Assembly: GCA_020073615.1 (NCBI GenBank)
Contig: JAIQEX010000002.1
Span: forward strand, 62,001 to 126,000
Direction: 5' to 3'
DNA from: Terriglobia bacterium
Lineage (GTDB): Bacteria; Acidobacteriota; Terriglobia; Bryobacterales; Bryobacteraceae
Length of the DNA: 64,000 nucleotides
Translations under genes and position numbers: made by a program
The notes under the pieces: model-generated
What the model was told of the DNA's origin: nothing
Databases searched by the model: none
What the model saw: only the letters and a program-made list of their open reading frames with translations
In this document: one piece after another, positions 1-64,000 of the stretch
Layout of the letters: each line of letters begins with the position of its first letter
Position numbering within the stretch: the stretch's first letter is position 1

Positions 1-2
1 CG

Positions 3-446
3 CTGTATCTGTTTGGCGAGCGCGCGGGAAACGTCGTCCATGACCAGGCCAGGCCGGGCGCAAATCTGTATATTCCGGCGAAGTACGTGGTTTGGGATCA
101 GATCTCGCTCGAGCCGTTCTGGAAAGAATTCAGCATGTCCCCGAGCTACTGGGACGCGGCCTTTAAGAACATTGTCGGGTTCATTCCCTTCGGCTTCTGC
201 TTTTTCGCCTGCTTGTCGGCACGGCAAGTCAGGCGGGCGGCACTGGTCACAGTTGTGCTGGGCACTCTGGTCAGCCTCACCATCGAAATCCTGCAGGCGT
301 ATCTTCCGACGCGAGACTCCGGTACTACGGACCTGTTCACCAATACGCTCGGCTCCTATATCGGCGTTATAACGTGCAGAACCCTTGGTCCTGTTCTTGC
401 TGGAAGGTTTCCCTGGCTGCCGTTTACCGCCTCGCCTCGCACCTGA
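3..446 (+). CDS. VanZ-like family membrane protein, 5' end missing
   Basis: The reading frame is open from base 3, so the start lies outside the window; about 147 C-terminal residues are present. The part from about residue 50 on looks like a VanZ-type membrane protein: NIVGFIPFGF is the typical N-F-x-P-x-G motif of the first helix, followed by a second hydrophobic stretch with IEILQAYLPTRDS and then DLFTNTLGSYIG. The E-x-x-Q...R-x-x-D-x-x-D-x-x-x-N-x-x-G pattern is the family signature. The family is named after a teicoplanin-resistance protein, but most members are uncharacterised membrane proteins, and nothing here points to glycopeptide resistance. It converges on the next gene with 64 bases between the stops. 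Confidence 0.8.
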   Translation: MYLFGERAGNVVHDQARPGANLYIPAKYVVWDQISLEPFWKEFSMSPSYWDAAFKNIVGFIPFGFCFFACLSARQVRRAALVTVVLGTLVSLTIEILQAYLPTRDSGTTDLFTNTLGSYIGVITCRTLGPVLAGRFPWLPFTASPRT

Positions 447-510
447 CGCCGCGCCCCCTGCGCGGCCGGCCCCCCTCGCAATCCGCCACCTACCGCTCTG
501 GCCGGCCTCA

Positions 511-1911
511 TCACCGTTGTATCGTGATCACCGTCGTGGCCGGCGAAGAAACACCGTTGATGGCGGCCACAATGGGCCAGTCGCCGTCTGGCGTGTCGTC
601 CGGAATCCTGATGTTCACCTGGTACAGGCCCGCGAAAGGCGCGGCCAGCGCGGCTCCGAACACCTGTACCGGCGCGTTGTTGATGGTCACCGTCACCGGG
701 CTCGCCGTCAGGTAGAGTTTGTCGCTCGGCACCTGGACACCCACCGGCGCCGCCGGGTTGGTGGCGCCGAATCCCGTGCCCCACAGGACAATCACGTCCC
801 CCGGCTTGGCCGGAACCGTGGCCGCGCCGAACGTCCCGTTCTTGGCCGCGATGCTGAAGTCCTGGTTCCGTGTGGCCACGGGTTGGTTGCCGGGCCATAG
901 GAAAAAGGCCGGGCCGTAGGGCTGCGATACCGCGGTCAGGGCCGCACTCGTGCCCACGGGCGTGGTCACCGTCACTTCCAGGGACCCGAATCCCACATCG
1001 GGCGCCAGCACGTTGATCTGGCCCGGGCTGATGGCGTTGACATACGCCGGCTTGCCACCCACCGTGACCTTCACGCCGTCGAGCGATGTGGGCAATTCGC
1101 CATGGGGACCGATGAAGTTCGTCCACGTGTCGAAGCCGGGCGCGAGATTGCTCCCCTTGATGGTCAACCAGGAATTGGGAACGATGCCCCCCTGGAAGCT
1201 GGCGCCGTTGAGCACCGCCCCCGCGTCGATGGCCGGCAGGCTGACGCTGCGCGACGCGGTCGTCAGTGTGTACTGGTTGGTGTAGATGTTGTCGCCGGTG
1301 TTCTGTGTGTCGCCGTTGGCGGCGTTGCCGGCCACGTAGATGACGATGTCGCCCGCGTCGCTCTCGGGCGGCGTCCAGTCGAACTCGTAGGTCAGTCCGC
1401 CCGGCTGGAAGCGCTGCGGAAAGGCCGTGCCCGCGGCGCTGTGCTCGATGTACTGGATGGGCTCGTTGGCGGGACAGGTCTGCGCCTTGCCCGCGCTGAA
1501 GGGCGCTTCCTGGAAGATTCCGATGTTGCCGGCATTGGCGCACAGCATGGTGGTGAACGGGTCGGTGGAGGCAAACGTGCCCGCCATCGTCTTCGCGTCG
1601 CTCGCCAGCCGCGCCGTAAGCTGGAACCCCCAGCGCTTCTGCGTGGCCGCCGGATCGCTAATCGTGACCGTGAGGTGCTGCTTCACCCCGGGCGTGTACG
1701 TCAGCCCGTCACGAAAGCCGACCGCGACGCCGCCCTTTCCCGCGTTGACGCCCGCGCCGGTGTGGCAGCCCGCGGCCGCACACGTGCCGTTCTCCCCGGG
1801 CACACCCGCGTAGCCTGCGTCCGGTCCAAACTCATAAGCCCAAACCGTCAGCGGAATGGCTCCCAGAACCACCGCCGCCTTCGCCAAGAACAGCTTCCTT
1901 TTCCTATCCAT
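511..1911 (-). CDS. secreted protein: C-x4-CH N-terminal module plus Solibacter-type (TIGR03437) C-terminal domain
   Basis: 466 residues. The start is the ATG at 1911, just after an AAGGA. Residues 7-25 are a hydrophobic signal peptide. The mature protein starts with GPDAGYAGVPGENGTCAAAG followed by CH (Cys44, Cys49, His50), a pattern seen in choice-of-anchor V type extracellular domains. The last ~230 residues (NAASFQGGIVPNSW, then GQINVLAPDVGFG and LWGTGFGATNP) match the TIGR03437 domain, which is expanded in Solibacter-like acidobacteria and often closes secreted proteins. Function is unknown; a cell-surface or extracellular role is inferred from the signal and the two extracellular-type modules. 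The C-x4-CH motif could bind a haem or metal, but this is not shown. It is a single gene, 112 bases downstream of mutY on the same strand. Confidence 0.8.
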   Translation of the reverse strand: MDRKRKLFLAKAAVVLGAIPLTVWAYEFGPDAGYAGVPGENGTCAAAGCHTGAGVNAGKGGVAVGFRDGLTYTPGVKQHLTVTISDPAATQKRWGFQLTARLASDAKTMAGTFASTDPFTTMLCANAGNIGIFQEAPFSAGKAQTCPANEPIQYIEHSAAGTAFPQRFQPGGLTYEFDWTPPESDAGDIVIYVAGNAANGDTQNTGDNIYTNQYTLTTASRSVSLPAIDAGAVLNGASFQGGIVPNSWLTIKGSNLAPGFDTWTNFIGPHGELPTSLDGVKVTVGGKPAYVNAISPGQINVLAPDVGFGSLEVTVTTPVGTSAALTAVSQPYGPAFFLWPGNQPVATRNQDFSIAAKNGTFGAATVPAKPGDVIVLWGTGFGATNPAAPVGVQVPSDKLYLTASPVTVTINNAPVQVFGAALAAPFAGLYQVNIRIPDDTPDGDWPIVAAINGVSSPATTVITIQR

Positions 1912-2023
1912 ATGATCCTTGGATACGCCCGAAAAGCTGGCGGACTCGGGGCTGCGCATGAATTGCCATTCCCGTCAATATTTTTACGAACCTGCAACAA
2001 CTGAAGCCGATGTCCGTCACCGG

Positions 2024-3025
2024 CTACAAAATTCCCGCCAGCTTCAGCCCTTTGCGCGCGGTCGTGCTGAGGGGAATCCCAGTGAATTGCGCCGGTGCGA
2101 ACCAGCGGAACGCAGCGCCCGGAGCGCGCGCGCGGGCCGCTTGCACCATGAAGGCGTAGTGGTAGTGGGTGATGGTATGGCGGAATTCGCCCAACTGCTT
2201 ACCGGCGCGTGCCCGCGGCAGATCCTCGGGCGTGGGCAGGTCCCAAAATCCTGCCATGCGGCGTAGCGCCGCCTCCCTCCGCCGCAGCAGAACGCGCCCG
2301 CCATGGCGTACCACCAGCAGCACGCCATCGATGCGGATCGGAGCGTTCCCGCGCAGTTTCACGGGCAGTTGCGCCGCCGTGCCGGCCTCGCGGGCCAGGC
2401 AGAGGGCCGCGATCGGGCAGCGCGCGCACAGCGGGTTGCGTGGCAGGCACACGGTGGCGCCCAGCTCCATGAGCGCCTGGTTGAAGGCCGCGGGCCGGCG
2501 CGCGTCGAGCCAACCCTGGGCGACGGCGCGGAAACGCTCGCGCGTCCGCGGCCGGGCGATATCGGCGGCGTCGTTTTCCACGCGCGCCACCACGCGCAGC
2601 ACGTTGCCATCCACCACCGCCACCGCTTGTCCGAAGGCGATACTGGCCACCGCCGCCGCCGTATAGTCGCCAATGCCGGGCAGCGCGCGCAGTCCATCGT
2701 AATCGCGGGGGAACCCTCCCGCCGCCACCTGCTGCGCAGCCCGGCGCAGGTTGCGCGCGCGCGAGTAGTAGCCCAGCCCGCTCCATGCCGCCAGCACGTC
2801 GTCTTCTTCCGCCGCCGCCAGCGTGGCCACGTTCGGAAACCGCGCCAGGAATCGGTGGTAGTACGGAAGCACAGCCGGCGCGCGCGTCTGCTGCAGCATG
2901 ATCTCGGAAACCCAGATGCGGTACGGGTCCGCGGTGTTGCGCCAGGGAAGATTGCGATGCCCGCGGCCGTACCAGTCCAGCAGCAGGGTGGAGACGCGCG
3001 GCGTCACTCGATTACGCGAATCCAT
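2024..3025 (-). CDS. mutY: A/G-specific adenine DNA glycosylase MutY
   Basis: 333 residues. MutY removes adenine mispaired with 8-oxoguanine in base-excision repair. Seen: LPWRNTADPYRIWVSEIMLQ near the N-terminus with the catalytic-helix Glu and LQQT, the helix-hairpin-helix LPGIGDYTAAAV followed by the catalytic Asp in VVDGNVLRV, and the 4Fe-4S ligands in CLPRNPLCARCPIAALC (C-x6-C-x2-C-x5-C). The C-terminal third is a NUDIX-like 8-oxoG recognition domain (GVLLVVRHGGRVLLRRR). The start is either this ATG, which overlaps the upstream gene by 22 bases, or a GTG at 3007 that forms a GTGA overlap with its stop; neither has a strong ribosome site. The overlap implies translational coupling to the S24-type gene upstream. 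Confidence 0.95.
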   Translation of the reverse strand: MDSRNRVTPRVSTLLLDWYGRGHRNLPWRNTADPYRIWVSEIMLQQTRAPAVLPYYHRFLARFPNVATLAAAEEDDVLAAWSGLGYYSRARNLRRAAQQVAAGGFPRDYDGLRALPGIGDYTAAAVASIAFGQAVAVVDGNVLRVVARVENDAADIARPRTRERFRAVAQGWLDARRPAAFNQALMELGATVCLPRNPLCARCPIAALCLAREAGTAAQLPVKLRGNAPIRIDGVLLVVRHGGRVLLRRREAALRRMAGFWDLPTPEDLPRARAGKQLGEFRHTITHYHYAFMVQAARARAPGAAFRWFAPAQFTGIPLSTTARKGLKLAGIL

Positions 3026-3810
3026 TCGGCGACTACGGCGAAATCCTCCGGGCCCACGTTCCAGGCTTCGAACTCGGGATTGAGCGGCTCCAGGCGGATT
3101 TCTTCGTGCTGCCATTCGTCCTCGCCGCGGTAGACCTTTCGGCTGGTGTACTTCTTGATGGTGTAGCGCGCCGTTTCATCGAGCACCCCGAAGCGCTGGA
3201 TGAGCAGGATCTTGTTCTGGCGCGAGCCCGCCGGATGCCACCGGAAAAGATTCAGGCTGCCATCGGGGATGCGCGGCTCCATGGAGCGGCCCACCACGTG
3301 GGCCACGAACAGGTCCGGCGCCAGGCGCATGCCTTCGGGCGCCCGCACCCAGTCCTCCGCCTCCGACGACATCTCTTCACCAAGATGGCCGGCCGCGGCC
3401 CGCAGGCTGTAGAGCGGCAGGTGGGTGCGGAACGGCGCGACTTCCAGTTTTTCCACGTGGTCGTCATACAGGCGGTCGAGCACGCGCGAAAAAGCGTCCA
3501 CCGCCACCGCCTCCCGCTCGCTCACGCGCAGCACATTGGACAGCGAATCCTCGAGCGACCGCAGTAAGGCTTCCGCACCGCTTTCCGCCGCGCGCGCGCG
3601 GATGTCCTCTTCGAGCGCTGCCAGCACTTCGGCGTCTTCGGGCGCGGCCAAATCGTCATAGTTCGCCCGCATGCGCACCCAGGCGCGGTCCTGGGAGGGA
3701 TCGATCAGGAAGACGCCGATGGTCTGCGGCTCTCGCTCCGGCAAAGCGGCATCCAGGAGCACATAGGTGCCCTGGCGTCGCGCCGTAATTGGGACCACGC
3801 TGGCCGGCAT
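3004..3810 (-). CDS. S24 (LexA/UmuD-like) autoprotease with a non-HTH N-terminal domain
   Basis: 268 residues. The C-terminal half is a LexA/UmuD-type peptidase. FVAHVVGRSMEPRIPDGS holds the nucleophile Ser176, KKY (Lys219/220) supplies the likely general base, and an Ala-Gly pair in RAAAGHLGE (140/141) lies about 35 residues before the Ser, as at the LexA self-cleavage site. The N-terminal 130 residues show no helix-turn-helix; GTYVLLDAALPERE and IGVFLIDPSQDRAWVRMR weakly recall DUF3037-type proteins, which is inference. It is followed by mutY with overlapping coding ends, so both are probably co-transcribed. A RecA- or damage-triggered self-cleaving regulator or UmuD-like protein fits the seen motifs. 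It is not a normal LexA, because the DNA-binding domain is missing. Confidence 0.75.
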   Translation of the reverse strand: MPASVVPITARRQGTYVLLDAALPEREPQTIGVFLIDPSQDRAWVRMRANYDDLAAPEDAEVLAALEEDIRARAAESGAEALLRSLEDSLSNVLRVSEREAVAVDAFSRVLDRLYDDHVEKLEVAPFRTHLPLYSLRAAAGHLGEEMSSEAEDWVRAPEGMRLAPDLFVAHVVGRSMEPRIPDGSLNLFRWHPAGSRQNKILLIQRFGVLDETARYTIKKYTSRKVYRGEDEWQHEEIRLEPLNPEFEAWNVGPEDFAVVAEWIRVIE

Positions 3811-3950
3811 CGGCTAATTCTCACACCTATCGTATCCTCTTCACTTGAATATTTCTATTGCACCCACCTCGTCCCCAGGAATATCCCCACCCGCGTGGCG
3901 CGCACCCCGGCTCCCGCACGGCCGGTCCGGACCACCGCTACAGCGCGATC

Positions 3951-6026
3951 TCAGATCGAGAAGCGAGGATCGCCTTCTACAACCTGCCCCTCGAGCCTGG
4001 GCGCTTGACCTTTGCGCCAGAGATTTGCGCGGTACTTGACACGGTATGCCAGCGGACCTCCATCCAAGCGGTCGCTGCGCTCCAGTGGACGTGGGATACA
4101 GACGAACTCGGTTTCCAAATGGTCGCTCGCCGCGCGGACGATCGCATAACCGTGCCCGCCCATATCGACGAACGACACGTGCGGCGAGAGATCGGGATTA
4201 GAAAGCGCGCGCGCCCGGCCGATATCTCCGCTCCTCGCATATTCGAGGCAGGACCGCACACCGTGCCGTAGCAGCAGGTTTACGGTCGGCTGCGGACCGC
4301 TATCGGCGGGGCCCTGGCCGAGGTAGAGACAGCGAAGCGGGTGCTCTTTGGGGAAGCTGTGCTCCAGCGCTTCCACGAGTCCGGGTGCGGAGATCGACCC
4401 CGTGATGAACGCAACTCCAACCGGCTGAAATGCTTTCGGCGGAAGCGATTTGGCCGCGAGTCCAGCCCAGAAGCTGTGCCTGTCGCCGGCCACGGTGGCA
4501 AACCCGGTGATACCCTGCCGGCGCACGAAATCATAGATTTCGCCGCGCTCCACGTATGCGCTGCTGGGATCTCCGCCGCCGAAAGTTGCGTAACCCGCTC
4601 CCGGCCACGGTTTCGTCACGCCGGCCGGCAAGTTTTGCGGGTCGGCACGCATGTCGAGCGTGCCTGCCGTATTTCCCCATATTTTCCAGGTCGCCGTGGA
4701 GGTCCGAAGCTGCTCCAGAAACCAGGCCTTCTGTTCCGCCCCGAGGACGGTCTGCGGAGGTTCATCTTTGCGGAAATTCGGGACTTCGATACTGCCAAAA
4801 CGAATGGTGGCCGGAGGATGTCCCTCGGAATGCGCCCGCCCCGCGTCCAGGATCTCCATTGCCTCTTCCGGCACAAATTCGGGAAAGTCGCGGATCGAGA
4901 ATGCGCTCGCTTCCGCCCTCCCGGATGGGTCTTCCGAACGATAGCTATGCTGGTCGGTGATCATCAGATCGACATGACGGCCCCAGCGAAGTCTCCTATA
5001 TCCCCGCAGGCTATGGATCGCGGCCAGGTTGTTCGGCTCCTGCCCCAGGCCGTACTCGTCGAAGCGGGGAATCGCGGCGTCCACCACTTGCGGCGGATTG
5101 AAGCGATCCATCGATGGCCCGCTGGGCTTCGACATTCTCGCCGGCTGATATTCAAAGAACGCCTGATTGGCGGCCACTTTTCGCGTCTGGGCCGGCCGCG
5201 TCTCCCCTTTGAACACCTGCAAGCCCTGCCATCCGAGCCAACTGAACTCGTGGTTGTCCCACATATTCACGAAGGGCCAGCGTGCGCGCGCGTCCTGCAA
5301 GTCGGGATCGTGAAGATACGCGCGATAGACTGCGCGATAATCCGCGAGCGTCGTCGGAATGTGGAAATCGTCGATCTTTTCGCCGTGTTCATAACGGACA
5401 ATGTCGCGCAGCCGGCGGTCGTACATGCCCTGCGGGCGGTCTGCGGGATACCAGACGATTTCATAGATGAAATCGCCGAGGTGCAAAACGAAACCGAGCC
5501 GATCCTGCGCGGGGGCCCGCTCGTCTTCGAAGATCATACGGCGATAGGCGCTCTGGGCCCCTTGATTGGCGTTTTGACAACTGACGAAGGCAAAGCGCAC
5601 CGGCTTCGTGTCGCCCGGGGATGGCGCGGTGATCGTTCGCCCGACCCTGCTGCCCAACCCCTCCCGATCCGTGAAACGGTACCAATAGACACGCCCCGGC
5701 ATTAGACCGGCGACAAGTACCCGGCAGGTCCAGTCGGCGTCTCTGGACACGAGCGCGCGCGCGGTCGCTACCACTTTCCGGAAACCGTCATCTTCCGAGA
5801 TCTCAACCGTCAGAGTCTCTTCGGCGCGATCTGTTGAAAACGGGTGGCGAGTCCACAGCAGCACGCTGCTGCTGTCTGGATCTCCGGAAGCTACACCTTC
5901 GGGATAGAGAGTCCGGCGTTCCTGCCAAGGGACGCGAGACGGCCTGCCGGTGGGCTCTCCCCACGCTGCGGAAGCGCCGACGGCAGCGGCGATCTTCGCA
6001 AAGGTACGGCGGGTAATGCGTGTCAT
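3951..6026 (-). CDS. phoD: PhoD-like alkaline phosphatase/phosphodiesterase, Tat-exported
   Basis: 691 residues from the ATG at 6026. TRITRRTFAKIAAAVGASAA is a twin-arginine signal, so the folded metalloenzyme would go to the periplasm. YPEGVASGDPDSSSVLLWTR begins the Fn3-like PhoD N-terminal domain. The metallophosphatase domain follows with FAFVSCQNANQG, LGDFIYE, NMWDNHEFSW, MITDQHSY and VAGDRHSFW, which contain the metal-binding Asp, Asn and His residues of the PhoD family. The family hydrolyses phosphomonoesters or diesters with Ca/Fe. It is longer than typical PhoD (~550), with an extended C-terminal part. No Pho-box was recognised. It stands alone, 140 bases downstream of the S24-type gene. 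A purine-rich GGAGGAGGTGG run at about 6038-6052 could instead support GTG starts a few codons upstream. Confidence 0.85.
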   Translation of the reverse strand: MTRITRRTFAKIAAAVGASAAWGEPTGRPSRVPWQERRTLYPEGVASGDPDSSSVLLWTRHPFSTDRAEETLTVEISEDDGFRKVVATARALVSRDADWTCRVLVAGLMPGRVYWYRFTDREGLGSRVGRTITAPSPGDTKPVRFAFVSCQNANQGAQSAYRRMIFEDERAPAQDRLGFVLHLGDFIYEIVWYPADRPQGMYDRRLRDIVRYEHGEKIDDFHIPTTLADYRAVYRAYLHDPDLQDARARWPFVNMWDNHEFSWLGWQGLQVFKGETRPAQTRKVAANQAFFEYQPARMSKPSGPSMDRFNPPQVVDAAIPRFDEYGLGQEPNNLAAIHSLRGYRRLRWGRHVDLMITDQHSYRSEDPSGRAEASAFSIRDFPEFVPEEAMEILDAGRAHSEGHPPATIRFGSIEVPNFRKDEPPQTVLGAEQKAWFLEQLRTSTATWKIWGNTAGTLDMRADPQNLPAGVTKPWPGAGYATFGGGDPSSAYVERGEIYDFVRRQGITGFATVAGDRHSFWAGLAAKSLPPKAFQPVGVAFITGSISAPGLVEALEHSFPKEHPLRCLYLGQGPADSGPQPTVNLLLRHGVRSCLEYARSGDIGRARALSNPDLSPHVSFVDMGGHGYAIVRAASDHLETEFVCIPRPLERSDRLDGGPLAYRVKYRANLWRKGQAPRLEGQVVEGDPRFSI

Positions 6027-6113
6027 GTGCTTTGTCTGGTCTCCCACCACCTCCTCCTTGGGCTCAGAATACCAGGAAATGCCACCGTCCGGATTCGATC
6101 GCGCACCTGCCGA

Positions 6114-6297
6114 TTCCGCGCCGCAACGGGGTCGGTTTGCGCTACAGTCGTGATGGAAAGAGCGCATCGCCATGGCTTCCAACGCCGAAGGGAGTGGGTT
6201 GCCGGGCCGGATCGTGGGACGGTTCCGGCTCGTCCGCTTGCTCGGCGAGGGCGGCATGAGCCGCGTGTGCGCCGGCGAGCGGAGCGGCGACTTCCAG
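6114..6297 (+). repeat. direct repeat copy A: upstream region and first codons of a kinase gene
   Basis: This ~184 bp segment is almost identical to 6465-6647. The two begin with TTCCGCGCC, share GGGGTCGGTTTGCGCTACAG and the ATGGCTTCCAACGCCG start, and run in register (one single-base length difference) up to CGGCGACTTCCAG. Copy A then leaves the kinase sequence abruptly and leads into the tRNA-Leu promoter; copy B continues into the intact kinase. Few substitutions separate the copies, so the duplication is recent or homogenised. Confidence 0.95.
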
Positions 6298-6336
6298 GTA
6301 CCGGCCGGGGCGTCTAAACGAAGGTATACGCTATAA
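6172..6336 (+). pseudogene. truncated duplicate of the kinase N-terminus (54 codons)
   Basis: This reading frame starts with the same ATG and 42 codons as the intact kinase at 6522 (MASNAEGSGLPGRIVGRF, then LLGEGGMSRV with the glycine-rich loop). It diverges after GDFQ and ends at a TAA that lies inside the TATAAT box of the tRNA-Leu. It lacks the VAIK lysine and all catalytic motifs, so it cannot be a kinase. Changes relative to the intact copy include Asp to Glu at position 6 and Tyr to Cys in the glycine-loop region. It is read as a dead duplicate left by the event that placed the tRNA between the two copies. Confidence 0.85.
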
Positions 6337-6337
6337 T
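6332..6337 (+). promoter_or_regulatory. -10 box of the tRNA-Leu promoter
   Basis: A perfect TATAAT lies 22 bases before the mature tRNA 5' end, a usual distance for a tRNA gene. No good TTGACA is visible 16-18 bases upstream, where the sequence is GC-rich (around 6309-6315). Confidence 0.6.
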
Positions 6338-6359
6338 CGTGATTCGTCGCAGGACGAAC

Positions 6360-6448
6360 GCCGGAGTGGCGGAATTGGCAGACGCAGCAGACTCAAAATC
6401 TGCCGGGGATCACTCCTCGTGAGGGTTCAAGTCCCTCCTCCGGCACCA
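6360..6448 (+). tRNA. tRNA-Leu (anticodon CAA)
   Basis: The acceptor stem GCCGGAG (6360-6366) pairs with CTCCGGC (6438-6444), followed by discriminator A and an encoded CCA. The D-arm region is GGCGGAATTGGCAGACGC. The anticodon stem GCAGA/TCTGC encloses the loop CTCAAAA, giving anticodon CAA for UUG codons. A long variable arm (GGGGATCACTCCTCGTGAG region) marks a class II tRNA, and the T-arm GGGTTCAAGTCCC is canonical. It sits between two copies of a kinase 5' region. Confidence 0.97.
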
Positions 6449-6464
6449 TAAAGCCGGCCTTTTG
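6440..6464 (+). terminator. probable terminator overlapping the tRNA 3' end
   Basis: CCGGC (6440-6444) can pair with GCCGG (6453-6457) across an eight-base loop that contains the CCA, followed by CCTTTTG. The stem is short and shares bases with the acceptor stem, so it would form only in the unprocessed transcript. Confidence 0.4.
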
Positions 6465-6647
6465 TTCCGCGCCCCGGCGGGGTCGGTTTGCGCTACAGTC
6501 GTGATGGAAGGGCGCATCGCCATGGCTTCCAACGCCGATGGGAGTGGGTTGCCGGGCCGGATCGTGGGACGGTTCCGCCTCGTCCGCTTGCTCGGCGAGG
6601 GCGGCATGAGCCGCGTGTACGCCGGCGAGCGGAGCGGCGACTTCCAG
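6465..6647 (+). repeat. direct repeat copy B: promoter region and start of the intact kinase
   Basis: This is the partner of 6114-6297. It carries the upstream region and the first 42 codons of the intact kinase. The offset to copy A is 351 bases before, and 350 after, a one-base indel in the GGAA(A)G run just upstream of the start codon. Confidence 0.95.
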
Positions 6648-8078
6648 CAAATCGCGGCCGTGAAGCTGCTGCGGGAGGAACTGTGCGATTCCGAGATGCG
6701 CCTCCGCTTTCGCGCCGAGCGGCAAGTGCTCGCATCTCTGCAGCACCCCAACATCGTCCAGTTGATCGACGGTGGACTCACTGCCGATGGCGTGCCGTAC
6801 CTGATTATGGACTACGTGGAGGGGGAACCGCTGGACCAGTACTGCGACCGGCGGCGGATATCGCTGCGCGAGAGAATTCAGTTGACCATCCAGGTCCTGG
6901 ATGCCGTGGCATATGCGCACCAGCACTTTGTGGCGCACTGCGATATCAAGTTCTCCAACATCCTGGTTACCGCGGACGGCCAGGCGCGGTTATTGGATTT
7001 CGGCCTCACCAAGCTGCTCGAGCCCTCCCGTCTGGGAATCGACAGCCAGATGACCGGAGCGGCCCTCCGCCCGTTTACCCTCGAGTTCGCCAGCCCGGAG
7101 CAGCTCCAGGGGCAGAACCTGACCACGTCCACGGACATCTATTCCTGCGCGGTGGTGCTCTATATCCTGTTGACCGGCACGCATCCCTTCGAGGCTTTGC
7201 GGAGCCAGCCGCTGGCATTGGTGCGGGCGTGCATCTCCGAGGAGCCGGAGGCGCCCAGTCATCGGGTGAAACACCTGATGCGTACCGATCGGGCGGCTGC
7301 GCACCGCGCGGCAGAGTCGCTGGGGACCACGCCGGAGAGGCTGGCGCGGGAACTCCATGGCGATCTGGATGCCGTGCTGCTCAAAGCTCTGCGGAAGGAG
7401 CCCGACCGCCGGTACACCAGTGCGACTCAGTTCGCCGCCGATCTCGGAAATTTTCTGGCGGGGCGTCCAGTGGAGGCCAGACGCGGGTCGAAGCGCTATC
7501 GGCTCTGGAAGTTTGTGAAACGGAACCGCGCGGGCGCGATTGCGGCGCTGGTCCTGCTGGGCGCTCTGCTCGCGGGAGCCGGGGGCGTGATCTGGCAAGG
7601 CATTCGCGCCGGCAGGTCCAGGGCCATTGCGGAAGCACGGTTCGACGATGCCCGCAAGCTGACGGATTCCCTGCTGCTGGACTTTTATCAATCGGTGCAG
7701 AAGCTGGATGGATCCGAGCGCGCCAAGCGGTCACTGGTTCAGTGGTCTCGCGAGACACTGGAGAATCTCGCCCGGCAGAGCGGGAGCAACGCCGCGGTAA
7801 GAGCGGACCTGGCAAACACGTATTTGCAGTTGGGGAGGCTCCAGGCGAACAGCGGAGGCGCCGATCCACCGCAGTGGACGGAGGCCGTGGCGTCATACGA
7901 TCACGGGCTCTCGCTGCTGGAGCCGGTACTCGCGAAGGAGCCCGCCAGCCGCCCTGCGCTGGTGGGCAGAGCACACCTGCTCGAAGCCCGGAGCGAAGCG
8001 GAAAGGGCGCTCGGCCGGCTCGAGGACAGTGCCCGAGACGCCAACCTCGCGCGCGAGATCCTGTCCCGCAAGGAGTAG
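6522..8078 (+). CDS. membrane-anchored Ser/Thr protein kinase (Hanks type), HCD variant
   Basis: 518 residues. The start is the ATG at 6522, with GGAAGG ten bases upstream. Kinase domain at about 15-320: glycine loop LLGEGGMSRV (24-32), AAVK lysine 48, helix-C Glu66, catalytic loop HCDIKFSNIL (Asp141) and DFG Asp159. The usual HRD Arg is Cys, as in non-RD kinases. An insertion with charged helices precedes the last kinase helices. RAGAIAALVLLGALLAGAGG near 348-367 is one membrane helix, followed by ~130 residues with TPR-like character outside. The same layout (kinase, helix, TPR-like tail) is found in the convergent kinase at 8093-10873, but this tail is much shorter. It has no sigma-factor partner of its own. 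The substrate is unknown. Confidence 0.9.
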   Translation: MASNADGSGLPGRIVGRFRLVRLLGEGGMSRVYAGERSGDFQQIAAVKLLREELCDSEMRLRFRAERQVLASLQHPNIVQLIDGGLTADGVPYLIMDYVEGEPLDQYCDRRRISLRERIQLTIQVLDAVAYAHQHFVAHCDIKFSNILVTADGQARLLDFGLTKLLEPSRLGIDSQMTGAALRPFTLEFASPEQLQGQNLTTSTDIYSCAVVLYILLTGTHPFEALRSQPLALVRACISEEPEAPSHRVKHLMRTDRAAAHRAAESLGTTPERLARELHGDLDAVLLKALRKEPDRRYTSATQFAADLGNFLAGRPVEARRGSKRYRLWKFVKRNRAGAIAALVLLGALLAGAGGVIWQGIRAGRSRAIAEARFDDARKLTDSLLLDFYQSVQKLDGSERAKRSLVQWSRETLENLARQSGSNAAVRADLANTYLQLGRLQANSGGADPPQWTEAVASYDHGLSLLEPVLAKEPASRPALVGRAHLLEARSEAERALGRLEDSARDANLAREILSRKE

Positions 8079-8092
8079 AAATCGCGAAGCGC

Positions 8093-10873
8093 TTACGGCT
8101 TCCGCTCACGCAAGCCACGCAGCATGTCTTCCACCGATCGGCGCGTCCTGGTTGCCGGCTGGCCGTGCGCGGGCGCGGGTAGCAGCGCTAATGCCTTGCC
8201 GAGTGCCTGGCGGGCCTCCTCCGGTTGGCCGCATGCCAACTCGGCTTTGGCGAGGGTCAGGAGAAATGGCGCGTTGGCGCCGTGGCTCCGGGCCACTGCC
8301 TGCGTAGCAAAACCGAGGGCCTGGCGGGGTTCCCGCCACTCCACCGGCTCGACGTCCACGAGATAGCCGGCGATCCGGTCCAGGTCGGCCGCCGAGGCAT
8401 TGGCGTTGCCGGCGATGCGCAGGGCCAGCGCGAGTGCTTCGCGGACGGCGCGATCGCCTTCCGCCCGCCGCCCGAGGGCGCGATCGATTCGCCCGATGCG
8501 ATACGTGGCTTCCGCCCGGTGGCCCAGCCACACGGAATTGGTTGCATCCCGCCGCAGTAGCTCGCCCAAAATTCCCAGCACGCGGCGGTAGTCTTCCCGC
8601 GCGCCGATGCGGTCGCCCATGCTCTCCCTGACCTGTCCGAGCTCATAGTCCGCATTGGCGAGGTCGTAGCGTGTGCGGGTATCGTCCGGATCGCGCTCCG
8701 CCAGCGAGGCGAACAGGTCGCGGGCGGAGACCAGGTAAGGAATGGCTTCTCCCGGCCGCGCGATCTCGTAGTAGAGGGTCCCCAATCCACGGCTGATGAT
8801 CGCGGCGATGCGCGGCGTGGGCATGGCCTTGCGCGCCTTCTCGGGGAGCCGGTTCAGGGCGGCGAGAGCATCGGCGTAGCTTTGCGCGGCAACCGTGGGC
8901 TCGGTGTCGCCTTGCACGTTGGCGATTTTCATCTGCTCGATGGCCGTGCCCCGCTGCGACCGGACATTGCCGGGATCCAGGGCGAGGGCACGCCGGTGCA
9001 GGACCAGCGCATGGCGATAACTGTCGAGGGCGGCACCGAGGTCGCCCATGCTGGCGGAACCGTGGAGCCCGTACAGGTCCCCCAGCGAATCCAGAGTGGA
9101 GGCCGCTTCCTGTATGTCCGGCACGGTGGCCGCGGGCCTCCCCGCCAGCCCTTCGAACGAGCGCGCGGCGGCACGGGAGTACTCAATGGCCCGCGTGGTG
9201 TTGCCGATGCTGAAATGCACTTCGGCGAGACTGCGCCGTGCCAGGCCAAGGCGCCGTGCGACGGCCGGGTCTTCGGGGCGAAGCCGATCGAGACTCTCGG
9301 CGAGGTGGAGGGCTTTTTCCAGGCTGGCGAGAGCCTTGGGAGCGTCCCCCAGATTCTCTTCGTAGGGATTGCCCAGCACGTTCCCCATTTTCGTGTAGGC
9401 TTCGACCAGATCGAGTTGAATGTCCGGCTCCGTCCACGGTCCTCGGGCGAGGCCATCGAGATAGGCAACCGCCTGGGTGACGAGCCGCCGCTGCACGTCG
9501 GTGGAGCCTTGCAGTTGCTTCACCTGATCGTAGAAATCGAACAGAAGAAGGTTGGCGAGGCGCCGGACATTTTGAAAGCCCGCCCGCGCGCGGCGTTCTT
9601 CGGCCGCGGCAATGCGGCCCTGGCGCGCCGTCACAGCCACCCCGGCAGCAAGCGCCGTGGTGATCGCGAGGGTTGCGCCGAAAGCCAGAGCGTGGCGCCG
9701 GACGAACTTGAACGCACGATAGGCCGCGCTGCCCTGGCGCGCTCCGACCGGCCGATGCTCCAGATGATTCCGCAGGTCCGCGGCCAGCTCGTCGACGGAC
9801 CCATAGCGCTCCTCCGGACGCGCGCGCAGGGCCTTGAGCACGATCGCGTCCAGGTCCCCGCGAAGCTCCCCGCGGCGTATGCGCACCTCCTCCGCCGTCG
9901 TTGCGTTCGCGCTCCCTCCGGGCGCCGGCCGGGTGATGGCCTCGTGCGGCGAAACCGGAACGGTGGCCATCACCGTCTGCACGGCTTCGGCGCTGGAAAG
10001 GTCGTGAAGGTCGAACGGGAGCCGGCCGCTGAGGAGCCGATAGAGGATGACGCCGAGGGAGTAGACATCGGACGCCGCCGTGGTGGTTGTGCCCAGCACC
10101 TGTTCCGGGCTGGCGTACTGTGGGGTGAAGGCTCTCATTCCCATGCGGGTGGCCTGATGTCCGATGGCGGGGTCCGGGTGCAGCAGCTTCGCCGCGCCGA
10201 AATCGAGAAGCTTCACCCGGCCCTCGGGCGTGACCAGCACGTTCGCCGGTTTCAGGTCGCGGTGAATCACCAGATGGCGGTGCGCAAATGAGACCGCATC
10301 GCACAGCTGAAGCGACAGCCGCAGCACCGCGGGAACCGAAGCTCGCGTCTGCTCGCAATAGCGGTCGAGGCGCAGACCATCGACGTACTCCATGACCAGG
10401 TACGGTTCGCCCGACTCGGTGATGCCGCCGTCCAGCAGCCGGGCAATATTCGGATGGTTCAAGGACGCGAGCGTCTGGCGTTCTTCGAGAAAGCGCTGTC
10501 TCAGCCAGGGGGACCGGAAAGGCCCGGAGGCGAGCTTGAGCGCAACCTCCTGCTCGAAGTCTCCACCGATGCGCCGGCCGAAATAGACGGCCCCCATGCC
10601 TCCGCGCCCAATCAGGCGTTCCAGGTGGAAAGCGCCGAGGGTGCGGCCGATCCATCGTTCGGCTTCCGGGGGTTCGGCCGGTTCCTGCGGGACACCCGCG
10701 AGGCGCTCGGCCTCGGACGCCGCTTGCAGCAGAGATTCCACCTCTTCCCGCAGCGCGCGATCGCCGGCGCACCACTCCTCCAGGAGCGTCGAGCGCTCCT
10801 CCGCCGCGCACTCCGAGGCACGGTGGAAAAGCTCCTCCACGCGTTGCCAGCGTTCTTCAGGAGCCAGTGCCAT
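8093..10873 (-). CDS. Ser/Thr protein kinase with transmembrane helix and C-terminal TPR array
   Basis: 926 residues from the ATG at 10873. Residues 1-75 are a helical N-terminal region (RWQRVEELFHRASECA) common in acidobacterial sigma-linked kinases. Kinase domain at about 80-370: LIGRGGMGAVYFG loop, Lys113, HRDLKPAN with Asp206 and DFGAAKLL with Asp224, all intact. A hydrophobic helix near 405-430 (LAFGATLAITTALAAGVAV) is followed by ~490 residues of TPR-type helical repeats, for example AVARRLGLARRSLAEVHFSI. Its start overlaps the ECF sigma gene by 17 bases, so the two are co-translated. Kinase-associated ECF factors of this type are thought to be activated through the kinase, which is the likely role here. 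It converges with the kinase at 6522 with only 14 bases between the stops. Confidence 0.92.
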   Translation of the reverse strand: MALAPEERWQRVEELFHRASECAAEERSTLLEEWCAGDRALREEVESLLQAASEAERLAGVPQEPAEPPEAERWIGRTLGAFHLERLIGRGGMGAVYFGRRIGGDFEQEVALKLASGPFRSPWLRQRFLEERQTLASLNHPNIARLLDGGITESGEPYLVMEYVDGLRLDRYCEQTRASVPAVLRLSLQLCDAVSFAHRHLVIHRDLKPANVLVTPEGRVKLLDFGAAKLLHPDPAIGHQATRMGMRAFTPQYASPEQVLGTTTTAASDVYSLGVILYRLLSGRLPFDLHDLSSAEAVQTVMATVPVSPHEAITRPAPGGSANATTAEEVRIRRGELRGDLDAIVLKALRARPEERYGSVDELAADLRNHLEHRPVGARQGSAAYRAFKFVRRHALAFGATLAITTALAAGVAVTARQGRIAAAEERRARAGFQNVRRLANLLLFDFYDQVKQLQGSTDVQRRLVTQAVAYLDGLARGPWTEPDIQLDLVEAYTKMGNVLGNPYEENLGDAPKALASLEKALHLAESLDRLRPEDPAVARRLGLARRSLAEVHFSIGNTTRAIEYSRAAARSFEGLAGRPAATVPDIQEAASTLDSLGDLYGLHGSASMGDLGAALDSYRHALVLHRRALALDPGNVRSQRGTAIEQMKIANVQGDTEPTVAAQSYADALAALNRLPEKARKAMPTPRIAAIISRGLGTLYYEIARPGEAIPYLVSARDLFASLAERDPDDTRTRYDLANADYELGQVRESMGDRIGAREDYRRVLGILGELLRRDATNSVWLGHRAEATYRIGRIDRALGRRAEGDRAVREALALALRIAGNANASAADLDRIAGYLVDVEPVEWREPRQALGFATQAVARSHGANAPFLLTLAKAELACGQPEEARQALGKALALLPAPAHGQPATRTRRSVEDMLRGLRERKP

Positions 10874-11465
10874 GATGCCGGCCTTGGGCCGCGTGCGCAC
10901 CGCCGCGCAGCTCCCGGAAGAGCCAGGCGCGCGCAAACTTCAGCTCCCGTTCCGCGGTGGCATGCGAGATGTTCAGCAGCTCGCAGGCCTCTTCGGTGGT
11001 GAAGGACAAGAAGAAGCGCAGCTCCAGCAGGCGCGCTTTGCGCGGATCGATTTCCTGCAGGCGCTCCAGGGCGGTGTTGAGGTCCAACAGTTCTTCGGCG
11101 CTCGACCCGATCCAGGCGAGGTCGGACGATACCGTGAGGTCGAAGCCTCCGCCGCGGCGTTGTGCCAGATGGGCCCGGGCGTGATCCGTCAGGATATTGC
11201 GCATCACCAGCGCGGTAAAGGTGAAGAAGTGCGCCCGGTCGTTCCAGGTCACTTTGCGCTGGTGGAGCAGCCGCATGTAGAGCTCGTTGAGGAGGGCGGT
11301 GGGCTGCAGGGTGTGGTCCGTGCGCTCGCGGCGCATCAGTCCCAGGGCAATTCTGTGAAGCTGATCGTAAACCAGGGGAATCAGGGAATTGAACGCCTCC
11401 GGGTCGCCTTTGCGCCAACCTTCAAGCAGCAGCGTAACTTCTCCCGGATCGTCCTGACCGCCCAT
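10857..11465 (-). CDS. ECF-type RNA polymerase sigma factor (TIGR02999/Sig-70_X6-like)
   Basis: 202 residues. Region 2 is seen in GDPEAFNSLIPLVYDQLHRI, LQPTALLNELYMRLL and AHFFTFTALVMRNILTDHAR; region 4 is LELRFFLSFTTEEACELLNI followed by SHATAERELKFARAWL, a helix-turn-helix. The ALQPTALLNE and W-x-x-RAHFF features belong to the ECF group common in acidobacteria and planctomycetes and usually encoded beside a Ser/Thr kinase. No anti-sigma gene is adjacent; instead the kinase gene overlaps its 3' end. A perfect inverted repeat lies 17-34 bases before the start codon. A candidate regulon motif is described at 11520 and in three further places. Confidence 0.92.
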   Translation of the reverse strand: MGGQDDPGEVTLLLEGWRKGDPEAFNSLIPLVYDQLHRIALGLMRRERTDHTLQPTALLNELYMRLLHQRKVTWNDRAHFFTFTALVMRNILTDHARAHLAQRRGGGFDLTVSSDLAWIGSSAEELLDLNTALERLQEIDPRKARLLELRFFLSFTTEEACELLNISHATAERELKFARAWLFRELRGGAHAAQGRHHGTGS

Positions 11466-11481
11466 GGCCGCAAGCCTTCCT

Positions 11482-11499
11482 GTCCGATCCCGTTCGGAC
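11482..11499 (-). promoter_or_regulatory. perfect inverted repeat in the leader of the ECF sigma gene
   Basis: GTCCGA, six bases, then TCGGAC form a perfect 6-bp inverted repeat 17 bases upstream of the sigma factor start. It could be an operator or an mRNA hairpin close to the ribosome site (AGGAAGG at ~11475-11481 sits beside it). Confidence 0.4.
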
Positions 11500-11519
11500 T
11501 TATTATGCCACCGAATTGA

Positions 11520-11548
11520 GGGGATTTATCGGTCTCTTACGCAGCATA
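11520..11548 (+). promoter_or_regulatory. repeated promoter-like motif, copy a
   Basis: GGGGAT, 14 bases, CGCAGCATA. The same arrangement recurs at 13441, 13734 and 15536. Bases before it (ATTATGCCACCGAA) also match copy b. It lies 115 bases before the start of the secreted protein at 11663. Confidence 0.5.
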
Positions 11549-11662
11549 AGTGGATTATGGCTGATGAGTGGAATCGGAAAGATGGAACAGGAACCCATGT
11601 GATGAAAACCGCGACACTCTTGTGTGTCTGACTGAATTGGCCATCACCCAAGGAGGAACGAA

Positions 11663-13357
11663 ATGAGTATTCCAAACGTCCTGAGCGCGCTCCTGGTCAC
11701 TGCGCTCACAGCCGCCGCACAACCCGTGGTTGCAACCGGCGGGGTAGTGAATGCGGCCAGTTATGCGCCCGAGGGATTTCCCAACTCCGGCATTGCTCGA
11801 GGCGCAATGTTCATTGTTTTCGGCACCGGCCTCGGGCCGCAAAACCTGCAGCAGACCTCCGGACTGCCTCTCGGTACTGAATTGGCTGGTACTTCCGTGC
11901 GCATCTCCATGGCCGGTGCCAGCGTCGATGCGTACCTGTATTACACTTCGGCCCGCCAGTTGGCGGCCATCCTGCCGTCCAGCACGCCGGAAGGCAAGGG
12001 CACTGTAACGGTCACTTACAACGGAAGAACCAGTGTGCCGGCAGCAATCACCGTGGTTCGGCGCGCCGTGGGCAGCTTCACCCAAAACCAGGCTGGCATG
12101 GGACCGGCTATCGTGCAGAACTTCACGCTGCCTGGCAATTACGCCCTGAACACTCTCCTGGAACCGGCCAAGCCGCGACAGATCGCCGCCCTTTGGGCAA
12201 CGGGTCTGGGACCTATCGACTCGCTCGATAATGTTCAACCGCCAGTGGGAAATGTCGGCAGTGATGTCCAGGTTCTGGTGGGCAACCTGCCCTCCAAGGT
12301 GTTATACGCGGGTAGGTCGGCGCAGTTCCCCGGTATTGACCAGATCAATTTCGAAATACGGGAGGGCGTGGAGGGCTGCTACGTCCCTGTCGCGCTGAAG
12401 GTCGGAGGCGTAGTAAGCAACGTCGCAACCATGGCAATCGCGGCATCGGGGAGCGTCTGCGCGGACGCCACCGCCGATATCAAGACCACGGACCTGGAAA
12501 GTTTACGCCAGACCGGTGTCTCCCGCATGGCAACCATCAATCTCACCCAGATGCGCGCCAGAGCCAATGTGCTTGGAACAACCGTGGAAGTTAACCTGGA
12601 TCAGGGCCAAGCCAGGTTCTATAGCCGAGTGTCCCGGGACTTTCTCGCCGGCCTTCCACTGAGGGACCAGACTACGGCCATAGGGACATGCACGGCTTAC
12701 GCCATGCGCGCTCTCCAGCAGGATGAGATCTACTGGGTGCCGGACGACCCCGTCAACCGCCTGGGTCTGAACGCGGGTGCCGTGTTGAATATCACCGGCC
12801 CGGACGGGACCAGGAAGCAACTGGCCCTCGATGCGAACTCCACCGGCGTATTTGAAAGCGATCTGGGAGGCGGCTTCCCGGTTGCGACTCAGCCAGTATT
12901 CCTCGGCGCCGGCACTTACACGGTCGACAACGGAAACGGCGGTGCCGATGTTGGAAAATTCCAGGCTCGAATAACGATCCCACCGCTGCTGACCTGGATC
13001 AACCAGGATGCCATCACCGATGTGACCCGGAACCAAGCTCTGACAGTAACCTGGTCAGGTGCCGATCCGGCTACCCAGTTTGTCACCATAGCCGGTAGTT
13101 CCAAGAGCGTCGACTCCACGGTGGTCGGCGCATTCACATGCACGGAGCGTGCGGATGCCCTGACCTTTACAGTCCCGACAGACGTGCTTGCCGTTCTTCC
13201 GGTAAATACACCCTGGACCGGCGTGGGCAACCCAACCGGCTTGCTTTTCGTCGGCGCGCAGCCACTAACCGATAGCGCCAGGTTCGCCGCGCCGGGCATA
13301 GATATCGGCAGCTTGCGTTACACCTCTCAACTCATGAGCGCGGTGAGCTACAAATAG
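11663..13357 (+). CDS. secreted protein with N-terminal Solibacter-type (TIGR03437) domain
   Basis: 564 residues, with a clear ribosome site (AAGGAGGAACGAA) before the ATG. The signal peptide is VLSALLVTALTAAAQ. Residues 26-270 form a TIGR03437-type domain (GGVVNAASYAPEGF, FGTGLGPQNLQQ, YYTSARQLAAILP, ALWATGLGPIDS, PGIDQINFEIREG). In many proteins this domain is C-terminal; here it is N-terminal and is followed by about 290 residues with Ig-like beta character (QALTVTWSGADPATQFVTIA). No catalytic motif was recognised. The Ig-like C-terminal part is also seen in other acidobacterial surface proteins. It is divergent from the ECF sigma gene, which makes it a plausible member of that regulon. 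Confidence 0.8.
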   Translation: MSIPNVLSALLVTALTAAAQPVVATGGVVNAASYAPEGFPNSGIARGAMFIVFGTGLGPQNLQQTSGLPLGTELAGTSVRISMAGASVDAYLYYTSARQLAAILPSSTPEGKGTVTVTYNGRTSVPAAITVVRRAVGSFTQNQAGMGPAIVQNFTLPGNYALNTLLEPAKPRQIAALWATGLGPIDSLDNVQPPVGNVGSDVQVLVGNLPSKVLYAGRSAQFPGIDQINFEIREGVEGCYVPVALKVGGVVSNVATMAIAASGSVCADATADIKTTDLESLRQTGVSRMATINLTQMRARANVLGTTVEVNLDQGQARFYSRVSRDFLAGLPLRDQTTAIGTCTAYAMRALQQDEIYWVPDDPVNRLGLNAGAVLNITGPDGTRKQLALDANSTGVFESDLGGGFPVATQPVFLGAGTYTVDNGNGGADVGKFQARITIPPLLTWINQDAITDVTRNQALTVTWSGADPATQFVTIAGSSKSVDSTVVGAFTCTERADALTFTVPTDVLAVLPVNTPWTGVGNPTGLLFVGAQPLTDSARFAAPGIDIGSLRYTSQLMSAVSYK

Positions 13358-13440
13358 TGGCACAAACACAGGCCGTGCCGGCAAGAGGACTTATTCCGCG
13401 CGCTGCCGTCGGGAGTTGATGCATTATACCACCGAAATAA

Positions 13441-13468
13441 GGGAATCCGGCCTGTTTTTCGCAGTATA
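13441..13468 (+). promoter_or_regulatory. repeated promoter-like motif, copy b
   Basis: GGGAAT, 13 bases, CGCAGTATA, 22 bases before the start codon of the decayed gene at 13491. It is one base shorter in the spacer than the other copies. Confidence 0.5.
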
Positions 13469-13490
13469 GGCGAGGCCAATGGAGGACAAG

Positions 13491-13733
13491 ATGAGCAACC
13501 GCCTCGATTTCCTGAGAATACGGAGAATACGGCGATTGACAGGCGTCGCGGCAATCGTCTGCGTCGCGGTAGTGGCCCCCCCAGGCAGCCGGCTGGACTG
13601 GCCCGGAATCGGCGCCAGCCTCCCGGCAGCGGATCGTGGAGACTTTAGGGGAGACTCCCCCTCGGGTTCGAACCGAACCGGGGCCAGGCTGCTGCGCCCG
13701 TGTACGTGGACGCTCGGGCCCCGGACTAGCTGA
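13491..13733 (+). pseudogene. decayed copy of the secreted paralogue family (80-codon frame)
   Basis: The start region (ATGGAGGACAAGATGAGCAA) aligns with that of the intact gene at 13785 (ATGGAGGACCAAATGACGAA), and the same promoter-like motif lies upstream at the same distance. The first ~30 residues look like a signal peptide (RLTGVAAIVCVAVVA), but after that the frame has an unstructured, Arg/Ser/Pro-rich sequence and ends at a TGA directly before copy c of the motif. It is read as the 5' remnant of a tandem paralogue. A real 80-residue secreted peptide cannot be excluded. The stretch 13358-13490 before it holds only copy b of the motif. Confidence 0.55.
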
Positions 13734-13762
13734 GGGGATTTCACCGGCGTTTGCGCAGTATC
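13734..13762 (+). promoter_or_regulatory. repeated promoter-like motif, copy c
   Basis: GGGGAT, 14 bases, CGCAGTATC, 22 bases before the ATG at 13785. The following TGGGACAGA is shared with copy d. Confidence 0.5.
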
Positions 13763-13784
13763 GATGGGACAGATGGAGGACCAA

Positions 13785-15401
13785 ATGACGAACGTCCCGA
13801 GAGCAAGAAACAGGAGTCGATTGATCCAAGTTTCGATAGCGTGCGCCGCGATTCTGGCCGGGACACAAGCGGCCGGCCAGCAGTCGCTGGATCAGATTCT
13901 CAAAAACGGTGTGGTGGTGCCGGGGAAAAAGCCTCCCGCCACGGCGACCACGCCGAAGCAGCCCGCCAATCAGCCCCGGAGCACAACGCCGGCGGCGAGA
14001 ACAGGGACTCCCGCGGCGGCCTCCGCGGGCTTTCACATGGACCTGCCCCCCGGATGGCGCGCTCAGGTGGCGCAAAACGGAGCGGTGATGGCCGCCGGCC
14101 AGGACGGTTCCGCCGTGGTCATCGCCCCGGTTCTGGGAGCGGGTGGCGCGGACGCTGGAACCTGGCTCCAAGGCAGCGGCGCGGCAGCCGTGGGCCAGTA
14201 TTTCCAGAGTGTGGCGATGACCGGAATCTATCAAAGCCGCATGGGGCCGAGCGCCGCCCTGGCCTCCTTCGACTATGCCGGGCCGTCCGGGGCGGGCACA
14301 GCCAATGTCCTGTGCTTCCTCAACGAAGGAGTGGGGACGCTTTACCTGATTGCCGGGCCCAAAGCGGCGTTCCCGCAGCAACGTTCCGGCCTGGTGCGCA
14401 TCCTGCGGAGTTTTTCCTTCACGGGAGAGCAAACGGGCGGCGAAGCGGCTCAGGCCGTTTCCCACACCACCTTCACCCGGTTCCGCGATCCCAGCGAGGG
14501 GGCGTTCACCATTGATGTGCCCGCCGGATGGAAAGTCGAGGGCGGGCTGGTCCGCAAATCGACGCTCGATGTCCGGCCCTTCGTCTGGATGAACTCACCC
14601 GATGGTTCGACGGCGATCCACCTCCGCGACCCCAGCTTCGGCACGTTCATCATCCCCAGCCAGATGCTTGCGATGGCACATCTACAGGAAGGAATGACCT
14701 ACACACCCGGCTACGGCAACATATGGGTCATCGCCCGCTACCTGCCCGGCCCGCAGTTCGCGCAGCAGTATGCCGCCAAGCTGGCCGCGGACACGCAGAC
14801 CTCGGACGTGCAGATCAAATCCGTTAATCCCCGGCAGGACCTGAGCAAGTCGCAGACCACGGGCATCGTGCAGGAGCAGACCATCGGCGGAGAGGTGGAA
14901 TTCACCTGCACGCGCAACGGGCAGGAGTGCGCCGGCAAGGTAGTGGCGTCGACGCGACTGCATGTGACTTCGACCATGCCCGATTCCGCCCTCTGGTTTA
15001 TCGACCTGCTGGCTTCCTTCGTGACCGTGCGGGAACGCTACGGCGCGACGGACCAGATGCTCCAGCATATGATCGCATCGACGGAGTGGAACCCGCAGTG
15101 GGAGGCGATGCAAAGCCAGACCGCGTACAAGACCGGGCAGATCGCCCGCGACGCGAGCCAGTATACCGCCCAGGTTTTCGATGAGGTCCACGCCAACCGC
15201 GAGAGGTCCGAGGAGCGCATACATCAAAACCGCATCGACACCATCCGCGGCGTCGTACGCCTGAAGGATCCGAACACCGGCGAGGAGTTGGAGGGCGTGG
15301 CCGGCCGGAACTACTACTACCGCGCCCCGGGAGGCAGAGCCTTTGGCGCGGACCGTGAGATTCGCAGCCCTGACCTGACCGAACTCGAACAGATTCGTTA
15401 G
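13785..15401 (+). CDS. secreted protein, paralogue 1 (two PsbP/MOG1-like modules, conserved C-terminal tail)
   Basis: 538 residues. The ATG at 13785 follows GGAGGACCAA. A signal peptide (VSIACAAILAGTQAAG) is followed by SLDQILKNGVVVPGKK and a Pro/Thr/Ala-rich linker. Two similar modules follow: one from FHMDLPPGWRAQVAQNG and one from FTIDVPAGWKVEGGLV, each opening with the beta-strand and P-x-G-W pattern of MOG1/PsbP/DcrB-like domains (inference from pattern). The last 70 residues (RERSEERIHQNRIDTIRGVV, then DPNTGEELEGVAGRNYYYRA) are almost identical to those of the gene at 15589. The function is unknown. The location just upstream of the FHA-protease/kinase operon suggests an envelope partner. 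Confidence 0.8.
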   Translation: MTNVPRARNRSRLIQVSIACAAILAGTQAAGQQSLDQILKNGVVVPGKKPPATATTPKQPANQPRSTTPAARTGTPAAASAGFHMDLPPGWRAQVAQNGAVMAAGQDGSAVVIAPVLGAGGADAGTWLQGSGAAAVGQYFQSVAMTGIYQSRMGPSAALASFDYAGPSGAGTANVLCFLNEGVGTLYLIAGPKAAFPQQRSGLVRILRSFSFTGEQTGGEAAQAVSHTTFTRFRDPSEGAFTIDVPAGWKVEGGLVRKSTLDVRPFVWMNSPDGSTAIHLRDPSFGTFIIPSQMLAMAHLQEGMTYTPGYGNIWVIARYLPGPQFAQQYAAKLAADTQTSDVQIKSVNPRQDLSKSQTTGIVQEQTIGGEVEFTCTRNGQECAGKVVASTRLHVTSTMPDSALWFIDLLASFVTVRERYGATDQMLQHMIASTEWNPQWEAMQSQTAYKTGQIARDASQYTAQVFDEVHANRERSEERIHQNRIDTIRGVVRLKDPNTGEELEGVAGRNYYYRAPGGRAFGADREIRSPDLTELEQIR

Positions 15402-15413
15402 GGGAGAGCCGTC

Positions 15414-15523
15414 GGACGGAGATTCAAAGCGGTAGCCGGAAAATCGGAGCCGATTGTGGAAGGATCTGGCGAACGCCGGTCGCGGCGCGCCTGACTGACC
15501 GGCGCGAACAGATTCGGCAGGGG
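15414..15523 (+). pseudogene. collapsed remnant of a further paralogue
   Basis: The first half (GACGGAGATTCAAAG, then CCGATTGTGGAAGGAT) matches the start region of the gene at 15589 (GACGGAGATTCAAG, CCGATTGTGGAAGAT). The last part (CTGACTGACC, then GCGAACAGATTCGGCAGGGG) matches the end of the gene at 13785 (CTGACCTGACC, then TCGAACAGATTCGTTAGGGG). So 5' and 3' ends of a family member lie within about 110 bases of each other, as left by a large internal deletion. Confidence 0.6.
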
Positions 15524-15535
15524 CAGCGGAAACGA

Positions 15536-15564
15536 GGGGATCCGGCCGGTTCTTACGCAGTATT
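15536..15564 (+). promoter_or_regulatory. repeated promoter-like motif, copy d
   Basis: GGGGAT, 14 bases, CGCAGTATT, 24 bases before the ATG at 15589. Confidence 0.5.
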
Positions 15565-15588
15565 CGGTGGGACAGACGGAGATTCAAG

Positions 15589-17250
15589 ATGACCACCACG
15601 AGGACAGCGGAAAGAAAGGTCCGATTGTGGAAGATTGCAGCGGCTCTTGGCGCCTCGATCTTGTTTGGCCCGCCGTCGGTAGGTCAGCAGTCGCTGGATG
15701 ATCTTCTCAAGAAAGGCGTCGTAACGCCCGGAAAGAAGCCAGCGGCTGCCCAACAGCCTGTCAGTAAGGGCCAGACCGCAGCGCCGGCGAAAAAAGCGGC
15801 AACGCCCGCCGGCGGTCAAAAAAACCAGGCAGTTGCGGCCACATCCGGGGCTTTTCGCATGGATCTGCCGCCGGGATGGCGCGCACAGATGGGGCAGAAC
15901 GGTGCGGTAGTTGCCGCTGGGCAAGGAGATCTGGCGGTGGTGATCGCTCCGGTGTTGGACGCGGGCGAAGTTGCAGCCGGGACTTGGCTGCAACGAGCTG
16001 GCGCCTCTGCGGTAGCGAAGTACCTGCGAGATCCCACGATCACGGGAATCTACCCCAGCCGAATGGGGACCAGCGCTGCCCTGGCGTCTTTCGATTACGG
16101 CGGAGGAGAGGGCGCCGCAAACGCCCTCTGCCTCATCAACGGAGGAATTGGAACACTGTACATCATTGCCGGCCCCAAGGCGGTGTTCTTGCAGCAACGC
16201 CCCGGGCTGGTGCAGATGCTGAAGACCTTCTCTTTCTCAGGCGAAGCCCGCAGCGGGGGAGAATCGGCGCAGACGTCCCGGGCGGGCTTTATCAACTTCC
16301 AGGATCCCGCGGAAAAGGCATTCACCATCGACGTGCCCGCGGGCTGGAAGGTTGAGGGCGGGCTGGTACGCAAATCAGCGATGGATTTCCGGAACTACGT
16401 CTGGGCGACCTCGCCCGATGGTTTCGCTTTCATCCGCCTTCGCGACCCTGCTTATGGCACTTTCATGATTCCCGACCCCACCCATGAGTCCCTCGGCGTT
16501 CGGGAGGGCATGAACTACACGGTAGGCCTCGGCCTCGTGGAGCTCGTGTTGCGCTATATCCCCGGTCCGGACTTCGCCCGTCAGTATGCCGCCAAGTTGG
16601 CAGCCGACCTACAGGCCACCGGCTTGCAGGTCACAGCCGTTAATCCCCGGCCGGACCTGAGTAAGACGGAAACCGCGCCCGCTCCCGGACCTTATGCCCC
16701 ACAGGTCCAGGTTACGGCCGCGGAAGCCGAATTCACCTGCACGCGCAATGGCCAGCCGTATGCCGGCAAGGTCGTCGCGGCGACTCGCCTGGATCTGTTC
16801 CAGGACAGGAATCCGATTCTGGGCAACACGAATTTCGGGCATTGGAGCATCAAATACCTGGGCTCCTATTTAACCCCGCAGGAGCGCCTGAGGGACACCG
16901 ACCAGATCTTCCGGCACATGCTGGATTCCGTGCAGTTCAGCGCGGAGTGGGGGAGGATGCAGGGCAAACTCGCTTTCGACGCCGCGCAAGCGAACAGGGG
17001 CGTGTCTGAGTACCGGGCCCGGGTCTTCGATGAGGTTCACCAGAACCGCGAAAGGTCGGAAGAACGGATACACCAAAACCGCATCGACTCCATCCGGGGC
17101 GTCGTTCGCCTGAAGGATCCGAACACCGGCGAGGAGTTGGAAGGCGTAGCCGGAAGGAACTACTACTACCGCGCACCGGGAGGCAGGGCCGTCGGCGCGG
17201 ACAGAGAGATTCGCAGCCCTGACTTCACTGAGCTTGAACAGATTCGTTAG
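15589..17250 (+). CDS. secreted protein, paralogue 2
   Basis: 553 residues. GGAG lies eight bases before the ATG. It has the same layout as the gene at 13785: signal peptide, SLDDLLKKGVVTPGKKP, an Ala/Pro/Lys linker, module 1 from FRMDLPPGWRAQMGQNG, module 2 from FTIDVPAGWKVEGGLV, and a conserved tail ending FTELEQIR. The tail is charged and helical (EVHQNRERSEERIHQNRI) and then has GRNYYYRAPGGRAVGADREI; it is the most conserved part of the pair, so it is probably the functional contact surface. It ends 17 bases before the FHA-protease gene, and is probably the first gene of that operon, driven by motif copy d. Confidence 0.8.
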   Translation: MTTTRTAERKVRLWKIAAALGASILFGPPSVGQQSLDDLLKKGVVTPGKKPAAAQQPVSKGQTAAPAKKAATPAGGQKNQAVAATSGAFRMDLPPGWRAQMGQNGAVVAAGQGDLAVVIAPVLDAGEVAAGTWLQRAGASAVAKYLRDPTITGIYPSRMGTSAALASFDYGGGEGAANALCLINGGIGTLYIIAGPKAVFLQQRPGLVQMLKTFSFSGEARSGGESAQTSRAGFINFQDPAEKAFTIDVPAGWKVEGGLVRKSAMDFRNYVWATSPDGFAFIRLRDPAYGTFMIPDPTHESLGVREGMNYTVGLGLVELVLRYIPGPDFARQYAAKLAADLQATGLQVTAVNPRPDLSKTETAPAPGPYAPQVQVTAAEAEFTCTRNGQPYAGKVVAATRLDLFQDRNPILGNTNFGHWSIKYLGSYLTPQERLRDTDQIFRHMLDSVQFSAEWGRMQGKLAFDAAQANRGVSEYRARVFDEVHQNRERSEERIHQNRIDSIRGVVRLKDPNTGEELEGVAGRNYYYRAPGGRAVGADREIRSPDFTELEQIR

Positions 17251-17267
17251 CCGAAAGCGAGGAAGCA

Positions 17268-18950
17268 ATGGAACCGAAGATGATCATCCGTTTCCGTAAC
17301 GGGAGCAAGAAAGAGACCGTGGCGGAATTTCCCTTGAAACTTCATCACAGCATCCGATTCGGACGCGAAAGCGAATGCGAGGTCGCCTTCGACGCCGAGC
17401 GGGACGACATCGTGAGCCGGCAGCATGCCAGGATTGACGTTGCCGCGGGCGAGGCGACCGAATTCAAGTTGACCGATCTCGGCAGCCGTAACGGCACCTT
17501 CGTCAACCGGCAGCGCATTGCGAACGAGGCGACCCTGCGGCCGGGAGACGTCATTCAACTCGGACCGGGCGGCCCCGAAATGGAGTTCGATGTCGATCCC
17601 CGTCCCGCGGCGGTGAAGGCCACGCGGCTGGCCACCGATCTGCCGGTTCCGAAGCCGACCCGGGAAGCCGTGCCCGCGCCGGTCGTGACGCCGGTAATCG
17701 CCATGCCCGCGGCTAGAACCGGGGTCGGCAAAGCAACGGTCGAGCGCATGATCTACCAAAGCCAGACGAAGACGCGTGTGTATCAGATCGCGGCTTTGGC
17801 GGCGATCCTGCTCCTCGCCGCGGGAGGCGCCTTTGCGTTCTATCGTCTCCGGACGGCGAGGATTGGCGCGCCTGTGCCGCCGTCGGTTGCCGAGATTGCC
17901 AGCCGGAATACCGATTCCGTCGTGTTCTTCGAGGTCGGCTGGAAAGTGGTGGACATCGAAAGCGGCCGCCAGCTCTATCAGGTCACTATGCCGAACAGCG
18001 TCAGCAGCAAGGAAGGCGAAGCCAAAGAGCTGATTCCGGGCGGACCCGCCAATCTGCCGGTCTTCGTTCCCATGGGACAGCAGATCGAGCCCATGCTCAC
18101 CACCGACGACGCTGGAGGCAAGAACCGGCCGATCGGCGGCGCCCATATGGGCTCCGGCTTCGTCGTCAGCTCGGACGGCTTCATCCTGACGAACCGCCAT
18201 GTGGCGGCCACCTGGCTCACGCGCTATAACTTCCCGGATCCGGCCGGCGTGGTGCTCCAGTTCGACGACAAGATGCAGGTGAAGGGTATCATTCCAATTC
18301 CCGCGCAACGGTTTCCCGCGTGGGTGCCGGCCAACGCACAGCTCGTAGTCCAGGGTGGCATCAAGAACGGAGTTCGCATCCTCCAGAAATCGATCTCCGG
18401 CAAGAGCATCGAAGGCCGCAACGATTACCTGGATGTGACGTTCGCGAAGAACCGCGTCCGCATTCCGGGAAAGGTGGCGCGCGTATCGGACCAGATCGAT
18501 GTGGCGATGGTGAAAATCGATATTCCGCGCGGTCTGCGCCAGGTGGATCTGTTCGACAACTACAACAGTGTGAAACCGGGGGATCCGATCGTCATCCTGG
18601 GCTACCCGGCGGTCTCGCCGATGGTGGTCGGCGCGGTCACGTCGAAAGATGTCTTCAACAGCGCCACCGAGGCCAAGGTGATTCCGGATCCGACCCTCAG
18701 CGTGGGCAACATCGGGCGCGTCATCCGCGGGCAGGCGGGCTTGACTGAGGCCACCTTCAGCAGTTTCGGCGACGTGTACCAGCTCACGGTGAACTCGACG
18801 GGCGCCGGCAACAGCGGCGGGCCCGTATTCGATGAGAAGGGCCGCGTGATCGGCATCTTCACCTCTTCGGTCAACCTGGACGTCAAGGTCACGTTCGCCG
18901 TGCCCATCCGCTACGGCATGGAACTGATGGGGACCAACCGCGTGATGTGA
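17268..18950 (+). CDS. FHA domain - transmembrane helix - trypsin-like (HtrA-type) serine protease
   Basis: 560 residues. Residues 1-110 are an FHA phosphothreonine-binding domain (FGRESEC with Arg33, SRQHA with Ser50/His53, GSRNGTFVNRQ). A Pro-rich linker leads to one membrane helix (about 173-192, IAALAAILLLAAGGAFAFYR). The outer part is a chymotrypsin-fold protease with a complete triad: His311 in LTNRHVAAT, Asp411 in SDQIDVAMVKID and Ser516 in STGAGNSGGPVFDEKG. No PDZ domain is evident. The sequence between His and Asp is longer than in DegP. The protein can therefore read kinase activity in the cytoplasm and cut proteins in the periplasm. It lies between the secreted paralogues and two kinase genes, 19 bases before the first kinase. 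This fusion is unusual compared with classical HtrA, which has PDZ domains. Confidence 0.9.
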   Translation: MEPKMIIRFRNGSKKETVAEFPLKLHHSIRFGRESECEVAFDAERDDIVSRQHARIDVAAGEATEFKLTDLGSRNGTFVNRQRIANEATLRPGDVIQLGPGGPEMEFDVDPRPAAVKATRLATDLPVPKPTREAVPAPVVTPVIAMPAARTGVGKATVERMIYQSQTKTRVYQIAALAAILLLAAGGAFAFYRLRTARIGAPVPPSVAEIASRNTDSVVFFEVGWKVVDIESGRQLYQVTMPNSVSSKEGEAKELIPGGPANLPVFVPMGQQIEPMLTTDDAGGKNRPIGGAHMGSGFVVSSDGFILTNRHVAATWLTRYNFPDPAGVVLQFDDKMQVKGIIPIPAQRFPAWVPANAQLVVQGGIKNGVRILQKSISGKSIEGRNDYLDVTFAKNRVRIPGKVARVSDQIDVAMVKIDIPRGLRQVDLFDNYNSVKPGDPIVILGYPAVSPMVVGAVTSKDVFNSATEAKVIPDPTLSVGNIGRVIRGQAGLTEATFSSFGDVYQLTVNSTGAGNSGGPVFDEKGRVIGIFTSSVNLDVKVTFAVPIRYGMELMGTNRVM

Positions 18951-18968
18951 CGCGAAGCGAGGCGGGCT

Positions 18969-20147
18969 GTGACACTCCGAAACGGCGCTCTCATCGGGCG
19001 GTATCGCGTGGACGCCCCCATCGGTGCGGGGGGCATGGGAGAGGTCTATCGCGTAACCGATACCGCCAGCGGCCGGACCATGGCGTTGAAGACTCTCCCG
19101 CGGGGGCCGGTCGAGCCACGGGTCTGGGAGCGGTTCCTGAATGAAGCGACCATCCAGTCCCAGCTTTCGCACCCGGCGATTGCCGCGTTTCACGAGATGT
19201 TCCTTTGGGGCGAACTGCCCTGCTTGATCATGGAGTACGTCGCAGGGCAGACGCTCGACCAGGTGGTGTCGGGCACCGGCCCCGTGCCTCCCGGCGAGGC
19301 CGTCCGCCTGCTCGGCCCCATCTGCGAGGCCCTCTCGTATTTGCATGCGATGGGCATCCTGCACCGGGATTTGAAATCGTCCAACGTGAAACTGATGCCC
19401 GACGGATCGGTGAAGCTCATCGATTTCGGAATCGCGCGTTTTCGCAGCGCCGCCCGGATGACACAGGTGGGCGCCGTCGCCGGCACACCGGAGATGCTCG
19501 CTCCGGAATTGCTACGCGGGCGGCTCGCGGACGAAGCGTCGGAAATCTGGGGTCTCGGCGTGCTCGGATACGAGATGCTCACCGGCCGGTTGCCGTTCGC
19601 CGGAGCTGCCGTCCAGGACGTTTATCGTCAGATCCTCGAGGACGATCCGGTGCCGCCCTCGGAGCTGAATCCCGCCGTTCCGGCGAACCTCGACCTGGTA
19701 ATCATGCGCTGCCTGAGCAAGAATCCCGCGAAGCGGTACCGGACTTGCGACGGGGTCCGGCGAGCGCTCGCCGGCAAGGTTCTTACGAAGCGGGAAGAGG
19801 TTATTGCGGTATCGCGGAGGCCGGGAACATGGAAGCGCGCAGTCCTGGCAGCCGGAGTTGCCGTGGCGCTGTGGGTCGGCGCGCGAGGAGTCGCCGGCCT
19901 CTGGAGACCGGCGGCCGGCGAGCGCACGGTCACCATCGAAGCCGTCGGCGGCGCAGCCGAGGTCTACCGGGAAGGCCGGCTTCTGGGGCACACTCCGTAC
20001 ACCCGCCACGCCAGCCCTGGCGAGACCATCAGCGTCGAACTGCGGCGGGAGGGCTCGGCGCCCTTGCCGGTGCAGTTCGAAGTGAGCCAAAGGAACGTTT
20101 ATAGCTATACCCTGAGCCCGGTGAGTTCTCCCGCAACGGGCCGATGA
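18969..20147 (+). CDS. Ser/Thr protein kinase with membrane helix and PEGA-like extracytoplasmic domain
   Basis: 392 residues, starting at GTG after GAGGCGGG. The kinase domain (10-270) is complete: IGAGGMGEVYRV, Lys41, HRDLKSSN with Asp134, DFGIAR with Asp152, LAPELL (APE), and E instead of D in the usual D-x-W-x-x-G (ASEIWGLG). One helix lies at about 289-310 (AVLAAGVAVALWVGARGVA). The last ~75 residues (VTIEAVGGAAEVYREGRLLG, then HTPYTRHASPGE) look like a PEGA domain, a beta-sandwich often found outside the membrane on acidobacterial and myxococcal kinases. It sits in the operon between the FHA-protease and PP2C, so the FHA-protease is an obvious candidate substrate (inference). Confidence 0.92.
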   Translation: MTLRNGALIGRYRVDAPIGAGGMGEVYRVTDTASGRTMALKTLPRGPVEPRVWERFLNEATIQSQLSHPAIAAFHEMFLWGELPCLIMEYVAGQTLDQVVSGTGPVPPGEAVRLLGPICEALSYLHAMGILHRDLKSSNVKLMPDGSVKLIDFGIARFRSAARMTQVGAVAGTPEMLAPELLRGRLADEASEIWGLGVLGYEMLTGRLPFAGAAVQDVYRQILEDDPVPPSELNPAVPANLDLVIMRCLSKNPAKRYRTCDGVRRALAGKVLTKREEVIAVSRRPGTWKRAVLAAGVAVALWVGARGVAGLWRPAAGERTVTIEAVGGAAEVYREGRLLGHTPYTRHASPGETISVELRREGSAPLPVQFEVSQRNVYSYTLSPVSSPATGR

Positions 20148-20159
20148 AAGGACACCTGC

Positions 20160-20987
20160 ATGCCGCAACAGAGATCGAAGGCCACGGCAGGATGCCACTG
20201 GCTGCCGTTCGACCGTTTCGCAGTGGACGCGGGCTGCCGCTCCGATCGGGGGCGCATCCGGCCGCTGAACGAAGACAGCGTTTGCGTGGTGGTGCCGGAA
20301 GATCCCGAGATGCTGAGTGCCAAGGGCGTGCTGATGGTGGTGGCCGACGGGATGGGCGGCCACGAGGGCGGCGAACTGGCCAGTTCGATGGCCGTCGAGC
20401 GGGTGAGGGCGGATTACTACCGCGGCGCGTCGAACCCCGGGCGGGCGTTGGCCGCTGCCTTCGAGCGGGCCAACCAGGACGTCTTCGATCACGCGCGCCG
20501 CCATCCGAAACTTGCCGGAATGGGGACAACTTGCACCGCGGCGGCCGTGGTGAACGGCTTCGCGTGGCTGGCGCACGTGGGCGACAGCCGCTTGTACCTG
20601 GTTCGAGGGGGCAGCGCGTATCGCATGACACAAGACCACTCCGCGACCATGGAGCTGGTGAATCGCGGGCTGCTGACCCTTGCCGAAGCCGACCGCCACG
20701 AGGAACGGAACGTCATCCTGCGCGCCTTGGGTACGCACGAGCGGCTGGAAGTGGCCACCTGGAAGGATCCGTTCCCGCTCCACACCGGCGACCGGCTGGT
20801 GCTCTGCTCCGACGGCCTCTACGAAACCATCCCCGATGACGAGCTCGGAGATATCTGCACGCGCCAGGGAACCAGCGCGCAAGCCTGCGATGCGCTGCTG
20901 CGGACCGCCCTGGACCGGGACGGGACCGACAACATTACGGTGGCAGTCCTGTATGTCTCACCGGAAAGCGAGGAGGCAAGGAAATGA
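20160..20987 (+). CDS. PP2C-family protein Ser/Thr phosphatase
   Basis: 275 residues, cytoplasmic. All PPM-family motifs are present in order: RPLNEDSV (first metal-binding Asp), VVADGMGGHEGGE, GMGTTCTAAAV, AHVGDSRLYLV, MTQDHS, LCSDGLYETI and GTDNITVAV. It should remove phosphate from Ser/Thr of the kinases or the FHA ligand encoded beside it, and thus reset the circuit. The gene overlaps the following kinase by ATGA (start 20984, stop 20987), so phosphatase and kinase are made together. The kinase/PP2C/FHA set resembles the phosphorylation module of some type VI secretion loci, but no T6SS genes are present here. Confidence 0.95.
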   Translation: MPQQRSKATAGCHWLPFDRFAVDAGCRSDRGRIRPLNEDSVCVVVPEDPEMLSAKGVLMVVADGMGGHEGGELASSMAVERVRADYYRGASNPGRALAAAFERANQDVFDHARRHPKLAGMGTTCTAAAVVNGFAWLAHVGDSRLYLVRGGSAYRMTQDHSATMELVNRGLLTLAEADRHEERNVILRALGTHERLEVATWKDPFPLHTGDRLVLCSDGLYETIPDDELGDICTRQGTSAQACDALLRTALDRDGTDNITVAVLYVSPESEEARK

Positions 20988-22960
20988 ACTCCATGACCGG
21001 CCGTGTGATCGGCAACTACCGCATCGTCGACAAGCTGGGCGAAGGAGGCATGGGTACGGTCTATCGCGGAATCGACACCATGGTGGAACGCGAGGTGGCG
21101 CTGAAATCCCTGAGGCCGGAAATCGCCGCTCAGCCGGGCGTTCTGGAGCGATTTCACCGCGAAGCCGTCGTGCTGGCGCGCCTGAACCATCCGGCGATCG
21201 CGCAGCTCTACACCTTCTTTAAAGACGGCAACGAGTTCTTCATGGTGATGGAGTATGTGGCCGGCCAGACGCTGGAGCAAATGATCCAGCAGCGCGGCGC
21301 CCTGCCCTGGCCGCAGGCGTTGTCGTTTGCGCTGCAAATGCTCGAGGGTATCGGCCACGCCCATGCGCTCGATATCCTGCATCGCGACCTGAAGCCGGCC
21401 AATGTCATCGTAACTCCCTCGGGCAGACTCAAGCTGATGGATTTCGGCATCGCGCAAGCGCTCGGAGCGGCGCGCCTCACGCGGGAAGGCCGGATCGTCG
21501 GAACCCTCGAGTACCTGGCGCCGGAGCGCATCCAGGGCAAACCCGCGGACGCGCGCTCCGACCTGTATTCGGCCGGCGTGGTGCTTTACGAAATGCTCAC
21601 CGGCCGGCTCCCATTCGACAGCGACAGCGACTACGAGCTGCTGATGGCGCAGGTGCAGAAGCAGCCTCCCACGCCGCGAGAGCTGGGAATCGAACTGCCG
21701 GCCGAGGTCGAAAGCGCGGTGATGAAAGCTTTGGAAAAAGATCCCGACCGCCGTTATCGGGACGCGGCGTCTTTTGCGGCCGCGCTTTCCGCTCTGACCC
21801 CGGCGTCCGGGAGGGGAGCGGGAAAGGCTGTGCTGAAGGCGACGCGCCTGGCGGTGGAACCGGCGGCAGTCCCGGCCCGGACGGAGCCGCTTCGGCGGCT
21901 GCGGCCGAAATGGCGCGCGGCTACGGCCATGCGGACGGCGGCGCTGATCGCAGCCGTGGTGGCGGTTGCCGCCGTCGCACTCACCTTCACGCGGCCGCAT
22001 CGCACGGCGGCTCCCCCTCCATCCCCGGAGGCTACAGAGAACGTGGCCCAAGCGGCGCTTCCGCCGCAGCCGCAGGAGCTGTGGACCCAACCACCGGCGC
22101 CGGTCCCTGTGGCGCCCGTGATTCCCTTTAAGCCGATTGAGGCGTCCAGCAGGACGGCTCCGGCGAGGCCGCCTGTTCCGAAAGCTTCGGCTCCGGCAAT
22201 TCCTACGCGCGAGCCAACGCCTGCTCCAGCGCCCGCCGCGCCGGCTCCGGCAACCGTACCACCCGCACCCACCGCCGAAGTGCGCCATGCCGCAGTCTCA
22301 GCTCTCGAGGAAACAGACCGCCCGATCCGGCTCAACGGTCTGCTGGCCGCGCTGCGTTTGGGAGGAGCGGCGATCACCGCGGATGTGGCTGGACCGATTG
22401 CCAGCCGCGGCGTGGATTTTCCGTTGACAGCAGCCAATGAAGCGGCTTTGCGCGAGGCCGGCGCGACGCCTGAGCTGGTCCGGCTGGTGGCGGCCAGCTA
22501 CGCGGCGCCCAAACCGGAGCCTAAGCCCGCACCTGCCCCCGCCGCGCCCGCGTCCGCCCCTTCCAAGGGCGTCAAGACCCTCGCCGATGTGCGGTCGGTG
22601 TACGTGGAGAGGTCGCCGGAAGGAATGGACCGATACATCAAGGACGAGATGCGGAAACAACTCGGAGGGATCGTGCGGCTCGTGGAATCCGAGGAAGGCG
22701 CCGACGGAATCATGCGGGTCGCCGTCGAGGCACGGAAAGGCGGCGCGGTGTCCGGAGCCGCGCGGGTGTTCGGCTTCAAAGATCGTTCCGTGGTCCGGGT
22801 GACGATTCTCGAACCCGGCTCTACCCGGGTGCTTTGGCAACAGGGCACGGGAGACCGCAAGCCGGTGATTGGCGCGTTCCACGGCGACGCGCCGTCGGTA
22901 ATGGCGCAGCGGATTGTGCGCGAACTGAAGGCGGATCTGGTAAACCGTCAATCGCATTGA
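20984..22960 (+). CDS. Ser/Thr protein kinase with large Pro/Ala linker and extracytoplasmic C-terminal domain
   Basis: 658 residues. Kinase domain (12-270): KLGEGGMGTVYRG, Lys41, HRDLKPAN with Asp135, DFGIAQ with Asp153 and LAPERI. A membrane helix lies at about 317-336 (MRTAALIAAVVAVAAVALTF), followed by ~90 residues rich in Pro/Ala, like a spacer through the periplasm. Residues ~440-500 (RLNGLLAALRLGGAAITADV, then RGVDFPLTAANEAALREAGA) are a small helical module with GVDF-x-L-x-x-x-x-E-x-x-L-R-x-A-G-A, and residues 530-658 form a second, unrecognised alpha/beta domain (VEARKGGAVSGAARVFGFKD). Probably a receptor kinase of the operon; it is co-translated with PP2C. Confidence 0.92.
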   Translation: MNSMTGRVIGNYRIVDKLGEGGMGTVYRGIDTMVEREVALKSLRPEIAAQPGVLERFHREAVVLARLNHPAIAQLYTFFKDGNEFFMVMEYVAGQTLEQMIQQRGALPWPQALSFALQMLEGIGHAHALDILHRDLKPANVIVTPSGRLKLMDFGIAQALGAARLTREGRIVGTLEYLAPERIQGKPADARSDLYSAGVVLYEMLTGRLPFDSDSDYELLMAQVQKQPPTPRELGIELPAEVESAVMKALEKDPDRRYRDAASFAAALSALTPASGRGAGKAVLKATRLAVEPAAVPARTEPLRRLRPKWRAATAMRTAALIAAVVAVAAVALTFTRPHRTAAPPPSPEATENVAQAALPPQPQELWTQPPAPVPVAPVIPFKPIEASSRTAPARPPVPKASAPAIPTREPTPAPAPAAPAPATVPPAPTAEVRHAAVSALEETDRPIRLNGLLAALRLGGAAITADVAGPIASRGVDFPLTAANEAALREAGATPELVRLVAASYAAPKPEPKPAPAPAAPASAPSKGVKTLADVRSVYVERSPEGMDRYIKDEMRKQLGGIVRLVESEEGADGIMRVAVEARKGGAVSGAARVFGFKDRSVVRVTILEPGSTRVLWQQGTGDRKPVIGAFHGDAPSVMAQRIVRELKADLVNRQSH

Positions 22961-22974
22961 CGAGGAGGCGAACC

Positions 22975-23769
22975 ATGCGAGTTGGATTTGTCGGGATTTT
23001 CCTGGGCCTGGCCGTGGCGGTGGTGCTGGCGCAAACGGCCCTCACCAACGATTCCATTATCAAGATGGCGAAAGCGGGTCTGGGCGAAGAGATCATCCTC
23101 AGCACCGTCCGGTCGCAGCCGGGCAGATATGCCACCAGTCCAGACGACTTGATCGCGCTGAAGACCGCGGGCGTGACCGACAAGGTGATCGCTGCGATGA
23201 TGGACAAGATGCCTTCGGTCGACGCCGCCGATCCGCCGCCCGCGGCAGCCGCCCCGGCCGTTGGGCTCCCGTCGCCGGCTTCCGTTACGGTGGCGGAGGT
23301 CGGCGTGTACTGCAACAAGAACGGATCCTGGGCCGACGTCCCGCCTGAGGTGGTGAATTTCAAGACCGGCGGCGTTCTCAAGACCATCGGCACGGTGGGG
23401 CTCATGAGGGGCGATGTCAACGGCCACATCCGCGGCGGGCACAGCGCCAGCACCCTGAAAACGCCGATTGATCTCATGGTCTACACGCCGGAGGGGGTGG
23501 CCATCACGGAGTATCAACTGTTGCGGCTTCGCGAGCAAAAGGACTCGCGGGAATTCCGAACGGTGACCGGCGGCGTGCTGCATTCCTCGGGCGGCGCCAC
23601 CCGCGACGTGATCCCGTTCGAGAGCCGGAAGATCGCCCCACGGACTTACGCGATCAATCTCCCCGCACTGGCCCCGGGCGAATACGGCCTCCTGCCGCCC
23701 GCCTCGGCCGACGCCACATCGTCTTCGGGCCGAATCGGCAAGATCTACTCGTTCCACGTGCTCGAGTAG
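22975..23769 (+). CDS. secreted protein of unknown function, last gene of the signalling operon
   Basis: 264 residues from the ATG at 22975, with GAGGAGGCGAACC before it. The signal peptide is VGIFLGLAVAVVLAQT. The first module (LTNDSIIKMAKAGLGEEIIL, then PDDLIALKTAGVTDKVIAAM) is a small helical repeat-like unit found in other acidobacterial secreted proteins. It is followed by a Pro/Ala linker and a beta-rich part with VYCNKNGSWADVPPEVVNFK. The helical module has the same flavour (L-K-x-A-G-V) as the one in the tail of the preceding kinase, so both may bind a common envelope partner; this is inference. A terminator-like hairpin lies right after its stop. Confidence 0.75.
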   Translation: MRVGFVGIFLGLAVAVVLAQTALTNDSIIKMAKAGLGEEIILSTVRSQPGRYATSPDDLIALKTAGVTDKVIAAMMDKMPSVDAADPPPAAAAPAVGLPSPASVTVAEVGVYCNKNGSWADVPPEVVNFKTGGVLKTIGTVGLMRGDVNGHIRGGHSASTLKTPIDLMVYTPEGVAITEYQLLRLREQKDSREFRTVTGGVLHSSGGATRDVIPFESRKIAPRTYAINLPALAPGEYGLLPPASADATSSSGRIGKIYSFHVLE

Positions 23770-23770
23770 C

Positions 23771-23792
23771 GGGCGGGAGTGCCCCTTCTTTT
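23771..23792 (+). terminator. hairpin and T-rich run after the signalling operon
   Basis: GGGC, six bases, GCCC, then CTTCTTTT. The stem is only four base pairs, so this is a weak Rho-independent terminator candidate. Confidence 0.4.
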
Positions 23793-23904
23793 GGCTTAAA
23801 GTTAATTAGGTCTGAATACCTGTTGCATCGCGAGCCAGGATCGTGGACAATCAAACTGGGGAAGTCCAGGAGCCTGGATTTGTTCCAATCGTGAGGAGGT
23901 TGCC

Positions 23905-24819
23905 ATGAATCGCTCGATCCTGAGCCTGGCGATAGTTCTGTTCGCCGGTCCTGCTGTGGCTGCCGCGGACGATCTGGAGGACGCCCTCCAGAACCTGAAA
24001 GCGGCAGAAGCGAAGAAGGACGTCGCGCAGGTAAAGAAACTGGCCGTCGCAATCCACGAGATGACGTGCGAGACGATCGCCACGCCCGCTCCCCAGAATG
24101 CCGATGAAAAGGAAGCGTGGACCAATCGCGTGGACTACGCAAAAAGCGTCCAACAGTTTGCCGAGAACACGCTTTGGATCACGGCCGCTCAGGCGCCGCC
24201 TGCGACGCTGGTGGACCTGGTGTCCACGCTCGAACAACTGAATCCCAAGAGCAAATTCCTGATGAACGCCTATGGCCCGTACATACACGCGCTGAACCAG
24301 ACCGGCGCCGCGTCGAAAGTCCCGGCGATCGCCGAAAGGGCTCTGGCGAACTTTCCCGACAACACGGACCTGCTGCTGGTGATGGCCGACACGGCATTGA
24401 ACCGCAAGCAGAACGACCGCGCCGCCGGTTACGCCACTCGTTTGGTAGCGGCGTTCAACCAACGATCGAGGCCGGAAGGGGTTTCCGACGCCGAGTGGCA
24501 GCGCGTGCGCAGCACGGCCCTGGGCCGCGGCTACTGGATCGCCGGCGTCATACACGGGGAGACCGGAAAGCACGCTGCCGCCGACAAGGAGCTGCGCGCG
24601 GCCTTGCCGCTGATCAAGGGCAACGATGCGATGACGGGCGCCGCCTTGTTCTATCTCGGAATGGCGAACTACCAGCTCGGCAAAATGACGTTGAACAAGG
24701 CGCGCGTCCTGGAAGGCGCCAAGTTCAGCGAAGAGGCGGGCAAAATAGAGGGCCCATTCGCGGAGCGGGCCTGGCGCAACGCCATGGCCATGAAGACCGA
24801 AGCCGGCACGATGCGTTAG
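23905..24819 (+). CDS. secreted helical (TPR-like) protein of unknown function
   Basis: 304 residues, with GTGAGGAGGTTGCC before the ATG. The signal peptide is LSLAIVLFAGPAVAAA. The mature part is alpha-helical: DDLEDALQNLKAAEAKKDVA at the start, then TPR-like units such as AAADKELRAALPLIKG and GAALFYLGMANYQLGKM. Similar secreted TPR-like proteins are common in this phylum and serve as protein-interaction scaffolds; no enzyme motif is seen. It lies 112 bases downstream of the terminator-like hairpin, so it probably has its own promoter. The 227 bases after it show no gene. Confidence 0.7.
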   Translation: MNRSILSLAIVLFAGPAVAAADDLEDALQNLKAAEAKKDVAQVKKLAVAIHEMTCETIATPAPQNADEKEAWTNRVDYAKSVQQFAENTLWITAAQAPPATLVDLVSTLEQLNPKSKFLMNAYGPYIHALNQTGAASKVPAIAERALANFPDNTDLLLVMADTALNRKQNDRAAGYATRLVAAFNQRSRPEGVSDAEWQRVRSTALGRGYWIAGVIHGETGKHAAADKELRAALPLIKGNDAMTGAALFYLGMANYQLGKMTLNKARVLEGAKFSEEAGKIEGPFAERAWRNAMAMKTEAGTMR

Positions 24820-25046
24820 GCGAGACACCCTCGGGATGGGGGCGTGAGACGCCGGTGTTGGCGCGCCGGGCGCACGGGGACGGTCGCCCCTGCCGCGCCA
24901 CCAGGAGTTCGCCGAGGGGTGCTTCGGCGTATTAAAGGACTTCGCCTTCCCGCTCGCGCTGTGACATAATGACAAATCCTTCGAGCAGTTTCGCGCTCCG
25001 CCGCGGCCGGAGTGCCGGGCGGGCGCCCGCGAAAGGAGTGTCAATC

Positions 25047-26162
25047 GTGAAGGGTATTACGTTTAGCAGGCGGGCCGCTCTGCTGGGCGCGGCGGCGTTT
25101 CCCATGATTCGCGTGGTCAAGGGACAGCCGAAGCCCAGGAATATTGTCATCTCCAGCGCCAACGGCGTGGCGGCCTGCGGCAAGGCCATGGAAGTGGTCA
25201 AATCGGGCGGCGACACGCTCGATGCCGTGATCGCGGGCGTCAACATCGTGGAGCTCGATCCCAACGATACCAGCGTGGGATATGGCGGGCTCCCCAATGA
25301 GGACGGCGTGGTGGAGCTCGATGCCAGTTGCATGCACGGGCCCACGCGGCGCGGCGGCTCGGTGGGCGCCATTCGCGGCATCAAGACGCCTTCCAAAATC
25401 GCGCAACTGGTGATGGCCGAAACCGACCACATGATGCTGGTGGGCGAAGGCGCCCTGCGCTTCGCCAAGGATTACGGCTTCCCGGAAGAGGACCTGCTTA
25501 CCGAGCGGTCGCGCCTGGCGTGGCGCATGTGGAAACGGGAAATGCGCGACAAGAACGGGCACAGCAACTGGGAGTCGGGCGTGGATGGCCCGCCCAAGGC
25601 GAAAAAAATGGCCGAGTTGCAACGCGCGTTTCCGCAGTTCGACGAGGACACGCTGGCGTGGGCCTACGAGGTGGCCACCAACCCGCCCCACGGCACCATC
25701 AATTGCATCGCGCTGAACGAAAAGGGGGAGATGTCCGCGGTCACGACCACCAGCGGGCTGGCCTGGAAGATCGCGGGGCGCTGCGGGGATTCGCCCATTA
25801 TCGGCGGCGGGCTGTGGCTCGATCAGGATGTCGGCGGCGCCGGCTCGACGGGACGCGGCGAGGAGAATCTCCGCGTTTGCGGCGCGCATACCTGCGTCGA
25901 GAATATGAAGCACGGCATGCCACCCAAGGAGGCCGCGCTCGACGCACTCAAGCGCGTGGCGCGCAACTTCGATAACGACGAGCAGCGCCTCGCCGAGGTC
26001 GATCTGAATTTTTACGTGCTCCGCAAGGACGGGGAATACTGCGGCGCCTCGTTGTGGAACAAGCGTTCGGCCCGGGCCCAGCGCGGCGCGGCATTCGCCG
26101 TTTGCCAGAGCCAGGGCGAGAGCCATCGCGAGGACTCAGTGTATCTTTTGGAACGTAAGTAG
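25047..26162 (+). CDS. Tat-exported N4-(beta-N-acetylglucosaminyl)-L-asparaginase / Ntn-hydrolase
   Basis: 371 residues. The start is the GTG at 25047, eight bases after AAAGGAG; it gives the Tat signal TFSRRAALLGAAAF at the very N-terminus. An upstream ATG at 24969 would put 26 uninformative residues before it. Family features are SSANGVAACGKAMEVVKSGG, DTLDAVIAGVN, YGGLPNEDGVVELDASCMHG and the autocleavage site NPPHGTINCIAL with the nucleophile Thr217, followed by TTTSGLAWKIAGRCGDSPII and GGG. These are typical of glycosylasparaginase-type enzymes, which cleave the GlcNAc-Asn bond and mature by self-cleavage before the Thr. Expected in the periplasm. It stands alone before the respiratory operon, with no carbohydrate genes nearby. 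Confidence 0.9.
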   Translation: MKGITFSRRAALLGAAAFPMIRVVKGQPKPRNIVISSANGVAACGKAMEVVKSGGDTLDAVIAGVNIVELDPNDTSVGYGGLPNEDGVVELDASCMHGPTRRGGSVGAIRGIKTPSKIAQLVMAETDHMMLVGEGALRFAKDYGFPEEDLLTERSRLAWRMWKREMRDKNGHSNWESGVDGPPKAKKMAELQRAFPQFDEDTLAWAYEVATNPPHGTINCIALNEKGEMSAVTTTSGLAWKIAGRCGDSPIIGGGLWLDQDVGGAGSTGRGEENLRVCGAHTCVENMKHGMPPKEAALDALKRVARNFDNDEQRLAEVDLNFYVLRKDGEYCGASLWNKRSARAQRGAAFAVCQSQGESHREDSVYLLERK

Positions 26163-26215
26163 CTATCGGGGCGGCCCCATCTCTGCGAAACTGAAAAGCG
26201 CGACAGCCATAAGCC

Positions 26216-26871
26216 GTGTCCCAGATTTTTCATCGCAGCACGAATACATTCGCGCGGATCACCATCTACGGCGCAGTCTTCATTCTGGCTTTTCTGACGT
26301 GGACCTTCGCCGAACTCGACCGCTCCGCCTATGCCACGCGCGCCACGCAGGCCCGCGAGCAGCCGGTGCCGTTCAGCCATGCGCACCACGTGGGAGGCAT
26401 CGGCATCGATTGCCGGTACTGCCACACTACGGTGGAAAGATCGAGCTTCGCCAATATTCCGCCCACCAAGACGTGCATGAACTGCCATTCGCAGATCTGG
26501 AACACGAGCCCCACGCTCGAGCCGGTGCGCGCCAGTTTCCGCACCGGGCAGTCCCTGGAATGGACGCGCGTCAACGATCTGCCGGACTTCGTTTATTTCA
26601 ATCACAGCATTCATGTCGATAAAGGGATCGGGTGCGAGAGCTGCCATGGGCGAGTGGACCGGATGCCGCTCACCTGGCAGGAGCACTCGCTCGAGATGAA
26701 CTGGTGTCTGGACTGCCACCGCCATCCGGAAAAGCACCTGAGACCGCGGGAATTCATCACCACCATGGGCTATCTGCCGGCCGGCGATCAGGAGGAGATC
26801 GGCCTCCGCCTGGTGAAGGAATACAAGATCCAGGATGTACGCGTGCTGACGAGCTGTTCGACTTGCCACCG

Positions 26872-26875
<4 letters not shown>
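26216..26875 (+). CDS. actA: alternative complex III subunit A, pentahaem cytochrome c
   Basis: 219 residues, GTG start. One N-terminal membrane helix (15-32, ITIYGAVFILAFLTWTFA) anchors a periplasmic domain with five CxxCH haem sites: CRYCH (66), CMNCH (87), CESCH (140), CLDCH (164) and CSTCH (214). ActA carries electrons from the quinol-oxidising core of ACIII to downstream cytochromes. It is the first gene of the operon and overlaps actB by ATGA. The order actA-B-C-D-E-F matches the canonical ACIII cluster. The alternative, a NapC/NrfH-like protein, is less likely given the operon. Confidence 0.93.
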
Positions 26876-29859
<2,984 letters not shown>

Positions 29860-29874
29860 GCGGCATGGTGAGCC

Positions 29875-31256
<1,382 letters not shown>

Positions 31257-31260
<4 letters not shown>

Positions 31261-31790
31261 TCAAGCCGGTCTACGGGGTGATCGCAGAGTTCGACAGCCC
31301 GACGGCGCTGGTGAATGCGGCGCGCGCCACGCGGGAGAAGGGCTTCCGCAGGTTCGACGCCTATTCGCCCTTCCCCATCGAGGAGTTGACCGACGCGCTC
31401 CACCTGCACAAGAACAAGCTGCCGGTGATCGTGCTCATCGGCGGCATCGTGGGCGGCCTCACCGGCTACCTGATGCAGTATTACGTCACGGTCATTCACT
31501 TTCCCATCAACGTCGCGGGCCGGCCGCTCCATAGCTGGCCCATGTACATCGTGATCGCCTTCGAGCTGACCATTCTGTTCGCGGCGATCTCCGCGGTGCT
31601 GGGCATGCTGGCGCTGTGCGGGCTGCCCATGCCGTATCATCCGGTGTTCAACGTGCCGCGGTTCGCCTTCGCTTCGCGCAACCGATTCTTCCTGTGCATT
31701 GTGGCGACCGACCCGCTGTTCGATCGCGAGAAGACCTGCGATTTTTTGCAGACGCTGGGGCCGAGGGAGGTGTCGGAAGTTGCGCCTTAG
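31257..31790 (+). CDS. actD: alternative complex III subunit D (DUF3341)
   Basis: 177 residues, starting at the TTG of a TTGA overlap with actC. IKPVYGVIAEFDSPTALVNA at the N-terminus and FRRFDAYSPFPIEEL are DUF3341 signatures. Two membrane helices follow (VIVLIGGIVGGLTGYLMQYY; MYIVIAFELTILFAAISAVL). ActD is a structural membrane subunit of ACIII without cofactors. The C-terminus (FFLCIVATDPLFDREK) extends into the cytoplasm. Confidence 0.93.
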
Positions 31791-32364
31791 GCTCCAATTT
31801 GGACTGTTGGCGCTCGCCCTCGCCGCCACCATTGGCTGCCGCCAGGACATGCACGATCAGCCGAAATACATTCCGCTGCGTCCCACCGATTTCTTCGGCG
31901 ACGGCCGCTCCGAGCGCCCCTTGATCGAAGGCACCGTGGCGCGCGGCCATTTGCGCGACGATGCCGCGCTCTACACCGGCAAGGGTCCCGACGGCAAGCC
32001 GCTCGACACCTTCCCGTTCGCCGTGACCAAGAAGGTAATCGAGCGCGGCCAGGACCGCTTCAACGTGTACTGCTCGCCGTGTCACGACCGCACGGGCCGC
32101 GGCAACGGCATGGTGGTGCGGCGCGGCTATCGGCATCCGCCGTCGTATCACAGCGACCGCCTGCGCCAGGTCCCCAACGGATACATCTTCGACGTGATCA
32201 CCAATGGCTTCGGCGCCATGCCCGACTACGCCGCGCAGATTCCGCCCGAGGACCGCTGGGCCATTGTGGCGTACGTGCGCGCGCTCCAGTTGAGCCAGAA
32301 CGCTGCGCTGAGCGACGTGCCGCCGGAGGCGCGCGCGCAACTGGATCAGGGAGGCGCCCGATGA
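31780..32364 (+). CDS. actE: alternative complex III subunit E, monohaem cytochrome c lipoprotein
   Basis: 194 residues. The start is a TTG at 31780, eight bases after GGGAGG and overlapping the end of actD by 11 bases; no in-frame ATG or GTG is well placed. FGLLALALAATIGC is a lipobox (Cys20). One haem site, VYCSPCHDRTGRGNG (Cys98), has a likely axial Met in GFGAMPDYA. ActE is the monohaem subunit that docks the electron acceptor on the outer face of ACIII. It overlaps actF by ATGA. Confidence 0.93.
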   Translation: MRLRLQFGLLALALAATIGCRQDMHDQPKYIPLRPTDFFGDGRSERPLIEGTVARGHLRDDAALYTGKGPDGKPLDTFPFAVTKKVIERGQDRFNVYCSPCHDRTGRGNGMVVRRGYRHPPSYHSDRLRQVPNGYIFDVITNGFGAMPDYAAQIPPEDRWAIVAYVRALQLSQNAALSDVPPEARAQLDQGGAR

Positions 32365-33560
32365 TGGCCCAGTCCACAGACTTCGCCGTCTCGGGCGAAC
32401 TGCTGCGCGATCTCAGAGTGTGGCGCTCGCGCGCGGCTATCGTGGGCGTTGCCGCGCTGGCCGTGACCGCGATCGGCGCGATCGCCTGGCCGGCCCAGTT
32501 CTTCCGCTCCTACCTGTGGTCATACGTGTTCTATCTGGGCGTGACTCTGGGTTCGATGGCGTGGCTGATGCTGCAATATCTCAGCGGCGGCGCCTGGGGC
32601 ATGGTGATCCGGCGGCCGTGCGAAGCCGCCACGCGCACGCTGCCGCTGCTGGCGATCCTGTTCGTGCCGGTGGGGCTCGGCATTTCAAGCCTGTACCGCT
32701 GGTCGCACGCCGACGTCGTGGCCGCCGACGCCATCATCCGCCACAAACACGCTTACCTCAACGTGCCATTCTTTCTAGCGCGCGCCGCGCTGTATTTTGC
32801 CGGCTGGCTCGTCTGCTCCTGGTATCTCAATCGCTGGTCCTCGAGGGAGGATCGCGAAGGGCCCGCCGTGGTGCATCGCAAGCTGGCCACATGGGCCGGT
32901 CCGGGCCTGATTTTCTGGGCATTCAGCATTACGTTTATGGCCGTGGATTGGGTGCTCTCGCTCGACCCGCATTGGTTCTCCACCATTTTCGGAATGCTGT
33001 TCATGGCCGGCCAGGGGCTCTCGTCGATGGCCTTCCTCATCACCCTCATGGTGCTGCTCTCTTACCGCCGGCCGATGTCGGATGTGCTCACGCCGCGCCA
33101 TCTGCACGACCTGGGCAAACTTCTGCTGGCCCTGGTGATGGTGTGGGCCTACTTTTCCTTCTCGCAGTTTCTGATCATCTGGTCGGGCAACCTGCCGTCG
33201 GAGATTCCGTGGTACCTGGAGCGCCTGCGCGGCGGCTGGCAGTATGTCGGCCTCGCCCTGGTGCTGGGACACTTCGCGCTGCCCTTTGCCCTGCTGCTCT
33301 CACGCGATTTGAAGCGCGATTTCAAACTGCTGGCCGGGATCGCGATATTCATTCTGTTCATGCGGTATGTGGACCTGTACTGGCTGGTGGCTCCGGATTT
33401 CCTGAAAGGCTCGCTGGGCGTGAGTTGGATGGATTTCACGGCGCCCGCCGGGTTGGGCGGTATCTGGCTCGCTTATTTCCTGCTGCAACTGGAAATGCTG
33501 CCGCTGATGCCGCTCCGCGATCCCCACCTGGAAGAGGCTTTGCAACATGGCAGAGAATAA
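32361..33560 (+). CDS. actF: alternative complex III subunit F, NrfD-like membrane protein
   Basis: 399 residues, about ten membrane helices. Second NrfD/PsrC-like subunit of ACIII, homologous in fold to ActC. Seen: RSYLWSYVFYLGVTLGSMAW, YLSGGAWGMVIRRP, HKHAYLNVPFFLARA, FSITFMAVDWVLSLDPHWFS, TIFGMLFMAGQGLS and FSFSQFLIIWSGNLPSEIPW, typical of ActF. It overlaps actE at the start and the small membrane protein gene at the end (14 bases). Confidence 0.93.
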   Translation: MMAQSTDFAVSGELLRDLRVWRSRAAIVGVAALAVTAIGAIAWPAQFFRSYLWSYVFYLGVTLGSMAWLMLQYLSGGAWGMVIRRPCEAATRTLPLLAILFVPVGLGISSLYRWSHADVVAADAIIRHKHAYLNVPFFLARAALYFAGWLVCSWYLNRWSSREDREGPAVVHRKLATWAGPGLIFWAFSITFMAVDWVLSLDPHWFSTIFGMLFMAGQGLSSMAFLITLMVLLSYRRPMSDVLTPRHLHDLGKLLLALVMVWAYFSFSQFLIIWSGNLPSEIPWYLERLRGGWQYVGLALVLGHFALPFALLLSRDLKRDFKLLAGIAIFILFMRYVDLYWLVAPDFLKGSLGVSWMDFTAPAGLGGIWLAYFLLQLEMLPLMPLRDPHLEEALQHGRE

Positions 33561-33999
33561 CCGCCCGCCGGGTTACGAAGCGACCGACGCCGACGCCCTG
33601 GCGGTGGGCAGGTTCGGTGTGGCGCTGCTGCTGGTCATCATCGCGTCGCTCGTCCTGCTGTTCGGGCTGTTTCGCTATTTCGATGCGCGCGGGCCGGTGG
33701 CGGTCACCGTCGAGCCCACCAAAGTTTTCCCGCAGCCGCAGTTGGAAAGGACGCCCATTCCCGATTTGCGGGCAGTGCGCGCCGCCGAGGATCAGATGCT
33801 GAACAGCTACGGCTGGGTGGATCCTCCGAAGGGTGTGGTGCGGATACCGATCGGCCGCGCCATCGACCTGCTGGCCGAGCGCGGCCTGCCGTCGCGGGCC
33901 GCTCCACCGGCCGCGAGCGGCGTGAGCGTGCCCACGGCAAGCGGCCTCGGGTCCAAGATGCAGCAGCCCGGCGGACCGCTGGCGGGAGAGTCGAAATGA
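33547..33999 (+). CDS. single-pass membrane protein of unknown function in the ACIII-caa3 operon
   Basis: 150 residues. One helix at about 23-44 (FGVALLLVIIASLVLLFGLF), then a periplasmic part with PKGVVRIPIGRAIDLLAERG, a conserved-looking sequence, and a Pro/Ala/Gly tail. The gene overlaps actF by 14 bases and the SCO1-like gene by 4 (ATGA), so it is firmly part of the operon. The sequence NSYGWVDPPKGVVRIPIGRA recalls small proteins next to cytochrome oxidases in acidobacteria, for which an assembly or linking role between ACIII and the oxidase is plausible. No cofactor motif is seen. Confidence 0.75.
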   Translation: MAENNRPPGYEATDADALAVGRFGVALLLVIIASLVLLFGLFRYFDARGPVAVTVEPTKVFPQPQLERTPIPDLRAVRAAEDQMLNSYGWVDPPKGVVRIPIGRAIDLLAERGLPSRAAPPAASGVSVPTASGLGSKMQQPGGPLAGESK

Positions 34000-34838
34000 G
34001 AGAGAGCCTGGTGGTTTTTGTACTGGCCGCGCTCCCGGCCCTGGCGCAGCCCGGACAGCCGGCGCCGGTGCAGCCGTCGTTGACCATGCAGGATTCGAAC
34101 TTGCGGCCCGCGCTGCCGGGCGCGCTGGCGGGCGTCGGCATCGATCAGAAACTCGACGAACAGGTTCCGCTGGACCTGGTGTTCCGCGATGAAGCAGGCC
34201 GCGCGGTTCCGCTGGCGAGCTTCTTTCAGAGCGGCAAACCGGTTCTGCTGGCGCTGGTCTATTACCGCTGCCCCATGCTATGCACGCAGATTCTAACCGG
34301 CATGGCGAGCGCGCTGAAGGCCGTATCGTTCAACCCGGGGCGGGATTTCGAAGTGGTCGCCGTCAGCATCGATCCGAAAGACACGCCCGAAATCGCCGCT
34401 GCGAAGAAGCAAATGTACGTGAAACGCTACGGTCGTGCGGATACCGCCAACGGCTGGCACTTCCTTACCGGCGATGAGGCGGGCATCAAGCCGCTGGCCG
34501 ATGCGGTGGGCTTCCATTACAAGTACGACAGCGCGACCGGTCAGTTCGCGCACGCCAGCGGGGTCATGATTCTCACTCCGGGCGGCCGCGTGTCGCGCTA
34601 CTTCTACGGCGTGGAATACGCGCCGCGCGATTTGCGCCTGGGGCTGGTGGAGGCTTCCAAAAACAAGATCGGCAGCCCGGTGGACCAGATCCTTCTGTTC
34701 TGCTATCACTACGACCCCGCCACCGGGAAGTACGGAGCCGTGGCCATCAACCTGGTGCGCTTCGCGGCCGCGGGCTTCGTGCTGATCGGCGGCGCGTTTC
34801 TGTGGATCGCGTTCCGCCGCGATTCTCGCGCGGGATAA
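33996..34838 (+). CDS. SCO1/SenC-type copper chaperone for the CuA site
   Basis: 280 residues. Signal peptide VVFVLAALPALAQ. The thioredoxin-like fold contains the copper ligands CPMLC (Cys92, Cys96) and His186 in FAHASGV, all three present. A C-terminal membrane helix (LVRFAAAGFVLIGGAFLWIA) anchors it, unlike the N-terminal anchor of many SCO proteins. It delivers Cu to CoxB, encoded six bases downstream. VSIDPKDTPEIAAAKKQMY is the usual SCO segment after the active site. The reading frame is tightly coupled to both neighbours. Confidence 0.93.
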   Translation: MRESLVVFVLAALPALAQPGQPAPVQPSLTMQDSNLRPALPGALAGVGIDQKLDEQVPLDLVFRDEAGRAVPLASFFQSGKPVLLALVYYRCPMLCTQILTGMASALKAVSFNPGRDFEVVAVSIDPKDTPEIAAAKKQMYVKRYGRADTANGWHFLTGDEAGIKPLADAVGFHYKYDSATGQFAHASGVMILTPGGRVSRYFYGVEYAPRDLRLGLVEASKNKIGSPVDQILLFCYHYDPATGKYGAVAINLVRFAAAGFVLIGGAFLWIAFRRDSRAG

Positions 34839-34843
34839 ACGAC

Positions 34844-35824
34844 ATGGGTGAACTACGTCTACTTCCGGAGCAGGCATCGACTATCGCCCCCGAGGTGGAT
34901 CACCTGCTGTACTTCCTGCTGGTGGTCTCCGTCTTCTTCACGGTGGCCATCTTCGGCGCCATATTCTACTTCGCCGTGCGCTACCGCCGGCGCTCCGAGC
35001 AGGAGCTGCCCAACCCCGTGCATGGCGGTCTGACGCTCGAAATCCTGTGGTCGGTGATCCCCTTCGGCTTGACGATGGTGATGTTCACCTGGGGGGCGAG
35101 CATTTACTTCACCGAAGCGCGCCCGCCGGGCGATGCGCTGTCCCTCTACGTGGTGGGCAAGCAGTGGATGTGGAAGCTCGAGCACCTGGAAGGGCAGCGC
35201 GAAATCAACGAACTGCACGTCCCGCTGGGCCGCGCGGTCAAGCTCACCATGACGTCGGAAGACGTGATCCACAGTTTCTTCATTCCCGCTTTCCGCATCA
35301 AGCAGGACGTACTGCCGGGGAAATACTCCACCATCTGGTTCAAGCCCACCAAGCCGGGCAGGTATCACCTCTTCTGCGCCGAATATTGCGGCGCCCGCCA
35401 CTCCGGGATGATCGGCTGGATTCACGTGATGGAGCCGCAGGAATACCAGAATTGGCTGACCGGCGGCGCGGCCGAGGGTACGCTGGCATCGAGCGGCGAG
35501 AAGCTATTCGAGGGGCTGGCCTGCAACAACTGCCACCATGCGGACAGCTCCGGGCGCTGTCCCACGCTGGTGGGACTGTTCGGCAAGACCGTGCAATTAG
35601 CCGGGGGCGGAATGGTGAAAGCGGATGAAGCTTACATTCGCGAATCGATTTTGCAGCCGCAGGCGAAGGTGGTGGCCGGTTTTCAGCCCATCATGCCGAC
35701 ATTTCAGGGCCTGGTGACCGAAGAGGACGTCTTGCGGCTGGTGGAATACATCAAGTCGCTGGGGGCGAAGGCCGCGCCGGAGGGAACGCCCACGCCCGGC
35801 GGCGTTCCGGCGCCCAAACGGTAG
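34844..35824 (+). CDS. coxB: cytochrome c oxidase subunit II with fused cytochrome c domain (caa3 type)
   Basis: 326 residues from the ATG at 34844. Two membrane helices (22-45 and 67-89). CuA ligands: His143 in VIHSFFIP, Cys178 and Cys182 in CAEYCGARHSGM, His186 and Met189; the bridging Glu180 is present. The C-terminal domain carries CNNCH (227-231) and an axial Met in QPIMPTF (284), so it is a caa3 oxidase that accepts electrons directly without a free cytochrome c. This fits an ACIII-caa3 supercomplex. No signal peptide or lipobox is evident before helix 1. Confidence 0.95.
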   Translation: MGELRLLPEQASTIAPEVDHLLYFLLVVSVFFTVAIFGAIFYFAVRYRRRSEQELPNPVHGGLTLEILWSVIPFGLTMVMFTWGASIYFTEARPPGDALSLYVVGKQWMWKLEHLEGQREINELHVPLGRAVKLTMTSEDVIHSFFIPAFRIKQDVLPGKYSTIWFKPTKPGRYHLFCAEYCGARHSGMIGWIHVMEPQEYQNWLTGGAAEGTLASSGEKLFEGLACNNCHHADSSGRCPTLVGLFGKTVQLAGGGMVKADEAYIRESILQPQAKVVAGFQPIMPTFQGLVTEEDVLRLVEYIKSLGAKAAPEGTPTPGGVPAPKR

Positions 35825-35830
35825 GAGCGT

Positions 35831-37453
35831 ATGATTACCGCAGCCGTACAAGAACGCGAGCATTATTTGAACGCCAGCTACGGCATCAAGTCGTGGCTTC
35901 TGACCAAGGACCATAAGCGCATCGGGCTGTTGTACCTCGCCACCATCACGTTCTTCTTTTTTCTGGGCGGCGCCTTCGCCACGCTGATCCGCGTCGAGCT
36001 GCTCACGCCGCAGGGCGACCTGGTTTCTTCGGAAACCTACAACAAGCTGTTCACCATGCACGGCGTGGCCATGGTGTTCTTCTTCCTGATTCCGGCGATT
36101 CCCGCCACCCTGGGCAACTTCTTCCTTCCGATGATGATCGGCGCGCGCGACCTGGCGTTTCCGCGCATCAACCTGCTGAGCTGGTACCTGCTGGTGCTCG
36201 GCGGGTTGCTGAGTCTCTATGCCATGCTGGCCGGCGGCGTGGACACCGGCTGGACATTCTACACGCCCTACAGCACCTCCTACTCGAACACCTGGGTGAT
36301 CGCCACCGCGCTGGGAATTTTCGTGGCGGGCTTCTCTTCCATTCTCACGGGGCTGAACTTCATCGTCACCGTGCACCGCATGCGCGCCCCCGGCATGACG
36401 TGGTTCCGCCTGCCGCTGTTCGTGTGGTCTACCTACGCTACTTCCGTCATCCAGGTGCTGGGCACGCCCGTGCTGGCGGTGACCATCATCCTGCTGTTCT
36501 GCGAGCGCGTATTCCACCTCGGCATCTTCGACCCCACGCGCGGGGGCGACCCGGTGCTGTTCCAACACCTGTTCTGGTTCTACTCGCACCCCGCGGTGTA
36601 CATCATGGTGCTGCCCGCCATGGGCGTCATCAGCGAGCTGGTGTCGGTATATTCGCGCAAGCCGGTGTTCGGTTACCACTTCGTGGCGTTTGCGAGCGTG
36701 GCCATCGCCGTACTCGGATTCCTGGTGTGGGGGCATCACCTGTTCGTCAGCACGCAGTCGCTCTATGCCGGCTTGGTGTTTTCATTCTTGAGCTACTTTG
36801 TGGCGATACCCTCGGCCATTAAGGTGTTCAACTGGACGGCCACGCTGTACAAGGGTTCGATTTCCTACGCCACCCCGATGCTGTACGCGTTCGGCTTCAT
36901 CGGGCTGTTCACCATCGGGGGGCTGACGGGGCTGTTCGTGGCCGCCCTGGGATTCGATGTGCATGTCACCGATACGTATTTCGTAGTGGCGCACTTTCAC
37001 TACATCATGGTGGGCGGAACCATCATGGCCTACCTCGGCGGGCTGCATTACTGGTGGCCCAAGATGACCGGCCGCATGTATCCGGAGGGATGGGCGAAGC
37101 TTTCGGCACTGGTGATTTTCCTGGGCTTCAATCTGACGTTTTTCCCGCAGTTCGTCCTGGGTTACCTGGGAATGCCGCGCCGCTATCACGTCTATCCGCC
37201 CGAATTCCAGGTTCTGCACGTGCTGTCGACCGCGGGCGCGTCGGTGCTTGCGGTGGGCTACGTGATTCCCATGATTTATTTCATCTGGTCGCTGCGCTAC
37301 GGAAAAGTGGCGGGGGCCAATCCGTGGAACGCGACCGGCCTGGAGTGGCAGACCGCCTCGCCGCCTCCCGCCCACAATTTTGACCAGTCCCCGGTGGTCA
37401 CCCACGAAGCGTACGACTACAGCACGGTCCTGGGGGAGGTCGAAGTTGGCTAG
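35831..37453 (+). CDS. coxA: cytochrome c oxidase subunit I
   Basis: 540 residues, 12 membrane helices. Haem a ligand in [18 protein letters not shown], the haem-copper centre in [20 protein letters not shown] (CuB His and the cross-linked Tyr), [10 protein letters not shown] (the two further CuB His) and HFHYIMVGG (haem a3 and a ligands). These are all intact, so it should reduce O2 and pump protons. It is preceded by coxB by six bases and overlaps coxC by eight. Confidence 0.97.
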
Positions 37454-38120
37454 CGAGGCTCACGCCGAAACGCCCGCGCTGCGCGAGCAGTTCGATACCG
37501 AAGAGCAGCAGAAGGATGCCTCGACGCTGGGGATGTGGATCTTCCTCATCACCGAAATCATGTTTTTCGGCGGCATGTTCCTGGCGTACATCGTGTACCG
37601 CGGCGCCAATCCGTTGGTCTTCGCAGTGGCCTCGAGCAGCCTGAACGTGTATATCGGCGCCGCCAATACCGTGGTCTTGCTGTGCAGCAGCTTCACCATG
37701 GTGCTGGCCGTGCGCGGCGCGCAACTGGGCCAGCGCCAGACCATTGTCCTGTTCCTGATTCTGACCCTGATCCTGGGGGGCGTGTTCCTGGGAGTCAAGG
37801 CCTACGAATGGAACGAGAAGTTCCAGGAGCATCACGTGCCCGGGCCGGCATTCCATTTCGAGGGCCTGCCGCCGGAGTTGCAGGGCCGCGCGCAGTTGTT
37901 CTTCTCGCTCTACTTCGCCATGACCGGCCTGCACGCTCTGCACATGGTGATCGGCGTGGGGATTCTGTCACTGCTAATCTGGCAGGCCCGCAAGGGAACC
38001 TACTCGGCAGCATACATGACGCCGGTCGACGTGAGCGGCCTCTACTGGCACTTCGTGGACATCATCTGGATTTTCCTGTTCCCGCTGCTCTACCTGATCG
38101 ACCGGCACCTGGGGAAATAA
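37446..38120 (+). CDS. coxC: cytochrome c oxidase subunit III
   Basis: 224 residues. The start is the TTG at 37446, seven bases after GGGGGAGG and inside the coxA end; the next in-frame ATG is well into helix 1. Several helices are seen ([80 protein letters not shown]). HALHMVIG and YWHFVDIIW are subunit III signatures. It stabilises subunit I and its proton-uptake path. Confidence 0.95.
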
Positions 38121-38122
38121 CC

Positions 38123-38422
38123 ATGACGGAACACATCGATCGCGTCCGGACTTACGCGCTGGTCTTCGCCGTGCTGATCGCCCTTACCGTGCTCACCACG
38201 GCGGTGGCCTTTGTGGATCTGGGCCCCTTCAGTGTGGTGGTGGCGCTGGCCATCGCGGTGGGCAAGATGCTGCTGGTAGCGCTTTTCTTCATGCACATCC
38301 GTCACAGCACGCGGCTCACGCGCCTGGTGGTGCTGGGCGGGCTGCTGTGGCTGATCATTCTGATTCTGCTCAGCCTGACGGACTTCGCCACGCGCACCTG
38401 GGTCGGTGTGCCGGGCCGGTAG
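38123..38422 (+). CDS. coxD: cytochrome c oxidase subunit IV-like small membrane protein
   Basis: 99 residues, three helices (TYALVFAVLIALTVLTTAVA; FSVVVALAIAVGKMLLVALF; LVVLGGLLWLIILILLSLTD). FFMHIRHSTRLTRLV between helices is the pattern of the bacterial caa3 oxidase subunit IV family (cytochrome C oxidase IV, prokaryotic). It starts two bases after the coxC stop and is the last gene of the operon. Its weak link to oxidase assembly is inferred from position and fold. Confidence 0.9.
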   Translation: MTEHIDRVRTYALVFAVLIALTVLTTAVAFVDLGPFSVVVALAIAVGKMLLVALFFMHIRHSTRLTRLVVLGGLLWLIILILLSLTDFATRTWVGVPGR

Positions 38423-38461
38423 GCCCGCGCAAAAGTCGATCATAAACAGGCGGTGGGTAAA

Positions 38462-39106
38462 CTACCCGCGTTTGCCACCTACTGCACAGATCCAACCCTT
38501 GTCGTACTCCTCAAATAACTGAACATCGGAATAGCCGGCCTTTGAGAACAGCTCGCGGTGCTCGCTGACACTCATATGCGCATAATTCATTATCCCCGGC
38601 AATTTCTCTAGCCTTTGGAGCAGCCGATCGTACTTACCACCCTTGTAAGCTTCTGCGATGATGATGAGCTTCCCGCCAGGCTTCAACAGGTGTAGTATCT
38701 CTTGCATGTCGGCGTTCAAGTCGGGCCAGTAATAGTGAGTCTCCACTGCGGTGACCAGATCGAACATCCGATCCGGGAAGGGCAGGTGCGATACGGAGCC
38801 GAGCAGAACTTCGACACGGCCCGCCGCTATCCACTTGCGATTTGCCCGCCGCGACGCGGCAACGCTCTCTTCCGAGTAATCGATGCCGTACGTCTTCCCC
38901 TCCGGCGCCATGGCGGCCAGCCTGGCGACGGTCCTCCCACCGCCACAGCCCACATCGAGAATGGTGTCGCGGTTCTGAATCGAAACATGCTTCAACCCCC
39001 ACGCCGTCACCTTGGAGTGACGGCGATTCATACTCCAAAGATTCACTCTGCCAAGCCAGCCGCTCGGCTTGCTGCACTGCATCAGCAACGCGGTCCCGAG
39101 GCTCAT
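38462..39106 (-). CDS. class I SAM-dependent methyltransferase
   Basis: 214 residues. SAM-binding motif I is TILDVGCGGGRTVARLA, the acidic end of strand 2 is YGIDYSEESV, and motif IV is LPFPDRMFDLVTAVETHYYW. NLWSMNRRHSKVTAWGLKHV before motif I is a segment seen in a widespread family of small bacterial methyltransferases. The substrate is unknown. It converges with coxD (40 bases apart) and is independent of it; the start ATG is not preceded by a strong ribosome site. Confidence 0.85.
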   Translation of the reverse strand: MSLGTALLMQCSKPSGWLGRVNLWSMNRRHSKVTAWGLKHVSIQNRDTILDVGCGGGRTVARLAAMAPEGKTYGIDYSEESVAASRRANRKWIAAGRVEVLLGSVSHLPFPDRMFDLVTAVETHYYWPDLNADMQEILHLLKPGGKLIIIAEAYKGGKYDRLLQRLEKLPGIMNYAHMSVSEHRELFSKAGYSDVQLFEEYDKGWICAVGGKRG

Positions 39107-39223
39107 GAGTCTCCCACCGTATACCGGCTGTCCGCCTGGCCTGGCGGGGCGAATGGCCCGCTTCCTGGGAATGCCGTGCGTGATGAGCCTTTAGAAGCTT
39201 CCCGAGCGCGAGGGACGGTCCTA

Positions 39224-40507
39224 TTAGTGGTCCCGGTTCGCCGCGTTCTGCGCGGACACCTTCTCCATGGCGGCTAATTGCGAGCGCACCGCGGCCGCGT
39301 CCGGAGCATCGGGAGCGAGCTGAAGATAAGTCCGGAACTGCTCCGCGGCCCCGGAATAATCCTGGTGCCGCACCAGAATGAGGCCCAGCAGGTGAAACGA
39401 TTTCGGGTACTGATGCTGCGTATCCAGCTTCAGCGCCTGGCGCACGCTCTTTTCCGCTGCGTCGATCTTCTTCAAGTTGTAATTGGCCACGGCATTGAAG
39501 AGAAACGCCTGCGGATAATCGAAAGGATCAAGCGTCACGGCGCGCTCGGTGGTGTCGGCCGCCTCCTGCCATTTCTGCGAGTTCATGGCAATCAGGGAAA
39601 GTTCCAGGTAGGGAACGACAAACGTGGGGTCAGCCTTTACGGCGTATTGGAAAGAGCCGCGCGCGGTATAGAAGTCGCCCTGGATGGCCTGCAGTTTCCC
39701 CAGTTCGCACCAGGCCGCCGAGTAGTTCGGGTACACTTCCACCGCCTTTTGGAAATCCTTCGTGGCGTCGTCGGATTTGTTCTTCTTGACCGCCGCCAGC
39801 CCCTTCTCGAAAGCCTTGCGGGCGTCTTTGGGCGCGGCCAGCGAAACCGCGCTGATGGTGCTTCCTTCGGAGGGACCTATGCGGTGGAGAAGGATGGTGC
39901 CGAGATCGGGATTGTCCATCGCGCGATGGGTGGCGAGGTTCACCGACTGGGAACGAAAGCCGGACAGCTTGGCGCGCAACTCGCAGGCGAAGAACCGCTG
40001 GTCCATGCCTCCCATCGACGACGGGCCCCCGCCGGGCAAAGAACCCATGGAGGAGCGCCCGAAACCGGTTCCGGCATTCTGCATCCCGCCGCCAGGCCCC
40101 CCCGTTTCACTGGCGTCTTGCAGTACGCCGTTGTTGTTCTGCCCAAGCTGGATGCCAAAGTAGCCCCTGCTGTCGGTATAACCCTCGGCGTGCGGCACGC
40201 CGTTGCACACGCGCTCGATGGTCACCGTATCCGGCGGCGCGGTGCCGTCCTCCAGCATCACCCGGCCGCTGAGGAAAATCGGCTGTGGTATCGATGGCGC
40301 GTTGTTGGGATTGTTGGTGGTGCTGGGGATGGACCCGGTAGTCCGGCCGGTTATGCCACCCGTGCCTGTCCCCGTCCCCGTACTTCCCGTCCCGGTTGAT
40401 GGCGGCGCCGAGCCGCCCCCGCCCCTGCCCTGACTCCAGGCTGGTTGCAGCGGCAAAATCGCCGCCGCGAGTAATGTACCGAATCCTACAAAGATCCGAG
40501 GGAGCAT
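39224..40507 (-). CDS. secreted protein with carboxypeptidase-regulatory-like domain and TPR repeats
   Basis: 427 residues, with AGGAGGGCGGG before the ATG. Signal peptide GFGTLLAAAILPLQPAWSQ, then a Gly/Ser/Thr-rich linker with GTGSTGTGTGTGG. ISGRVMLEDGTAPPDTVTIE-like residues (FLSGRVMLEDGTAPPDTVTI) start a carboxypeptidase-regulatory-like beta domain (about 76-205). Residues 220-410 are TPR units: DARKAFEKGLAAVKKNKSDD, AVEVYPNYSAAWCELGKLQA, FQYAVKADPTFVVPYLELSL and so on. A surface scaffold is the plain reading; no enzyme motif is present. It lies divergent from the lipoprotein gene at 40651 with ~140 bases between the starts. Confidence 0.8.
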   Translation of the reverse strand: MLPRIFVGFGTLLAAAILPLQPAWSQGRGGGGSAPPSTGTGSTGTGTGTGGITGRTTGSIPSTTNNPNNAPSIPQPIFLSGRVMLEDGTAPPDTVTIERVCNGVPHAEGYTDSRGYFGIQLGQNNNGVLQDASETGGPGGGMQNAGTGFGRSSMGSLPGGGPSSMGGMDQRFFACELRAKLSGFRSQSVNLATHRAMDNPDLGTILLHRIGPSEGSTISAVSLAAPKDARKAFEKGLAAVKKNKSDDATKDFQKAVEVYPNYSAAWCELGKLQAIQGDFYTARGSFQYAVKADPTFVVPYLELSLIAMNSQKWQEAADTTERAVTLDPFDYPQAFLFNAVANYNLKKIDAAEKSVRQALKLDTQHQYPKSFHLLGLILVRHQDYSGAAEQFRTYLQLAPDAPDAAAVRSQLAAMEKVSAQNAANRDH

Positions 40508-40650
40508 CCCGCCCTCCTATTCGGCCTATTATCCCATAAGAGGCGGCCCCGGTGTTGTTAACCAAGTCACGCCCAATAGCGCGGCCGCCGGCCGGGTTGG
40601 GCGGCGCGATACCTCTTTTGCGCGGCTGCTAGAATGGCACGCAGGTGCAT

Positions 40651-41271
40651 ATGACAAAGCTCTTGTTCCCGCTGAGTGGGGCTCTCCTTTTGATTCTGAC
40701 GAGTTGTTCCGAACAGCCCCAGACCGCTGCCCGGAAGGAGCCGGAAAAGGCGGCTGAGCCAGTGACCGGCCAGAGCGCGCTCTGGAAGATGTATCAGGCC
40801 GCCCGGTCCTGGGCGCCCGACGCTCAAGTGCTGAAGCTGAACAGCATTCGCCTGGCTGAAGTACCCCAGGTGCCTGGCAAGGCCGCCGCGTGGCAGGCCA
40901 CCTTCACTTCGGACGCCAAAAGCCGGGCGCGGTCATACACGTATTCCGTGATCGAGTCGGCCGCCAACCTGCACAAGGACGTTTTTGCGGGGCTGGAAGA
41001 GGGCTGGTCGGGGCCCCATGGCTCCTCGGCGCCGTTCCTCATCGCGGCCGTTAAAATCGATACCGATGCCGCCTACCAGACCGCGCTCGGCAACGGGGGC
41101 AGCGATTACGACAAGAAGGACCCCGGCAAGACGATCACCCTGCTGCTCGAGAAGACCACCAAGTTTCCCGACCCGGCATGGCGCGTAATCTGGGGCGAAT
41201 CGGCGGGCACCGCGAACTTCTCGGTGTACGTGGACGCCTCTACCGGCGGTTTCCTCGAAAAGATGCACTGA
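40651..41271 (+). CDS. predicted lipoprotein of unknown function
   Basis: 206 residues; the ATG at 40651 has AGG six bases before it, and a GTG two codons earlier is possible. LLFPLSGALLLILTSC is a lipobox (LTSC). The mature part (SALWKMYQAARSWAPDAQVL, then SYTYSVIESAANLHKDVFAG) is a mixed alpha/beta protein without recognised motifs; WRVIWGESAGTANFSVYVDA near the end has the look of a PepSY-like strand pair, which is only a suggestion. It converges with the DACNV-like gene with eight bases between the stops. Confidence 0.65.
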   Translation: MTKLLFPLSGALLLILTSCSEQPQTAARKEPEKAAEPVTGQSALWKMYQAARSWAPDAQVLKLNSIRLAEVPQVPGKAAAWQATFTSDAKSRARSYTYSVIESAANLHKDVFAGLEEGWSGPHGSSAPFLIAAVKIDTDAAYQTALGNGGSDYDKKDPGKTITLLLEKTTKFPDPAWRVIWGESAGTANFSVYVDASTGGFLEKMH

Positions 41272-41279
41272 TCCCACAC

Positions 41280-42429
41280 TCACAGCAACAGCGCCTCGAT
41301 GCGGTGCGCGTGGACCATGGCCTCGCAGGGAGACCACTCGAAGATGGTGAAGCGCCCGTCCTGCGACGCCACCAGCGCCACCGCGTCACGCTGATCCTGG
41401 ACGAATTGCGTCGCCGACAAGTGCCGCGTGCCGCCGAGTTGTTCGGGATGAACAACGGCCGGCGTGCCCCCTAAAACCGGCTCCGTAACGGTGACCTGAT
41501 CGACCTGCGGGCAGCCCTTGCGGCCGCCGATCTTGGCGCCAAAACCGAGCAGCTCGTATCCATCGGTGAGCACCACCGCGCCATCGACCGCGGTCAGGCC
41601 GGCGATGGCTTCCACGGTCCGGCCGAGCGCCTCCTGCCAACCGCGTCCTTCCTTCTCCCGCGGAATCTCCCGGCTCAGAATCGCGAGCTCCGAAAAGGGA
41701 GGCAACACAGCGTACGGCATGGGCCACACGATCGATTCGCGCCAGGACTCCGAGCCCGACGGAACCACCAGCAGCGATCCGCCGTGCTCATGCGCGCGCA
41801 TGGAAACCGCCAGTTGCACCAGCACGTTGACGGAGCGGACCCACGAGCCCGGCGAATCGAAGCCGAGCAGCGAAGTGAGGAGCGCGGGGCAGCCGGGCAA
41901 CTGCGAGGCCTGCTCGTCCACGACTTTGACCTGGTCGCCCTCGATCACGGCTACGTTGACGAATTTGCCCGACTCCTCGCCGCTGTGATGTTTGACCACC
42001 AGCAATCCGGGCGCGGACACTTCGAGCACGAAGCACAGAGTGGGTGTGGTGCGGGTGGTCCCCCAGACGGCCAGCTCGCTGCCATCGTGCCAGACCCCCA
42101 GGTGAATCCCGGGACGCTCCACGGCCGGCGCCACGCGCGTGAGGGCGGCGGGCTCCAGCGGCATGGGCCGCTCGAACAGGAGCGGATGGACGGCTTCTTC
42201 GGGCGAGAGATATGCGAGCGAGATTTTCGGCACGTAGCCTTCCTCGCGCCGCAGGCTGGCCCAGAAAGCGGCGTCGATCACGGCTTCAATCGTGGCGGCA
42301 TCGGGAAGCGAAGCCAGAGGCTCCCGTCCGCGGTCTCGCGCCTCCGCCAGGTGCCGGGCAAAGTGGGCCTCGACCACCGGGGACGCGGCGCGGGCGGCGG
42401 GATAGCCTCTGGTCTCCCGCTGCCGAGCG

Positions 42430-42440
<11 letters not shown>
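41280..42440 (-). CDS. DACNV-like protein (diadenylate-cyclase-fold C-terminal domain)
   Basis: 386 residues from a GTG at 42440 that overlaps the clpB stop by 11 bases; other GTG starts are possible, so the N-terminus is uncertain. The C-terminal ~110 residues hold the two motifs of the DisA/DAC fold: [20 protein letters not shown] (DGA at about 286-288) and [20 protein letters not shown] (GTRH at about 337-340), followed by [12 protein letters not shown]. In DisA, DGA and GTRHR-x-A bind ATP and make c-di-AMP; here the residue after RH is Leu. The middle part ([11 protein letters not shown] and [14 protein letters not shown]) fits the DACNV family, described as probable c-di-AMP or nucleotide sensor. 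Whether it makes or senses nucleotides is open. Confidence 0.7.
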
Positions 42441-45081
<2,641 letters not shown>

Positions 45082-45178
45082 AGCCACTATTCTGATGCTA
45101 TTCGCACGGTTCGCGCGCGTGGGAACGAAACCGGCGGTCGCGGATTCGCATCTAACCATACAAAGTGGAGGTTAGGTT

Positions 45179-45316
45179 ATGAGCCGGGTACGAGGGCGCT
45201 GGTTACGTCTGGCGGGCCTGTGGTGCTCGGTCATGCATGGTGGCACCACGTGGCCGATCCACGGCCACTACCGCTGCCGGACGTGCAGCCGGGTATATTC
45301 ATCGCCCTGGGACTGA
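45179..45316 (+). CDS. 45-residue Cys/His-rich small protein
   Basis: A short frame with a good ribosome site (GTGGAGG, eight bases before the ATG) in the 257-base gap between clpB and flgJ, on the strand opposite both neighbours. Residues: WLRLAGLWCSVMHGGTTWP, IHGHYRCRTCSRVYSSPWD at the end. One Cys near the middle (16) with His20, then H-x-H...C-x-x-C (33, 36) give a possible single zinc-binding knuckle. The C-terminal HGHYRCRTCSRVY-x-x-x-W pattern looks like a recurring acidobacterial small-protein motif (from memory, not checked). Function unknown. Confidence 0.55.
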   Translation: MSRVRGRWLRLAGLWCSVMHGGTTWPIHGHYRCRTCSRVYSSPWD

Positions 45317-45338
45317 AGTGCGCGGGACCTCGAATGCG

Positions 45339-45638
45339 CTAACGCTGGCGTTCCAGTCCCTTGGCGATCATGGCGGAGAGTCCCAGGCCGCCGCGTTGCG
45401 CCATCACCGTGGCGAGTTGCTGTTCGGCATACTCGCTGGCGCAGTCGGTTGAGCCGTCCTGTCCGGAGCCCAGCCAGCCGCCGCCCGATTCCCGCGCGGC
45501 GCGCAGAATCTGGCCCATCAGCAGCGCCTCGAATTGCTTGGCGGCGTCGCGGATCTTGGCCGGATCGTCGGGCTTGCGCGCGGCAGCTTGCGGCGATAGC
45601 GCGGCAGCGGCCGGTTTACCGATTGTCAGTTCGCCCAT
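45339..45638 (-). CDS. flgJ: flagellar rod-binding protein FlgJ, short form without muramidase domain
   Basis: 99 residues. IRDAAKQFEALLMGQILRAA is the rod-binding domain signature of the FlgJ N-terminal half. The C-terminal glucosaminidase domain of enteric FlgJ is absent, as in many bacteria that use a separate enzyme. The gene starts one base before the flgI stop; it is the last gene of the leftward flgF-G-A-H-I-J operon. It caps the growing rod. Confidence 0.9.
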   Translation of the reverse strand: MGELTIGKPAAAALSPQAAARKPDDPAKIRDAAKQFEALLMGQILRAARESGGGWLGSGQDGSTDCASEYAEQQLATVMAQRGGLGLSAMIAKGLERQR

Positions 45639-45639
45639 C

Positions 45640-46737
45640 TTAGATCACCTCTATTTCAGCTTCGAGAGCGCCGGCGCTCCGCAGGTTTTGCAGGATGGCG
45701 ATCACATCCCGCGGGGTGGAGCCGATGGCCGCCAGCGCGCGCACCAGCTCCTCGACCGTGGCGCCCTGCTTCAGCACCACATTGCGCGCTTTCTCTTCCT
45801 TGGCGGCTACGGTGGTTGTGGGGATCACTTCGGTGGTGCCTTGTGCCAGGGCCGCGGGCTGGGAAACGGTAAAGGTGGTCTGGATCTCCACGCTCAGATT
45901 GCCGTGCAGAATCGCCACTGGCGCGATGCGCACGTCCTTACCCAGGACGATAGTGCCGGTGCGCTCGTTGATGATTACGCGCGCGGGCCGGTCCGCTTCC
46001 ACTTGCAGGGTCTCCAGCTCGGCGATGAATTCGGTGGTGCGGGCGGCGAACTCGGCCGGTACGGTGACGCTCACCAGGCCGGCGTTCTCGGTGCGGGCCG
46101 TGGTTGTGCCGGCCGGGAACTTCTTGTTCACCGCTTCGACAATGCGCGACGAGGTGGTGAAATCCGATTGGCGCAGTTGCAGGCGTACCACCCCGTGCGG
46201 GAGCACCGACGGCGCGGCGCGCTCGACGATGGCGCCTTCCGGCGTCCGGCCCACCGTGGGGTGATTCACCGTCTGCGTGGCGCCGCCTTTGCCGGCGGAA
46301 AAGCCGCCGGTCATCACCGGTCCTTGCCCCACGGCGTACACCTGGCCATCGGCGCCGCGCAGCGAAGTCAACACCAGGATGCCGCCTTGCAGGTTGCTGG
46401 CGTCGCCAATGGCGGCCACGGTGGTGTCTATGCGCATGCCGGGCTGGGCGAAAGCGGGCAGACTGGAAGTGACCATGACGGCCGCGGTGTTGTTCACTCG
46501 GATGGCCGTGGACGGCACGGAAACTCCCATGCGGTTCAGCATGTTGGCGAGGCTCTGCGCGGAGAACATGGTCTGGCGCCGGTCGCCGGTGCCCGCCAGC
46601 CCGATCACCAGGCCATAACCGATCAGTTGGTTCTCGCGAACACCCTCGATGGACACGAGGTCCTTGAGGCGGGCCGCGGGTGCCGGGGCCGGCCGCAGGA
46701 GAAACAGAAGAAGAGCGATCAGGCAGCGTTTTTTCAT
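45640..46737 (-). CDS. flgI: flagellar P-ring protein FlgI
   Basis: 365 residues. Signal peptide IALLLFLLRPAPAPAAR. ARLKDLVSIEGVRENQLIGY and GLVIGLAGTGDRRQTMFSAQ are the highly conserved FlgI start; LANMLNRMGVSVPSTAIRVN follows. It forms the P-ring in the peptidoglycan, so the organism should have a didermic envelope. It is separated from flgH by two bases. Confidence 0.96.
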   Translation of the reverse strand: MKKRCLIALLLFLLRPAPAPAARLKDLVSIEGVRENQLIGYGLVIGLAGTGDRRQTMFSAQSLANMLNRMGVSVPSTAIRVNNTAAVMVTSSLPAFAQPGMRIDTTVAAIGDASNLQGGILVLTSLRGADGQVYAVGQGPVMTGGFSAGKGGATQTVNHPTVGRTPEGAIVERAAPSVLPHGVVRLQLRQSDFTTSSRIVEAVNKKFPAGTTTARTENAGLVSVTVPAEFAARTTEFIAELETLQVEADRPARVIINERTGTIVLGKDVRIAPVAILHGNLSVEIQTTFTVSQPAALAQGTTEVIPTTTVAAKEEKARNVVLKQGATVEELVRALAAIGSTPRDVIAILQNLRSAGALEAEIEVI

Positions 46738-46739
46738 GG

Positions 46740-47426
46740 TCAGAAAGGAAGCAGCCCTAACAGCAGGCGGTAAAGGATGAATGGCCGTTTGATGGCGTCG
46801 CCCACCACACCCTTGCCGTTCACGCGCAGCTCGAGCTGGCCCAGCCGGTTGGATGCCACGCTATTGGTGGGGTCTATATCGGCGGGCCGGACCACGCCGC
46901 GCACGGTGATCGTCTGGCGTTCGGAATTGATTTGGATATCCTTGGAGGCCTCCACTACCAGGACCCCGTTGGGAAGTACGTGGGTCACATGCGCCGTCAG
47001 TGTAGTGGATAAAGTAGTGCTGCGGCTGGTAGTGCCCTGACCGGCCAGTTGCGTATCGCCGGACATGCCCGCCAGGTTGGCCAGCGGGCTGGTCGCTTTG
47101 ACCACGCCGGCCAGCGCGCTCACTGAGTTTTTCGTGCTGGAGGTGCGCTGCGTCTTGGTGGTGCCGCTGGTGACCGCCGAGGCCTGTTCCGCCACCACGA
47201 TGGTCAGCACATCGTCCACCTGGCTGGCGCGCATGTCGCGCGCGGCGTCCGCCAGGCGGGAGCCTGCCGACCAGATGGAGCCAGGCGTGGCCGGCGCAGC
47301 CTCCGCCGAGCGGGCGTCGGCATCCGACACATAACGGTCTAACGGCGAGGCTACCGGCGGTGCGGCTTTCTTCTTGGCGCCGAACGCCACACCGCCAACC
47401 AGGAGCAGACAGAGCAGCCACTTCAT
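46740..47426 (-). CDS. flgH: flagellar L-ring protein FlgH
   Basis: 228 residues. GSIWSAGSRLADAARDMRAS and DDVLTIVVAEQASAVTSGTT are FlgH signatures; the C-terminus has VRGVVRPADIDPTNSVASNR. The L-ring sits in the outer membrane. Unlike enteric FlgH this version has no lipobox: the signal region MKWLLCLLLVGGVAFGAKKK has its only Cys too early and no Cys at the cleavage site. It overlaps flgA by ATGA. Confidence 0.95.
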   Translation of the reverse strand: MKWLLCLLLVGGVAFGAKKKAAPPVASPLDRYVSDADARSAEAAPATPGSIWSAGSRLADAARDMRASQVDDVLTIVVAEQASAVTSGTTKTQRTSSTKNSVSALAGVVKATSPLANLAGMSGDTQLAGQGTTSRSTTLSTTLTAHVTHVLPNGVLVVEASKDIQINSERQTITVRGVVRPADIDPTNSVASNRLGQLELRVNGKGVVGDAIKRPFILYRLLLGLLPF

Positions 47427-48286
47427 AGAGTTCCTTTCCCAACCGAGACTTTACCCTTGCCTTCCACACGCGCTTGAAAGCGCTTCTTCGATACCGGGTT
47501 GACCACCGGAATGGTCTGGCCGGTAGAGCCGGAGGCGTCGGCCTGCGCTTCGAATTCGAGCTGTGCGCCCCCCTCCCGCACTTCGACGCGCACCGTGTCG
47601 CCGCGCTGAATTTCCTTGGGGGCATCGAGCCACTGCCGGCGGAGAGCCGTACCCGCCGCGACGTTACGCCGCAGGCTCTTGCCGGCCGTCTCTTCGAGGG
47701 CAGTGGCAAACACGTCCGCCGTGGGGAATTCGTCGCGCATCTCCAGGCGAAGCCCGGCGGCGTCGATGGCGCGGCCCGGCTTCAGGTCCGTAACCGCTAT
47801 GACGCGAGGCGCAGCGACTACCACTTTCACCTTGGCCCAAATGAGGAAACGCCGGTTGGCCGTGTAGCGCACGAACCCGTTCCAATAGGCCCCCGATGGG
47901 ACCTGGTGCAGACCGCTCAGCGGGAATTCCAGTTCGCCCTCGGGAGCGGGCAGCCGGCTGACATCGACGATTTCAATATGGGCTTGCGGCAACTGGCTGC
48001 GCATTGCGTCCAGCAGCCGCGCGGGATCGAGCGGCGCGACCTTGCGGGCCACGCACACGTCGCTCTCCGGAGCGGGCGCGACGCCCAACCGAACAGCCAG
48101 CAGGCGAAGCTCCGGGGCATGGAAGACGCGCGGGACGCCGGGCGCGGGCGCGAGCGCCACCGGGGTATCCGCGGCCACCGCCGCCAGAGCGGGAAACGCG
48201 GGTGCCAGATCGCCGGCCACGATGCGATCCGCGCCGGCGCCCACGGCGAGGCAGCCGGCCAGGGCAAATGAGGCCAGGGGGATCAT
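47423..48286 (-). CDS. flgA: P-ring assembly chaperone FlgA
   Basis: 287 residues. Signal region ASFALAGCLAVGAGA. The C-terminal SAF/ChapFlgA-like domain is seen in VIAVTDLKPGRAIDAAGLRL, KSLRRNVAAGTALRRQWLDA and IQRGDTVRVEVREGGAQLEF, ending in NPVSKKRFQARVEGKG. FlgA is needed for the P-ring around the rod. The N-terminal half is poorly conserved, as usual. It overlaps both flgG and flgH by ATGA-type junctions. Confidence 0.92.
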   Translation of the reverse strand: MIPLASFALAGCLAVGAGADRIVAGDLAPAFPALAAVAADTPVALAPAPGVPRVFHAPELRLLAVRLGVAPAPESDVCVARKVAPLDPARLLDAMRSQLPQAHIEIVDVSRLPAPEGELEFPLSGLHQVPSGAYWNGFVRYTANRRFLIWAKVKVVVAAPRVIAVTDLKPGRAIDAAGLRLEMRDEFPTADVFATALEETAGKSLRRNVAAGTALRRQWLDAPKEIQRGDTVRVEVREGGAQLEFEAQADASGSTGQTIPVVNPVSKKRFQARVEGKGKVSVGKGTL

Positions 48287-49074
48287 CGCGTCAGGTTATT
48301 GACCTGCTGGTACATCTGGTCGGCGGCCTGCACTACTTTGGAGTTGGCCTCGTAACCGCGCTGCGCCACGATCAGGTTGATGAACTCCTGCACCACCGAA
48401 ACATTCGATTGCTCCACGTAGCCCTGCAGGACCGAGCCCATGCCTTCCTGCCCGCCCGGCGTGCCCACGGTGGGGTCTCCCGAAGCGTCGGTGGGAGCGT
48501 AGAGGTTGCCTCCCAGGCTGTTCAGCCCGGCCGGGTTTTGAAAGTTCGCGAGTTGGATCTGGCCGGCCTGCTGCGTAGCCGTCTGGCCGGGCTGGGTATA
48601 GCTCACGGTGCCGTCCTGGGCGATCGAGATCTGCTGCGCGTCGGCCGGGATGGTGATCTGCGGCTCGAGCGCGTCGCCCTGGCCGGTCACGATGTTGCCG
48701 TCGCGATCGACGTGGAAAGAGCCGGCGCGCGTGTAGGCCAGCTCACCGGAGGGGCGGCGCACCTGGAAGAATCCCTTGCCCTGAATGACCATGTCGAGCG
48801 GATTGTCGGTCTCCGAGAAATCGCCCTGGGTGAACAGGATCTCGTTGGATGAGGCCCGCGTGCCCAGGCCCAGTTGCAGCCCGGTAGGAACCACCGTCTG
48901 CTGGCCCGCCGCCGCGCCCGGCTGAATCACGCTCTGGTACATCAGGTCCTGAAACTGCGCGCGCCGCGCCTTGAAACCGATGGTGTTGGCGTTGGCCAGG
49001 TTGTGCGCGATGTTATCCACGTTCAACTGCTGCGCCGTCATCCCGCTGGCAGCGCTATATAGTGCTCGAATCAT
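48283..49074 (-). CDS. flgG: flagellar distal rod protein FlgG
   Basis: 263 residues. MIRALYSAASGMTAQQLNVD and NIAHNLANANTIGFKARRAQ at the N-terminus and VNVVQEFINLIVAQRGYEAN-type residues (SNVSVVQEFINLIVAQRGYE) near the C-terminus are typical of FlgG. GFFQVRRPSGELAYTRAGSF is the central signature. It builds the distal rod together with FlgF, encoded 34 bases upstream. Confidence 0.97.
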   Translation of the reverse strand: MIRALYSAASGMTAQQLNVDNIAHNLANANTIGFKARRAQFQDLMYQSVIQPGAAAGQQTVVPTGLQLGLGTRASSNEILFTQGDFSETDNPLDMVIQGKGFFQVRRPSGELAYTRAGSFHVDRDGNIVTGQGDALEPQITIPADAQQISIAQDGTVSYTQPGQTATQQAGQIQLANFQNPAGLNSLGGNLYAPTDASGDPTVGTPGGQEGMGSVLQGYVEQSNVSVVQEFINLIVAQRGYEANSKVVQAADQMYQQVNNLTR

Positions 49075-49108
49075 CGATATCCTCTTTTGTCTACTGAGAT
49101 TCTCACCT

Positions 49109-49834
49109 TCATACCTTGGCCACTTCGTCGATGGCCGCCCGGTTCATCTCCGCACCCAACGACACGGCCTTCTGCAGCATTTCAAACTGCCGCATGACGC
49201 TCACCAGCCGGACCGCCGCTTCCGCGCTGCCGCTGTTCGATTCCTCGATCTTGCCCTGCTCGACCGAGGCGTCGGCCGGCGTGGGCCGCAATGCCGGGTC
49301 CGTCACGCGAAAATAATTGCCGCCTTGCTTAATCAGCCCGGCCGTGTTCGGGATGTTCACGACATTGATCTGCCCGATGGTGTTGCCGTCCTGCTGCACG
49401 CTTCCGTCGCCGGCAATGGAAACGGGGCGTGTGCTATCCATGGTCAGGGCAGCGCCACCCACTCCCAGAACGGCATAGCCCTCGGAGGTGACCAGCTTGC
49501 CGTCCGCGGCCAGGTGAAAACTGCCATTGCGGGTGTAGAGCGGCCCGCCCGGCGCGGCGACCGAAAAGAAGCCTTTCCCGGAGAGAGCCACGTCGAGGGG
49601 GTTGCCGGTGGTTTGCATCGGTCCCTGCGACAGATCGATCCACGGCCGCTCGATGACCGGCATGGTCGCCGGCGAATCGGCATCCTGCGCTTCCGGCGCG
49701 ATGTAGAGGCTGTAGAATTCGCGATCGGCTTTGTAGCCGCCGGTGTTGGCATTGGCGACGTTGTTGGCCAGCAGATCGAGCGATTCCATGCGGGCGCGAA
49801 GTCCGCTAGCCGCGGTTGCGGTCATGGGGTCCAT
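49109..49834 (-). CDS. flgF: flagellar proximal rod protein FlgF
   Basis: 241 residues. SLDLLANNVANANTGGYKAD and GFFSVAAPGGPLYTRNGSFH, and the tail VRLVSVMRQFEMLQKAVSLG, are FlgF-type; the last phrase separates FlgF from FlgG (which has AQRGYEAN). The ATG at 49834 is used; a second ATG at 49825 is possible. First gene of the leftward rod/ring operon; its upstream region carries two 18-bp palindromes shared with the divergent fliK-like gene. Confidence 0.93.
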   Translation of the reverse strand: MDPMTATAASGLRARMESLDLLANNVANANTGGYKADREFYSLYIAPEAQDADSPATMPVIERPWIDLSQGPMQTTGNPLDVALSGKGFFSVAAPGGPLYTRNGSFHLAADGKLVTSEGYAVLGVGGAALTMDSTRPVSIAGDGSVQQDGNTIGQINVVNIPNTAGLIKQGGNYFRVTDPALRPTPADASVEQGKIEESNSGSAEAAVRLVSVMRQFEMLQKAVSLGAEMNRAAIDEVAKV

Positions 49835-49938
49835 AGCGCAATGACATAAGCACGCCGGTGACCAACAGTAATATCAGATATAAAACTCTCATAATACGCA
49901 GGGCGGGCCGATGAGTGTACTGGAAGAGGCGCTCCCGC

Positions 49939-49956
49939 GCGGCAGGTTTTTGCCGC
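49939..49956. promoter_or_regulatory. 18-bp palindrome 1 in the flgF/fliK divergent region
   Basis: GCGGCAGGTTTTTGCCGC: arms GCGGCA and TGCCGC are perfect complements around a 6-base centre. It differs from the second site at only two positions. Twenty-nine bases separate the two starts, close to three helical turns. Confidence 0.5.
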
Positions 49957-49967
49957 CGGCGCCCGTG

Positions 49968-49985
49968 GCGGCAAGTCTTTGCCGC
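49968..49985. promoter_or_regulatory. 18-bp palindrome 2 in the flgF/fliK divergent region
   Basis: GCGGCAAGTCTTTGCCGC: seven-base perfect arms around GTCT. Same element as 49939-49956 with substitutions at positions 7 and 10. Either a regulator's tandem operator or a pair of mRNA hairpins upstream of the flagellar genes. Confidence 0.5.
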
Positions 49986-50053
49986 GCTCACCAGACTACC
50001 GTGTTGAAAATGCGCGCATTCGGTTTGGCCTCCGATCTGCAATCAGACGGTGC

Positions 50054-51742
50054 GTGACTGCCCTCGCACCACCGGCTTCGCTTCCCCCCGACCGCGCGTT
50101 CACGCGCCCCGATCCAGTGCCAGGAAGCGGCGGCAAAGGCGGCGCCGAGTCGGCGGCGCCCTCGCGCGCACGGGCGGCGCGATTCCCGGCGATGCTGGGA
50201 GACCTGGTGGAGAAGGGCGAGCAGGCCGATCCCAAGGCAGCTCATAAGAAGGATGCGGCGCCCTCCTGGACCGCCGCGGATTCGCTGGCGCAGGCTCAGG
50301 CCACCCCGGCCCCCGTGGCGCCTCTTTCGTTGGAAGCGCTGTTGCAGACCTCCGTCCCCGGTATTCCGGCGAAACCCGAGGAGGGGGCGCCGGAAGAGCT
50401 CGACCCCTCCGCCACGCCCGCCTCGGATTCGGGGCAGGCAGCCAGAACGGCGTCCCTGTTCCCGCAGGCGTTCGTTTCGGTGCGATTGCCGGCTCCGGCA
50501 TTACTGGAGCAGCCGCAGCCGGGCGCGAGTTCGGGTAAGGGCCGCAAACCGCAGGCCGGCAGCCTCGATCAGCTCAGCCCCGCCCTGACAACCCACGGGG
50601 CGCAGGCCATGCCGGAGGTTCCGCAGACCGGGGCAAACACAAGCCCTGCGGCGCAGGCACTCATGCCCGAGCGTCCGCAGGCCGAAGCAAACACAACCCG
50701 CGAGGCGCAGGCGCCCCTGCCCGAGCGCGCGCAAGCCGGAACAAATACAACCCCCGCGGAACAGGTACCCTTGCCCGGGCCTTCGCAGACCGGAGCGGAA
50801 CCATCCCCCGACCCCGTGGTCTCATGCGCACCGAGCGAGGGCGGCACCCCGGCCATGAGCCTGGCATTTGGAGCGCGTTTGACCGCGGTCCCGGTGCCAG
50901 CGGAGACGCGCGGCAGCGACAACCAACCTTCGCCGCGGGCGCCCTTGTCCGTGCTTTCGCGTCAGAATGTCCCCGCGAGCTCGCTCGCCAGCATTGCCGA
51001 GGGCGGTGCGGAAGCGGCGATCACACCCATCGCGTCCGATGCTTCCGATGGCGGCCGCGCCCGGAGCCAGGAAAAAGGAGACGCGCACGGATTTGCGGCA
51101 ACGGCGGAACCGGAGGCAACGGAAAAAGATGGCGCGGACAAGCCGGAGCGCCAGCGAAAGCCCGACGCGCCAGCATCGCCCGAGACCGACGCAGGCCGCG
51201 CTATGGCGAGCGGCGGCCGCGCTGTGGATTCCCGCGATACGCAACCGGCTGGCCCTCCCCCGCGCGGCGACAGCTCTTCCACACGCGAAGCGGCCCGTCC
51301 GGAGCCGGCCACGCCTCACCTTCGATCCGAACCGGCCGCTCCTCCGGCGGCGGCGCGCGACATCACGCTGGAGCTCAATGGCGGAGACCGGCGCGTCGAG
51401 GTGCGCCTGGTCGAGCGCCGCGGAGATATTCAAGTGGCCGTGCGCACCCCGGACGCCCGCCTCGCCGGGGAACTGCGTGAAGGGCTGCCCGCCCTCACGG
51501 CGAAACTCGAACAGAGCGGATTCCGCGCCGAAACCTGGCATCCGGCCGCCTCCGCGGGCGAGCGCTCGCGGCTGGCGGAACCTCACGCCGCCGCGGCACA
51601 GCAGGATGCGCAAGAACAAAGCGGGGAGGAAGGGCGGCAGCGGCAGCGCGACCACCAGCAGGATGCGCAAGACTCCGGGCAGCGATCCGGCCGCAAGCTC
51701 AATCGAAAGGAATTTGCATGGCTGTTCTCATCGCTTCGTTGA
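50054..51742 (+). CDS. fliK: FliK-like flagellar hook-length control protein
   Basis: 562 residues from a GTG at 50054; no ATG with a ribosome site is available in the frame, so the start is uncertain. The bulk is low-complexity Pro/Ala/Thr/Gly sequence, as in FliK N-terminal halves that act as molecular rulers, including an 18-residue tandem repeat at 50588-50800. The C-terminal domain (ITLELNGGDRRVEVRLVERR, then GDIQVAVRTPDARLAGELRE and LPALTAKLEQSGF) fits the Flg_hook domain that contacts FlhB to switch export. The last 80 residues are Gln/Glu/Arg-rich. It is followed by flgD and flgE, which fits hook assembly. Confidence 0.7.
   Translation: MTALAPPASLPPDRAFTRPDPVPGSGGKGGAESAAPSRARAARFPAMLGDLVEKGEQADPKAAHKKDAAPSWTAADSLAQAQATPAPVAPLSLEALLQTSVPGIPAKPEEGAPEELDPSATPASDSGQAARTASLFPQAFVSVRLPAPALLEQPQPGASSGKGRKPQAGSLDQLSPALTTHGAQAMPEVPQTGANTSPAAQALMPERPQAEANTTREAQAPLPERAQAGTNTTPAEQVPLPGPSQTGAEPSPDPVVSCAPSEGGTPAMSLAFGARLTAVPVPAETRGSDNQPSPRAPLSVLSRQNVPASSLASIAEGGAEAAITPIASDASDGGRARSQEKGDAHGFAATAEPEATEKDGADKPERQRKPDAPASPETDAGRAMASGGRAVDSRDTQPAGPPPRGDSSSTREAARPEPATPHLRSEPAAPPAAARDITLELNGGDRRVEVRLVERRGDIQVAVRTPDARLAGELREGLPALTAKLEQSGFRAETWHPAASAGERSRLAEPHAAAAQQDAQEQSGEEGRQRQRDHQQDAQDSGQRSGRKLNRKEFAWLFSSLR
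50588..50800 (+). repeat. four tandem ~18-codon repeats inside the FliK-like gene
   Basis: Units at 50588-50638 (17 codons), 50639-50692, 50693-50746 and 50747-50800. The pattern is T-x-x-x-x-Q-x-x-x-P-E/G-x-x-Q-x-x-x-N, for example TTREAQAPLPERAQAGTN. Unit length is 54 bases in three of four. The number of repeats would directly change the length of a FliK ruler. Confidence 0.85.
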
Positions 51743-51776
51743 GCAGCCGGACAGCACTGCATAGGGAGACACCAGA

Positions 51777-52067
51777 ATGACACCAGGAATCACATCGAGC
51801 AATTCAACTTCAGGCACCTTAGGGAACTCGTCCGCGACCACGGCTACGCCTACGCCTACGGTCGACAAGAACATGTTCTTGCAACTGATGGTAGCTCAGC
51901 TCAAGAACCAGGACCCGCTCAATCCCAGCGACGGCACCCAATTTCTGGCGCAGCTCGCGCAGTTCCAGCAGCTCGAACAGAGCGTGAATACGGGGCAGGA
52001 TATCACCGCCATCCGGCAGGATCTGGACCAACTCGTGACGCAAGGCGGGTCGGTAACACAACCATAA
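51777..52067 (+). CDS. flgD: flagellar hook-capping protein FlgD, minimal form
   Basis: 96 residues. DKNMFLQLMVAQLKNQDPLN followed by PSDGTQFLAQLAQFQQLEQS is the conserved FlgD N-terminal segment. The usual C-terminal FLN/Tudor-like domains (about 120 residues more in E. coli) are missing, so only the scaffold part remains. It sits between fliK and flgE; the cap is needed to polymerise FlgE. The upstream Ser/Thr-rich N-terminus is normal. Confidence 0.92.
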   Translation: MTPGITSSNSTSGTLGNSSATTATPTPTVDKNMFLQLMVAQLKNQDPLNPSDGTQFLAQLAQFQQLEQSVNTGQDITAIRQDLDQLVTQGGSVTQP

Positions 52068-52080
52068 TCGGGAGAATCCA

Positions 52081-53349
52081 ATGTTTACTTCCTTTTCAAC
52101 GGCGCTTTCCGCATTGAGCGCAACCTCGACGGCGATCGATGTGGTGGGCAACAACCTGGCGAACCTGAATACGCCGGGCTTCAAAACCAGCCAGGTGTGC
52201 TTCCGCGACCTGGTGACGCAGTCTCTGGGAGCGGGGCTGGGCGATACGCAGGTGGGCTTTGGAACCGGGCAACCGCTGACTGTCCGCGAGTTCTCGCAAG
52301 GAGCCATCCAGACGAGCGCCGGGCTGCTGGACGCGGCCATCCAGGGCGACGGCTTTTTTGTCGTTAAGGACAATCAGGGCGGCACCTTCTACACACGTGC
52401 CGGCAATTTCCAGGCGGACAGCTCCGGCAACCTGCTCACCGATACGGGCGACAGCGTGCAGGGCTGGACGACGGTCAATCCGGCGACGGGAACGGTGGAT
52501 ACCAACGGCCCGATCGGCAAGATTATCGTGCCGGTGGGCACTCTCAAACCGCCCACTCCCACTACCGGCTTCACCACCGACCTGAACCTGAACTCCTCCT
52601 CGGCGGCGGATGCAACGTCGGACTTTACCACCACGGTGACCGCCTACGACAGTCTGGGGACATCGCACGTCCTGACGCTCAGTTTCGAAAAGACGGCGCC
52701 GAATACCTGGAATTACAAAGTGACCATTCCGGGGGAGGACCTCAGCACGGGGACCGCGGGCACACCTTCGGACATCGAGGGCGCCAGCGGCACGTTCACC
52801 TTTGGCGCCGATGGCAAATTGACCGATCCGGCGCCCGGGGCGCCCATCAAGTTCGACGTCACGGGCCTTACCGACGGCGCGGCTGACATGCAGGGCCTGA
52901 CGTGGGATCCGTACAGCGGCAAGACGGGGCGGATTACCCAGTTTGGACAAACATCGTCGCCCTCGGCAAGCTGGCAAAACGGCTCGGCGGCGGCGCAGTT
53001 GGTGCACGTCGGCCTGGGGGATGGGGGGAAGATCCTGGCGCAATACTCCAACGGCGACCAGGTGGTGGTGGGGCAGGTCGCCATGGCGTCGATCCGCAAC
53101 CCGGACACGCTGATCGCCTCCGGCAACAACGCCTTTCAGCTCAGCGCGCGCACGGCGAACCCGTCCATCGGCGTGTCGGGAACCGGCGGCCGCGGCAACA
53201 TCGTGGGTGGGGCCGTCGAGGCCTCCACGGTGGATATCGCCCAGGAGTTCACCCACCTGATTGTGTACCAGCGCGGCTATGAGGCGAACTCCAAGGTAGT
53301 CACCACGGCCGATCAATTGAGCCAGGACACTATCAACTTAATCCGCTAA
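52081..53349 (+). CDS. flgE: flagellar hook protein FlgE
   Basis: 422 residues. FSTALSALSATSTAIDVVGN and NLANLNTPGFKTSQVCFRDL at the N-terminus and EASTVDIAQEFTHLIVYQRG near the C-terminus (YEANSKVVTTADQLSQDTIN) are the FlgE/F/G-type helical ends; the D1/D2 variable middle (SSSAADATSDFTTTVTAYDS) is hook type. It is the major hook subunit. It starts 13 bases after flgD. The DPYSGKTGRITQFGQTSSPS region is the surface domain. Confidence 0.96.
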   Translation: MFTSFSTALSALSATSTAIDVVGNNLANLNTPGFKTSQVCFRDLVTQSLGAGLGDTQVGFGTGQPLTVREFSQGAIQTSAGLLDAAIQGDGFFVVKDNQGGTFYTRAGNFQADSSGNLLTDTGDSVQGWTTVNPATGTVDTNGPIGKIIVPVGTLKPPTPTTGFTTDLNLNSSSAADATSDFTTTVTAYDSLGTSHVLTLSFEKTAPNTWNYKVTIPGEDLSTGTAGTPSDIEGASGTFTFGADGKLTDPAPGAPIKFDVTGLTDGAADMQGLTWDPYSGKTGRITQFGQTSSPSASWQNGSAAAQLVHVGLGDGGKILAQYSNGDQVVVGQVAMASIRNPDTLIASGNNAFQLSARTANPSIGVSGTGGRGNIVGGAVEASTVDIAQEFTHLIVYQRGYEANSKVVTTADQLSQDTINLIR

Positions 53350-53375
53350 GCCGCCGATAACTCCACTAGCAGCCA

Positions 53376-53621
53376 ATGACTCCTCTGGAAGAGATTGCGC
53401 CGCTGGGCGACGTTCCCGTCGAAATCGAGGTCGAGCTCGACCGGCGCACCATGAAGACGCGCGAAGTGCTGAAGCTCGCCGAAGGCAGCGTGATTCCTAC
53501 CGCGCGGTCGGCCGGCGAGAACATCGACATCTTCATCGGCGGAGTGCTGTGCGGCTCCGGCGAGATCGTGGTGATCGAGAATACGCTCGGCGTGCGCATC
53601 ACGGACTTCCACGAGGAGTGA
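53376..53621 (+). CDS. fliN: flagellar motor switch protein FliN (short form)
   Basis: 81 residues, almost entirely the SpoA/FliN C-terminal domain: LGDVPVEIEVELDRRTMKTR, EVLKLAEGSVIPTARSAGEN, VLCGSGEIVVIENTLGVRIT. It forms part of the switch C-ring that binds CheY-P. A second FliN-like gene lies at 60887; here only one half of a usual FliN/FliY is present. Right after flgE, before fliO. Confidence 0.92.
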   Translation: MTPLEEIAPLGDVPVEIEVELDRRTMKTREVLKLAEGSVIPTARSAGENIDIFIGGVLCGSGEIVVIENTLGVRITDFHEE

Positions 53622-53636
53622 AAGGACCGGGTGGAG

Positions 53637-53921
53637 ATGGACGTGTTTCGACAGATCGCGGCGGTGGCCGGGGTGCTGACCCTGCTGGCCGCAACCTTAT
53701 GGTGGCTGCGCCGGCGCGGATTCGCCGGCGTACTGCCGGCGAGAAGGCCGGCCGGGCGAAGGCTGGAAAGCCTGGAGCGCCTGCCGCTCGGCCCGCACCA
53801 CATGCTGCACCTGGTACGCCTGGGCGACACGGCCTTGCTGCTGGCGTCCTCTCCGGCGGGCTGCGCGCTGGTCCAGACCGTGCCGTTGCACGAAGCGGAC
53901 CGGCGGGAAGGCGTCCGATGA
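53637..53921 (+). CDS. fliO: flagellar export protein FliO-like
   Basis: 94 residues from the ATG at 53637 (a GTG at 53631 is an alternative). One membrane helix (IAAVAGVLTLLAATLWWLRR) and a C-terminal segment LESLERLPLGPHHMLHLVRL then GDTALLLASSPAGCALVQTV, the FliO pattern of a basic loop after the helix. FliO helps FliP assemble. It overlaps fliP by ATGA and is placed in the fixed order fliN-O-P-Q-R. Confidence 0.82.
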   Translation: MDVFRQIAAVAGVLTLLAATLWWLRRRGFAGVLPARRPAGRRLESLERLPLGPHHMLHLVRLGDTALLLASSPAGCALVQTVPLHEADRREGVR

Positions 53922-54658
53922 AAACCATTCGTGGCCTGCCGCTCCTGCTGCTGGCGGCCGTTCCGCTTGCCGCGGCGCCGTCCGAACCTCTCTCTCTCTT
54001 CGGCATATCGGCCGGAAAAGGCGCTTCCAGCCTCGGCGTCCCCATGCAGATCGTAATTCTGTTGACGCTCATGACCCTGCTGCCGGCCGCGGTCATGTCC
54101 ATGACGCCGTTCCTGCGCATCACCGTGGTCCTGCATTTTCTGCGGCAGGCGCTGGGCACGCAATCCACGCCCTCCAACCAGGTGCTCCTGGGGCTGGCCC
54201 TCTTCCTGACTATCGTCATCATGCAACCGGTGGCGGCGGAAATGTACCACCAGGGATGGGAGCCTATGGAGGCGGGGCATTTGACCCCGCAGCAGGCGTT
54301 CGACCAGGGCGCCAGACCGCTGCGCAATTTCATGGTGCGGTTTGCCCGGGAAAAAGACATCCGGCTGTTCGTCGAGATGACCCACGCCCCGGCTCCGCAT
54401 ACGCCCGCGGATCTCGATCTCAAGATTCTCATCCCTGCTTACATCCTTTCCGAGCTCAAGACGGGGTTTCAGATCGGCGCGGTGCTGTTTCTGCCGTTCC
54501 TGGTGATCGATCTGGTCGTGGCCTCGGTCACCCTTTCGGTGGGCATGGTGCAACTGCCGCCGGTGATGATCTCCGCGCCGTTTAAGATCATGCTGTTTGT
54601 GCTGGCGGACGGCTGGAACCTGGTGGTCGGCTCGCTCATGAAGAGCTTCTACTCATGA
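53918..54658 (+). CDS. fliP: flagellar export gate protein FliP
   Basis: 246 residues. Signal peptide LPLLLLAAVPLAAAP, then PMQIVILLTLMTLLPAAVMS, MTPFLRITVVLHFLRQALGT and QSTPSNQVLLGLALFLTIVI, the FliP signature; IPAYILSELKTGFQIGAVLF and VMISAPFKIMLFVLADGWNL follow. FliP forms the pentameric export gate. It overlaps fliQ by ATGA. Confidence 0.97.
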   Translation: MKTIRGLPLLLLAAVPLAAAPSEPLSLFGISAGKGASSLGVPMQIVILLTLMTLLPAAVMSMTPFLRITVVLHFLRQALGTQSTPSNQVLLGLALFLTIVIMQPVAAEMYHQGWEPMEAGHLTPQQAFDQGARPLRNFMVRFAREKDIRLFVEMTHAPAPHTPADLDLKILIPAYILSELKTGFQIGAVLFLPFLVIDLVVASVTLSVGMVQLPPVMISAPFKIMLFVLADGWNLVVGSLMKSFYS

Positions 54659-54924
54659 CCCCCGACGCCGTAGTCCAGATCATCCGCGACGCCCTGATGA
54701 TGACATTCTGGCTGGCCGCTCCTCTGCTTGCGGTCGGTTTCATTGCGGGAATTGCGGTCAGCCTGGTGCAGATCGCGACCTCCATGCAGGACAACGCCAT
54801 CAGCACCGTGCCGCGCCTGCTGGCCTTTTTGGGCGGACTCCTGCTTCTCCTGCCGTGGATGTTGCAGAGGATCGTCTCGTATACCACCGTGCTTCTGGGG
54901 GACTTCGGCCGCTATGCCCACTAG
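54655..54924 (+). CDS. fliQ: flagellar export gate protein FliQ
   Basis: 89 residues with two membrane helices (ALMMTFWLAAPLLAVGFIAG; RLLAFLGGLLLLLPWMLQRI). GIAVSLVQIATSMQDNAIST between them is the FliQ family motif. It overlaps fliP at its start and fliR at its end. Confidence 0.95.
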   Translation: MTPDAVVQIIRDALMMTFWLAAPLLAVGFIAGIAVSLVQIATSMQDNAISTVPRLLAFLGGLLLLLPWMLQRIVSYTTVLLGDFGRYAH

Positions 54925-55684
54925 CCTGACGCTCTCGGCCGGGACGCTGTTCTCTTTCCTGCTGGTGCTGGCGCGGGTGTCGGGTGCGCTGGTGTTCGTG
55001 CCGCTGCCCGGCATCCGCAGCGCGCCCGAGCCGGCACGGGCGGCCCTCGCTTTGGGGTTCACGCTCGCGCTGGCAGCGCGCTGGCCGGCCATCGACGCTA
55101 CAGTCACCGCAGGCACCTTGGCGGGTTGGGCAGTGGCAGAGGCCGCTCTGGGCATCGCCATCGGCGTTTCCGTGGCCATCGTGCTCGAGGCGTTCGGGCT
55201 GGCGGCACAGGTCTTGGGACTCCAGGCCGGTTACGCCTATGCCTCCACCATCGATCCCAATACCCAGGCCGATTCCGGCATCCTGCTGGTGTTCGCGCAG
55301 CTCATGGGAGGCATGCTGTTCTTCGCGCTGGGGCTCGACCGCGAGGTTCTGCGGCTGTTCGCGCTCAGCCTCGAGAAGGTCCCTGCGGGGAGCTATGTAT
55401 TTGGGCCGTCCACCGGGCAGGCCCTCATCCGGCTGGCTTCCAGCCTCTTTTCCGTGGGTGTGCGGCTGGCCATGCCGGTGGTGGCCCTGCTGGTGATGGT
55501 AGACGTTGCGCTGGCGCTGCTCGGCCGCCTCAACGCGCAACTGCAACTGCTCTCCCTGGCCTTTCCGGCGAAAATGCTGGTCGCCCTGCTGGTGCTGAGC
55601 TGGGTGTCGGTCATCTTCCCTCGCGTATTGCTGGAGTTCAGCGGGCATGCCTGGGTGGCGGCGCGCCGCATGTTGGGGATATGA
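54914..55684 (+). CDS. fliR: flagellar export gate protein FliR
   Basis: 256 residues from the ATG at 54914, overlapping fliQ by 11 bases. Polytopic membrane protein with LVLARVSGALVFVPLPGIRS, GLAAQVLGLQAGYAYASTID, MLFFALGLDREVLRLFALSL and AMPVVALLVMVDVALALLGR; NAQLQLLSLAFPAKMLVALL is FliR-typical. It completes the export gate with FliP and FliQ. Confidence 0.95.
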   Translation: MPTSLTLSAGTLFSFLLVLARVSGALVFVPLPGIRSAPEPARAALALGFTLALAARWPAIDATVTAGTLAGWAVAEAALGIAIGVSVAIVLEAFGLAAQVLGLQAGYAYASTIDPNTQADSGILLVFAQLMGGMLFFALGLDREVLRLFALSLEKVPAGSYVFGPSTGQALIRLASSLFSVGVRLAMPVVALLVMVDVALALLGRLNAQLQLLSLAFPAKMLVALLVLSWVSVIFPRVLLEFSGHAWVAARRMLGI

Positions 55685-55690
55685 GGCGCC

Positions 55691-56755
55691 ATGGCGGACC
55701 GGTCCGGAAAAACCGAGCAACCCACGCAGCGGCGGGTGGACAAGGCGCGCAAGGACGGCCAGTTTCCGGCGGCGAAAGAATTGGTTTCGGCTCTTCAGTT
55801 CATGGTATTTCTGGCGCTCCTGGGGGCGGGAGGCGCGCGCTGGTTTGCCCAGTTCCGCGCCACCACCCGCTCGCTTTTCGCGCTGGCATTTGCGCGCGAG
55901 ATAGGTGTGCGCGATCTGCAGCACGTGGCCTGGCAGCTCTGCTGGCAGAACTTTCTGCCGCTCGCGCTGTGCGGACTAGCCGTGACATTGGCCACGCTGG
56001 GCTTTCGCCTCGCGACCACGCGTTTCGGTGTGAGCCTCAAGAAGCTGGCGCCGGACCCGGCGCGTTTCAGTCCCCTGGCGAAACTCCGGGAACTCCCCAA
56101 GCAGAATCTGCCGGCATTGTTCCAGGCGGCGATCCTGCTGCCGCTGTTCCTGTGGGCCGTTTATGCCATAGCGCGGGACAAACTGGAAGCCTTCCTGTCG
56201 CTCCCTCTCGAAAGCGTGGAGAGCGGCTGCGGTTTCATCGGGAGCTCCCTGATGGAGCTGTTCTGGAAAGCCGCCGTGGTCTTCCTGGTATTCGGTGCGG
56301 TGGACCTGTTTCGCCAGATGAGCCGCTACAAGCGGGATCTGCGCATGAGCAAACAGGACATCAAGGAAGAGATGAAGGAGCTGGAAGGCAATCCGCAGAT
56401 GAAGGCGCGGATTCGCCGGCTGCAACGCGACCACGCACGGCGCCAGATGATGAAGGAAGTGCCCAAGGCGACCGCGGTGGTGGTCAACCCCACGCACTTC
56501 GCCGTCGCCATCCGCTATCAGGTGGACAGCATGGCGGCGCCGCTGGTGGTTGCCAAGGGCAAGAACTACCTGGCGCTGCGCATTCGCCAGAAGGCGATGG
56601 AGCACCAGGTTCCCATCATCGAAAACCCGCCCCTGGCCCAGTCCCTGTACAAGTCCGTGGAAGTCGGACAGGAGATCCCGCCGCACCTGTATCGCGCGGT
56701 GGCCGAGATCCTGGCCTACATTTTCAAACTCATGAATGGGAGACTGCCAGGTTAG
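55691..56755 (+). CDS. flhB: flagellar export specificity switch protein FlhB
   Basis: 354 residues. KTEQPTQRRVDKARKDGQFP near the start, four helices, then MSKQDIKEEMKELEGNPQMK and the cytoplasmic domain with the self-cleavage site NPTH in KATAVVVNPTHFAVAIRYQV. Cleavage after Asn lets FlhB switch from hook to filament export together with FliK. It is two bases or so downstream of fliR and five before flhA. Confidence 0.97.
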   Translation: MADRSGKTEQPTQRRVDKARKDGQFPAAKELVSALQFMVFLALLGAGGARWFAQFRATTRSLFALAFAREIGVRDLQHVAWQLCWQNFLPLALCGLAVTLATLGFRLATTRFGVSLKKLAPDPARFSPLAKLRELPKQNLPALFQAAILLPLFLWAVYAIARDKLEAFLSLPLESVESGCGFIGSSLMELFWKAAVVFLVFGAVDLFRQMSRYKRDLRMSKQDIKEEMKELEGNPQMKARIRRLQRDHARRQMMKEVPKATAVVVNPTHFAVAIRYQVDSMAAPLVVAKGKNYLALRIRQKAMEHQVPIIENPPLAQSLYKSVEVGQEIPPHLYRAVAEILAYIFKLMNGRLPG

Positions 56756-56759
56756 AACC

Positions 56760-58853
56760 ATGACCCCCGCCAGAGCGATAGCCGCCCCGGTCCCGATCGC
56801 GCGTCCGGGCTGGATGAAGTCGATTCCGACAAGCCTGCTGAGCCAGATGGCCGTGCCCATTGCGGTGCTGGCGATCGTGGTCGCCCTCATCACCCCGCTG
56901 CCGGGCTTCGTGCTGGACCTGCTCATCGTCACCGACATCCTGCTGTCGGTCACCGTGTTGATGGTCTCGCTGTACCTGGTGCGTCCGGTGGAGTTCACCA
57001 CCTTTCCCACCACGCTGCTGCTATTGACGCTGTTCCGGCTGGCCCTGAACATCTCGTCCTCCCGGCTGATCCTGCTGAATGGAAACACGGGGACAACGGC
57101 GGCGGGCGAAGTGATCGGCGCCTTCGGCAGCTTCGTGGTGGGAGGGAATTACATTATCGGGGCGGTGATCTTCCTGGTGCTGATCGCCATCCAATATGTG
57201 GTCATCAACCACGGCGCGGTGCGCATTTCGGAGGTCACGGCGCGGTTCACCCTGGACGCTCTGCCGGGCAAGCAGATGTCCATCGACTCGGACCTCAACG
57301 GCGGGCTGATCGATGAGACCGAGGCCAAGCGCCGCCGCAAGCAGCTTTCGACGGAGGCCGAATTCTACGGCGCCATGGACGGCGCCTCGCGGTTCACACA
57401 GCGCGACGCGGTGGCCAGTATCCTCATCACGGCGATCAACATTATCGCGGGATTTCTGATCGGGGTGCTGCAGCACGGCATGGATTTTCGCAGGGCGCTG
57501 GAGACCTACACCGTTCTGACCATCGGCGACGGCCTGGTCACGGTGATCCCCGCCCTGATGATCTCCATCTCCGGCGGCCTGATCGTCACCCGCGCCAGCT
57601 CCGACGCGCGCCTGGGAGCGGAGTTTCACCGCCAGATCCTGACCAACTCGCAGCCGCTGCTGCTGGCGGGGGGCGTCCTGGTGGTGATGGCGGCGATTCC
57701 GGGTATGCCCAAGCTCCCGTTCCTGCTGCTGGGCGGCGGCGCGGGAGTGGCCGGCTGGAAACTGCGGCAGAAGGAAACACGGCAAGAGGCGGCGGTGCCG
57801 GCGGAGCAAAAACCGGCGGCGGCGAAAGATAATCTGGAGTCGCTGCTGCGCGTCGAGCCGCTGGCCATAGAGGTTGGTCTGGGACTCGTCGGGCTGGTGG
57901 AAGGGGGACAGAATTCGGCGCTCCTGCAGCGCATTGCCGGCATCCGGCGCCAGCTTGCCGGCGACCTCGGCTACCTGCTTCCGCCGGTGCGGGTCACCGA
58001 CAATCTGTCGCTCCGCAGCCGCGAGTACATGATCTCTTTGAAGGGCGTCGAGATCGCACGCTACGAGCTGCCGCAGGGGTGCGAGCTGGCCATCGCCACC
58101 GGACCGGGCGCGGGCGCTCTCGAAGGCCAGCCGACGCGCGAGCCGGCCTTCGGCATGAACGCGCTGTGGATTCCCAGCGAACGCGCGCAGAAGGCGCGCA
58201 ACTCGGGCTACACAGTGGTGGACGGCGTCAGCGTGCTGGGCACGCACCTCTCGGAGCTGATCCGGCGCCACGCGCACGAGTTGTTCTCGCGCCAGGACGC
58301 CAAGCACCTGCTGGACCGCGTGAGCGTGGAGAACCCCAAGGTGGTGGAGGATCTGGTGCCCAAACTCCTGCCGCTGGCCACCGTGCAGAGAGTGCTGCAG
58401 AACCTGCTGCGCGAGCGCGTTTCCATTCGCGACGCAGTATCGATCCTGGAGGCTCTGGGCGAGGCCGCCGGCGCCACCAGGAACCCGGTCCTGTTGACTG
58501 AATACGTACGCCAGTCCTTGCGGCGGACGGTGGTGAAGCCGTACCTGAACCGCGCCGGCGAGTTGCCCGCGTGGTTCCTCGATCCGGCCATCGAGCAGGC
58601 CGTCGAAGCGGCCGCCGAGCATGGCGAGCAAAACAGCCACCTGACGCTCGCCCCGCAAGCGATCCGCGATATTCTGAACCGCGTCTCCAGCCGGATGGCG
58701 TCGCCCGAGACTCCGGTGGTGGCGATCACCTCCTCGGCAGCGCGCTATTTTCTGCGTCAGATCGCGGAGCCGGCGCTGCCCAACCTGTTCTTCCTGGCGC
58801 ACAACGAAGTGCCCTCGGGGCTGCGGGTGCAATCGCTGGGGAACATTCAGTGA
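56760..58853 (+). CDS. flhA: flagellar export protein FlhA
   Basis: 697 residues from the ATG at 56760. Eight helices in the first half (MAVPIAVLAIVVALITPLPG and following), the FHIPEP region with LFRLALNISSSRLILLNGNT, VVINHGAVRISEVTARFTLD and ALPGKQMSIDSDLNGGLIDE, and a large cytoplasmic domain with LLPPVRVTDNLSLRSREYMI and VVDGVSVLGTHLSELIRRHA. It receives export substrates at the nonameric ring. The next gene is flhF, after a 90-base gap that shows no gene. Confidence 0.97.
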   Translation: MTPARAIAAPVPIARPGWMKSIPTSLLSQMAVPIAVLAIVVALITPLPGFVLDLLIVTDILLSVTVLMVSLYLVRPVEFTTFPTTLLLLTLFRLALNISSSRLILLNGNTGTTAAGEVIGAFGSFVVGGNYIIGAVIFLVLIAIQYVVINHGAVRISEVTARFTLDALPGKQMSIDSDLNGGLIDETEAKRRRKQLSTEAEFYGAMDGASRFTQRDAVASILITAINIIAGFLIGVLQHGMDFRRALETYTVLTIGDGLVTVIPALMISISGGLIVTRASSDARLGAEFHRQILTNSQPLLLAGGVLVVMAAIPGMPKLPFLLLGGGAGVAGWKLRQKETRQEAAVPAEQKPAAAKDNLESLLRVEPLAIEVGLGLVGLVEGGQNSALLQRIAGIRRQLAGDLGYLLPPVRVTDNLSLRSREYMISLKGVEIARYELPQGCELAIATGPGAGALEGQPTREPAFGMNALWIPSERAQKARNSGYTVVDGVSVLGTHLSELIRRHAHELFSRQDAKHLLDRVSVENPKVVEDLVPKLLPLATVQRVLQNLLRERVSIRDAVSILEALGEAAGATRNPVLLTEYVRQSLRRTVVKPYLNRAGELPAWFLDPAIEQAVEAAAEHGEQNSHLTLAPQAIRDILNRVSSRMASPETPVVAITSSAARYFLRQIAEPALPNLFFLAHNEVPSGLRVQSLGNIQ

Positions 58854-58943
58854 GCGCGGTCTACAGAAAAACGGCGCACCTGACGATAGATCACACGTGA
58901 TCGAAAACGCCGGAGCGCGCGTGAAAAGCAAGAACGGAAGCCG

Positions 58944-60107
58944 ATGAAGATCAAATCCTATTATTCCCGCACGGTGGAAGACGCCATGGCCAGGGCGCGA
59001 CAGGAGCTTGGGCCAGAGGCCATGCTGCTGAACACCCGCAAGGCGCCCCCGGAAGCCCGCCATCTGGGCGAGTACGAAGTGGTCTTCGCCACCGGCATCT
59101 CCGCCCTGGAAGCGGTGGACGATCTCCCGGCGGCGCCCCCGCCGCCATCCCCGCCGGCCCCGCGGTCCGGCGGCGATGTGCTGTCGACCAAAGTCGCTGA
59201 GCTGAAGAAGGAACTCGAAGGCATGCGCCGAGCGCTCACACAAACGGTATTGGCGCCATCGCGATGGGCCGGCGCTTCGCCGGACGCGACCGACGCCTAC
59301 GGGCTGCTGACCGCCAGCGGGATCGGCCCCGAACTGGCCCAGGAGATTGTGCACGGTGCGGAATCGCGCGCCATCAATCCCGGCATGCCGCCAGCGCAGG
59401 CGGCGGGCGGGGATGCAGCCGTTTTCGAACGCGCGCTGCTCCAGGAACTGGAATCCCGTTTTACGGTCCAGCCCTCGCTCGGAAAGAGTGAGTCGCACCC
59501 CGCGATTGTCGCTCTGGTAGGGCCCCCGGGGGCCGGCAAAACCACCACCCTGGTCAAGCTGGCGGTGAACTACGGCCTCGCCGGCAGGCGCCCCGTCATG
59601 CTGCTCTCGATGGATACCTACCGCATCGCGGCTGCGGAACAGTTACGCTCCTACGCGGCCATCCTGGGCGTAGGATTCCAGGTACTGGAAACGCCTACCG
59701 CCCTGGCGCAGGCGATCGAGGAGAACCGCGGCAAGGAGCTGATCTTCATCGACACACCTGGACTGGGCCACGGCGACATGGACCACGGCTCGAGCCTGGC
59801 GCAGTTTCTTTCCACGAGAAGCGACATCGATACGCAACTGGTCTTGCCGGCCTCCATGAAACCGGCCGATCTATCCCGGGTCGTGGAGAGTTTCGAGCGA
59901 TTCCGGCCGCAGCGGCTGCTGTTTACCAAGCTCGATGAGACGTCCTCGTTCGGACCCCTGTTCAACGAGGCGGTGCGCACCGGCAAACCATTGTCCTTCT
60001 TCACCACCGGGCAGCGCATTCCGGAGGATCTGGAGGCGGCCAGCCGGAGCCGCCTGGTCGCGCTGGTCCTCGACGGGCATGGAGCGCAAGCGGCATTCGC
60101 GGCATGA
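58944..60107 (+). CDS. flhF: flagellar placement GTPase FlhF
   Basis: 387 residues. The N-terminal B domain is KIKSYYSRTVEDAMARARQE, LGPEAMLLNTRKAPPEARHL. The SRP-type GTPase follows: Walker A GPPGAGKTTT (193-201), LLSMDTYRIAAAEQLRSYAA, FIDTPGLGHGD and LFTKLDETSSFG. FlhF sets number and position of flagella at the pole. Its usual partner FlhG/FleN is not encoded next to it; the next gene is fliA 27 bases downstream. Confidence 0.94.
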   Translation: MKIKSYYSRTVEDAMARARQELGPEAMLLNTRKAPPEARHLGEYEVVFATGISALEAVDDLPAAPPPPSPPAPRSGGDVLSTKVAELKKELEGMRRALTQTVLAPSRWAGASPDATDAYGLLTASGIGPELAQEIVHGAESRAINPGMPPAQAAGGDAAVFERALLQELESRFTVQPSLGKSESHPAIVALVGPPGAGKTTTLVKLAVNYGLAGRRPVMLLSMDTYRIAAAEQLRSYAAILGVGFQVLETPTALAQAIEENRGKELIFIDTPGLGHGDMDHGSSLAQFLSTRSDIDTQLVLPASMKPADLSRVVESFERFRPQRLLFTKLDETSSFGPLFNEAVRTGKPLSFFTTGQRIPEDLEAASRSRLVALVLDGHGAQAAFAA

Positions 60108-60134
60108 GGGTGAGCAGATGATGGGCGGAAGTGT

Positions 60135-60890
60135 ATGCATTCACATGCGGGGTCTGAAGTGATCGGCCAAGAGGAACGCGAGCGGCTCATTCTGGAGCAT
60201 CTGCCGCAGGTGCGCCTGATCGCGCGCCGGATCCAGGAGCGGCTGCCGGACAACATCAGCCTGGACGACCTGGTGTCCACGGGCGTTATCGGTTTGATTT
60301 CCGCCATCGACAACTTCGACCCGAGCCATAACGTCAAGCTGAAAACCTATGCGGAGTACAAGATCCGCGGCGCCATTCTCGACAGCCTGCGGGGCCTGGA
60401 CTGGGCGCCGCGTCAGAAACGGCGCATGGCCAAGCAGATCGAAGCGGCGATTGCCGTCGCGGAACAAAAGCTCCAGCGCTGGCCCACCGAGGAGGAAATC
60501 GCCGCGCAACTGGAGATCTCGATCGAAGAGTATCACGAATGGCTGGTGGAAATTCGCGGGCTGAACATCGCCAGCCTGGATTTCGTCACCAGTGAGCAGG
60601 GAAAGGACCTGCTGCATTACCTTCCCGACGACGGCGAGAATCTCCCCTCGACCCTGCTGGAGCGGTCGGAGCTGGAGCGGTTGCTGGCGGAGGGGATCGA
60701 TCAGATTCCCGAAATGGAGCGCACCGTGCTGGGCCTGTATTATCGCGAGGAACTGACTCTACGCGAGATCGCCCAGGTGGTCAACCTCCATGAATCGCGG
60801 ATTTCGCAACTGAAGTCGCAAGCCGTTTTGCGGCTGCGCAGCCGTCTGACGGGGCAATGGCCCGCATCGCGAGGCGTGGTAATGGCATGA
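60135..60890 (+). CDS. fliA: flagellar sigma factor FliA (sigma-28 type)
   Basis: 251 residues. Region 2 is in ILEHLPQVRLIARRIQERLP, NISLDDLVSTGVIGLISAID, FDPSHNVKLKTYAEYKIRGA and ILDSLRGLDWAPRQKRRMAK; region 4 is in QIPEMERTVLGLYYREELTL and REIAQVVNLHESRISQLKSQ. The DxLRGLDW/APRQ sequence is characteristic of FliA/WhiG. It transcribes late flagellar genes. FlgM, its antisigma factor, is not in the window. A GTG at 60159 is a possible later start. It overlaps the next gene by ATGA. Confidence 0.93.
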   Translation: MHSHAGSEVIGQEERERLILEHLPQVRLIARRIQERLPDNISLDDLVSTGVIGLISAIDNFDPSHNVKLKTYAEYKIRGAILDSLRGLDWAPRQKRRMAKQIEAAIAVAEQKLQRWPTEEEIAAQLEISIEEYHEWLVEIRGLNIASLDFVTSEQGKDLLHYLPDDGENLPSTLLERSELERLLAEGIDQIPEMERTVLGLYYREELTLREIAQVVNLHESRISQLKSQAVLRLRSRLTGQWPASRGVVMA

Positions 60891-61795
60891 GCACGGACGA
60901 AAAGACGGCGCCGACGCGGCTGGATGCCGTGGAGAATGCACGGCGGCTGCTCGATGAATGGGTGCAAGCCCTGGCGCAGGTGCTTGAGTCCATGACCGAC
61001 CAGAAGCCGGAGGTGCGCTGGCAGGCTGCTCCGGAACCTCTCGCCGCCGAGGGGACCGGACCCGAGGCGGAGCTCCTGTGGTGGAAGCAGCCCTTCCCCG
61101 TCTCTCCAGGCGCGATCGCCTGGGTGGCGGCGCCGCACGCCACCTGGGAATATGCCGGGAGGCTGACGCTGCACGCGGCCGGTCTCGAAGAGGTTGAGGC
61201 GGGCGAGGCCAAAAACACGTGGTTTGAGATTCTGGCCCAGTCGCTGGCCGCCATGGCGCGCTCCATCGGCGCCATTCTGGGGAAGGAGGTCACATGCGGG
61301 CCCGGCGTCGAGCAGGCGCCCGACATGGACGCGCCGCAGCGGGCCTCCATTTCCTTGACCTTCGCCGAGAAGCCGGATATGGCGCCGCTCGTGATCGCCC
61401 TCAGCCCCGATCTAGTGGCCCTGATATCCGCGCCCGGAGCCGAGCCTGCCCCGCAGCCTGACAGTGCGGAAAAAACCGAGCCGCGCGCCGGCGCCAGCGG
61501 GCGTGCGGAGGCCGGCGCGAATTCCACCTCTCAGTCGCGCACCATGGATCTGCTGCTGGACGTCGATCTGCCGGTCAGCATTTCGTTCGGAAAGGCGCAA
61601 CTTCTCATGAAGGACGTCTTGAAGCTGACCACCGGGTCCATCATCGAACTGAACCGCGGAATCAACGAGCCCGTCGAGGTGCTGGTCAATCACTCCTTGA
61701 TTGCGCGCGGGGAGGTCGTGGTGGTCGATGGGAATTACGGCGTGCGCATTCAAGAGATCGCCAACCGGCAGGACCTTTTACGGAGTCTCCCATGA
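60887..61795 (+). CDS. second FliN-like protein with long N-terminal extension (FliY/FliM-like region)
   Basis: 302 residues. The C-terminal ~80 residues (DLLLDVDLPVSISFGKAQLL, then KDVLKLTTGSIIELNRGINE and ARGEVVVVDGNYGVRIQEIA) are a SpoA/FliN domain. The first ~190 residues (NARRLLDEWVQALAQVLESM, then NTWFEILAQSLAAMARSIGA) resemble the CheC/FliY-FliM type middle region only weakly. A Pro/Ala/Glu linker separates them. It is co-translated with fliA (ATGA) and the following gene. It may be the second switch component, complementing the short FliN at 53376. Confidence 0.75.
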   Translation: MSTDEKTAPTRLDAVENARRLLDEWVQALAQVLESMTDQKPEVRWQAAPEPLAAEGTGPEAELLWWKQPFPVSPGAIAWVAAPHATWEYAGRLTLHAAGLEEVEAGEAKNTWFEILAQSLAAMARSIGAILGKEVTCGPGVEQAPDMDAPQRASISLTFAEKPDMAPLVIALSPDLVALISAPGAEPAPQPDSAEKTEPRAGASGRAEAGANSTSQSRTMDLLLDVDLPVSISFGKAQLLMKDVLKLTTGSIIELNRGINEPVEVLVNHSLIARGEVVVVDGNYGVRIQEIANRQDLLRSLP

Positions 61796-62187
61796 CCCAG
61801 CTTGTACTTGCTTTTGTGCTGATCTCGGCCGCCGCATTAGCCGCGGGCGCGGCGAGCGTCTGTTTTCTGTTCCGCGCGCGGGCCGCGAGCCACATCGCCG
61901 TGGCGCGCGCCGCAGCCATCCAAAAGGAATGCCGGGCCGCGCTCAAGCTGCTGCGCGAAGAACTCGACGCCGTCACTGCGCAACTGCGCGAGTTGCAGCA
62001 ACAGCCTCCCTTGATGGTGGCCCCCTCTGCTCCCCGGCCGGGCTTCAATCTCACCAGCCGCTCGCAGGCGTTGCGCATGCACCGCCGGGGCGACGCCCCG
62101 GATCAGATCGCAGCGGCACTGGAGCTCCCGCTCCAGGAAGTCGATCTCCTGCTCAAGGTCCATCGCATCGTTCTCAGCAATATCTGA
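61792..62187 (+). CDS. membrane-anchored coiled-coil protein with DUF2802-like C-terminus
   Basis: 131 residues. One helix (LVLAFVLISAAALAAGAASV), then a coiled coil (AAIQKECRAALKLLREELDA, VTAQLRELQQQPP), and a C-terminal segment ALRMHRRGDAPDQIAAALEL then PLQEVDLLLKVHRI that has the shape of a small helix-turn-helix as in DUF2802 proteins. Such genes are often found at the end of flagellar operons. It starts in an ATGA overlap with the gene before. Function unknown. Confidence 0.7.
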   Translation: MTQLVLAFVLISAAALAAGAASVCFLFRARAASHIAVARAAAIQKECRAALKLLREELDAVTAQLRELQQQPPLMVAPSAPRPGFNLTSRSQALRMHRRGDAPDQIAAALELPLQEVDLLLKVHRIVLSNI

Positions 62188-62221
62188 CGGCAGGCCCGCA
62201 TAAGCGTTATGCTTGACGGAC

Positions 62222-63070
62222 ATGGGTACCAGCGTCGAGATCGAAGGCGTCACGCTGCATCTGGCCCACCCGGATGAGCTTGCGGTGCAGTGGGTCGGGC
62301 AGGACGAGATCATGCGGCAATTGCTGGCGGCGTGGATGGTGGTGAACGATCAGGATCTGCCCATGAATCCGCGGCTGCTGGGCAAACCGGGCGTGGGCAA
62401 AACCACCCTGGCCTACGCCGCGGGCAAGCGCATGGGCCGCGACGTTTATATCCTGCAGGCGACCATGGACACGCGCCCGGAAGATCTGCTGATTACGCCG
62501 GTAATCGAAGCGGCGGGCAGCCTGCGTTATGTGGCCTCGCCGCTGGCGACCGCCATGGTGCGCGGCGGCATCGCCATCCTGGACGAGGGCAACCGCATGA
62601 GCGAAAAGAGCTGGGCCAGCCTGGCTCCGCTGCTCGACAACCGGCGCTACGTGGAATCGATCGTGGCCGGCATCAAGATCAAGGCCCACCCCAACTTCCG
62701 GCTGGTGGCCACCATGAACGACGACGCCTCCACCTTCGAGCTGCCCGAGTACATCCATTCCCGCCTGCAGCCCCAGATTCTGCTCGACTTTCCCGAGCGC
62801 GACGAAGAGTATCACATCCTGAAGGAGAACCTCCCCTTCGCCGAAGAGCGGATTTTGAATTACGTCACCGATTTTCTCCAGATGGCGCACGCCGCCGACG
62901 AGCGATACACGGTGCGCGACGGCATTAACGTCGCCCGCTTCGCCATCAAGCTGAAGAGCCTCGCGACCCAGCGGACCCACGAAACCGAGGCGCTGGAAAT
63001 CGCCGTCATGCAAATACTGGGAGAAGAGGCGTTGCGCTATGCCCGGAGAGATCGACCTTCCGCTTCCTGA
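62222..63070 (+). CDS. MoxR-family AAA+ ATPase
   Basis: 282 residues from the ATG at 62222 (a TTG at 62213 is less likely). Walker A GKPGVGKTTL (54-63), Walker B in GGIAILDEGNRMSEKSW (121-124) with Gly where most MoxR proteins have Ile, sensor 1 in LVATMND, then HSRLQPQILLDFPERDEEYH. MoxR proteins act as chaperones for partner proteins, often with a VWA-domain protein encoded beside them. The following partial gene overlaps it by 32 bases and is the likely partner. It is separate from the flagellar operon by 34 bases. Confidence 0.9.
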   Translation: MGTSVEIEGVTLHLAHPDELAVQWVGQDEIMRQLLAAWMVVNDQDLPMNPRLLGKPGVGKTTLAYAAGKRMGRDVYILQATMDTRPEDLLITPVIEAAGSLRYVASPLATAMVRGGIAILDEGNRMSEKSWASLAPLLDNRRYVESIVAGIKIKAHPNFRLVATMNDDASTFELPEYIHSRLQPQILLDFPERDEEYHILKENLPFAEERILNYVTDFLQMAHAADERYTVRDGINVARFAIKLKSLATQRTHETEALEIAVMQILGEEALRYARRDRPSAS

Positions 63071-64000
63071 TCCGGGAAGCCTGAAGCGCGGACGATTCAC
63101 TTACTTTCCGGTGGTGCCGGGCCGGCTGGAATTCGCCATCGAGGTGCGGCAGGCGATTCTGCGCGACCGGCCGCACGTGATCGCGCTGGAACTGCCGGCC
63201 ACGCTCCGCGAGGCGTGGGTGCGCGCAGTGATGCGCCTGCCCGAAATGTCGCTGGTCTTTTACCCCGACGAGACCGCGGGCGAGGACCAGGCTGTCTATG
63301 TACCCATAGAGCCGGCCGACCCGTTTACCGAGGCCATCCGCAGCGGCCTCGAGACCGGCGCGGAAATCGTATTTGCCGATCCCGATGCCGGCCCGCGCCC
63401 GCACCTGAAGGATGCCTACCCCGACTCCTACGCCATACGCCACATCGGCCTGGCGCGCTACATCGAGGCCTATCGCGTCTACCCGCAGCCGCGCTCGGAG
63501 CAGATCGCCCGCCACGCCGCCGGCATCGCCTGGAAGCTGCAAGGCGCCAATCCCCTGGCGAACGTGCTGGTAGTGGTCTCGCTCAACCTCCTCGACCCGG
63601 TGCTGGACGCCATGGAGGAGCCCCAGGCGCAACCCATGGCCCGCGTGCGCCGCGAGGGGATCGAGCTGTTGAACGCGCATCCGGAATCGTTGGCCGAGAT
63701 CTGCGCCGAGTACCCACAACTGCAATGGCGCTACGAGACGTTCCGCCCGCTCATGACGGACTGGCGGCTCATTGACCGGCGGCATGCGCAACTGGCCGTC
63801 TTCCGCGAGGCCGAAAAAGAGTATGAGGCTACGACCGGTGAGACCGTCGCTCACTGGCAACGCCGCCTGCTGGCGCGCTACACACGCAATCTCGCCCTGG
63901 CGGGAAACGAACTCTCCGCCGGCCTCTTCGATGTGACGTTGGCGGCGCGCGGCGTGGTCGACGACAATTACGCCTGGGATGTGTGGGAGGTGGGCGGCCG
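63039..64000 (+). CDS. TraB/DUF5682-like protein, 3' end missing
   Basis: About 320 residues; the frame runs off the window. The start ATG at 63039 overlaps the MoxR gene by 32 bases. RFTYFPVVPGRLEFAIEVRQ then AILRDRPHVIALELPATLRE, followed by DPFTEAIRSGLETGAEIVFA and DPD, has the order of elements seen in TraB/DUF5682-type proteins: a strand, then E-x-P-A, then a helix and a second acidic strand with FADPD. No catalytic motif is proven. A MoxR gene with a DUF5682-type gene is a known pairing, usually continued by a VWA-domain gene, which would lie beyond the window. Confidence 0.55.
   Translation, partial: MPGEIDLPLPDPGSLKRGRFTYFPVVPGRLEFAIEVRQAILRDRPHVIALELPATLREAWVRAVMRLPEMSLVFYPDETAGEDQAVYVPIEPADPFTEAIRSGLETGAEIVFADPDAGPRPHLKDAYPDSYAIRHIGLARYIEAYRVYPQPRSEQIARHAAGIAWKLQGANPLANVLVVVSLNLLDPVLDAMEEPQAQPMARVRREGIELLNAHPESLAEICAEYPQLQWRYETFRPLMTDWRLIDRRHAQLAVFREAEKEYEATTGETVAHWQRRLLARYTRNLALAGNELSAGLFDVTLAARGVVDDNYAWDVWEVGG

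Follow-up and report, generated by a model that had tools for sequence, protein, structure and literature searches.

The window, the whole 64 kb stretch of DNA analysed here, contains a single pair of near-identical repeats, and between them lies a gene for tRNA-Leu(CAA) (Table 1). Both repeats, copy A (184 bases) and copy B (183 bases), run in the same direction and hold the upstream region and the first 42 codons of a Ser/Thr protein kinase gene. Copy B continues into a 518-codon frame with a Pfam protein kinase domain, and copy A breaks off. To the left, a divergently transcribed gene for a PhoD-like phosphatase (phoD) serves as flanking marker; the start codon at 6026 is our choice, and the gene as such is backed by its Pfam hits. 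In the intact kinase the catalytic HRD motif reads HCD (HCDIK, at 6936-6950, residues 139-143), which would make the protein a non-RD kinase. HRD is present in the kinase next to it, at 8093-10936.

Table 1. Features at the duplicated kinase start and around the tRNA gene (window coordinates).
Feature	Position	Strand	Evidence or remark
PhoD-like phosphatase, divergent neighbour, left-flank marker	3951..6026	-	PF09423, PF16655
Copy A: kinase upstream region and first 42 codons, dead copy	6114..6297	+	95.65% identical to 6465-6647
Dead frame of 54 codons, begins in copy A	6172..6336	+	ORF; Pfam search of the frame, no match
Inter-copy segment with the whole tRNA unit, 167 bases	6298..6464	+	G+C 0.58
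TATAAT, -10-like element of the tRNA	6332..6337	+	perfect motif match
tRNA-Leu(CAA)	6360..6448	+	ARAGORN; Rfam RF00005, 57.5 bits
Terminator-like hairpin, overlaps the tRNA 3' end; CCTTTTGTTC comes next	6440..6457	+	weak
Copy B: kinase upstream region and first 42 codons, start of the intact gene	6465..6647	+	self-comparison
Intact Ser/Thr protein kinase, 518 aa	6522..8078	+	PF00069, 8.9e-43

The first-pass annotation had described the two copies of the promoter region and first 42 codons as almost identical and equally oriented. Extent and direction hold, and the wording is slightly generous: in a self-comparison of the window the alignment of the copies spans 184 columns, of which 7 are substitutions and one is a 1-base gap (E 1.9e-79). 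The offset between them is 351 bases at their starts and 350 past the gap, and the longest identical runs measure 40, 38 and 32 bases. Three of the substitutions are clustered within four bases (6123-6126); a further substitution and the 1-base gap also lie ahead of the start codon. The remaining three fall into the 42 codons that the copies have in common: E6/D6 and C33/Y33, which alter the protein, and one at R19, which is silent. The right end of the repeat falls within a run of codons that goes on in copy B only. As a partial copy close to the intact gene, on the same strand and of high identity, copy A has the marks of a truncated local gene duplication.

What became of copy A? Its frame, already recognized as short and dead in the first-pass annotation, closes with 12 codons unrelated to the kinase, and its stop falls inside the TATAAT element 5' of the tRNA. 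Codon 33 encodes Cys in copy A, whereas the homologous position is aromatic in 21 of 21 rows (17 Tyr, 2 Phe, 2 Trp), taken from 21 foreign loci, two of whose rows (L037 and L070) represent the same gene. Because every row has an aromatic residue in the place of its Cys33, copy A appears to be a decayed copy with a derived, unlikely state at this codon. Three coding changes are too few for a rate test, and two amino-acid changes too few to tell decay after the duplication from allelic divergence between a donor and a recipient.

The tRNA assignment, and its place in the approximately 167 bases between the copies, is borne out by ARAGORN and by the Rfam covariance model, whose gathering cut-off is 29 bits. 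Evidence for a promoter belonging to the tRNA itself, which had also been proposed, is mixed: the -10-like hexamer is a perfect match, and no full hexamer pair passed a sigma-70 consensus scan of positions 6020-6660. A -10-like element, GCTACAGT, is likewise common to both copies (6141-6148 and 6492-6499). With no full promoter pair at hand, our statements on promoters are therefore confined to -10-like motifs. The hairpin at the 3' end of the tRNA is weak, as one terminator-like hairpin was seen where shuffled sequences give a mean of 0.6. A transcript from copy A, if present, would run into the tRNA. The tRNA-Leu(CAA) gene is the sole one with this anticodon in its own assembly. Among the 39 typed tRNAs of that assembly tRNA-Leu(TAA) is absent; it was probably lost in assembly, because both TAA copies of the sister genome, the only other genome of the genus, sit at contig ends.

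Direct repeats on either side of a tRNA gene call to mind the att sites left by site-specific integration. Could the present pair be such a remnant? We consider this extremely unlikely and reject it: the repeats consist of kinase DNA, end at 6297 and resume at 6465, and so lie outside the tRNA on both sides without sharing a base with it. Moreover, only the tRNA lies between them, in 167 bases and with no integrase. A tRNA between direct repeats, as this locus reminds us, need not mark an integration site. A transposon with target-site duplication was discarded as well, as the repeat comprises 184 bases of gene DNA; inverted repeats with both arms (of at least 18 bases) at the edges of 6298-6464 were not found. 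Finally, we looked for direct repeats that bracket a tRNA within 1.5 kb. Of the 39 tRNAs of this genome 1, namely the one described here, has such a pair, some flanks being cut by contig ends. Of 19 CAA tRNA loci of other genomes (L003-L021) none has; the comparison that included these loci comprised 48 tRNA rows in total, 2 of which had flanks too short to be used. On these counts a mobile tRNA cassette as a recurrent element was rejected. One of the 19, L018, shows a 24-base inverted match.

Is the arrangement older than this lineage? In the sister genome the phoD head is 83.6% identical at the nucleotide level over 684 columns. The similarity spans the start of phoD and stops at about 6100-6123, at the left edge of copy A; to the right of phoD follows an unrelated gene, and neither the kinase nor the tRNA lies beside the phoD head at this place. 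The sister phoD itself (L022, 3559-4257) is cut short past approximately 195 matching residues and is a decaying gene. The sister assembly encodes tRNA-Leu with the anticodons TAA (the two copies mentioned above), TAG, CAG and GAG, and a strict pattern found no CAA copy there, which may reflect loss, a variant missed by the pattern, or a gap. By the same pattern 178 of 237 family genomes, the present one included, carry tRNA-Leu(CAA), which is therefore an ordinary tRNA in the family.

Neither for the repeat nor for the kinase was a near copy found in the 236 other family genomes, the best foreign match having 66% nucleotide identity; two candidates were scored per genome, so that weaker matches could escape the search, a near-identical one hardly. 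The rest of the genome itself yielded no near copy either (40 of 43 candidates scored). No kinase orthologue emerged among the genomes searched, and the scan of named genomes returned 13 loci, the best with 41% identity in protein. As an anchor, phoD is recovered at 1e-100 in 3 of 61 genomes: this one, its sister, and one from another family of the class, L121, where the stretch examined contains no tRNA and no significant kinase hit. Viral contigs gave no exact match to a 29-base stretch. Across 49 CAA loci, genes are common only to small groups of loci, among the matches listed, so that no ancestral place of the tRNA appears nameable from these comparisons. According to the first-pass annotation, relatives with one kinase copy directly beside the tRNA would make the ancestral order clear; what the sister genome offers is a phoD head with neither kinase nor tRNA at that place. 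The two-copy arrangement itself occurs in no other genome searched. The duplication thus appears to be lineage-specific, absent from genus and family across 237 genomes (its own included, two candidates scored per genome), with the genus represented by one other genome.

This distribution also bears out the earlier view that the duplication is recent. Copies A and B differ by approximately 4%, compared to approximately 16% between the neighbouring phoD head and that of the sister species. The duplication is probably younger than the split between the two species, if rates were similar and no conversion took place between the copies; since the repeats are close together, conversion is possible.

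Does the repeat exist in the organism at all, or did the assembler join two strain versions of one locus? The assembly consists of 252 contigs with an estimated contamination of 2.1%, and the difference between A and B is about the level of strain variants. However, the two sides of the join at 6297/6298 share nothing on which reads could have been mis-joined, the window is free of N's, and the site lies 68 kb from the left end of the contig and about 80 kb from its right end. We regard an artefact as quite unlikely. Very probably this is a real, truncated local duplication of an ordinary kind with no special function, whatever the order of events.

How did it arise? The best reading is recombination with one non-homologous join. 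That join, at 6297/6298, is the one novelty common to all models; there, codon 42 in copy A abuts the DNA just 5' of a tRNA-Leu(CAA) unit that leads on to a complete kinase. Provided that the duplication is real, we tentatively favour a single exchange, at somewhat less than an even chance of being the right order. One partner would have been a chromosome in which the kinase adjoined phoD, the other a DNA molecule, either a sister chromosome or incoming DNA, in which the tRNA immediately preceded the kinase. The exchange would have been homologous on the right and non-homologous on the left, yielding the order phoD, dead kinase start, tRNA, intact kinase. Copy A would have decayed afterwards, while tRNA and kinase kept their own upstream regions working. 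No route to this order takes fewer steps than a single exchange, and models with two steps account for the sequence just as well. The exchange calls for a donor in which the tRNA immediately precedes this kinase; such a donor was not found, as the surroundings of the tRNA-Leu(CAA) genes in 10 other genomes contain no match to the kinase or phoD. The left edge of copy A coincides within approximately 10 bases with the end of the similarity to the sister genome, a coincidence that is weak evidence for anything, because no more than about 145 bases separate phoD from the kinase start in copy A.

A tandem duplication followed by deletion is, again given a real duplication, possible though doubtful. 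Either the unit of tRNA and kinase start was doubled and the first tRNA later lost, or the whole kinase-tRNA unit was doubled and a deletion then took the last 90% of the first kinase and the DNA from there to the tRNA. Tandem paralogues occur commonly in this genome: within the window the segments 14013-15409 and 15835-17258 are 69% identical over 1440 columns, and tandem copies also occur in stretches L155, L156, L162 and L166. Widespread small-scale duplication is described for Solibacter usitatus (PMC3174227), a bacterium to which we would guess this genome to be related. On the other hand, at least two events are needed, and neither a second tRNA copy nor a 3' remnant of the kinase lies between copy A and the tRNA.

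Alternatively, a tRNA unit from another place could have been inserted into an original intergenic region between phoD and the kinase, with 184 bases of the kinase start copied by template switching in the course of repair. The segment between the copies is a complete tRNA unit of lower G+C than the copies themselves (0.70-0.71), the loci compared show no gene neighbourhood of tRNA-Leu(CAA) common to the family, and the sister assembly is without a CAA copy. Yet half of the segment is tRNA, whose structure sets its composition, so little can be read from the low G+C. The assembly retains no source copy of the tRNA, 167 bases are too short for any mobile element, and this one event needs two template switches. 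As a share among the possible orders of a real duplication, we rate insertion as unlikely.

Homology-assisted illegitimate recombination (PMC2884548), the kind of event that the single exchange would represent, and small duplications (PMC3784515) have both been described. Like the small variable segments of PMC2884548, ours is short, has direct repeats at its edges and no mobile element, and one homologous and one non-homologous side are possible for both. Most flanking repeats there are under 30 bp, in contrast to 184 bases here, and unlike those segments ours carries a whole tRNA unit. The small duplications of Streptococcus pneumoniae (PMC3784515) share with the present one a local nature and ends without a long common repeat; the duplication described there measures 3,276 bp, whereas the present one covers no more than the start of a gene and has a tRNA between its copies. 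Judged by titles and the openings of abstracts, none of the literature retrieved is on the topic of tRNAs between partial gene repeats, and we make no claim that such cases are unpublished.

The duplication appears to have no evident function of its own. Might copy A nevertheless act as a second promoter that couples the supply of tRNA-Leu(CAA) to the control of the kinase, with the repeats kept since recombination between them would delete the sole CAA tRNA gene? We consider this proposal as a whole very unlikely. The danger of losing the only CAA tRNA gene of the assembly by recombination between the repeats may, by itself, help to keep the arrangement. The locus has few general implications. 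It illustrates clearly how part of a gene, once copied, can come to adjoin a tRNA and, if copy A is transcribed, would be a small case of promoter capture by duplication.

Are partial copies of this kind an exception in this genome? We surveyed 464 kb (the window and 20 further stretches of 20 kb each, drawn from long contigs and not at random) for repeats on the same strand, of at least 60 bases and 85% or more identity, and less than 5 kb apart. Matches were obtained in the window, in L161 and L168 (two pairs each), and in L172, L166 and L153. The repeats of L172 and L166 are of low complexity by eye. Reading of the frames places the L161 and L168 pairs in gene fragments, which by our reading of the translations would be gltD-like and from an ABC transporter; scars in the form of local partial gene copies thus recur in this genome. 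Similar to copy A, these copies are gene fragments (91-411 bp) that are 90-97% identical to a partner 1-3.2 kb away. They differ in that the partners are further apart. At 15277-18138 of L161, two partial gene copies are nested, one of 121 bases at 97% and one of 411 bases at 92% identity. The match in L153 (9609-11791) is a tandem array with a unit of approximately 276 bases; as 276 is a multiple of 3, the array perhaps encodes a repeat protein.

Follow-up and report, generated by a model that had tools for sequence, protein, structure and literature searches.

The window, by which we mean the whole stretch of 64,000 nucleotides analysed here (G000:C17:62001-126000, from an assembly of 6.96 Mb), raises the question of what an FHA domain that is joined to a protease through a membrane helix might do beside kinases and a phosphatase. 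The reading that we favour, and to which we give an even chance, is that an inside-out circuit of phosphorylation governs a membrane-anchored protease of the HtrA type. The protein in question, whose closest named relatives come from Bryobacterales (Acidobacteriota) MAGs, is encoded on the plus strand at 17268..18950. Its 560 aa comprise an FHA domain at aa 29-99 (Pfam, E 1e-18), a linker with a KATRL sequence that includes T119, a single strong hydrophobic helix at about aa 176-194 and a Trypsin_2 domain at aa 295-530 (Pfam, E 1e-17). When aligned by profile to human HTRA1, residues H311, D411 and S516 matched the blocks TNAHVV, DIAL and GNSGGP, and we therefore regard the enzyme as an HtrA-type protease; the HtrA (S1C) motifs TNxHV, D-[IV]-A and GNSGGP were all present. 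The Pfam matches, the hydrophobic helix and the HTRA1 alignment thus confirmed the first-pass annotation, which had described an FHA domain fused through one membrane helix to a trypsin-like protease with a full triad.

With HtrA, DegS and MarP the protein shares the HtrA-type triad motifs and a membrane anchor. In contrast to them, it scored far below the cut-offs of these three families, a predicted cytoplasmic FHA domain takes the place of a bare anchor, and neither a PDZ domain nor any other recognised sensing domain was found on the protease in the Pfam scan. The positive-inside signal was modest, and an AlphaFold2 model computed from six sequences had a mean pLDDT of 43, which makes it unfit for triad geometry or fold search. 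On the FHA side, the conserved contacts R33, S50 and N75 (within GR, SxxH and NG) were intact in the protein from the window and in those most closely related to it, with R33 retained wherever it could be aligned and S50 replaced by Gly in the distant families f10, f32 and partly f70. Most relatives thus share the contacts with the window protein, two members being degenerate (see below), and we infer that the domain would read phosphothreonine.

Downstream on the same strand lie genes for PK4, a single-TM kinase of the Hanks type whose C-terminal part weakly resembles PEGA (18969..20147), for a PP2C phosphatase assigned by Pfam, with its metal-site Asp residues retained (20160..20987), and for PK6, a second Hanks-type TM kinase with the activation loop RLTREG and the juxtamembrane sequence LKATRLAVEP (20984..22960). 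Two further genes on the plus strand, both likely co-transcribed, flank this set. They encode proteins with signal-peptide-like N-termini, as read by eye, and are located upstream at 15589..17250 (a paralogue of 13764-15401) and downstream at 22975..23769 (a family without assignment), the latter most likely starting at ATG 22975 and not at the mechanical TTG 22834. From the upstream to the downstream secreted-protein gene, the successive gaps were 17, 18, 12, -4 and 14 bp, so that one operon is likely; scans for promoters and terminators returned chance-level signals only. Given these gaps and the Pfam calls, the earlier proposal of a single operon including two receptor kinases and a PP2C is likely to be right.

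Whether the genes belong together was assessed in 20 loci that hold both the FHA and the protease domain, drawn from several Acidobacteriota families and two termite-gut Bacteroidota MAGs. A PP2C gene was adjacent in 19 of them, the exception (L078) having a 286-aa ORF without a Pfam match in its place, and a kinase domain was adjacent in 18, the exceptions being L045, which stops at a contig border, and L050, in which the kinase domain is absent and the outer part retained. The order in relatives was FHA-TM-protease followed by PP2C and TM kinase, while PK4, the first kinase, was found in nine of the 20 loci. Catalytic residues of the kinases and the metal-binding Asp of the PP2C were kept almost throughout. 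Since PP2C and kinase matches number no more than 5 and 23 in this genome, adjacency by chance is negligible; the loci are related, and hence no corrected probability is given. Conservation of the gene set as a unit, on which the first-pass annotation had made its reading depend, was thus found across Acidobacteriota families and in the two Bacteroidota MAGs.

The distribution of the unit was patchy, even inside a genus: of the 101 genomes sampled from the family, 9 had a full-length relative (E < 1e-60), and 12 of 297 genomes sampled across the phylum had a match at E <= 1e-30, three of these partial. Two f21 loci encode a protease in which neither FHA nor TM could be identified. Patchiness of this kind, together with a weak match, in PADLOC, to RT-Protease models in their trypsin part, would fit a system of defence or conflict in which a protease is the effector. 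We nevertheless hold this to be very improbable, as the PADLOC kinase matches are generic and the Pfam scan found no vWA, MoxR, NTPase, nuclease or effector-associated domain in the operon genes. The vWA-MoxR/VMAP conflict systems, by contrast, combine vWA, a MoxR ATPase and a third component (PMC7159879), none of which is encoded in the operon. The two Bacteroidota loci, L045 and L046, come from termite-gut 'Tannerella' MAGs, on contigs with a GC content of 0.42-0.49 and Bacteroidota-like genes. A search of 295 Bacteroidales genomes gave a single match, the one already known, and a broad Bacteroidales origin was accordingly rejected; presence in these two MAGs and in no other of the genomes searched suggests transfer between phyla.

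The secreted proteins fared differently. That such proteins precede and follow the operon, as had been noted, is in keeping with their N-termini, but their proposed part in the circuit did not hold, as they are not conserved with the unit. Homologues of 15589-17250 adjoin it only in L042 and L043, and homologues of 22975-23769 only in L053, and we therefore do not count either gene as core. The products of 13764-15401 and 15589-17250 are secreted paralogues and belong to a Bryobacteraceae family that has a common C-terminal domain, DPxTGxxxxxxxGxNYYxR. The conserved tail of the pair is thus the general C-terminal domain of their family, members of which, in relatives, mostly have no PP2C or FHA gene nearby, and the paralogues were rejected as core partners or substrates.

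A feature common to the protease and the kinases was found in their linkers. Thr119 (codon 17622..17624, plus strand; aa 119 of ORF 17268) lies in the sequence VKATRLATD beside the FHA domain; it is nearly invariant among relatives and is our candidate phosphothreonine site. The wider motif, [KR]xTR[LIVM], was present between FHA and TM in 15 of the 20 FHA-proteases, where shuffled sequences led us to expect 0.2. Its KxTRL form recurs in the juxtamembrane segment of operon kinases from the window (LKATRLAVEP), L049, L051, L052, L073 (three kinases), L074 and L079, some of these segments holding the wider form two or three times; roughly half of the operon kinases lack the motif. Juxtamembrane KxTRL was found in 9/22 operon-linked PK6-type kinases and in 0/33 other kinases (p about 8e-5) or, counted per genome, in 7/18 versus 0/33 (p about 3e-4), both p-values serving only as guides because the motif was noticed before testing and the sequences are related. 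Within this genome, PK6 alone among 23 kinases carries it, and none of the other 22 does, nor does any unrelated kinase in the loci examined. The common motif suggests docking of the protease on the kinase. PK6 activation loops are mostly [RH]xTR across relatives, and the similar R-x-T-R setting of the activation-loop Thr suggests one kinase specificity. Two further TM kinase genes, 6462-8078 (+) and 8093-10936 (-), converge just upstream in the window, and the shared motif is not in their linkers.

In the inside-out circuit, the two TM kinases would sense the envelope by means of their outer domains, autophosphorylate, and phosphorylate the Thr of [KR]xTR[LIVM] in both the juxtamembrane linker of PK6 and the FHA-protease linker (T119), while the PP2C would erase these marks. 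The FHA domain would then bind phosphothreonine either on the kinase, as a docking site, or on another copy of the FHA-protease, in which case it may oligomerise as TIFA does or bind itself in the manner of GarA/OdhI and DgcB. Because one helix joins the FHA domain to the protease, binding on the inside would place, cluster or trimerise the protease at the outer face, thereby switching the cleavage of envelope substrates. The first-pass annotation had likewise predicted that phosphothreonine inside the cell sets proteolysis outside, a reading that is supported in part. In favour of the circuit are the conservation of the unit, the intact FHA contacts, triad and active-site residues of kinases and PP2C, the motif of the linkers, the second circuit with reversed order and the joint loss of FHA contacts and catalytic His in one lineage (the last two described below). 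Against it count the Gly at S50 in distant families, the operon kinases that lack the motif, the two f21 loci, the patchy distribution and the modest positive-inside signal. Precedents cover each of these steps by analogy, not the mechanism as a whole. As stated in PMC12077195, PknB is bound by FhaA at its juxtamembrane part once this is phosphorylated, and the juxtamembrane domain of StkP is phosphorylated on Thr; Fha binds pThr14 of TssL (PMC3953482), the FHA domain of DgcB binds its own tail (PMC6733907), and TIFA forms oligomers (PMC7083832). A conserved Thr in the flexible tail of an FHA protein, here T119, is shared with GarA/OdhI, DgcB and TIFA, although the tail of the FHA-protease is C-terminal to the FHA domain and the effector would act across the membrane.

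Kinase, PP2C and FHA also make up the mycobacterial PknB-PstP-FhaA/FhaB module, in which FHA docks on the phosphorylated juxtamembrane segment (PMC12077195). The unit studied here differs from that module in that its output is a protease and in that PASTA repeats and cell-wall genes are lacking: the Pfam scan found no PASTA outer domains in the operon kinases, and the NCBIfam model PknB_PASTA remained below its cut-off. The comparison bears on a second explanation, in which the FHA domain merely brings a constitutive protease of quality control to the places where the envelope grows, in the way that FhaA is localised, and protease activity is not switched. Mycobacterial FHA proteins are kinase-dependent partners in envelope growth (PMC11898655, PMC12077195), and this speaks for such a scaffold; no cell-wall synthesis genes were recognised in the conserved unit, however, and we judge it unlikely.

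Control could also run from the outside inwards, with the protease as an envelope stress sensor that trims the outer domains of docked kinases and so sets kinase signalling, the FHA domain only holding it beside the phosphorylated kinases. Stress sensing is known from HtrA proteases such as DegS, and the docking suggested by the common motif would suit this arrangement. The relevant lineage is the degenerate one formed by L050 (8141-11626) and L053 (6394-8049), which are one clade, so that their joint losses represent one lineage and not two independent cases. Among all members, only L053 (H to R) and L050 (H to N) depart from the triad H311, D411 and S516, and in the same lineage S50 is altered and N75 reads S in L053 and T in L050; the FHA contacts were thus lost along with the catalytic His. 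L050 additionally lacks the Thr of the motif as well as the kinase domain, its PP2C being intact. That the outer domain and TM of the kinase remain in L050 although the kinase domain is gone would favour an outside-in direction, but the protease His is lost there as well and neither PDZ nor any other sensing domain was recognised on the protease, and we consider this direction, too, rather improbable.

The inside-out circuit had further been distinguished, in the first-pass annotation, from the type VI secretion (T6SS) phosphorylation cascade, on the ground that no T6SS genes are near. This is correct for the stretch examined but not for the genome, as VipB (TssC) is encoded on other contigs (C26 and C29), and TssC was found in ten other genomes with the circuit. 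The T6SS Thr phosphorylation pathway (PpkA, PppA, Fha) likewise encodes a TM Hanks kinase, a PP2C and an FHA protein together, and its Fha binds pThr14 of the membrane protein TssL (PMC3953482). That the unit is the phosphorylation arm of a T6SS would be consistent with these same three regulator types and with the TssC genes elsewhere, but the unit itself holds no T6SS genes, a TM links its FHA domain to a protease, and the TagH model scored 27 against a cut-off of 120. Moreover, four circuit-bearing genomes (G196, G358, G374 and G389), one of them in two contigs, gave no match to the VipB sheath protein, which argues that the circuit is not tied to T6SS. This candidate was rejected as highly improbable, and the distinction drawn by the earlier annotation is supported.

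A second locus of the same genome, L056:6222-11289 (G000:C16), presents the domains in reverse. It encodes a trypsin-TM-FHA protein (trypsin aa 93-291, TM at about 387, FHA aa 466-531), a separate FHA protein with a zinc-ribbon-like start, a PP2C and a TM kinase that carries Sel1 repeats, and the set is kept in G065 and G092. Because the trypsin-TM-FHA protein begins with a signal-like helix, its protease is expected outside and its FHA domain inside, as in the version with an N-terminal FHA domain. Two domain orders thus share one expected sidedness, which supports the reading of an inside reader and an outside cutter. We tentatively extend the proposal, at somewhat worse than even chances, to a design in which cytoplasmic phosphothreonine would switch a transmembrane protease by way of a motif common to kinase and protease and of FHA docking or oligomerisation. 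Such a design would have arisen at least twice with opposite domain order, and would hence be a general bacterial coupling of Ser/Thr kinases to envelope proteolysis.

Each part of the circuit is of a known kind. What is new is an FHA reader coupled through one helix to an outer protease and conserved with kinase and PP2C, and the earlier statement that no described system is known to have exactly this layout agrees with the open-access literature, in which no description of an FHA-TM-protease circuit was found. If the inside-out reading is true, proteolysis beyond the membrane would join the outputs of bacterial phosphothreonine signalling. Here, kinase, phosphatase, reader, output enzyme and candidate phosphosite are encoded together, and the pathway can therefore be rebuilt and tested in vitro.

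Clusters of FHA, PP2C and kinase genes also occur in this genome at G000:C168:44333-46231 and G000:C47:10561-18247, and four of its five PP2C matches adjoin FHA and kinase genes. Elsewhere, L081:7993-9111 encodes a double FHA protein with a TM beside a PK6-like kinase, and L082:7378-9573 joins FHA and TM to an output that, by eye, resembles an NHL-like propeller.
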